Shown here one piece after another: positions 1 to 32,321 of a stretch of 32,321 bases of DNA (positions are counted from its first letter, which is position 1; each line of letters opens with the position of its first letter). This DNA comes from Acidimicrobiales bacterium (GTDB lineage: Bacteria > Actinomycetota > Acidimicrobiia > Acidimicrobiales > Poriferisodalaceae), in assembly GCA_004214275.1 (NCBI GenBank), contig SGYJ01000006.1:1-32321 (forward strand), given 5' to 3'. The notes under the pieces were generated by a model. The model worked only from the letters and a program-made list of their open reading frames with translations, made no database searches and was not told the origin of the DNA. The translations under genes were made by a program, and so were the position numbers.

Positions 1-1240
1 GTAGTTCTTCAATGGCAGCACGCAGATTGAAAAGATTGTTTGCCGATCCGATCTCGATCGCGAGAGGCACGTTGCTGTCATAGCCAACGACACCGCTTTC
101 GTTTTTGAGACTGATTTCGACGGCGGTGACTTTCCCGGCTTCAATCAAATCGAGTACTGAGTTTTTGAGACCTTGATGCGCCCACGCCGCAGCGCTCACG
201 TGAACTCCCTGAGTTCTGGGGTAAGCGATCGGGACGATCATGTTGAACGTGCTTGTGTTGCCAGCTCGATCAATCGCCAAGATCGAAACAGGTCCGGCCG
301 GAGGTTCGTCAAGTTCCAAGATGAACGACCCATCTCGGGTCTCTATTGGCACTCCGCCGACTACCAGAGTTGCCCCAGGTTCGGAGGTGCCAGCAATAGT
401 GACCGGTTCATTCATCGGAACGGGTTCCAAGACTTCTGGTAAACCAATTACAGGCGGAGTGCCGTCAACGCTGAAGTCGACAGAGCGAGATACTTCACCG
501 TAGAGTCGTCTCTTCACAATTAACTCAAGTGAATGGTCACCTTCAGTTAATGGTGGAACCACCCAAACGATTCGGTTCCCATATCTTTGAACACCGCTAA
601 CAGGAAAGTCGTCTAACAACAGTTGAGCTGATCGAGCATTCGCCCCAGCCACAGTGAAAGAAATCTGCGCTCCCTCAATTGAAGTTGGCTGCAGAGCTAC
701 GCCATCCTCGATACCCCCAATTTCAATGGTCACCTGCCGAATTGTGATCAACATTAAAACTATTCCCGCGAGTGTCACTACAGAGGCTGCAGCTAATAAA
801 CCCCAGCGGCGACGCGATGGCGGCTGTTGTGGGACCTGGAGAGGGAAGATTGGGCGGCGAACTGCTTTGCGGTTTTCACGAGTTGGACGAGGCAGCGTCC
901 TTGCGTAAACGGGAGCTTCCTTCTTCACTGGTCGCCAAGGAAAGCCCCACCCTTCGGCAGGGTCGCCACCGTCGTCGTCGGTTCTGGAGTTCGGCTCGCC
1001 CTTCGCCAATGACGGACCAACTTGTCGTCCATGAGACGTAAGTGACCAGCGACCTTCGCCTAGCCCCGGGGTGTGTGGCATGGGGACTGCGAGATCAGTT
1101 CGGTGAAGATGATCCAGTGCGTTCAGGACATCTTCGGCTTCGAGTCCTGTGGCAGCTGAAAGCTCGCTGGGCAAGGCTGTGCCATCACGCGACAACAAAT
1201 GTCGCAGCACCAACTTGTGTTGCGGGGCCAGCAACGGCAT
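1..1240 (-). CDS. Membrane protein: winged helix + TM + Ig-like + DUF4015 (partial, 3' end outside window)
   Basis: The reading frame is open from an in-frame stop at 1250-1252 to the left edge; the first ATG is at 1240, giving 413 codons. Residues 1-70 look like a winged helix (helices through LVLRHLLSRDG, ELSAATGLEAEDVLNALDHL, then a wing-like GRWSLT). A proline- and basic-rich linker follows, then one membrane segment at about 147-168 (GLLAAASVVTLAGIVLMLIT). After it come about 170 residues of beta-rich Ig-like sequence, the second part resembling glucodextranase-B type (EPVTIAGTSEPGATLVVGG). From about 346 the start of a DUF4015/GHL glycosidase-like domain appears (GVHVSAAAWAHQG, then SGVVGYDSNVPLA). 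The basic linker predicts the N-terminus in the cytoplasm and the rest outside. DUF4015 is assigned from memory of its pattern. ATG 1081 would drop the winged helix, but codons upstream of it read as ordinary protein. No clear ribosome site is seen. Confidence 0.75.
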   Translation of the reverse strand, partial: MPLLAPQHKLVLRHLLSRDGTALPSELSAATGLEAEDVLNALDHLHRTDLAVPMPHTPGLGEGRWSLTSHGRQVGPSLAKGEPNSRTDDDGGDPAEGWGFPWRPVKKEAPVYARTLPRPTRENRKAVRRPIFPLQVPQQPPSRRRWGLLAAASVVTLAGIVLMLITIRQVTIEIGGIEDGVALQPTSIEGAQISFTVAGANARSAQLLLDDFPVSGVQRYGNRIVWVVPPLTEGDHSLELIVKRRLYGEVSRSVDFSVDGTPPVIGLPEVLEPVPMNEPVTIAGTSEPGATLVVGGVPIETRDGSFILELDEPPAGPVSILAIDRAGNTSTFNMIVPIAYPRTQGVHVSAAAWAHQGLKNSVLDLIEAGKVTAVEISLKNESGVVGYDSNVPLAIEIGSANNLFNLRAAIEEL

Positions 1241-1328
1241 CAAGACAAGTTAGTGGCGGAAACGGCAATAGTGACATCGTTGTGCAAGTACAAAGACGAA
1301 AGCCCGTACCAGGTGTAAGTTCCATGTC

Positions 1329-1835
1329 GTGGATGAGGAACAGCGCGAAGTCCTTGATTGGGGTAATTACGGTTTGGCATCTCGTGCCCTAGCCGGGCTA
1401 GTTGCCGAAGATGGCTATCAACCCGACATCGTTCTTGCGATAGCTAGAGGTGGACTTTTCGTTGCTGGCTCACTGGGTTATGCCTTATCGGTGAAAAACC
1501 TATATGTGATGAACGTGGAGTATTACACCGGGGTTGATGAACGACTTGACGTGCCGGTTGTGCTGCCTCCATATGTCGACGTTGTAGACCTGAGGGATAC
1601 TCGAGTTTTGATTGTCGACGATGTAGCGGACACTGGCCACACGTTGGCGTTGGTCCGGAATCATTGTCTTGATGAAGTCGCCGAAGTCCGCACCGCTGTT
1701 CTCTACGAAAAGTCCCGTTCAGTTGTTCAATGTGAATACGTGTGGAAGTACACAGACCAATGGATCAACTTTCCTTGGTCGACCGAACCACCGCTTGTCG
1801 AACCCGGAGACGGTGTCACAGTCCTTGACGCGTGA
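1329..1835 (+). CDS. Phosphoribosyltransferase (type I PRTase fold)
   Basis: The 168-residue protein has the type I PRTase layout: N-terminal loop with the family-typical IARGG near residue 40, and the PRPP-binding motif VLIVDDVADTGHTL near 93-106. These enzymes join a purine or pyrimidine base to PRPP in the cytoplasm. The length and the early W-x-x-(Y/F)-G resemble the xanthine/hypoxanthine (Gpt-like) group, but the base specificity cannot be read. The start chosen is GTG 1329, which gives a normal family N-terminus (DEEQREVLDWGNYG); GTG 1281 in the same frame would add 16 residues. The gene is divergent from the membrane protein on its left (88 bases between starts) and convergent with queF. 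Confidence 0.85.
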   Translation: MDEEQREVLDWGNYGLASRALAGLVAEDGYQPDIVLAIARGGLFVAGSLGYALSVKNLYVMNVEYYTGVDERLDVPVVLPPYVDVVDLRDTRVLIVDDVADTGHTLALVRNHCLDEVAEVRTAVLYEKSRSVVQCEYVWKYTDQWINFPWSTEPPLVEPGDGVTVLDA

Positions 1836-1874
1836 TAGATGAGATCAGTGTGCCTCCCGTGTTCAGGGCGACAT

Positions 1875-2228
1875 TCAACTTTGGTGGGTAGCAGTGACCG
1901 TTGTGGTGATACCCCCGCGTACCAGCCATTCTGTGACAACAGTCATTGTTCTTGGCGACAAAGCTGAGACCAGGTCATCAAGAATTCGGTTGGTAATGCC
2001 TTCGTGATGGACACCTTCATCTCTAAAGCTCCAGAGATACATTTTCAACGACTTCAATTCCACGATGAGTTCATCAGGGGTATAGGTAAGTACCACCGTT
2101 GCGAAGTCGGGCTGTCCCGTGACGGGACAGAGGCAAGTGAGTTCTGGCGTTTCACAACGAATTTCATAGTCCCGACCCGGTCGAGGATTTTCTAGAACTA
2201 TGAGTTCTTTTGATGGTTCACTTGGCAT
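1875..2228 (-). CDS. queF: NADPH-dependent 7-cyano-7-deazaguanine reductase QueF (type I)
   Basis: QueF reduces preQ0 to preQ1, a committed step of queuosine synthesis for tRNA wobble position 34. The 117-residue protein carries the QueF signature: [17 protein letters not shown] with catalytic Cys34 (B. subtilis Cys55) and Asp41 (Asp62), followed by [20 protein letters not shown] with the substrate-binding His75/Glu76 pair. The length fits the unimodular type I enzyme. The frame is open to 2306, but the start at 2228 is preferred: AAGGGAG lies 8 bases upstream and the family N-terminus begins there. No other queuosine genes are adjacent, although the glutamyl-Q synthetase lies at the other end of the window. 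The gene is divergent from the GNAT gene. I looked for a preQ1 riboswitch in the leader and saw none. Confidence 0.95.
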
Positions 2229-2236
2229 TTCAAGTG

Positions 2237-2243
2237 CTCCCTT
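2237..2243 (-). promoter_or_regulatory. Ribosome binding site deciding the queF start
   Basis: AAGGGAG on the minus strand, 8 bases before the ATG at 2228-2226. It favours a 117-residue QueF over a form starting at 2306, which has no comparable site. Confidence 0.7.
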
Positions 2244-2321
2244 AAAGTTCGTACGATGGGATATGACGCTACCGTTCGCTAAAGCCGGCGACGAGGCTAT
2301 AGCCACCTAAGAAGGAATCAC

Positions 2322-2843
2322 ATGACATCACAACTGGTGATTCGAGAAGCTGAGACTTCAGACTACGAGTCGATTGCGAATCTTACGATGGCTGCTTACA
2401 AACCACTTTTCGAAGGCGCAGGTCTTCCTGAGGATTTGGGGTGGTATGGCGCCGAACTGCGAGATGTCACCGGGAGAGCCAGTCGCGCAATGATCGTCGT
2501 TGCAGAAATAGATGACCAAATTGTTGGAAGTCTTGCCTACCACCATGACTATGCCGAAGAGGCCCATGAAGGAAACCCTCAAGATTGTGCAGGATTTCGT
2601 GTCCTAGCTACTGACCCGTCATATCAAGGCCGAGGCATTGGAGAAGCACTAACTCGATGGTGTATCGACAAGGCTGGGTCTGACGGCAGATCTGCTCTTG
2701 TCCTAAATACGACTGACTATATGGAGGCAGCTCAACGTCTCTACCGTAGGCTCGGTTTTGAGCTGTACCCCGAGATCAGCTACCGCATCGGAGGACGGCA
2801 ACCAGTAGAGGTATTGGGCTTTCGTTTAGAGCTAAGGGATTAA
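2322..2843 (+). CDS. GNAT family N-acetyltransferase
   Basis: This 173-residue protein has the GNAT fold. Strand beta-4 (FRVLATDPSYQ) leads into the acetyl-CoA pyrophosphate loop QGRGIGEAL near residues 100-108, followed by a helix and the C-terminal region AAQRLYRRLGFEL typical of motif B. It should move an acyl group from CoA to an amine; the acceptor is unknown. The ATG at 2322 follows AGAAGGA with 5-6 bases of spacing, a good start. The TAA is followed after three bases by the TTG of the YceI gene, so the two are probably co-transcribed. Confidence 0.9.
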   Translation: MTSQLVIREAETSDYESIANLTMAAYKPLFEGAGLPEDLGWYGAELRDVTGRASRAMIVVAEIDDQIVGSLAYHHDYAEEAHEGNPQDCAGFRVLATDPSYQGRGIGEALTRWCIDKAGSDGRSALVLNTTDYMEAAQRLYRRLGFELYPEISYRIGGRQPVEVLGFRLELRD

Positions 2844-2846
2844 AAG

Positions 2847-3596
2847 TTGAGCAATCGTCGTACTGTCATTATCACCACATGCGTTTTGCTCGTCGTTGTA
2901 GGAGCAATGGGAGCCTACGGCGCATGGAGAGTCCTGTCCGCTGCCCCTGAGGAAGTCTCTTTGGATGCCGCAGTTGCCGCGGTAGAGGAGGAACAAGCTT
3001 CTAATGATGGCGTCGAAAAAGTGGCTGACACTGCTGACGCCCTATCTACGGATGGTGTTTGGCATGTCGACACGGACTCAGGCAGCTTCAGCTTCGAGGA
3101 GGCTTCGGGATCCTTTGTTGGTTTCAGGGTCAAGGAAGAACTTGTCAAGATTGGAGACATAACGGCAGTCGGACGGACAGACCAAGTCGAAGGCGAACTA
3201 TCGATTCAGAATGGTCAGCTTGTTTCAGTTTTGATCACTGCCGACTTATCGGCGATTGTCACCAATGATTCGCGACGAGACAACGCAGCACGCAACGCCA
3301 TGAACGTGAGAGAGAATCCCATAGCTAGCTTCGTTCTTGATCAACCTGTAGACCTGCCCGAGACCGACGGATCGCAAATAAGTTTGCAGGCCGAAGGTCA
3401 ACTGACAGTTAACGGAATAACCAAAGCTGTGATCTTTGAACTTGAAGCTAAGGCTGTTGCACGATCCATTGTGGTTGTGGGCCAGACGGAAGTTATTTTT
3501 GCTGATTACGACATAGCGGTCCCGTCAGCCAGCATTGTCGTATCAGCTGAAGACCGTGGTGTAGTGGAGTTCCAGTTACTGTTTGTTCGCCGCTGA
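2847..3596 (+). CDS. Membrane-anchored YceI family protein
   Basis: The 249-residue protein starts with TTG at 2847, supported by AAGGGA seven bases upstream inside the end of the GNAT gene. Residues about 5-27 (TVIITTCVLLVVVGAMGAYG) form one membrane segment or uncleaved signal. An acidic, Ala/Glu-rich linker runs to about 70. The YceI lipocalin-like barrel follows: the GVWHVDTDSGSFSF start, a SRRDNAARNAMNVRENP region matching the family's R-D-x-x-x-R-x-x-x-x-F-x-x-x-x-x-P pattern, and LTVNGITKAVIFELEA (the usual L-T-x-x-G-x-T). YceI proteins bind polyprenyl or other amphiphilic lipids outside the cytoplasm. No cysteine is placed for lipidation. The convergent sulfatase gene ends four bases beyond. 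Confidence 0.88.
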   Translation: MSNRRTVIITTCVLLVVVGAMGAYGAWRVLSAAPEEVSLDAAVAAVEEEQASNDGVEKVADTADALSTDGVWHVDTDSGSFSFEEASGSFVGFRVKEELVKIGDITAVGRTDQVEGELSIQNGQLVSVLITADLSAIVTNDSRRDNAARNAMNVRENPIASFVLDQPVDLPETDGSQISLQAEGQLTVNGITKAVIFELEAKAVARSIVVVGQTEVIFADYDIAVPSASIVVSAEDRGVVEFQLLFVRR

Positions 3597-3600
3597 GCTG

Positions 3601-5823
3601 CTATTCACGCATCATCTCTGCGCGACCCATGCCTTCACCGTCGAGGATTTGGTCGTCGGCCAGATCGATCGTGACCTTTACCAATTCACCGGTGAAAACA
3701 TTCGGGGTTTGGTAGTGAGATACACCAGTGCCGCGATCCAGGCCGATATCAAGTCCGGACCAAGAAATCATTAGGAAGAAAATATTCTCTGTTTCGTGGC
3801 TAGCAACAACTTGACCATCAATCATCAAAGTTCCCACGCCCCTAGTTCCGCTTGAGGAACGCGCCATATGAAAGCCGAGACTTTCCGACCCTTGAGGGAC
3901 GGGATCAGGTGAACGAACCATTTGATGGCTGCCACCGATATTGAGATCATGAACTAGATGGCCGTCACCATCTATATAGAGGCTGTACCCAGAGGTGGCG
4001 TCTCCGTGTGCAATTAAGACACCGGAGACACCGGACTTGGTCGGCTTAACTAGTGCCTCTAAACGATAACTGCGACTTCTTAGATCGGGTGCAACATCGC
4101 TGGGTAAATGACCCATGCCTTTCCAAAAGGTGAAAAATTTTCGACCACCCAGATGACGTGCGGCATTTTCAGCGAAACGTTCAGCGAAACGGTCGTCAAG
4201 TGGCAACACCTGGTGCATGCGTGCCTGCTCCCACCACAAATCAACCATTTCGTTAAGGAGTTCAGGTTCAGTTTGCGATCGGTCTTTGGTTTCGTTGAAG
4301 TCGTCAAGGAGGTTGAAAAGTTCCCATTTGTCATCTTCGTATGGTGTGCCAGGGGGGTGGTACGCGACTGCCTTCCACCCATTGTGAACGATTCCTCTGT
4401 GGCCAAACATCTCGAAATATTGGGTTGTCTTTCCGGAGTCAGCTTCGGGATCATTCAGAGTCGAAGCGAAACTGACCCCTTCGATGGGCTTTTGTTGCAC
4501 TCCGTTGACCGATTCAGGAGCGTCAATGCCTATGCAATCAAGCAAAGTAGGGACGATGTCACATGCGTGACAAAACTGATCTCTTAGGCCCGGATGATTG
4601 ATGCGGCGCGGCCAATGAACGACCAAGGGGTCTCTCACACCTCCGCCGTGGGTGTTTTGCTTGTAACGACGTAACGGGGTGTTCGCCGCCATTGACCAAC
4701 CCCATGGAAAATTGCTGTGAGTATCCGGCCCGCCAATGTCACCTATTCGGTCAAATTTGTCGTCCATGGACTCAGGAAGTCCGTTGTATGGCCCCATGGC
4801 ATTGACGAAACCAAGTGGGCCTCCTTCCTGGCTTGCACCGTTATCAGAAAGAACCATGATCATGGTGTTATCGATTTCACCTGAAGTCCTCAAATGATCG
4901 ATGAGTCGCGCTAAGTGTTGGTCGGCGTGATGCAACATCGCCGCGTAGGCAGCTTGAAGACGTGTCGCCACTCGCTTGGTTACATCATCAATTTCTGACC
5001 ATGCTTCAACGAAATCATTTCGGGCCGGTAACTCTGTTCCCTCAGGAACGACCCCAAGCTCTATTTGCTTAGCTAACCGTTCAGTCCGTTCAACATCCCA
5101 TCCGCGACGAAACACCTGATCGTAGTGATCGATTAATTCCTTTGGGGCCTGGTGGGGGGCGTGACATGCCCCAAGCCCAATCAACGTCATCCAAGGTGTT
5201 CCCGGGCTGCTAGCCGTGTGTGAAGCGATGAATTCAATGGACTTATCGAAGAGATCCTCCGTTAAGTGGTATCCGCTCCCAAAGGTGCCTGGTGCGCTTA
5301 TGTGGCTGTTATCGAGAATCAACTCTGGCGAATAGTGGTCTGTTTCGGCGTCAAGGAAGCCATAGAAACGGTCGAACCCTCTCCCCAGTGGCCAGCCGTC
5401 AAATGGCCCGGTAGGACCAGATTCGGTCAAAGGCGTTACGTGCCATTTGCCCACCATGTAGTTCCTGTAGCCCTGAGGTCTCAGAATTTCAGCAAGGGTG
5501 CACGTGTCTCGACTGATTTTGCCTCTATATCCGGGGTACCCACTATCGAAGTTAGCTAGACAACCAACACCCGTTGAATGATGATTTCGACCGGTTAACA
5601 GGGCTGCTCGAGTTGTCGAACACATAGCAGTCGTGTGAAAGCCCGTATAACGGAGACCGTTGACTGCTAGCTGGTCAATTGTTGGAGTGGAAATAGGCGA
5701 TCCGTAACAACCGAAATCAGAGAAGCCGACGTCATCGAATAGAACTATCAAAATGTTGGGGCTGTCTTGTGGTGGCGTTGGACCTGCCGGCCAGTTTGGG
5801 ATGACGTCGATATCTGAACTCAC
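3601..5823 (-). CDS. Arylsulfatase-type sulfatase with C-terminal lectin-like region
   Basis: This 740-residue alkaline-phosphatase-superfamily sulfatase hydrolyses a sulfate ester. The metal-binding pair is Asp30-Asp31 (LFDDVGFSDFG) with a second site at SDNGAS (Asp327, Asn328). The active-site stretch is CSTTRAALLTGRNHH with Cys68 and Arg72. GKWH (Lys126, His128) and ACHAPH (His221, His224) are also present. Cys68 would have to be oxidised to formylglycine, but the usual C-x-P-x-R has Thr where Pro is expected. After about residue 590 a beta-rich segment resembles the concanavalin-like tail of large arylsulfatases (YRLEALVKPTKSGVSGVLIA). No signal peptide is seen, so it is probably cytoplasmic. 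Start GTG 5823 has AGGA about 8 bases upstream. The MFS gene follows it in the opposite gene order on the same strand. Confidence 0.93.
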   Translation of the reverse strand: MSSDIDVIPNWPAGPTPPQDSPNILIVLFDDVGFSDFGCYGSPISTPTIDQLAVNGLRYTGFHTTAMCSTTRAALLTGRNHHSTGVGCLANFDSGYPGYRGKISRDTCTLAEILRPQGYRNYMVGKWHVTPLTESGPTGPFDGWPLGRGFDRFYGFLDAETDHYSPELILDNSHISAPGTFGSGYHLTEDLFDKSIEFIASHTASSPGTPWMTLIGLGACHAPHQAPKELIDHYDQVFRRGWDVERTERLAKQIELGVVPEGTELPARNDFVEAWSEIDDVTKRVATRLQAAYAAMLHHADQHLARLIDHLRTSGEIDNTMIMVLSDNGASQEGGPLGFVNAMGPYNGLPESMDDKFDRIGDIGGPDTHSNFPWGWSMAANTPLRRYKQNTHGGGVRDPLVVHWPRRINHPGLRDQFCHACDIVPTLLDCIGIDAPESVNGVQQKPIEGVSFASTLNDPEADSGKTTQYFEMFGHRGIVHNGWKAVAYHPPGTPYEDDKWELFNLLDDFNETKDRSQTEPELLNEMVDLWWEQARMHQVLPLDDRFAERFAENAARHLGGRKFFTFWKGMGHLPSDVAPDLRSRSYRLEALVKPTKSGVSGVLIAHGDATSGYSLYIDGDGHLVHDLNIGGSHQMVRSPDPVPQGSESLGFHMARSSSGTRGVGTLMIDGQVVASHETENIFFLMISWSGLDIGLDRGTGVSHYQTPNVFTGELVKVTIDLADDQILDGEGMGRAEMMRE

Positions 5824-5892
5824 AGAGAGAATCCTAGAGATGATCTTGGGTCTAGAGAAGTGATGACCTATTAGAACAGGTGATCTCTCAAG

Positions 5893-7056
5893 TCACGCGA
5901 CGCTATTGGTGCCTCTCAGATTCCACGCGGCAACAGAGGCGAAAATGAAAGTGATCGCCAACACTGCGTAGGTCAAGAGATAAGAATTGGTGAGATCTGC
6001 CAACACCCCGCCGGTAATTGGTCCGAGTACTGAAGCGGGCCCATAAAAGATCGTCATCGCCCCGAAAACAGCGGTGAAATCTCGCTCATCTACCTGATCG
6101 CGGACAAAGGCGGCCGTTAACGGCGGCACGGCCATGCCTGCCATACCGTAGAGAGCAGCTGCAAGGGCTGCGGTCCACATTTGTCCAGCAAGAACTAACA
6201 CGCAAGTGACGGCACCGATAGCCGTGACTAGGCACATGGTTCGCGGACGTCCCAGCCGGTCGCTCAGCCGACCAAAAATAACTGCGCCAACCACACCTCC
6301 AATTCCCATTAGCGCCCACAAATTCGTAGTAAACCCCCTCGACATATTGTGATCGTTTTCAAGAGATAGGCCGAAGAATTGGTACCACGATGCGGCTACA
6401 AACGCGAAAGCCATGTAGAAGAAAACAGCTGTTTTCCATGCTTGTAAACGGGTGATGGCTTTGATGCCAGCGCCGAGAGGTAATGGTGGCGAAATGTCTT
6501 TACGTAGTGCAACGTAAAGAACAATGAGAATCCCAACTGCGACCACCATTTCCAGAAGCCACACTTCGCGCCAAGCGCCGACATCGTCGACTGCGTCGCG
6601 AAGGGCTGACGTCGCGAACGGAATGAATATTGAGCCGACCGCCATAGTTGCAGTTAGAGAGCCCATCACGGCGCCTCTCTTGGCGACAGGAACATTTGCT
6701 GTCGCGATGACCGGCATCGTCAACCAGATTCCTGCCCCCCCAAACCCCGCCAAGGCTGTACCAATCATTACTTGACTCGTCGTTGGAGCGGTGCCCAGAC
6801 ATAACAAACCCGCTGTGACTACCCATAAGCCGCATTTCAATAAAACAGCCGGCGCTATTCGGCTCGCCAGATAGGTCACGGCAATAACACCAACCAAGTA
6901 CGCCGCCATGTTCACTGACCCCGTGGCGCCGGCAGTTGTCGCGGTTAGCTCCAAATCATCGGAAATTGCAGGAAGAAGGAGCGGCATGGTGCTGCGACCA
7001 AAGGTGTGTGACACCACGCCTGCAAGAGTTATGAGAACAACTCTTAACCAACTCAT
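5893..7056 (-). CDS. MFS transporter
   Basis: The product is a 387-residue major facilitator with about twelve hydrophobic segments and the conserved inter-helix loop GRLSDRLGRPRTM, equivalent to motif A, between helices 8 and 9. Helix 1 begins MSWLRVVLITLAGVVSHTFG. The substrate is not readable. The frame is open up to 7173, but that extension (CVTKPPPRT-like antisense composition, no hydrophobic start) does not look like a transporter N-terminus, so ATG 7056 is taken; no strong ribosome site supports either. The gene lies upstream of the sulfatase on the same strand with a 69-base gap. The two may be co-transcribed, which would fit uptake of a sulfated compound or export of its product. Confidence 0.88.
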   Translation of the reverse strand: MSWLRVVLITLAGVVSHTFGRSTMPLLLPAISDDLELTATTAGATGSVNMAAYLVGVIAVTYLASRIAPAVLLKCGLWVVTAGLLCLGTAPTTSQVMIGTALAGFGGAGIWLTMPVIATANVPVAKRGAVMGSLTATMAVGSIFIPFATSALRDAVDDVGAWREVWLLEMVVAVGILIVLYVALRKDISPPLPLGAGIKAITRLQAWKTAVFFYMAFAFVAASWYQFFGLSLENDHNMSRGFTTNLWALMGIGGVVGAVIFGRLSDRLGRPRTMCLVTAIGAVTCVLVLAGQMWTAALAAALYGMAGMAVPPLTAAFVRDQVDERDFTAVFGAMTIFYGPASVLGPITGGVLADLTNSYLLTYAVLAITFIFASVAAWNLRGTNSVA

Positions 7057-7219
7057 TTCTGAGCAGGGTTCAACAACAAATATTGCTGGTGAACGGCCGG
7101 CCTGCCGAGATGAGAAACCCGAACTTGTGGCGGGACTCATTTTTTGCGTCACCAAACCGCCCCCGCGAACCACAACGCCACTTTGGTGTTGCGCTTATCA
7201 TCACCCTACGATTGTCTTC

Positions 7220-7450
7220 GTGCCCGTGTACTCCTATCGCTGTCATAAATGTGCTGAGACCTTCGACCAGAGACGACCTATGTCTGAATCTGGTGAACCC
7301 GCGACCTGCCCAGTCGGACACTCCGGAGCCAGACGACAACTGTCGACATTCGCTTCGGTCGGAGCAAGACCACAGTCAACTGCTGTAACCGAAACAGGAT
7401 CGTGGACCGGCCAAAATGGTTGTTGCGGTGGGGGATGTCACGCGCACTAA
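7220..7450 (+). CDS. FmdB-type zinc ribbon small protein
   Basis: A GTG at 7220 opens MPVYSYRCHKCAETFDQRRP, the standard N-terminus of FmdB/CxxC_CxxC_SSSS family proteins. The 76-residue product has Cys8-x2-Cys11 and a second half-site Cys30-x3-His34 (CPVGH), enough for one zinc ribbon. A Cys/Gly/His-rich tail (CCGGGCHAH) could bind another metal. The same frame stays open far upstream across the start of the divergent MFS gene, but only the part from 7220 matches the family. The role is unknown; family members are putative regulators or small zinc-binding proteins. The gene stands alone, 163 bases from the MFS start and convergent with the P450 gene. Confidence 0.85.
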   Translation: MPVYSYRCHKCAETFDQRRPMSESGEPATCPVGHSGARRQLSTFASVGARPQSTAVTETGSWTGQNGCCGGGCHAH

Positions 7451-7473
7451 GCAATACGTTCGACTGAACTACC

Positions 7474-7497
7474 GGTGTCGGTGTCGGTGTCAGTGTC
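7474..7497 (+). repeat. Short GGTGTC tandem repeat
   Basis: About three copies of the hexamer GGTGTC, then degenerate copies (AGTGTC, and CGCTGTC just beyond). It spans the gap between the FmdB and P450 genes and encodes the last residues of the P450 on the other strand. It could change length by slippage and so alter the P450 C-terminus. Confidence 0.6.
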
Positions 7498-8710
7498 CGC
7501 TGTCGAAAGCCACTGGGAGACTTTCCGGTCCCCAGATTCCATTTTCTAGAGGCTTCCAGGTGATATCGCCGTTGAGTTCCAGATTGGGCAATCGGTCTGC
7601 AACAACTGTAAAAGCTTCTTGGAGTTCAGCCCGGGCTAGAAACGCGCCCAGGCAGTAATGAATGCCACTCCCGAATGTCAAATGAGGAGACCCGGCCTCA
7701 CGGGTAATGTCGAAAGCTAACGGTTCATCAAATTTTTCAACATCATGATTTGCTGCAACAAAGTTAGGGAAAATAAGAGTCCCCTGAGGGAACACGAAAT
7801 CTTTGTAGACGATCTCTTCGCTCGCGTACCGGGCGGTGCCGCGCACAGCACCGAGGTAGCGCATTACTTCTTCTACTGCTTGTGGAGCGAGCCCCTTCTC
7901 TTCGCGAAGAAGATCGAACTGGTCTGGGTGTTGTGCGAATAGAGCCACGGCACAACCCAACTGATTTCTCGTCGTGTCAGTGCCCGCCAACAATATTGCG
8001 TTCGCCATCGACAAAAGCTCGTCAGTAGAAAGTCGATCGCCTTCTTCCTCAGCACTAATCAAGTCACTCAGAAGGTCATCATGAGGTTCAGACCTTCGTT
8101 CCGCGATCAGATCGAGCATGTAGGCGTCCATCTCATCGCTCGCAGCAATAATTGCTGGTGCATCCTCAGCCAAGTTGCCATTGAACAACTTGAAGATGTC
8201 GACAGCTAGCCGACTGAAAAGTTCCCAGTCCTCACGAGGAGCACCGAGTAATTCACAGATGATTGGAATCGGATACGGCTCACAGACATCAGCCACAAAT
8301 TCTGAATGACCCACTTCGCACACTGGATCGAGTAGCTCGTTCACCACATTTCTCATAAAGGGCCGCAGCCGATCCGCCGATTTAGGAGTGAACGCTGGGC
8401 TCACGATCCGCCTAATTCGCTGATGATCTTCACCTTCGGTTGAAAGAATGCTTTTACGGTTAGACCGATTTGACCACTCAGCGCTCTCATAGTTCTGAGT
8501 TTCGGCAATCAAAGACAAAGCACTAAACCAGCGTCGATCCCGAAGCATCGCGGCGCAATCATCGTGGCTGGCTATCACGTATCCAAGATCACTCTTGGCG
8601 ATCCAATGATCCTTGCTCAATTGATGAAGCCGGGCGCGTCGCTCGGACTCAGAAAAGGATAAATCTGTGGTGACGATTGGCAGATCGGCGTCGCTAATCA
8701 GTGTCGGCAT
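7490..8710 (-). CDS. Cytochrome P450 (bacterial class I, CYP)
   Basis: The 406-residue length is typical of soluble bacterial P450s that take electrons from a ferredoxin. The hallmarks are in order: C-helix DHQRIRR (His96, Arg100), I-helix oxygen-binding AGTDTT (242-247), K-helix ExxR (Glu281, Arg284) and the heme loop HLTFGSGIHYCLGAFLAR with the heme ligand Cys353. It should hydroxylate a small hydrophobic substrate. Sequence style and context (crotonase, CoA-transferases) fit an alkyl-chain, terpenoid or steroid hydroxylase, but this is inference. No ferredoxin gene is next to it. Start ATG 8710 has only a weak upstream AGG. The gene is divergent from the crotonase gene, sharing an 88-base control region. 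Confidence 0.97.
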   Translation of the reverse strand: MPTLISDADLPIVTTDLSFSESERRARLHQLSKDHWIAKSDLGYVIASHDDCAAMLRDRRWFSALSLIAETQNYESAEWSNRSNRKSILSTEGEDHQRIRRIVSPAFTPKSADRLRPFMRNVVNELLDPVCEVGHSEFVADVCEPYPIPIICELLGAPREDWELFSRLAVDIFKLFNGNLAEDAPAIIAASDEMDAYMLDLIAERRSEPHDDLLSDLISAEEEGDRLSTDELLSMANAILLAGTDTTRNQLGCAVALFAQHPDQFDLLREEKGLAPQAVEEVMRYLGAVRGTARYASEEIVYKDFVFPQGTLIFPNFVAANHDVEKFDEPLAFDITREAGSPHLTFGSGIHYCLGAFLARAELQEAFTVVADRLPNLELNGDITWKPLENGIWGPESLPVAFDSGH

Positions 8711-8798
8711 TTCGTCAGCCTAGTAATTCAAAGGTTTCTTAAGAAAACTGTGGGAGAGGAAACAGCAAAACGTTAGCGGTAAGGCTACGGTCGCATCC

Positions 8799-9506
8799 AT
8801 GTCGCATCCTTCGATAAGTACTCGCCGCGTCGACAAAGTCGTTTGTATCTCAGTTGACGATGGGCGTGCCAACGCATTCTCACCGTCGTTACTAGTTGCT
8901 CTTAGTCAAGAACTAGCTGAGGCAGAAGCAGACGCTGAAGTAGGAGCGGCTGTCATTGCCGGCAACCAAAAAGCATTTTTTGCCGGATTTGATCTGGATG
9001 TGATCGGCTCGGGGGACTCCAAAGCCATCGCCGAAATGACAACAGCAGGCGGAGCCTTCATCCGTCAGGCATACGGCGCGTCATTGCCAGTAGTGGCTGC
9101 TTCTACAGGTCATGCTGTTGCCGCTGGGGCATTGCTGTTGTGTGGATGTGATTATCGCGTTGGAGTAGACGCACCGGTGAAAATCGGACTCAACGAAGTC
9201 GCTATTGCTCTAACCCTTCCCAAGTGGGCGCTGTTAATCGCAAGTGAACGACTATCAAAGAGGTATTTGCAAGTCGCGGTTGCTAACGCGCAGATCTTCG
9301 ATGGTTCCGGTGCTGTGGATGCCGGGTTCCTTGACGAAGTGACCACACCCGATCAGGTTGTAACTCGAGCGATCGAGGTTGCCCAAGGTTTCGCCGAACA
9401 GCTCGACGCAAAAGCTTACGCGGCTACAGTGCGAAATCTCAGAGGTGGTCTTCTAAGCGAAATGGACGCGGCTGTCGCGTCTGACCGCGCCGCCGCCGGT
9501 CTCTAA
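8799..9506 (+). CDS. Enoyl-CoA hydratase/isomerase (crotonase) family protein
   Basis: The protein is 235 residues, slightly short for the family. The oxyanion-hole parts are visible: KAFFAGFDLD near 58-67 and GHAVAAGALLLCGCDYR at 104-120. The position of the first hydratase glutamate (rat ECH Glu144) is Leu112, while the second (Glu164) is kept as Glu133 (GLNEVAIALTLP). A classical syn-hydratase needs both, so isomerase, dehalogenase-like, thioesterase-like or other CoA chemistry is more likely. It is followed 9 bases later by an MFS gene on the same strand and is divergent from the P450. The start at 8799 lacks a strong ribosome site, but the N-terminus matches the family. Confidence 0.9.
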   Translation: MSHPSISTRRVDKVVCISVDDGRANAFSPSLLVALSQELAEAEADAEVGAAVIAGNQKAFFAGFDLDVIGSGDSKAIAEMTTAGGAFIRQAYGASLPVVAASTGHAVAAGALLLCGCDYRVGVDAPVKIGLNEVAIALTLPKWALLIASERLSKRYLQVAVANAQIFDGSGAVDAGFLDEVTTPDQVVTRAIEVAQGFAEQLDAKAYAATVRNLRGGLLSEMDAAVASDRAAAGL

Positions 9507-9515
9507 TAAAACTCG

Positions 9516-10913
9516 ATGGCTTCCCAGACAGAAAGGCGCGCCCGGCGAACACTTTTTATCACCTCGCTTGTTGGCTTCATGGTGGCCATGGAGATCACGA
9601 TCATCTCTATAGCGCGCAACCAAATTTCAGCAGCGTTTCCTGAGGCCGAAGCAGCAACCCTGTCCTGGGTGATCACTGCGTACAACATCGGTGTGGCTTC
9701 ACTGCTGTTGCCTGCCGGGTGGATGGCCGATCGCTACGGCCGAAAGAAAGTGTTCCTATGGGGGCTTGGCGCATTTATATTCGGATCGTTGTTATCAGGT
9801 CTTGCCTCAACACCGAGCCTGCTCATCGGCGCGAGAGTGGTCCAATCCATAGGCGGCGCCGCGCAATATCCGGCTGGTCTAGCTCTGCTGCTCGCGGCAT
9901 TTCCGATAGAAAACCGAATGCGAGCCATCGGGGTGTGGGGCGCAGTCAGCGGATTAGCCGCAGCTTTAGCGCCCTCACTTGGAGCATTACTCATCGAAGG
10001 ATTCGGCTGGCGGGCTGTCTTTCTCATCAATGTGCCCGTGGCCTTGGTCGCTCTTGTCGCAGGACGAAGTTGGTTGGGAGAAAGCACGGGAGACGAAGTA
10101 GGCGAAAGAGTGGACCTCGTTAGCGTCCCGATGGCGTCGTTGGGTATTGGAGCCCTGCTGGTGGGGTTAGTGCAAGGCGGAAGTTGGGGATGGACGTCAC
10201 CGGTTACGTTGGTTGGCTTTCTTGCAGGCATTGTGATGCTTACTGCCTTTTTTGCGCGTTCAGTCACTCATCCAGAACCACTATTTGACCTCAACCTCTT
10301 CAGAATTCGCAGCTACGCCATCGCAAATGTTGGATCAGTGTTTTTCCTGGTGGCATTCTTTTCCTGGATTATTGTCCTCCCAGAATTCATCCAGGAAACG
10401 TGGGGATGGTCAGTTCTTAAGTCGGGCTTCGCGATTGCACCGGGTCCGGTGGTGTCAACCATCCTTTCTGTGACCAACGGACGCTTAGCTGACCGCATCG
10501 GTACACAACGAATTCTGGTCGTTGGGGGTTGCGCCGGGATCGTGGGACTCTTGTTACATGTCGCGTACACAGGAGAAGACCCGAATTTCTTTCTTGGTCT
10601 GCTCGTTCCCAACTTGACCATGGGCGTTGCAGCTGGATGCAGCTTTGCGATGTTGGTTGGTGCCTCAATGTCAGAAATTGCGCCAGCGCGTTTCGGAATG
10701 GCGGGTGCTGGTCGGACAACTGTTTTCCAATTGAGTATCGCAATAGGAGCGGGGCTAGCTATTACTTTGGTCGGCAACCCAACGGACTCGAGTGCTGCGC
10801 TGGAGGCGATGCGCAGAGTTTGGCTCGTCGGAGCCTTCTGTTGCTTACTGCAAGTGTTGTTGTTTCTATTCGCTTTTCCGAAAGACTCACAAAGAACAGT
10901 CCCAACTTCGTAG
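9516..10913 (+). CDS. MFS transporter, DHA2 (14-TM drug/metabolite exporter) type
   Basis: The product is 465 residues, with hydrophobic segments consistent with 12-14 helices. Motif A is GWMADRYGRKKVF near residues 67-79. The motif C-like stretch GLAAALAPSLGALLIEGFGW and the following FLINVPVALVAL are characteristic of proton-driven DHA2 exporters such as EmrB/QacA. It should expel a hydrophobic compound across the cytoplasmic membrane. The gene follows the crotonase gene after 9 bases and precedes the PhyH gene by 33, so the three are probably one transcript. The substrate is unknown; a toxic intermediate or product of the neighbouring enzymes is an inference. Confidence 0.92.
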   Translation: MASQTERRARRTLFITSLVGFMVAMEITIISIARNQISAAFPEAEAATLSWVITAYNIGVASLLLPAGWMADRYGRKKVFLWGLGAFIFGSLLSGLASTPSLLIGARVVQSIGGAAQYPAGLALLLAAFPIENRMRAIGVWGAVSGLAAALAPSLGALLIEGFGWRAVFLINVPVALVALVAGRSWLGESTGDEVGERVDLVSVPMASLGIGALLVGLVQGGSWGWTSPVTLVGFLAGIVMLTAFFARSVTHPEPLFDLNLFRIRSYAIANVGSVFFLVAFFSWIIVLPEFIQETWGWSVLKSGFAIAPGPVVSTILSVTNGRLADRIGTQRILVVGGCAGIVGLLLHVAYTGEDPNFFLGLLVPNLTMGVAAGCSFAMLVGASMSEIAPARFGMAGAGRTTVFQLSIAIGAGLAITLVGNPTDSSAALEAMRRVWLVGAFCCLLQVLLFLFAFPKDSQRTVPTS

Positions 10914-10946
10914 GATCGGCATAGCTGAAGCAGCCTGAACTTCAAG

Positions 10947-11861
10947 GTGTTGAATCCAATTAGAAAAGCCTATGGTGGCAGTGTGGCCGGGGAAAATCGT
11001 TTCCGATTTCGCGAAACTCAGAGAGATATTGGTTTTCAACCATCGACAACCGAAAATCTTGCAGTGTTGTCCCCAGAACAGATTGAGCGGTTCAATGAAA
11101 CTGGCTACCTCACAACGTTGCCAGGGTTGTCTGCCGCTGATGTTGGAGTCCTCCGTCAGTACCTTGACTGGTTAATAGAAGAAGTGGTGTCAGCTGATGA
11201 TCGCCGAAACAGTTATTCAATCAACCAATATCACCAGGTAAGTGGCCCTTTGTGGGACCTCATCCACACACCGATATTCGTTGACTACGTGTCAGATATT
11301 TTGGGACCCGAATCGGTTTGTTGGAGCACGCACCTATTTTGCAAACTCCCTGGTGACCGCATGGAAGTCCCGTTACATCAAGACGCCAATTATTGGCCTT
11401 TCACTCCCACGAAATCAGTGACGATATGGCTCGCCATTGATGACGTTGATGAAAGCAACGCTGCTATGCGGTTCATCCCTCGGAGCCATCTCGAGGGTGA
11501 CCTAGCTCATGCAGAGTTGCCGTTAGATGGGTCAGTCGTACTTAATCGGCGTGTGGTCGAACACGAAAGCTACGACGATGTTGTTTTGAACGAGCTTCAG
11601 GCTGGGGAAATTTCGCTGCACACGGATCTTTTGTTGCACGGATCACCTGCCAACCTGAGTTCGCGTCGTAGATGCGGCATCGCGTTGCGCTACTTAGCTG
11701 CCCAGGTCAAAGTGGTGCCGGGCGGAGAAAGTTGGACTCGTAGCGCAGTGCATGTCGGTGTAGGAGACCCATCGGGGTATTGGCCAAATCGATCTCGTCC
11801 ACTCAAAGATGAACCCCACAAGATGGCGGGCTTTGTCGGTGGTTTCGACGGTAATTCCTGA
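10947..11861 (+). CDS. Phytanoyl-CoA dioxygenase (PhyH) family Fe(II)/2-oxoglutarate oxygenase
   Basis: The 304-residue double-stranded beta-helix oxygenase carries the Fe(II) facial triad: His144 and Asp146 in VPLHQDANYW, and the distal His231 in LLLHGSPANLSSRRR. The arginine that should bind the 2-oxoglutarate carboxylate lies in SRRRCGIALRY. Members hydroxylate next to a carboxyl or CoA ester, or act on quite different small molecules, so phytanoyl-CoA itself is not implied. The start shown is TTG 10947; GTG 10983 in the same frame is an alternative, and neither has a clear ribosome site. It closes the crotonase-MFS-PhyH run and is convergent with the carboxylase genes. Confidence 0.93.
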   Translation: MLNPIRKAYGGSVAGENRFRFRETQRDIGFQPSTTENLAVLSPEQIERFNETGYLTTLPGLSAADVGVLRQYLDWLIEEVVSADDRRNSYSINQYHQVSGPLWDLIHTPIFVDYVSDILGPESVCWSTHLFCKLPGDRMEVPLHQDANYWPFTPTKSVTIWLAIDDVDESNAAMRFIPRSHLEGDLAHAELPLDGSVVLNRRVVEHESYDDVVLNELQAGEISLHTDLLLHGSPANLSSRRRCGIALRYLAAQVKVVPGGESWTRSAVHVGVGDPSGYWPNRSRPLKDEPHKMAGFVGGFDGNS

Positions 11862-11919
11862 CGACTTTCTTTATTTGAAATGCGTTGTCAGTCAATTTGA
11901 ACATGGGTGCCTGCGGTGG

Positions 11920-13905
11920 TCACGCGTCTGCGGCAGCGATCACCACGAGAAGTTCGCCGTTGTCGACCTGGTCGCCGACAGCAACGCGGACCTCAGTCAC
12001 CGCTCCATCAAAGGCCGCAACAATCTGGTGTTCCATTTTCATGGCCTCCATGAGCACTAGTAGCTGCCCTGTGTCAACAGGATCTCCTTCGTTGACTTCG
12101 ATAGCTAAAATCTTGCCTGGCATTGGAGCTGTCAATCCGCCCTCAACATCGGTTATGTCGGCTTCGGGAAAGCGACTCTTTTCAATGAGCGTGAGGCTGC
12201 CTGCGGGAATATCAACGCACCAGCGATTCCCAAACTTGTTGGCGTAACCGCTTGCTCTAATGTCGTCCAACTGAATCTCGAATTGACTCTCGTCGGTCGA
12301 CAGCAGCGTCGCCACCTTTGTTTCCTCAGCGTCACCCAAGCGTATTTCGAAGGAACCACCTCGAATAGGTCGATAGTTGACGGTCAGTTCGGTCTCCCCG
12401 TGGAGGAACACCATTTGCTGGCTGGGCATTGAACTATTGCGAAACCCAGAGGGCATAAACGCAAGGGCATCGGCAGCCGCTCGGTTCTCTGCTTGCGATA
12501 CGAGAGCTACTGCGATAGCGGCGTCTTCTAGCTCGCACTGTGTAGCAACTCGCTGTCCGGGAATTTCTACGCGAGAGATGAAATCAGTTGTCGTGTCGCC
12601 CGCGAGAAATTCTTCATTGCGCAGCGTCGCCACCAAAAAGTCGCGGTTCGTCACGACACCGTGGAGACGGGTTCGCTCAAGAGCCAACGCTAGTTTTAAG
12701 GCAGCCTCGGTTCGTGTCGGAGCATGTGAAATCACTTTGGCCAACATTGGATCGAATTCAACTGACACTTCAGAACCTGACTCGATGCCCGAGTCGTAGC
12801 GAACCTGGGGGGCTGATGCTGGTTTCCAGATATCTATTCTGCCGGTTGCTGGCAAAAAGTCATTGGCCGGATCCTCTGCGTACAATCGGACCTCGATCGA
12901 GTGCCCTGAAATTGAAAGGTCTGTTTGTTCGTAACCCAGTGGTTCTCCATTAGCTATCCGAATTTGCTCTCGCACCAGATCTAATCCCGTGACCTCTTCG
13001 GTTACCGGGTGTTCAACTTGAAGGCGTGTGTTGACTTCGAGGAAGAAAAATTCTGCTTCGTCATCATCGCCATCAAGCAGAAACTCGACAGTTCCCGCGG
13101 ATACGTAGCCGATCGCTTCAACAGCGGCGACGGCCGCTTGACCCATCTGATTCCGCAACGACTCAGATAAAACCGGTGACGGAGCTTCCTCAATGACCTT
13201 TTGATGGCGCCGTTGAATTGAACACTCCCGTTCGAAGCAGTGAAGGACTTTCCCATGCTGATCACCAAGAACCTGAATTTCGACATGTCGCGGGGTCGCC
13301 AAATACCGTTCCAGAAAGACGGTGTCGTTACCAAAAGCATTTAGGGCTTCACGCTTAGCTCCGCTAATGGCAGCTTCCAGGTCTGCTGCATCATCTACGA
13401 CACGCATTCCTTTGCCACCTCCTCCGGCGCTCGCCTTCACCAATAACGGAAAGCCGATTTCTTCGGCGATGCTGCCAACGTCAACAGATTCGGAAATCTC
13501 TATCGACGGGAGCGTTGGAACTTCGGCATCAACCATGGTGCGTTTTGCCGCTAATTTGTCGCCCATTGCGGCGATAGCTTGAGGAGGAGGCCCTACCCAA
13601 GTGATACCGGCATCTGTCACTGCCTTCGCGAAGTCAGCGTTTTCTGACAAAAATCCATACCCTGGATGAATAGCGTCAGCTCCAACTGCGATTGCCGCCG
13701 CAAGAATCTTCTCGCCATCTAGGTACGACTCAGAGGCGGTCGTGCCGCCAAGTGCTACGCCGAGGTCAGCGTCACTGACGAACGGAGCGTCGCTATCTCC
13801 ATCGGAGTGGACGGCAACTGTGAATATGCCCATTTCCTTAGCAGTGCGAAATACTCTGCGAGCAATTTCGCCTCTATTGGCTACGAGGAGTCGTCTTATT
13901 GTCAT
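11920..13905 (-). CDS. Acyl-CoA carboxylase alpha subunit (biotin carboxylase + biotin carrier)
   Basis: This 661-residue fused subunit carboxylates its own biotin with ATP and bicarbonate and passes the CO2 to the CT partner. The N-terminal biotin carboxylase domain (about 1-440) shows RRLLVANRGEIARRVFRTA, the ATP-grasp loop VKASAGGGGKGMR and EVNTRLQVEHPVTE. The C-terminal biotinyl domain (about 590-661) has EAMKMEH, with the biotinylated lysine at about 623. The length matches alpha subunits of methylcrotonyl-, geranyl- or propionyl-CoA carboxylase. The open frame extends to 13989, but ATG 13905 has AAGGAGA 5 bases upstream, and the stop of the CT gene (TAA) is part of that same site. The paired genes point to translational coupling. 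Confidence 0.96.
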   Translation of the reverse strand: MTIRRLLVANRGEIARRVFRTAKEMGIFTVAVHSDGDSDAPFVSDADLGVALGGTTASESYLDGEKILAAAIAVGADAIHPGYGFLSENADFAKAVTDAGITWVGPPPQAIAAMGDKLAAKRTMVDAEVPTLPSIEISESVDVGSIAEEIGFPLLVKASAGGGGKGMRVVDDAADLEAAISGAKREALNAFGNDTVFLERYLATPRHVEIQVLGDQHGKVLHCFERECSIQRRHQKVIEEAPSPVLSESLRNQMGQAAVAAVEAIGYVSAGTVEFLLDGDDDEAEFFFLEVNTRLQVEHPVTEEVTGLDLVREQIRIANGEPLGYEQTDLSISGHSIEVRLYAEDPANDFLPATGRIDIWKPASAPQVRYDSGIESGSEVSVEFDPMLAKVISHAPTRTEAALKLALALERTRLHGVVTNRDFLVATLRNEEFLAGDTTTDFISRVEIPGQRVATQCELEDAAIAVALVSQAENRAAADALAFMPSGFRNSSMPSQQMVFLHGETELTVNYRPIRGGSFEIRLGDAEETKVATLLSTDESQFEIQLDDIRASGYANKFGNRWCVDIPAGSLTLIEKSRFPEADITDVEGGLTAPMPGKILAIEVNEGDPVDTGQLLVLMEAMKMEHQIVAAFDGAVTEVRVAVGDQVDNGELLVVIAAADA

Positions 13906-13910
13906 CGCGT

Positions 13911-13917
13911 TCTCCTT
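13911..13917 (-). promoter_or_regulatory. Ribosome binding site overlapping the CT stop codon
   Basis: AAGGAGA on the minus strand; its first two bases are the last two of the TAA (13918-13916) ending the upstream carboxyltransferase. It fixes the biotin carboxylase start at 13905 and implies coupled translation of the two subunits. Confidence 0.8.
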
Positions 13918-15541
13918 ACATCCGGAAGACGCCGAAGCCTTCGGCGCCTTCAATTTTGTTGTTGCTACAAGCAGAGAGAGATAATGCAATCACGTCGCGC
14001 GTATCGCGAGGGTCAATGATCCCGTCGTCTGTCACCCTCCCAGATGAATACAAGGCAAGGGACTTCAGTTCGTGATAGTGCTCAACCGATTCAGTAATTT
14101 GCCGGTCTGCTTCCTCATCGAATTCGATGCCCTTTCGGGCTGCTTGGCCCCGCCGCACGAGAGACATCACTCCGGCTATTTGTTTGGGACCCATGATTGC
14201 GATCTTTGCGGTTGGCCATAGGTAGGTGAATCTCGTATTAAACGCCCTTCCCGACATTCCGTAGTTACCCGCCCCGTAGCTATTTCCCAGGATCACGGTG
14301 ATGTGGGGGACCATTGAATTTGACACAGCGTTGATCATTTTTGACCCGTTTTTGACGATCCCTGAATGCTCAAAGTCTTTGCCGACCATGTATCCGGTGA
14401 TGTTTTGCAAGAACACGATGGGAATGTCTTGTTGGTTACATAATTGAATGAACTGAGCTGCTTTCTCACTGCTCTCGCTAAAGAGCGGCCCATTGTTGCC
14501 AATGAGGCCGACCGGGTATCCATGAATTGACGCCCAACCGCAAATCAACGTCGTTCCATACCGGGCTTTAAATTCTTCGAAGCGTGAACCATCAACTATG
14601 CGAGCTATGACTTCTCTGCAGTCAATTAATGCTTGAAGATCACGCGGCATCAACCCCAACAATTCTTCAGGGTCGTGCACAGGCGGGTCATCTTTCATTG
14701 ATGGGGCGGGCCCCAATTTTCTCCAATTCAGATGGCTAACTACTTCACGGCACATTCGCAAAGCTTCAGCTTCGTCTTCAGCGAGGTAATCAGCGAGACC
14801 CGAAATTTCTGCGTGCATTTGTGCGCCGCCGAGGGTTTCATCGTCACTGTCTTCCCCAGTGGCCATCTTTACTAAGGGTGGCCCGCCAAGAAAAACCTTG
14901 GATTGGTTTCGAACAAAGATGTTGTAGTCGCTCATTCCGGGCTGGTAAGCGCCGCCAGCGGTTGAGCTTCCGAAAACGACGGCGACAGATGGAATTCGTA
15001 GTTTGGATAGTTCGGTGACGTCGTAAAAGAGTCGCCCTGACTCTGCGAAATGGTCGCTCTGTTCAATCATTTGTCGCTCAGGGTCGTCGTCGCCGCGTAG
15101 ATCACCTCCGGCAGACTCCACAAATTGAATGTACGGCATGCGGTTTTGGCGAGCGATTTCGATTGCTCGCATCAGCTTCCGCCCGGCTACCTGAGTCATA
15201 GCTCCGCCAAGAACTGTCGGATCGTTTCCTTCGATCACGCATTCGACACCTTCGATCACGCCTATGCCCATGACCAGACCTCCACCAACCGCGTAATTGG
15301 TGCAGTAGCCGGCAAGAGAACTGATTTCGAAGAATGGAGAGTCTGTGTCGAGCACCATTTGTATGCGTTCTCTCACCGGGGTCTTGTCGCGGCTTCGCAT
15401 TCTGTCCATCGCAGCGGGCCCGCCGCCAGCAGCAGCCTCGGCATGCAACTCGTCGATGATCGCCAGCTGTTCCAGCATGTCGTCACAATTTTTTTCGAAC
15501 CAATCAGCATTGGTATCGATGTGGGATTGGAGTACCGCCAC
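13916..15541 (-). CDS. Acyl-CoA carboxylase beta subunit (carboxyltransferase)
   Basis: This is a 541-residue carboxyltransferase with two crotonase-like halves. The N-half holds YIQFVESAGGDLRG and VVFGSSTAGGAYQPGMSDY; the segment FLGGPPLVKMATGED then GGAQMHAEISGLADY is typical of the methylcrotonyl-/geranyl-CoA carboxylase type rather than of plain propionyl-CoA carboxylase. The C-half holds IVFLQNITGYMVGKDFEHSG and VILGNSYGAGNYGMSGRAF. It transfers CO2 from the carrier biotin to an acyl-CoA. The C-terminal GPKQIAGVMSLVRRG differs from the usual MCC beta segment, so the substrate is uncertain. GTG 15541 is supported by GGGAG 6 bases upstream. It heads a two-gene operon with the alpha subunit. 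Confidence 0.95.
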   Translation of the reverse strand: MAVLQSHIDTNADWFEKNCDDMLEQLAIIDELHAEAAAGGGPAAMDRMRSRDKTPVRERIQMVLDTDSPFFEISSLAGYCTNYAVGGGLVMGIGVIEGVECVIEGNDPTVLGGAMTQVAGRKLMRAIEIARQNRMPYIQFVESAGGDLRGDDDPERQMIEQSDHFAESGRLFYDVTELSKLRIPSVAVVFGSSTAGGAYQPGMSDYNIFVRNQSKVFLGGPPLVKMATGEDSDDETLGGAQMHAEISGLADYLAEDEAEALRMCREVVSHLNWRKLGPAPSMKDDPPVHDPEELLGLMPRDLQALIDCREVIARIVDGSRFEEFKARYGTTLICGWASIHGYPVGLIGNNGPLFSESSEKAAQFIQLCNQQDIPIVFLQNITGYMVGKDFEHSGIVKNGSKMINAVSNSMVPHITVILGNSYGAGNYGMSGRAFNTRFTYLWPTAKIAIMGPKQIAGVMSLVRRGQAARKGIEFDEEADRQITESVEHYHELKSLALYSSGRVTDDGIIDPRDTRDVIALSLSACSNNKIEGAEGFGVFRM

Positions 15542-15547
15542 CCTGTT

Positions 15548-15555
15548 CTCCCTTT
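15548..15555 (-). promoter_or_regulatory. Ribosome binding site for the carboxyltransferase
   Basis: AAAGGGAG on the minus strand, 6 bases before the GTG at 15541-15539. It supports a GTG start for the first gene of the carboxylase operon. Confidence 0.7.
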
Positions 15556-15640
15556 AAACACGTTGTTCGATCTTCGATTCCTAGGTGAAACAACGGCTGA
15601 GAGCAAGCGCGTTCGGCAATCATCCGCCAAACTTGCAGCT

Positions 15641-16435
15641 GTGAGCAGTGAATTAGAGCGTTCTCCTTGGACTCCAATCTCCCACCGAATGACACGTGCT
15701 GACGTTGACAGGGACTATGTCCTTTGGGTCGATCTACCTCCGACCTACGATCCTGATGGAGACGAACTGCATCCGGTGTATTTGTGTTTTGACGCTATGT
15801 GGACATATGGGACGGTTGTCGACACGGTGCGGCTCCTGGCGCCTTCTAAGGAACTTCCCAAGGCGATTGTTGTTGGCGTGGCCCACGACGAGCCGTCTTA
15901 TAGGGATGTGATTCAGCTTCGAGCGATGGACTTCACAACCACTGCTGTTGATGCCCCACCGTTGACGGGAGTGCGGGTTCCAGGCGAACAATTGGGGGGA
16001 GCAGAGATGTTTCGGCGTTGGTTGGGTGCAGAAGTCATTCCGTTTCTAAACACCCAATACCGCATCTCTGAGATGACTTTTATTGGACATTCGTTCAGTG
16101 CATTATTTGGTGTCCACGTGCTGTTCGAAAGTTCAGCGATGTTTGATCATTACCTTCTGGCTAGCCCTTCGGTTTGGTGGGATGACCAGGTGATGTTTCG
16201 CCGTGAACAAGAGCGATATGAAAGTAGCGAAAATCTTGACGCCCACGTATTCATGTCCAAAGGCGAGTTGGAAACGGACGAACTATCACCGCATCAAGAA
16301 TTCCATGATCAGCTGGCGTCTAGGAACTATGACGGCCTCGATCTTCATTGGCAAGTGTTCCCGAACGAAAGCCACATGTCGGTTACACCTGTAGCGCTAA
16401 GTCACGGGCTGAGGACCCTTCATTCAACTCGGTGA
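15641..16435 (+). CDS. Putative esterase (alpha/beta hydrolase, IroE/EstD-like)
   Basis: With the GTG at 15641 the protein is 264 residues. The early strand DYVLWVDLPPTYDPDGDELH followed by PVYLCFDAMW matches the putative-esterase family (enterochelin-esterase-like fold). The nucleophile elbow is GHSFSA with Ser151, the acid is expected in the CELETDE-type region (KGELETDELSPHQEF), and the late histidine is in NESHMSV. It should cleave a carboxylic ester or thioester in the cytoplasm; no signal peptide is seen. The frame is open far upstream but there it runs antisense to the carboxylase gene. ATG 15689 is an alternative start; neither has a ribosome site. It is divergent from the carboxylase operon, with 99 bases between. 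Confidence 0.82.
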   Translation: MSSELERSPWTPISHRMTRADVDRDYVLWVDLPPTYDPDGDELHPVYLCFDAMWTYGTVVDTVRLLAPSKELPKAIVVGVAHDEPSYRDVIQLRAMDFTTTAVDAPPLTGVRVPGEQLGGAEMFRRWLGAEVIPFLNTQYRISEMTFIGHSFSALFGVHVLFESSAMFDHYLLASPSVWWDDQVMFRREQERYESSENLDAHVFMSKGELETDELSPHQEFHDQLASRNYDGLDLHWQVFPNESHMSVTPVALSHGLRTLHSTR

Positions 16436-16469
16436 GCGAAGCGGTTAGTTTCTGAGCAAGAATGGTGCC

Positions 16470-17606
16470 ATGGGGGCACCACTAATCACCGAAGAACCGT
16501 ATGCATCTAGCGGGACAGTTCCTGTTTACGACGCTGATGCTCATATAGCTGAACCAACGTCAGTCTGGCAGGAGTACACCGATCCCAAATTTCGTGACTT
16601 GGTGATTCAGTGTCGGCCGGTAGGTGACGCCGACAGTGTTTTCGTCGAGGACCAGAGTATGGATACGAGTGCAGCACCGGCTTGCATTCCCAATGCGTAT
16701 GGGACCGCTGTCACCTGGGACGACATAGTCCCCGGTAGCTATGACCCGTCTGAACGTCTGAAAGTGATGGACGGTGAGGGTCTCGCCGCAGCGCTTATGT
16801 TCCCCTCCGTGCACTTGATGTCGGGTGATATTTCTGATGGCGAAGTCGCTGCCGCTAATGCTCGGGGTTACAACCGATGGATGTCTGATTTCGTTTCAGA
16901 AAATCCTGACCGGTTGTTCGGTGTCGGTGTCACTCCACTGCAGTCGGTTGACCATGCGGTCGCAGAGATCGAGTTTTGCGCTGGTGCTGGCTTGACTGGA
17001 GTGACGTTTCGGCCAGAGCGTTACAACGGACTTGAGTTATTCTCAGACGACATGGATCGCGTTTGGTCCGCGGCTGAAGATCACGACATGACGGTCGCTA
17101 TCCATGGCAGTTTTGGATCCAAAATGAAGAGCTTTGCTCGGACCCGATACACCAATCAGTTCTATGTTCACATGGTTTGTCACCCGTTCGAACAGATGGC
17201 GTCGGTAATGGAAATGGTCGCGAGTGGCGTACTAGATGCCCACCCTCGCCTACGGGTCGGATTCTTTGAATCAGGATTGGGATGGCTTCCTTACTGGTTA
17301 GATCGACTCGATGAACACAAGGAATCGATGGGGCACTTGGTACCGCGACTGAAACGCGAGCCAACCGAAATCTTTTCTGAACAATGTTTTGTCACGATGG
17401 AAGCCGGCGAAGGAGAAGCATTCGCTCAACTTGCCGACATGGGTCTCGCACATACAGTGGTCTGGGGTTCGGATTATCCGCACTACGACTGCACCTACCC
17501 CGGGGCGCTAGCTGAACTTGATCAGACTTTCGAAAGAATCGGCAGAAACGACCTTCGATCAGACGTCGTGTACACCAATGCTCGCCGGTTCATGGGTTTG
17601 GCCTAG
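16470..17606 (+). CDS. Amidohydrolase family protein (Amidohydro_2 / ACMSD-like)
   Basis: The 378-residue TIM-barrel metalloprotein begins with the motif DADAHIAEP (Asp21, Asp23, His25, Glu28). This is the D-x-D-x-H-x-x-E form common in CoA-degradation regions, where the metal site differs slightly from the classical H-x-H. Further ligands are expected at His212 (VAIHGSFG), His238 (MVCHPFEQM) and Asp335 (WGSDYPHYD). FRPERYNG near 180-187 is also typical of the family. Members decarboxylate or hydrolyse ring-cleavage products, and many in actinomycetes are of unknown substrate. The gene follows the esterase by 34 bases on the same strand and is followed by a 153-base gap before the next gene. 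Confidence 0.9.
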   Translation: MGAPLITEEPYASSGTVPVYDADAHIAEPTSVWQEYTDPKFRDLVIQCRPVGDADSVFVEDQSMDTSAAPACIPNAYGTAVTWDDIVPGSYDPSERLKVMDGEGLAAALMFPSVHLMSGDISDGEVAAANARGYNRWMSDFVSENPDRLFGVGVTPLQSVDHAVAEIEFCAGAGLTGVTFRPERYNGLELFSDDMDRVWSAAEDHDMTVAIHGSFGSKMKSFARTRYTNQFYVHMVCHPFEQMASVMEMVASGVLDAHPRLRVGFFESGLGWLPYWLDRLDEHKESMGHLVPRLKREPTEIFSEQCFVTMEAGEGEAFAQLADMGLAHTVVWGSDYPHYDCTYPGALAELDQTFERIGRNDLRSDVVYTNARRFMGLA

Positions 17607-17759
17607 AAACAGTTTCAGTTTAACCACTCCGCTCTGAACCTCATAGTCAGCTTTGAAGTCAGGCATGTCGAAACGCGCGATCGCCAGATAGGCATTTCAG
17701 CTACTCTTTGACGACTTCCTGAGATTCGGCGGGAATTTGACTAGAGAAAAAGGTGAACT

Positions 17760-18359
17760 ATGTCGGTTATGACTATCGCAGTTACTGCTGTCCAAGATCT
17801 CAATGGTTTTGTTGATGCCAGTAACAGTTACGGAAAACAGCGAGTTCTCGATATGGGCTGCAAACACACTTCGATAGCCAAAATAGTTATGGGGGGAGAA
17901 GCGGCAGGTCTTTGTGGCGTTTCCTTTGAGTGGGAGTCGGTAGACGCCGCTATCGCCGGATCCAACGCGATCAATAGCGACGGTCAGATGCTGCAGATGA
18001 TGGGTGACTGTGGAGTGTCAGTCGTTCGCCGCAGCGTGCTGGAAATTCTCGCTGAGAGGGGCGAAACCAGGCCTACCAGTGGGTTTGGAACAGCGGTTTA
18101 TATGAGCGGAAATATCTCTGCAGAGGGCATCGACAACGGTTGGCGGCACATGCAAGAAGGAGCCAACGGACTCATGATCTCCCGAGCAATTGCGAACGGT
18201 ATGGCTCCATGGACAGGACTCATCATGACGTTCGCAGACTCAGTAGATGACCTGTTAGGCGCGGCAGCTAATGCCTGGGCAGACACTGCAATGCAAGCTC
18301 GCAACTCCATGAACGATGTGAAACCACTGGGGCGACTTATCAACGAAATAGTTGCCTAG
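17760..18359 (+). CDS. Uncharacterised protein with two related halves
   Basis: I do not recognise this 199-residue protein with confidence. It has no signal peptide or membrane segment. It reads as a tandem duplication: AAGLCGVSFEWESVDAAIAG (48-67) aligns with PWTGLIMTFADSVDDLLGAA (150-169), the next 25 residues also align, and each half ends in similar helices (RRSVLEI and GRLINEI). The pattern of strand, S-V-D helix, N/A-rich helix and final strand resembles a dimeric alpha/beta-barrel (ferredoxin-like) domain repeated twice, as in stress-response and EthD-like proteins; this is inference. The ATG has AAAAAGGTG about 5 bases upstream. It lies 33 bases before the dienelactone hydrolase gene on the same strand, so both are probably co-expressed. 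Confidence 0.8.
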   Translation: MSVMTIAVTAVQDLNGFVDASNSYGKQRVLDMGCKHTSIAKIVMGGEAAGLCGVSFEWESVDAAIAGSNAINSDGQMLQMMGDCGVSVVRRSVLEILAERGETRPTSGFGTAVYMSGNISAEGIDNGWRHMQEGANGLMISRAIANGMAPWTGLIMTFADSVDDLLGAAANAWADTAMQARNSMNDVKPLGRLINEIVA

Positions 18360-18392
18360 AGACTAATCCTTATTGATTGAAAGGATCCTTGG

Positions 18393-19073
18393 ATGGGAAC
18401 GACTATTCAAATCACGGCGTTAGATGGCAATACATTCAATGCTTATCGAGCCGACCCCGAAGGCTCGCCTAAAGGGGCAGTAGTTGTCGTGCAGGAGATA
18501 TTTGGGGTCAACGGTCATATTCGAAGCGTCGTCGATGGATATGCGGAGAAGGGATACGTTGCTATCGCTCCGGCTTTGTTCGACCGGGTTGAAAAGGGAG
18601 TTGAACTCGGTTACGACGAATCAGGTATTGACATTGGGCGGAAAATTGCGTTTGAAGACGTAACTATGGACCAAGTGATGGCTGATGTCGAAGCTGCTTG
18701 CGATGTGGCATCTACAGCTGGAAAAGTTGGCATCGTAGGCTACTGCTGGGGCGGCTCGATTTGTTACGTAGCCGCTGCTCGTCTATCGGACAAGATTTCG
18801 GCCGCGTCGGGGTACTACGGCGGCCAGATAATGCCCCATATTGAAGAAGAGCCGAAATCGCCTCTGCTGCTTCATTTCGGGGCAGACGACGCGGGGATTC
18901 CGTTAGAGAATGTCCGTGCAATAGCCGAGCGATGGCCCCACATAGATGTTCACATATATGAAGAAGCGGGTCATGGCTTCAATTGTGATGCGCGGGGAAG
19001 CTACGAAGAATCGTCAGCGGCCCTCGCCTTGGAGCGCACCTTGGAGCAGTTCGCGCAGCACGTGAACAGCTAA
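18393..19073 (+). CDS. Dienelactone hydrolase family protein
   Basis: The 226-residue alpha/beta hydrolase has the complete DLH triad: Cys118 in VGYCWGGS, Asp166 in HFGADDAGIP and His194 in EEAGHGFN. The activating glutamate Glu36 lies in VVVQEIFGVNGHI. Classical members open dienelactones from chlorocatechol-type ring cleavage. Others act on other lactones or thioesters, so the substrate is open. It is the expected length for the family. AAGGATCC before ATG 18393 gives a reasonable start. It probably shares a transcript with the 199-residue protein upstream and is convergent with the MaoC gene, whose stop lies 7 bases away. Confidence 0.94.
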   Translation: MGTTIQITALDGNTFNAYRADPEGSPKGAVVVVQEIFGVNGHIRSVVDGYAEKGYVAIAPALFDRVEKGVELGYDESGIDIGRKIAFEDVTMDQVMADVEAACDVASTAGKVGIVGYCWGGSICYVAAARLSDKISAASGYYGGQIMPHIEEEPKSPLLLHFGADDAGIPLENVRAIAERWPHIDVHIYEEAGHGFNCDARGSYEESSAALALERTLEQFAQHVNS

Positions 19074-19080
19074 CACCGGT

Positions 19081-19965
19081 TCAGTCTTTGTCAAGGAAGA
19101 TGAGACCTTGATTGATGGCGGGGCCTCCGTCTTCGGTGAGTACCTCAAAACGTGCGACATCCTGGCCGTCCACTGGGGTTATGTCTAGAACTCGGACCGT
19201 GACAGTTGATGGCATAAGCACCATTGACGCCATCCGTCCTCTGATACGACGGACTCGTTCGGGGTTACCGTCGGCAACCGTGGAAATGGTGGCGCTGACA
19301 CCGAGCGCCAGAGTAGCGGTCCCGTGCAGAATGATTGCCGGTAAACCCGCGTCCGCAGCTACTGACGCGTCAGTGTGTATGGGGTTCCAAATTCTTGCCG
19401 ATTCTGTGTAGGTGTGAGCTGCACCGTGGGCCACCGGAACTAGAACTTCTGCTATGGGATTCTCAGGCAGAGGTCCAAGTTCGGGAACCACCGGATCGTC
19501 CTGTGCTGGTCGATTATCACCCTCTGCGGGAACACCCAGATACATGCCACCCTGATGTGTCGTAAACACTGGATTACCGTCCGCGTCACAGGTTTCGATT
19601 TTCATCGTTGTGTACGCACCGGGGCTCTTGTTCTCAACGCCGGTATAGGTCAACTTGGTTTCCAAAACGTCGCCGGGTTTGACCAAACGATGAATGGTTA
19701 GATCGTGGGTCGCGTGAACAGATTGACGGGTTTCTTCGGGGGTGATGCCCCACTTGTCCGCTAAGTCCCTGCCCTGAACTATGACTGGCCATTCTGGACA
19801 TACAGCGAACATAGGATGAGCGACTATTCCATTGTCACGACGGGTATCGAAATAACAGTCCTGTGTGTCACCGAGGGACGCGGCATAGGCCATTATCCAA
19901 CGGGCGTCGACCTCGTGTTGTATTGGACCTATTTGGTCTCCGACCATGTCAGTAGGAACAGGCAT
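19081..19965 (-). CDS. MaoC-like double-hotdog dehydratase family protein
   Basis: This 294-residue protein has two hotdog halves, like the hydratase-2 domain of peroxisomal MFE-2. The C-terminal half shows RIWNPIHTDASVAADAGLPAI (191-211) and ILHGTATLA (212-220). In catalytic hydratase 2 the motif is S-G-D-x-N-P-x-H. Here His197 is present, but the catalytic Asp position is Ile192. The N-terminal half has AYAASLGDTQDCYFD with an acidic residue that might substitute. It may hydrate enoyl-CoA, act on another thioester, or have lost hydratase activity. Start ATG 19965 has AGAGGAAG about 7 bases upstream, good support. It stands alone on its strand between two plus-strand groups. Confidence 0.88.
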   Translation of the reverse strand: MPVPTDMVGDQIGPIQHEVDARWIMAYAASLGDTQDCYFDTRRDNGIVAHPMFAVCPEWPVIVQGRDLADKWGITPEETRQSVHATHDLTIHRLVKPGDVLETKLTYTGVENKSPGAYTTMKIETCDADGNPVFTTHQGGMYLGVPAEGDNRPAQDDPVVPELGPLPENPIAEVLVPVAHGAAHTYTESARIWNPIHTDASVAADAGLPAIILHGTATLALGVSATISTVADGNPERVRRIRGRMASMVLMPSTVTVRVLDITPVDGQDVARFEVLTEDGGPAINQGLIFLDKD

Positions 19966-20068
19966 CTGAGTCTTCCTCTTTATGGAGTGATTTGCTTGAC
20001 TTTAGTTGGCACAGCGATACGCAAGACGTTCGACAGGTTCAACCGAGCGCCAACGGCTAGCTTCTCCG

Positions 20069-20743
20069 ATGATGAAGGCATTCTTCTCGCCGGACGGCCT
20101 GATGGGCAAGCTGTTCTTTAGAGCGGTACGTGGGTTTGTAAGAATATTTTTGTTCAGGTGGTTTCGAATGCGCGTGGAAGGCCATGAACGTCTTCAAGTG
20201 AATGGTGGAGTGATAATCGCTCCTACTCATCGATCAAACCTCGATGGTCCGCTCGTTGGAAGCTCAAGTCACCGCCGGGTGCGATATTTAGGAAAGGATT
20301 CGTTGTTTCGACCGGCAGCAGCGGGTTGGGCTATGCGCTCGTTAGGTTCGTTTCCGGTGCGGCGCGGCGAAGCCGATTTAGACGCAATGCGTGTAGCTAA
20401 AGAGATGCTTGAAGCAGGTGAATGCATGCTTGTCTTTCCCGAAGGAAGTCGACAAGAAGGAGACTCGATCGGTGAAATATATGACGGAACCGCATGGTTA
20501 GCATCGAAGGCAGGAACGCCAGTAGTACCCGTCGGTATTGCGGGCACTGAGGTGGCGATGCCAGCAGGCTCAAAGTTCCCATCACGAGTTCCAGTCACCG
20601 TTGTGGTTGGCGAAGTTCTCGATCCGCCCGAAGCAGCGGACGGGAAGAGAGTGAAACGCTCCGATCTTAAAGAGTGGACCGAACAGTTGAGGATTCGTCT
20701 GCATGAATGTCAGACGCGGGCTCGAGAGATGTTGAACGAATAA
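20069..20743 (+). CDS. plsC: 1-acyl-glycerol-3-phosphate acyltransferase-type protein (PlsC family)
   Basis: The product is about 224 residues and matches the PlsC/LPLAT family. Motif I is THRSNLD (His54, Asp59), motif II is SFPVRRGEADLDA around 94-106, and motif III is VFPEGSRQEG (122-131). A hydrophobic or amphipathic N-terminal stretch (KLFFRAVRGFVRIFLFRW) fits membrane association. It transfers an acyl chain to lysophosphatidate or a similar acceptor in the cytoplasmic membrane. The start is uncertain: ATG 20069 or 20072 begin with MMKAFF, while TTG 20006 would add 21 residues; no ribosome site decides. The stop overlaps the next gene's ATG (TAATG), so it heads a coupled four-gene run. 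The symbol refers to the family. Confidence 0.88.
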   Translation: MMKAFFSPDGLMGKLFFRAVRGFVRIFLFRWFRMRVEGHERLQVNGGVIIAPTHRSNLDGPLVGSSSHRRVRYLGKDSLFRPAAAGWAMRSLGSFPVRRGEADLDAMRVAKEMLEAGECMLVFPEGSRQEGDSIGEIYDGTAWLASKAGTPVVPVGIAGTEVAMPAGSKFPSRVPVTVVVGEVLDPPEAADGKRVKRSDLKEWTEQLRIRLHECQTRAREMLNE

Positions 20744-21234
20744 TGCGTCTTTATTGGATTGAGACGCCCACCGGACGGCTGGCAACTGCGCCAGCTCCCA
20801 GCGGAAGTGTTCTTGATCGCGAAATTAAGGATTTGTTGAACGAGAAAGTCACCAATGTTGTTTCTCTCCTGACTGACGAAGAAGTAGCCAATCTGGGTTT
20901 GCTTGCCGAACAAGACGCCCTGAACGTCGCAGGTATCGATTTCAGCAGACTCCCCATACCTGACTTTGGGATTTTGGAGGATTACAGCGACGCGAAGAAG
21001 GCCATAGATTGCGTAAAGAGCGACCTGCAACACGGTGATTCAGTAGTGATTCACTGTCGTGGAGGGATAGGACGGTCATCGACAGTCGCCGCAGCAGTCC
21101 TCACTCAGCTCGGCATCAACCCTGAACAGGCGATGGATCAAATAGCAGACGCTCGGGGGCTTAAGGTTCCGGAGACTCCGGCTCAACGAATGTGGGTGCA
21201 CGGTTACGCAGAATGGGCGGCGAAACAAGGATGA
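20743..21234 (+). CDS. Dual-specificity / tyrosine phosphatase
   Basis: The 163-residue protein carries the cysteine-phosphatase P-loop VIHCRGGIGRSS (His104, nucleophile Cys105, Arg111, Ser112). The likely general acid is Asp74 in RLPIPDFG. Length and layout fit small dual-specificity or cyclin-dependent-kinase-inhibitor-3-like phosphatases. The substrate may be a phosphoprotein, phosphoinositide or phospholipid head group. Being coupled to a PlsC-type acyltransferase makes a lipid phosphate a fair guess, not a demonstrated one. The start is ATG 20743, overlapping the previous stop as TAATG; its own TGA overlaps the next gene's ATG as ATGA. Both overlaps indicate translational coupling. Confidence 0.92.
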   Translation: MRLYWIETPTGRLATAPAPSGSVLDREIKDLLNEKVTNVVSLLTDEEVANLGLLAEQDALNVAGIDFSRLPIPDFGILEDYSDAKKAIDCVKSDLQHGDSVVIHCRGGIGRSSTVAAAVLTQLGINPEQAMDQIADARGLKVPETPAQRMWVHGYAEWAAKQG

Positions 21235-22472
21235 CTGACCAAACGCCGCAAGCTTTAAACAAGGTCCGTATCTGTGACTTCACCGGTCAACTAGCTGGTG
21301 CGGGTGCGACCAAGATTCTTGCTGCTTTCGGTGCTGAAGTAATTCGTGTTGAAGACCCAGTTCATCGCGGCAAGTGGGACATCCTGCGTGGTGTTCCCCC
21401 ATGGGTCGGCGACGCGCGCGGACTAGAAGCAGGCGGTGCGTTCAATAACCACAATGCGGGCAAGCTAGGTGTCACGTTGAATTTGCGAGACGTTCGTGCC
21501 AAGGAATTACTTCGGGAGCTCGTCGCCGTGAGCGACGCCGTTACTGAAAATTTCGCTGCGGGAGTAATGGAACGTCTCGGGTTTGGATATGAGGACTTAC
21601 GTCAGATCCGAGAAGACATCGTCTACGTGTCGAATAACGGATTCGGTGCCACGGGGCCCTATACATCGTTTAAGTCCTGGGGCCCGATTGCTCAGGCAGT
21701 ATCCGGGTTGACCTATACGTCAGGCTTGCCTGATCTGCCGCCGGCTGGATGGGGATACTCATTCATGGACCACACAGGCGGCTATTACATGGCGACCGCT
21801 GTGCTAATGGCATTACTTCATCGACGACGAACCGGAGAAGGTCAATGGGTTGACTTAGCGTGCATCGAAGCCGCCGGAACCCTCAACGGTGTCGCGACCT
21901 TGGACGCGACGGTGAACCAACGATCAATGCGACGTCAAGGTATGCCAAACAGCAATCGGTCCCAGTCTCCGAGAATGGCCCCACATGGTATCTGGCCAAC
22001 TGAAGGTCACGACAACTGGATAGCGATCGCCGTCAGGGACGACCGGGAGTGGAAAATCTTGTCGGAAATCATCGGAGAAACTTGGTCTCGCGACGATCGA
22101 TGGACCCGCCTAGAGACGCGTTTACACGATGAAGACGAACTTGAACGGCTCCTTACAACCTGGACTGTTAATCAAAACCGACACGAACTTGCTCAAGAGC
22201 TCATTGATGCTGGGGTGCCTGCGGCACCAGTCCTCAAGCCACAAGAAAGAATCGAATTTGACCAACGAACGTCAGAACTTTGGGTCACTGTCGAGCACAC
22301 TGAAGCAGGACAGTCCAAAGTAGAGGGCCTGCCAGTTCGTATGTCCGAAACACCGTGGTCCATAACCCGCGGAGCAGCCTGTCTCGGTGAACATAACCAA
22401 TACGTGTTCGGCGAGATACTTGGCCTAGGTAATGCGGAGATTGAGACACTCGCCGAAGAGGGAGTCATCTAA
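21231..22472 (+). CDS. CaiB/BaiF (class III) CoA-transferase, with catalytic Asp
   Basis: The 413-residue protein transfers CoA between acyl-CoA and a free acid. The N-terminal Rossmann half is visible in VRICDFTGQLAGAGATKILAA, the AEVIRVEDP strand-loop and FNNHNAGKLGVTLNL. The formyl-CoA transferase Asp169 equivalent is Asp180 in FMDHTGGYY, followed by ALLHRRRTGEGQWVDLA, the usual motif. The start ATG 21231 overlaps the phosphatase stop (ATGA). The next gene is a paralogue starting two bases after this stop. The acid substrate cannot be read. Adjacent genes suggest the pair serves one pathway, possibly as two subunits of one enzyme. Confidence 0.95.
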   Translation: MTDQTPQALNKVRICDFTGQLAGAGATKILAAFGAEVIRVEDPVHRGKWDILRGVPPWVGDARGLEAGGAFNNHNAGKLGVTLNLRDVRAKELLRELVAVSDAVTENFAAGVMERLGFGYEDLRQIREDIVYVSNNGFGATGPYTSFKSWGPIAQAVSGLTYTSGLPDLPPAGWGYSFMDHTGGYYMATAVLMALLHRRRTGEGQWVDLACIEAAGTLNGVATLDATVNQRSMRRQGMPNSNRSQSPRMAPHGIWPTEGHDNWIAIAVRDDREWKILSEIIGETWSRDDRWTRLETRLHDEDELERLLTTWTVNQNRHELAQELIDAGVPAAPVLKPQERIEFDQRTSELWVTVEHTEAGQSKVEGLPVRMSETPWSITRGAACLGEHNQYVFGEILGLGNAEIETLAEEGVI

Positions 22473-22474
22473 GA

Positions 22475-23704
22475 ATGACCACTACCTCACCGAATTCGGT
22501 GCTCTCCGGCTACCGAGTTATAGAACTCGCTTCTGAACGTTGCGCTCTCGCGGGAAAACTGATGGCCGATATGGGTGCAGAAGTAATCGTGGTCGAACCT
22601 CCAGAAGGGTGTAAGACTCGTTTATGGGAGCCATTCGCCGATGACGTAACAGACCCCGAAAATTCGCTCCATTGGTGGCATTACAACACATCAAAAAAAT
22701 CTGTTGCTCTTGATTTGGACACTGACACCGATGCTCAGCAATTCAGATCTCTGATCATGACTGCTGATGTAGTGATCGAAGCAGAGCCGCCGGGACGGTT
22801 GGAAGCCCTAGCTCTTGATTGGGAACAATTCCGAGAAATAAATAGTGAACTTATCTGGACCTCCGTTACTCATCATGGTCGAGACGGAACCGATCCACCC
22901 GCGACGGATCTGACCTTGTTGGCGGAAGGTGGGCCAGCTTGGTCATGTGGATACGACGATCACGAAATACCTCCGGTTCGGGGTGGGGGAAATCAGGCCT
23001 TCCACACTGCTTGCCACTACGCGGTTCCTTCTATTCTCGCCGCGCTGATGTGGCGAGAAGACTCTGGTAGGGGGCAACTAATTGACGTTTCGCTACTGAA
23101 TTCATCGAATGCAACAACGGAATTCGCGACGTTGTGGTGGCTTAATGGTGAACGACAAGTTGAACGTCAAACGGGTCGGCATGCTCTCCCGACGATGACC
23201 GAATGGACACAAATCCAGTGCGCTGATGGACGCTGGTTCAACACGGGCGTACCGCCCAGAAATAAACGGGAATTCCAAGCGCTTCGGTCCTGGATCGAAC
23301 AACTTGACCTCACTAAGGAGTGTCCCGCATACGAGATTTTGAAACTCGGAGACCAATTTGAACGGATTGGACTCCTTGAACTCGATGAGGACCCGCTGGC
23401 CGGTGAGGTGTTTCAGGCGGGAAGAGACGCGATCGAGTTCTTGGGACAACATTTGAAGGCGTATGACCTTTTTGTCGGGCTTCAACAGCGAGGTATGGCC
23501 TGCGGCATTGTCTACTCACCCGACGAAATGATTGAGGATCCCCACTTTGTCGAACGAGGTTTCCCTCAGGAAATTTTGTACGAGACTCGAAACGCCAGTC
23601 ATATCCACCCAGGAGCGCCCTACCGGTTCTCTAAAACGCCGTGGTCGACTACACGCGCCCCTCAACTGGGCGAGCACCAGGCTTTACTAGAAGACCTTGC
23701 CTGA
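22475..23704 (+). CDS. CaiB/BaiF CoA-transferase homologue lacking the catalytic Asp
   Basis: The 409-residue paralogue of the upstream CoA-transferase has the same fold: SGYRVIELASERCALAGKLMA, AEVIVVEPPEG, NTSKKSVALDLDTD and REDSGRGQLIDVSLLNS. Counting back from the G-x-G-Q-x-x-D block without gaps, the catalytic Asp of the partner (Asp180) aligns with Phe176 (NQAFHTACHYAV), and neighbouring positions H and T are kept. It is therefore likely non-catalytic or chemically different. Two-subunit class III CoA-transferases are known (BbsEF, benzylsuccinate), which makes a heteromer with the upstream product plausible. GGAG lies about 13 bases before the ATG, and the genes are two bases apart. It is the last gene of the run and convergent with the SCO6745-type gene. 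Confidence 0.93.
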   Translation: MTTTSPNSVLSGYRVIELASERCALAGKLMADMGAEVIVVEPPEGCKTRLWEPFADDVTDPENSLHWWHYNTSKKSVALDLDTDTDAQQFRSLIMTADVVIEAEPPGRLEALALDWEQFREINSELIWTSVTHHGRDGTDPPATDLTLLAEGGPAWSCGYDDHEIPPVRGGGNQAFHTACHYAVPSILAALMWREDSGRGQLIDVSLLNSSNATTEFATLWWLNGERQVERQTGRHALPTMTEWTQIQCADGRWFNTGVPPRNKREFQALRSWIEQLDLTKECPAYEILKLGDQFERIGLLELDEDPLAGEVFQAGRDAIEFLGQHLKAYDLFVGLQQRGMACGIVYSPDEMIEDPHFVERGFPQEILYETRNASHIHPGAPYRFSKTPWSTTRAPQLGEHQALLEDLA

Positions 23705-24466
23705 CTAGATATCGGCAGCTTCGGCCCGTTCAGTAGCGTGAGACCGAGCAGCCTTCGAGAGGTCTCTCACCTCAGCGCGCTCCTCGTCACTAAGACATTC
23801 GAAATCAGGAGCGTGAAGACGGTCAGTTAACGTCTCGATTTCGTCTCTGGCTGACTCCAAATTGCTCACATCCGGATAGGGCTTAGACCAACCGAAAAAT
23901 TCTGCGTTCCATTCACCGGCAGGGCCGCTGAGGATGGCTTCCAGAGGGCCCATACCTAACGATTGCACCGCGATCGCATGACGCCCGAAGCGAAGTTCGC
24001 GCATGCATTGAGCCAATTGAAAAGTCCGTGCAGCCCCAACGTCTTCAGGAAGTTCTTGGTCTCGCCAGCCTACGAACGTCGGTACACCGTGCGGCGCTGC
24101 ATTCTGCACCACACGTTCCAGCAACTCACCCAGCCGGGCGTTACCTTCGAAATCAGCTAAAGCTTCGGTTCCATACTCTTGACATATTCGTGCGTAGACC
24201 CGTCCGCCTTCAATGGGGTCAAAAGCCGCGCGTCCCTCTTCAACCATGGATCTCATGTGGGCGGGATCCCAGAAAAAAGCTGCGGCCACGACGTTGTCAA
24301 CTGGGCAGTTGCCCAAAACGCCTAGCCGGCCCACCGCATAGGCCCCTTGCCCTTCACCCATACCGGCTTCAGCAGCCTTTTTCCGGGTGGACGGAGCCAT
24401 TAGCCACGCCATCGCCAACATTCCCAACGAACCCCGCATGCTGCGGGCAACAGTGATGCTATCCAT
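23705..24466 (-). CDS. SCO6745-family helix-rich protein of unknown function
   Basis: The 253-residue, helix-rich cytoplasmic protein resembles the SCO6745 family common in actinomycetes. The recognisable parts are AYAVGRLGVLGNCPVDNVVAA (family: F-x-G-R-x-x-P-L-G then P-x-x-V-V-x-A), a DP-x-H-M segment after it, a central EALADFEGNARLGELLERVV helix, GVPTFVGWRDQELPEDVG (family: R-P-L-F-A-x-x-x-x-L-P-W-P-D) and the C-terminal LRELR/LRFGRHAIAVQSLGMGPLEAI (family: L-R-E-x-R-G-D-G-H-x-A-A-L-x-x-x-G-L). No catalytic function is established for the family as far as I know. Start ATG 24466 has no strong ribosome site. The FKBP lipoprotein gene lies 47 bases upstream on the same strand. Confidence 0.8.
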   Translation of the reverse strand: MDSITVARSMRGSLGMLAMAWLMAPSTRKKAAEAGMGEGQGAYAVGRLGVLGNCPVDNVVAAAFFWDPAHMRSMVEEGRAAFDPIEGGRVYARICQEYGTEALADFEGNARLGELLERVVQNAAPHGVPTFVGWRDQELPEDVGAARTFQLAQCMRELRFGRHAIAVQSLGMGPLEAILSGPAGEWNAEFFGWSKPYPDVSNLESARDEIETLTDRLHAPDFECLSDEERAEVRDLSKAARSHATERAEAADI

Positions 24467-24513
24467 TGGGCTGACGCTACTCAGTTAGGAATGCCTTTGC
24501 ATCTCGTTGCTGG

Positions 24514-25431
24514 TCAACTTTGAATCCGAATCAGGTCGACGACAAACAACAAGGGGGTGTTAGGTGGAATAGCGGCACCTGAACCGCGCTCCCCGTATGC
24601 CAAATCGCTGGGAATTTTCAAAAGACGTCTGCCGCCTTCCCGCATCCCCACTATTCCTTGATCCCAACCTGGAATGACCATGCCCACACCTATCGTCGTG
24701 GTGAAGGGCATTCCTCGACGCCAAGACGCATCAAACACGGTTCCATCGGTAAGGGTGCCCAAATAATGGACCGTCACCGTGTTCCCAGACTCCACCAAGT
24801 CGCCTGTGCCTTCAAAGAGATCTAGTACTTCTAGTGACCCCCCCACCTCCGTGGGTTCGGGAATGGCAGGTGGTTCTAAATCAAGAACTGAAACCAGATC
24901 AACAACAAAAACGAGCGAGGCGTCAGGTGGGATAGATGAACCAGCGCCCGAACTCCCATAGGCCAAGTGTGGTGGAATCACCAACACGCGTCGGCCTCCT
25001 TCACTCATTCCTGTGATTCCCTGGTCCCAGCCAGGGATTACAGCACCCATCCCGATGGGGACAAAGAACGTCTGCGATCGATTCCAACTCGCATCAAACT
25101 CGGTTCCGTCGCTAAGAAGCGCCCCAACGTAGTTGACTTCAAGGACATCACCGATCTCTGCTTGCACCCCGGTTCCGACAAAAATGTCTCTAATGACTAG
25201 TTCATTCGGAGGTTCGTTTCGAGGCAGTACCGATATGACTGGGCGACCGTCGTTGGTTGAAACTTCAACCCATGGTTCGGTATTAGTCAGAGGAGTTGAT
25301 GTGGTTGAAGAAACACTGGACTCAATAACCGCCGCGTCAGATTGTTCCTCTGGCGCAGGTCCATCTGAGCTTGAACATCCCAAGAAAAAGAGAGACAAAA
25401 AAGCTGTGATCAGAATATGGAAACGAGGCAT
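24514..25431 (-). CDS. Lipoprotein with two FKBP-type peptidyl-prolyl isomerase domains
   Basis: The 305-residue protein begins with a lipoprotein signal, MPRFHILITAFLSLFFLGC, so Cys19 would be acylated and the rest exported. A Ser/Thr/Glu-rich linker runs to about 75. Two FKBP domains follow, at about 82-183 and 200-303. Each has the F-D-A-S-W, P-x-x-x-G-x-G-x-V-I-P-G-W-D-Q-G-I and L-A-Y-G with S/A-I-P-P blocks, so both probably isomerise X-Pro bonds. The domains share long identical runs (for example VIPGWDQGI), showing internal duplication. The frame stays open to 25995 through sequence antisense to the kinase gene; ATG 25431 is taken because the signal peptide starts there. Confidence 0.95.
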   Translation of the reverse strand: MPRFHILITAFLSLFFLGCSSSDGPAPEEQSDAAVIESSVSSTTSTPLTNTEPWVEVSTNDGRPVISVLPRNEPPNELVIRDIFVGTGVQAEIGDVLEVNYVGALLSDGTEFDASWNRSQTFFVPIGMGAVIPGWDQGITGMSEGGRRVLVIPPHLAYGSSGAGSSIPPDASLVFVVDLVSVLDLEPPAIPEPTEVGGSLEVLDLFEGTGDLVESGNTVTVHYLGTLTDGTVFDASWRRGMPFTTTIGVGMVIPGWDQGIVGMREGGRRLLKIPSDLAYGERGSGAAIPPNTPLLFVVDLIRIQS

Positions 25432-25545
25432 AGCTTGCAGGCTACGGATGCGGGCACCCTGTGAGGTGCTTTCGTACAGCTTGCGAGAGTCGGTCGAAAT
25501 CGTTAACGGTGTGTGAATAGCTAAATAGCAAGGCAACATAACGGA

Positions 25546-26619
25546 GTGCAATCGCAACTCCCACCCGTGTTTGGGCCAGATGCCGTAACGACCCCGTGGA
25601 TGGGCGCTGTCCTTGGGCGAGAGATGGAGTTGACTGATTGCCGGCTCGAACCCATCGGTACAGGACAGGTTGGAGCCAACTATCGGGTCCATTTGAACTG
25701 GGAGGACAGTGGAGGGCCTAGCACCGTCGTCATTAAGTTCGCTGCACTTGATCCTCAGAGTCGAGCTACCGGGATACAAGTCGGAACTTATCAACGCGAA
25801 GCAGAGTTCTATCGTCATGTCGCTCCGACGATTGAAGTGTCGGTACCCCACCTCTACTACGTCGATTTTGTTGAAGGAACCGCAGACATTGTCATAGTCA
25901 TGGAAGACCTTGATCCACGAGAACAAGGAGATCAACTTAGAGGGTGCAGCCCGACTGAAGCTGCCTTGGCATTGACTGAAGCAGCCAAACTTCACCGCGC
26001 ATTCTGGAATGACGAGACGCTATTTGACCTTGCATGGGTTAGTAGGCGCAATCCAGAACAGACTGCGCAAACCATTGCACTCTTAGAGGGGCTACAACCG
26101 GCCTTTGTTGAACGCTACCGAGATGACCTCACCCACGAAGCGACCGAGATCAGTGAACATTTCGTGCGAAATGCAGCCAACTGGTTTTCTGACGTCCCCA
26201 AGCCTTCGACCCTGGTCCATGGCGACTTCCGACTCGACAACCTGATGTTCGCGCCGACAGACATAGAAGTAACCCCACCAGTTGTGGTTGTCGACTGGCA
26301 AACCGTCGCTCACAGCCATGGAGCTCATGACGTCTCCTACTTCGTTGGATCGGCGTTTGAGCCTGACATACGGCGTCAGCATGAAGAACAACTGGTTTCC
26401 CACTATTTCGACGAGCTAACGAGGGACCAGTCGATCCCCCCCGTCAGCTGGGATGAACTTTGGCTCAACTACAGAAGATTTTCTTGGTCCGGGTTCATCA
26501 TGGCGGTTCTTGCTTCGATGATTGTGGGTCGAACTGATAGAGGCGATGAAATGTTCGTCGCGATGGCTAACCGCCACGCCGCGCAAGTGGTTGATCTGGG
26601 AGCTACCGAGTTCCTTTGA
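25546..26619 (+). CDS. Aminoglycoside-phosphotransferase-fold small-molecule kinase (EcKinase/ACAD10-like)
   Basis: The 357-residue kinase has a protein-kinase-like fold. The nucleotide loop is near IGTGQVGANYRV (37-48), Lys64 (VVIKF) is the ATP-phosphate lysine, the hinge is IVIVMEDLD, the catalytic loop is VHGDFRLDNLMF (His225, Asp227, Asn232), and the metal Asp250 sits in VVVVDWQ. The style (LPW-like N-terminus, EDLDP, HGDFRLDN) resembles ecdysteroid-kinase and ACAD10-type proteins rather than drug-resistance enzymes. The context of acyl-CoA genes makes a hydroxyacyl-CoA or lipid alcohol a fair substrate guess. Start is GTG 25546. It is divergent from the FKBP gene (114 bases) and followed after 46 bases by an alcohol dehydrogenase. 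Confidence 0.92.
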   Translation: MQSQLPPVFGPDAVTTPWMGAVLGREMELTDCRLEPIGTGQVGANYRVHLNWEDSGGPSTVVIKFAALDPQSRATGIQVGTYQREAEFYRHVAPTIEVSVPHLYYVDFVEGTADIVIVMEDLDPREQGDQLRGCSPTEAALALTEAAKLHRAFWNDETLFDLAWVSRRNPEQTAQTIALLEGLQPAFVERYRDDLTHEATEISEHFVRNAANWFSDVPKPSTLVHGDFRLDNLMFAPTDIEVTPPVVVVDWQTVAHSHGAHDVSYFVGSAFEPDIRRQHEEQLVSHYFDELTRDQSIPPVSWDELWLNYRRFSWSGFIMAVLASMIVGRTDRGDEMFVAMANRHAAQVVDLGATEFL

Positions 26620-26665
26620 GAACCGAGATAAACAAGACAACGACGAAGCGCTAGCGTCTGACTCC

Positions 26666-27766
26666 ATGGGGGAAGCAACTGCAGCGGTCTTGCATGGAGT
26701 GGAAGACCTGCGAATCGAAACCTTTGAACTACCAAAAGTGCGGACTGATGATGCCGTACTGCGAGTAGAAGCATGTGGTTTGTGTGGAACAGACCATGAG
26801 CTATTTATGGGCCACATACCGGCTCCGTATCCGATTGTGCCGGGCCACGAAACCGTGGGCACCATCGAAGCCATCGGTGACCAAGCCGCCGCCAAATGGC
26901 AAATCAATGTTGGAGACCGAGTAGCTGTCGAATGTTGGCAAGCGTGCGGTGCATGTGAGTCGTGCAGGACAGGTGTGTATCGACGTTGCGTGAAACACGG
27001 CCAAACTGACTTGTATGGGATGATTCCGACCGATCGCGAACCCTCACTATTCGGTGGTTACGCGACGCACCATTACCTCAGCCCTGACTCTCTGGTGTTA
27101 CCCGTGCCAGCTGAACTGAACCCAGTAGAAGCGACTCTCTTCAATCCATTAGGAGCGGGAATAAAATGGGGGGTAGAGATTCCCGGAACCCAGCCGGGTG
27201 ACTATGTCGCGGTTCTGGGTCCCGGAATTCGAGGATTGTGCGCGCTCGTAGCAACACGGGATGCAGGTGCTGAATTTATTGCCGTAACTGGATACGGCCC
27301 CAATGATCACCCGCGTCTGGAGATGGCTGAAGCGATGGGTGCAGATCTCGTGGTCGACGTGGCAGAAGAAGATCCGGCTCGGAAATTTCGCGACGCTACA
27401 GGTGGACGTTTGGCGGATGTCGTTATAGATGTGACGGCGAATGCCCCAACTGCCTTTGGTCAGGCGGTCAGGCTCAGTGCCGTTGATGGAACGATCATAA
27501 TGGCTGGTGTTCGTGGTCAAAAAGGTGCCCCCGACCTCCACGCCGACGCAATCATCTGGAAAGAACTCACTGTAAAAGGAGCGTTAGGAGTGGATGCACC
27601 TGTGTATCGAAGGGCTTTAGAACTTCTCGCTGAAAGAAAGTTCCCGTTCGACTTGTTCAGCCGCCGAGAGGTTGGCCTCAATGAGACAGCAGATCTCCTT
27701 ACAGACATGGCCGGAAAGGGGTCAAAGCCACCGCCGGTTCACGGAGTGATTGTCCCCGGACTCTGA
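26666..27766 (+). CDS. Zinc-dependent alcohol dehydrogenase (MDR family), two-zinc type
   Basis: The 366-residue medium-chain dehydrogenase/reductase has the catalytic zinc ligands Cys40 (GLCGTDH) and His61-Glu62 (PGHETVG). The structural zinc site is complete: Cys94, Cys97, Cys100 and Cys108 (CGACESCRTGVYRRC). The nucleotide-binding loop is VLGPGIRGLCALV, a G-x-G-x-x-G form. It oxidises an alcohol or reduces a carbonyl with NAD(P). ATG 26666 fits the family N-terminus, although the frame stays open into the kinase gene and no clear ribosome site is seen. It follows the kinase gene by 46 bases and precedes the LLM oxidoreductase by 69. Confidence 0.95.
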   Translation: MGEATAAVLHGVEDLRIETFELPKVRTDDAVLRVEACGLCGTDHELFMGHIPAPYPIVPGHETVGTIEAIGDQAAAKWQINVGDRVAVECWQACGACESCRTGVYRRCVKHGQTDLYGMIPTDREPSLFGGYATHHYLSPDSLVLPVPAELNPVEATLFNPLGAGIKWGVEIPGTQPGDYVAVLGPGIRGLCALVATRDAGAEFIAVTGYGPNDHPRLEMAEAMGADLVVDVAEEDPARKFRDATGGRLADVVIDVTANAPTAFGQAVRLSAVDGTIIMAGVRGQKGAPDLHADAIIWKELTVKGALGVDAPVYRRALELLAERKFPFDLFSRREVGLNETADLLTDMAGKGSKPPPVHGVIVPGL

Positions 27767-27835
27767 GAACGGATAAATGTCATTATTGGAGACCGGTATT
27801 CGGCGGACTCTCAATAAAAAGTGAAAGGTTGATCT

Positions 27836-28696
27836 ATGAAATTCGGGTTGATGTCAGCGAATCTGATGGGGAATGTGGAAGGCGTTGCGGCAGGAGAGTT
27901 GGCGCGCACGGCAGAAGAAGTTGGGTTCCATTCAATATGGGCCGTCGAACATGCAGTAGTCCCGGTGGAGTATGCCTCTACATATCCATACGACGAAGGT
28001 GGGCGACTGTTCAAAGGGGCTAGTCAACTGGACCATTCCGACCCGCTGATATGGCTGGCGTTCGCTGCTGCTGCTACAACCAAAATCCGTCTTGCCACTG
28101 GAATACTTATTCTTCCCCAACGCAATCCTCTTATTGCGGCGAAGGAAATTGCGAGCCTTGACCGTCTAAGCGACGGCCGGCTAGATCTAGGCATCGGAGT
28201 TGGATGGCTTCGAGAAGAATTTGATGCGCTAGGAGTCCCTTTTGAGGCACGCGGAGCTCGAACGGATGAATACCTGAGAGCCTTAAGGGTTCTGTGGTCT
28301 CAAACCGAAGCTGAGTTTCATGGCGAGTTCGTTGACTTTGCACCCGTGTACTGTCAACCCAAACCGACACAACAACCGATACCAATACTGGTTGGAGGCC
28401 ACTCTGATAGAGCGGCTCGCAGAGCTGGTGAACTGGGCGATGTGTTCTTCCCTGCGGAACGACCCGTTGAAACACTCACGTCGTTGCATTCGCTAGTGAA
28501 GGAATACGCAGAGAAAGCAGGACGTGACCCGTCTCGCATTGAACTATGGACCTCTTCGACTGGTGACCGCGATCATCTAGATCAGCTAGTAGAGGCTGGA
28601 GTCACCCAAGTAATGGTTCCAGCTCGACCACCTGAACAGCTTGACGACCGTTATTCGCAACTAATTGCCGACTACGACTCAGAGGATGCCTCATGA
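27836..28696 (+). CDS. LLM-class F420-dependent oxidoreductase
   Basis: This 286-residue protein has the luciferase-like TIM barrel. Its start, MKFGLMSANLM, leads into GFHSIWAVEH (family: G-x-x-S-x-W-x-x-E-H). TKIRLATGILILPQRNPL (85-102) and SDGRLDLGIGVGWLREEF are typical of the F420-using class, as is PKPTQQPIPILVGGHS later on. It should reduce or oxidise a C-O or C=C bond with coenzyme F420; flavin use cannot be excluded. The ATG follows GAAAGGTTGATCT, a good site. The TGA overlaps the carboxyltransferase start (ATGA), so the two are translationally coupled. Confidence 0.94.
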   Translation: MKFGLMSANLMGNVEGVAAGELARTAEEVGFHSIWAVEHAVVPVEYASTYPYDEGGRLFKGASQLDHSDPLIWLAFAAAATTKIRLATGILILPQRNPLIAAKEIASLDRLSDGRLDLGIGVGWLREEFDALGVPFEARGARTDEYLRALRVLWSQTEAEFHGEFVDFAPVYCQPKPTQQPIPILVGGHSDRAARRAGELGDVFFPAERPVETLTSLHSLVKEYAEKAGRDPSRIELWTSSTGDRDHLDQLVEAGVTQVMVPARPPEQLDDRYSQLIADYDSEDAS

Positions 28697-30246
28697 CCGA
28701 TCCAGACCGAACCTCAGATCTACGTGCTCGAGCAGAGCGTGTTCGAAATGAAATGGGAGGTGTAGAAAAAGTTGCAAAAATGTCTGATGAAGGAGACCGG
28801 ACTATCCGCCAACATATTGACAACTTTCTTGACGACGACTCCTTCAGAGAAATAGGTACCTTCAGCCGGTCACTTCGGGTAGAGGAACGAGAAAAGACGC
28901 CCGGGGACGGAAAAATAGGCGGGCATGGGACCGTGGACAGCCGTCCTGTCGCAGTCTTCGGTGACGACATCACCGTCTATCGCGGGTCAAGCTCAATTGT
29001 TGGTACTCGAAAAGAACATCGTTTATACGAAAGAGCTATGGCAATGGGCATACCCATTGTTCATTTTGGCGAAACTGGCGGCGCCCGAATACCGGACACT
29101 ATGGGAGCTGAAGGAATCAGCGAGCCGGGTGGCTTGTTTGAGCTTGCGAAACGACAGCACAGGGTTCCTATGGCGACGATGGTCACTGGACAGTCGTTCG
29201 GTGGCTCATCGTTCTTGTCTGCACTGTCTGACTATGTCGTGATGGTACGCGGGTCCTGTCTCGCCGTTACGTCGCCGAAAGTATTCGAGATCGCTACCGG
29301 GGAGGTCATATCTTTTGAAGACGTCGGCGGAGTCGATGTCCACGCAAGAAAAACCGGTCAAATCGATCTCGGAGTTGAATCAGATCAAGAGGGCTATGAC
29401 GCAATACGAAAGTGGTTGTCGTATCTACCGAGCAATGCGTGGGAGATAGCACCGCGAAACGAAACCCTAGGCTCATTGGATCACGATCCCGGCCTAGCTG
29501 AACTTGTCCCGGCGAAACGGACACGGGGCTACGACATGCGACGAGTCGTGGAACGGATCGTCGACACCGATTCGATGCTAGAAATCCAACCCCTCTATGC
29601 GCGCAACGTTGTTTGTGGCATGGCCAGACTTAATGGATTTTCTGTCGGGGTTATAGCTAACAACCCAATGTTTGGGGCAGGGACTTTAGACCCACAGGCA
29701 TGTCACAAAATCATACGATTAGCAACCGTCTGCGATTCATACAACATCCCCATCATTTTTCTTGCTGATGTTCCCGGCTTCATGGTTGGAGAACGAGTGG
29801 AACACGAACTGATGTTGCATTGGGGAATGAGAATGATGCACGCGCTCCAAAACTGTTCAGCACCGACATTGACTGTCTGTATTCGTAAAGCCTTTGGATT
29901 GGCGTGGCAGGCCATGAATGGCTCTCAGATGCCGGCACTCGGGGTGTACAGCTGGCCGGGAGCCGAAATTGGGTTCATGGATCCCGAGGTTGGGGTAAAT
30001 GTGGCATTCGGCTCAAAACTCGCCCGCATAGACGACAGTGAGACTAGGGAATCCGAGCGGGTCGCCCTGGTGCGAGAAGTAGGTGAATCGACGAACCCCT
30101 ATGAAGCAGCTGGAACCATGAGGATCGACGAAATTATTGACCCCGGCGACACTCGAGGTGTTCTGGCACATGATCTGGAGATGTTGGCTCACCGTTCAGT
30201 GCCGCCACCCGAGGCACGACCTTTGTCCTATTGGCCGACCTGCTAA
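28693..30246 (+). CDS. Second acyl-CoA carboxyltransferase (AccD/PccB-like beta subunit), orphan
   Basis: The 517-residue carboxyltransferase is shorter than the one at 13916 and of the PccB/AccD type. The N-half oxyanion site is FGETGGARIPDTMGAEG (125-141), and the second half has IPIIFLADVPGFMVGERVEH followed by an alternative FMDPEVGVNVAFGSKL where actinobacterial PccB usually has M-G-x-x-G-A-V-N-I-I-x-x. No biotin carboxylase lies beside it, so it would have to use the alpha subunit at 11920 or one elsewhere. Another possibility is a biotin-independent use of the CT fold. Its ATG overlaps the LLM stop (ATGA), with GAGG about 8 bases upstream. A zinc dehydrogenase follows after 37 bases. 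Confidence 0.93.
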   Translation: MTDPDRTSDLRARAERVRNEMGGVEKVAKMSDEGDRTIRQHIDNFLDDDSFREIGTFSRSLRVEEREKTPGDGKIGGHGTVDSRPVAVFGDDITVYRGSSSIVGTRKEHRLYERAMAMGIPIVHFGETGGARIPDTMGAEGISEPGGLFELAKRQHRVPMATMVTGQSFGGSSFLSALSDYVVMVRGSCLAVTSPKVFEIATGEVISFEDVGGVDVHARKTGQIDLGVESDQEGYDAIRKWLSYLPSNAWEIAPRNETLGSLDHDPGLAELVPAKRTRGYDMRRVVERIVDTDSMLEIQPLYARNVVCGMARLNGFSVGVIANNPMFGAGTLDPQACHKIIRLATVCDSYNIPIIFLADVPGFMVGERVEHELMLHWGMRMMHALQNCSAPTLTVCIRKAFGLAWQAMNGSQMPALGVYSWPGAEIGFMDPEVGVNVAFGSKLARIDDSETRESERVALVREVGESTNPYEAAGTMRIDEIIDPGDTRGVLAHDLEMLAHRSVPPPEARPLSYWPTC

Positions 30247-30283
30247 TGACAAGGCGGCAGGCTACCGATCTGAAAGCAGTTAG

Positions 30284-31363
30284 ATGAGAGCAGCATTCAC
30301 TCGACAGGGAAGCATTGTTGTTGATACCGCAGAAGACCCAACCCCTTCATCTGGTGAAGTTCTAGTTAAAACGCTGGCGTGCGGGATCTGTGGCAGTGAC
30401 CTGCATGCGCTTCGACATGGACACGAAATGGTTGCTAGTCAGAAGGAAACCGGCGGGCCTCTTGTGTACGACGCAGATAGAGACCTCATAATGGGTCACG
30501 AGTTCTGCGTGGAGATATTGGAACTAGGACAAGACGTTCCTGATCACTTTGGAATAGGCGACATTGTTTGCTCCATGCCAGTCCTTCTACGGTCCGATGG
30601 GATTCACACGCTCGGCTACTCGAATCAGTTCCCAGGTGGCTACGCAGAGAACATGCTGCTCTCATCAAGGTTGCTGTTGCCGGTAAGGAACGGGTTAGCC
30701 CCTCAAGAGGCTGCGCTCACTGAGCCAATGGCTGTCGGAAGACATGCCGTAGAAAAGTCTGGCGCTAGCAGCGAGGATGTTTGTCTCGTCATCGGATGCG
30801 GGCCCGTCGGGCTTGCCGTAATAGCGGCGTTAAAACAAAAAGGTTTAGGGCCGGTGATAGCGGCGGATTTTTCCCCTAGGCGCCGAGACTTGGCTGAACA
30901 AGTGGGAGCCGACGACGTCATTGACCCAGCTATGACGTCTCCTTATGAAAGTTGGCAGCAGACAGCCTGGCCCAAGAATGTCGACCGTAACGATCCGACG
31001 CTTCGCTTCAGCGGTGTCGGCCCGAAGCCGGGCCTCATCTTTGAATGTGTAGGAGTTCCGGGTGTCATTGATCAGGTCATTCATGGTGCAATGAAAAACA
31101 CGCGAATTGTTGTAGTCGGTGTCTGCATGGAGCAAGACAGCTTCCGGCCGTTGACCGGGATCGGGAAAGAACTCAACATCCAATTTGTTTTGGGGTACAC
31201 GGCTGAAGAATTCGCGAATACTTTGACGTTGATCAGCGAAGGAGAACTGGTTGTCGACCAGCTCATAACAGGGCGAGTTGGTTTGAGTGAAGTGAACCAA
31301 GCTTTCGATGATCTAGGCGATCCAGAAGCCCACGCGAAAATCATTGTTGAACCGTGGCGTTAA
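30284..31363 (+). CDS. Zinc-binding dehydrogenase (MDR family) lacking the structural zinc site
   Basis: The 359-residue MDR protein has the catalytic ligands Cys36 (ACGICGSDLH) and His72-Glu73 (MGHEF). The Rossmann loop is VIGCGPVGLAVIAALK near 169-184, followed by an acidic Asp after beta-2 (AADFSP). The usual C-x2-C-x2-C-x7-C structural zinc cluster is missing; in its place is CSMPVLLRSDGIHTLGY. It is therefore a distant paralogue of the 26666 gene, not a copy. The likely reaction is NAD(P)-dependent alcohol/carbonyl interconversion of a pathway intermediate. It ends the kinase-ADH-LLM-CT-ADH run and is convergent with gluQ; the gap is 13 bases. Confidence 0.93.
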   Translation: MRAAFTRQGSIVVDTAEDPTPSSGEVLVKTLACGICGSDLHALRHGHEMVASQKETGGPLVYDADRDLIMGHEFCVEILELGQDVPDHFGIGDIVCSMPVLLRSDGIHTLGYSNQFPGGYAENMLLSSRLLLPVRNGLAPQEAALTEPMAVGRHAVEKSGASSEDVCLVIGCGPVGLAVIAALKQKGLGPVIAADFSPRRRDLAEQVGADDVIDPAMTSPYESWQQTAWPKNVDRNDPTLRFSGVGPKPGLIFECVGVPGVIDQVIHGAMKNTRIVVVGVCMEQDSFRPLTGIGKELNIQFVLGYTAEEFANTLTLISEGELVVDQLITGRVGLSEVNQAFDDLGDPEAHAKIIVEPWR

Positions 31364-31376
31364 GGAAATCCTTAGT

Positions 31377-32273
31377 TTAAAGATCGAATATCCAAGGTGA
31401 GGTGGGCAAAGCACTGGGATCGAAATAACGAGCAATCTGATCGAGCTCACCAAGTGATCCGATGTTTCGTAACTCGAGACTTGAGAGCAAATAATTCAAC
31501 ACGTCCAGCTCCGATTCGCCGAGCGCCAATCGGTCGTCAAGAGTTACAGCGCCATCTCGTTTAGCCAGCCGATCTCCTGAATGGGTTAAGACGAGAGGCA
31601 CATGGGCATAACTGGGCGGTTGTAGACCTAACAAATCAAACAAATACATCTGACGTGGGGTTGTTGGAAGCAAGTCGTCTCCGCGCACGACCTCTGTTAC
31701 ACCCATATCGGCGTCGTCAATGACTGCAGCCAGGTTGTACGAGGGCGTTAGATCGCCACGACATAAAACAAAGTCGTCGACAGAACCCTCGAAACTTCCC
31801 AACTGGCGGTCATCGATCTTGATTAATTGACTCTCCGAAACAATCCGGATCGCAGGGTTTCGACCAGACCTTTCATTTTCTGAGGTCTCTCTTGCTGTCA
31901 GTTGCCGACACTTACCCGAGTACGCGCCTTCGGGTAAATGGGAGTGTGGCGCAACAACAGCTTCGCGAATTTCGCGTCGCGTGCACCAACACCTATAGGT
32001 GAGACCTTGCCGTTGAAGATCTTCGATCGCGTCCCGATATAGATGCAACCGTTCACTTTGGCGGAAAATCTCGCCATCCCAATTCAAGCCAATGCGCTCA
32101 AAGTCACGAAGCTGATAATTGTAATAGTCCTCCCTAACGGCTCCATCAAGATCTTCGAATCGCCACAGCAACTCTGCGCCCCCCGAGCGCGCGAACAGCC
32201 ACGCCAAAAGCGCTGTACGAAGATTTCCCACATGAAATTCGCCAGTAGGGCTCGGCGCCCATCGACCTGTCAC
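31377..32273 (-). CDS. gluQ: Glutamyl-Q tRNA(Asp) synthetase (GluQRS)
   Basis: GluQRS activates glutamate and attaches it to the queuosine at position 34 of tRNA(Asp), not to the tRNA 3' end. From GTG 32273 the protein is 298 residues, the normal size, since it lacks the anticodon-binding domain of GluRS. Seen are the class I HIGH region RWAPSPTGEFHVGNLRTALL (4-23), the family-type zinc site Cys95-x-Cys97, Tyr118 and Cys122 (YRCWCTRR then YSGKC), and the KMSKS-like RLAKRDGAV. TTG 32309 would add 12 residues, and the frame stays open to the window edge, so the start is not settled. It forms a functional pair with queF. Confidence 0.92.
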   Translation of the reverse strand: MTGRWAPSPTGEFHVGNLRTALLAWLFARSGGAELLWRFEDLDGAVREDYYNYQLRDFERIGLNWDGEIFRQSERLHLYRDAIEDLQRQGLTYRCWCTRREIREAVVAPHSHLPEGAYSGKCRQLTARETSENERSGRNPAIRIVSESQLIKIDDRQLGSFEGSVDDFVLCRGDLTPSYNLAAVIDDADMGVTEVVRGDDLLPTTPRQMYLFDLLGLQPPSYAHVPLVLTHSGDRLAKRDGAVTLDDRLALGESELDVLNYLLSSLELRNIGSLGELDQIARYFDPSALPTSPWIFDL

Positions 32274-32321
32274 GAATCTTCTGCGAGTGCCTTCACGCCC
32301 TGAACACAACGTTGCATGTTC

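Follow-up and report, generated by a model that had tools for sequence, protein, structure and literature searches.

Class III CoA-transferases form an anhydride with a catalytic Asp and then an aspartyl-CoA thioester, in an interlocked dimer (PMC9813914), and the family is normally homodimeric. Two-domain type III CoA-transferases, of which 2,401 were counted in 2017, carry tandem class III domains in one chain, and in PtmU4 and its homologues a conserved Asp has been reported in the C-terminal domain (PMC6006322). The nearest structurally solved relative of the proteins described here is BbsEF (PDB 9fn0, 9fol, 9fun), a plain CoA-transferase; entry 9fn0 contains both chains of succinyl-CoA:(R)-benzylsuccinate CoA-transferase. 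Entry 9fol carries the title 'D178-CoA adduct'. Position 178, counted along the matched chain, corresponds to the Asp of 9fn0_B, and in 9fn0_A the same column holds Tyr171. The adduct together with Tyr171 suggests that BbsEF itself uses one nucleophile per heterodimer. We take chain B to be BbsF and chain A to be BbsE; a search for an open paper on the 9fn0 and 9fol structures found none.

The gene pair and its catalytic column

The window, the whole 32,321-nucleotide stretch of Acidimicrobiales DNA that was analysed, encodes two adjacent class III proteins, A and B, in the following arrangement.

20006..20743, + strand: PlsC-type acyltransferase gene; overlaps the phosphatase gene; synteny cluster 5, in 17 loci
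20707..21234, + strand: dual-specificity-phosphatase-like gene; 4-base overlap (ATGA) with A; synteny cluster 9, in 15 loci
21231..22472, + strand: A, putative catalytic class III CoA-transferase subunit, BbsF-like, 413 aa; PF02515, 303.8 bits
21768..21770, + strand: GAC codon of the predicted catalytic Asp180 in A; aligned to Asp178 of the Asp-bearing BbsEF chain
22475..23704, + strand: B, putative non-catalytic class III CoA-transferase subunit, BbsE-like, 409 aa; PF02515, 210 bits
23000..23002, + strand: TTC codon of Phe176 in B, at the catalytic column of the 45-row alignment

A and B are two separate open reading frames with the Asp-bearing one first. The TAA stop of A occupies 22470-22472 and is followed after 2 bases by the ATG of B, in agreement with the gap given in the first-pass annotation, and the start ATG of A overlaps the stop of the preceding gene. 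Judging from gene spacing, the phosphatase-like and PlsC-type genes are probably co-transcribed with the pair; both neighbours are kept only in its near relatives. Both proteins are full-length members of PF02515, matched by Pfam across all 366 positions, and are only 30% identical to each other, indicating that B is not a recent copy of A. A reading of either protein as an alpha-methylacyl-CoA racemase was rejected, as racemases came well behind CoA-transferases among the matches of each.

We aligned all class III domains of the genome with both solved BbsEF chains (45 rows). Asp180 of A (..YSFMDHTG..) and Phe176 of B (..GNQAFHTA..) fell in the same column, so the earlier placement of these two residues at the class III catalytic position holds. 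Among homologues (counts taking in the window proteins), this column contained Asp in 74 of 74 aligned A proteins and in 0 of 81 B proteins, so that in no B protein did an Asp align to the catalytic site. B proteins instead carried Y (35), F (26), L (11), I (3), V (2) or, once each, T, A, M and G, making the residue aromatic in 61 of 81, and Gln174, two positions ahead of Phe176, was invariant among all 81. An acidic residue was present within 6 positions of the site in a single B protein and absent from the other 80; a relocated nucleophile Asp in B was rejected, none lying near the site. The invariant Asp161 and Asp162 of B are about 14 residues upstream, in a stretch that aligns with the family-wide GxxDGPP-type loop. 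Judged by the catalytic Asp that marks class III membership, A has Asp180, B lacks an equivalent, and the pair taken whole has one.

The best PDB match of A was 9fn0_B (E 1.4e-63) and that of B was 9fn0_A (E 4.9e-43), which also came first in a Foldseek search with the predicted model of B (pLDDT 82.5). The predicted monomer model of A was poor (pLDDT 65) and usable only as confirmation of the fold.

Pairing and gene neighbourhood across genomes

Using B as the query against species-representative genomes, we obtained 80 homologous loci. In 76 of these, A and B share a strand, always with A as the upstream gene, which usually lies no more than 72 bases from the first aligned residue of B. Two unpaired-looking loci (L095 and L131) are at contig ends; L136 is on a contig equal in length to that of G024, where A sits 5 kb upstream across a norCBQD-like cluster; and in L126 a divergent fused CoA-transferase lies directly upstream of B, followed by a contig end. 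Truly unpaired homologues were rejected, the cases being contig ends (L095, L131) or insertions (G024/L136 and L122, probably also L126). Thus, rather than homologues in which the two genes are never together, which the first-pass annotation had named as evidence against a joint function, we found A and B together wherever upstream DNA permits a test, except at a few loci where other genes were later inserted. Of 198 sampled genomes from the same order, 27 contained A. B passed the chosen cut-off in 26 of the 27; in the remaining one (G045) B fell below the E-value cut-off, which accounts for its apparent absence. By record titles, the hits of the B scan come from Acidimicrobiia, Myxococcota and other 'Deltaproteobacteria', Binatia, Chloroflexota (Dehalococcoidia) and Gammaproteobacteria. 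One carrier, L147, is titled a Klebsiella pneumoniae MAG, probably a mislabelled bin.

The inserted genes differ between loci. In G024 (L171:4417-9379) a nitric-oxide-reductase-like cluster (cytochrome c, COX1-family/NorB-like, CbbQ/NorQ, VWA) separates the homologues of A and B. At L122:2386-5016 the intervening gene encodes a divergent fused CoA-transferase, and such a gene is next to B, upstream and at a contig end, at L126:988-3486, probably in the same arrangement.

We also analysed the flanking genes. Near relatives keep the block DLH/MaoC/acyltransferase/phosphatase/A/B/HTH_67, its genes being named after those of the window that correspond in order and length. The flanks of distant loci vary, with short-chain dehydrogenases, enoyl-CoA hydratases, amidohydrolases, AMP-ligases and luciferase-like oxidoreductases, and the 141 flanking ORFs from 21 distant loci plus one interrupted locus indicated no single pathway or acid, pointing only to acyl-CoA catabolism. 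Elsewhere in the window (27836-30243), a carboxyltransferase gene (methylmalonyl-CoA decarboxylase alpha-like) comes immediately after an F420-type luciferase-family oxidoreductase gene, and genes similar to these two recur near A and B in other Acidimicrobiia.

Partnered and solo class III domains

The genome, a 1.69-Mb draft that is 78% complete, has 45 PF02515 matches, including nine two-domain class III fusions, one of them truncated at the end of its contig, and a second adjacent pair. Each of the nine fusions has exactly one catalytic Asp, in its C half, and the second adjacent pair has one too. Unpaired paralogues that reach the site carry the Asp in 20 of 20 cases; the only other domain without the Asp (L029) is truncated at a contig end. 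Consistent with this pattern, fused proteins adjoining the pair in other genomes had the Asp in one half only in 6 of 6 cases, as did a seventh fused ORF downstream in L126, although this one overlaps B. That both roles occur fused in one chain speaks strongly, if indirectly, for their acting together. The fusions (L001-L009, on G000 contigs C4, C39, C48, C52, C68, C69, C83 and C90) represent a very high dosage for a small draft genome.

In a careful, unrooted maximum-likelihood tree of 61 domains, built without L008, L009 and further very long rows, the Asp-less halves (B, 9fn0_A, the fusion N-domains and the Asp-less member of the second pair) formed one clade (support 99/95), and the Asp-bearing partners, including A, formed a separate one (100/99). 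After removal of 25 columns around the catalytic site and of the longest rows, both groups stayed single (99 and 98). The 18 solo paralogues fell outside the partnered clades, and A was not among them. BbsEF branched deep in both clades, which argues for common ancestry with A and B and not for orthology. It is about an even bet, in our judgement, that the asymmetric class III enzymes on this tree (A/B, BbsEF and most fusions) go back to one ancient nucleophile loss in one dimer partner, after which the pair became obligate, and that the window pair belongs to a multi-phylum subfamily acting on a new acid, possibly in a reaction beyond plain CoA transfer. The two halves of L008 fell among solo enzymes in a quick tree. 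The Asp-less half of this fusion (L008:306-2369) has Ser at the site and clusters, on long branches, close to the Asp-bearing half, and L008 may, on these sequences, represent an independent loss of the Asp.

A probable heteromeric enzyme and its known relatives

Altogether, these data suggest that A and B constitute a single BbsEF-type heteromer, a class III (CaiB/BaiF, Frc-type) CoA-transferase with A as the catalytic subunit, a reading to which we give a probability of roughly 0.88. A BbsEF-type heteromer with one acting subunit had been hypothesised from the window, and the subunit-wise BbsEF matches, the conserved pairing, the asymmetric same-genome fusions and the single clade for each role support it. 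The asymmetry of the pair is real, but the pair is less unusual than had been suggested, because an asymmetric BbsEF structure has been solved and asymmetric two-domain enzymes have been published; the kind is thus already known, although we found no characterised member of the A/B subfamily itself. We infer from sequence a physical A:B heteromer with one active site per pair, its CoA-transferase activity and its substrate class; the heteromer may be obligate and its substrate an undescribed acid.

Such an enzyme would adopt the Frc fold, in which two interlocked rings form the dimer and the active site lies where they meet. A would supply the sole nucleophile, Asp180 passing through an acyl-aspartyl anhydride to an aspartyl-CoA thioester, and B, having lost its nucleophile (Phe176 here, normally an aromatic residue), would most likely complete and shape the pocket and stabilise the ring pair. 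The donor would probably be succinyl-CoA or another acyl-CoA, and the acceptor a carboxylic acid entering acyl-CoA (beta-oxidation-like) catabolism.

A variant that keeps the heteromer, and is not exclusive with it, gives the pair a combined reaction on a CoA ester. Two asymmetric two-domain relatives do exceed CoA transfer, DddD as a transferase plus lyase and PtmU4 in sulfur transfer (PMC6006322), and enoyl-CoA hydratases and amidohydrolases are among the neighbours in some genomes; however, BbsEF performs CoA transfer alone and neither protein offers specific sequence evidence of lysis or sulfur transfer, making this variant improbable, if the strongest of the alternatives. Somewhat less probable still are two independent homodimers encoded in one operon, with A as an ordinary class III enzyme and B as one with another activity or a relocated nucleophile: this would fit the homodimeric habit of the family and the many invariant residues of B (including Asp145, Asp161 and Asp162), which place it under its own constraint, but not the near-complete lack of acidic residues around the B site, the Asp-less BbsEF chain and fusion N-halves among the homologues of B, the pairing maintained across phyla or the position of A in the partnered clade apart from the solo paralogues. 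The view of B as a decaying copy or a pseudogene of A, which its missing Asp might prompt, is refuted by conservation: homologues of B are full length, show 48-96% identity over several phyla and, in a set of 36 diverse sequences, have 49 invariant columns.

For CoA-transferase-rich genomes, the heteromeric reading supplies a rule: Asp-less class III proteins are to be read as partners and not as broken enzymes, and expressed with their Asp-bearing neighbour. It also ties BbsEF and the two-domain enzymes to a single asymmetric lineage, and draws attention to a conserved enzyme, mainly of uncultured environmental bacteria, with co-expression as a way to look for its acid.

Compared with known systems, A shares the fold, the CoA chemistry and the catalytic Asp of the single-chain enzymes (Frc, YfdW, YfdE, SUGCT, Rv3272). 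Unlike the proposed A/B heteromer, those are homodimers with the Asp in both chains, and solo paralogues lie outside the partnered clades. Two-domain enzymes match the roles of A and B, with tandem class III domains and one Asp, and the same-genome fusions fall in the clades of A and B (one is ~35% identical to A in its C half and ~37% to B in its N half); DddD and PtmU4 are likened by published architecture, the tree holding same-genome fusions and not their sequences. A and B, in contrast, are separate genes in the reverse order, and the Asp-bearing gene coming first argues against a split fusion of known orientation. BbsEF differs in sequence (identity just 34-35%) and in gene order, the catalytic gene coming first here, unlike in bbsE-bbsF as we take that order to be. 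Benzylsuccinate CoA-transferase was not assigned as the identity of the pair, no bss/bbs-type cluster having turned up in those window genes that were scanned with Pfam. Like A and B, however, BbsEF consists of two homologous class III chains with the Asp in one only and an aromatic residue at that site of the other. Each of its chains is the best match of one window protein, and the corresponding subunits fall in the same clades.
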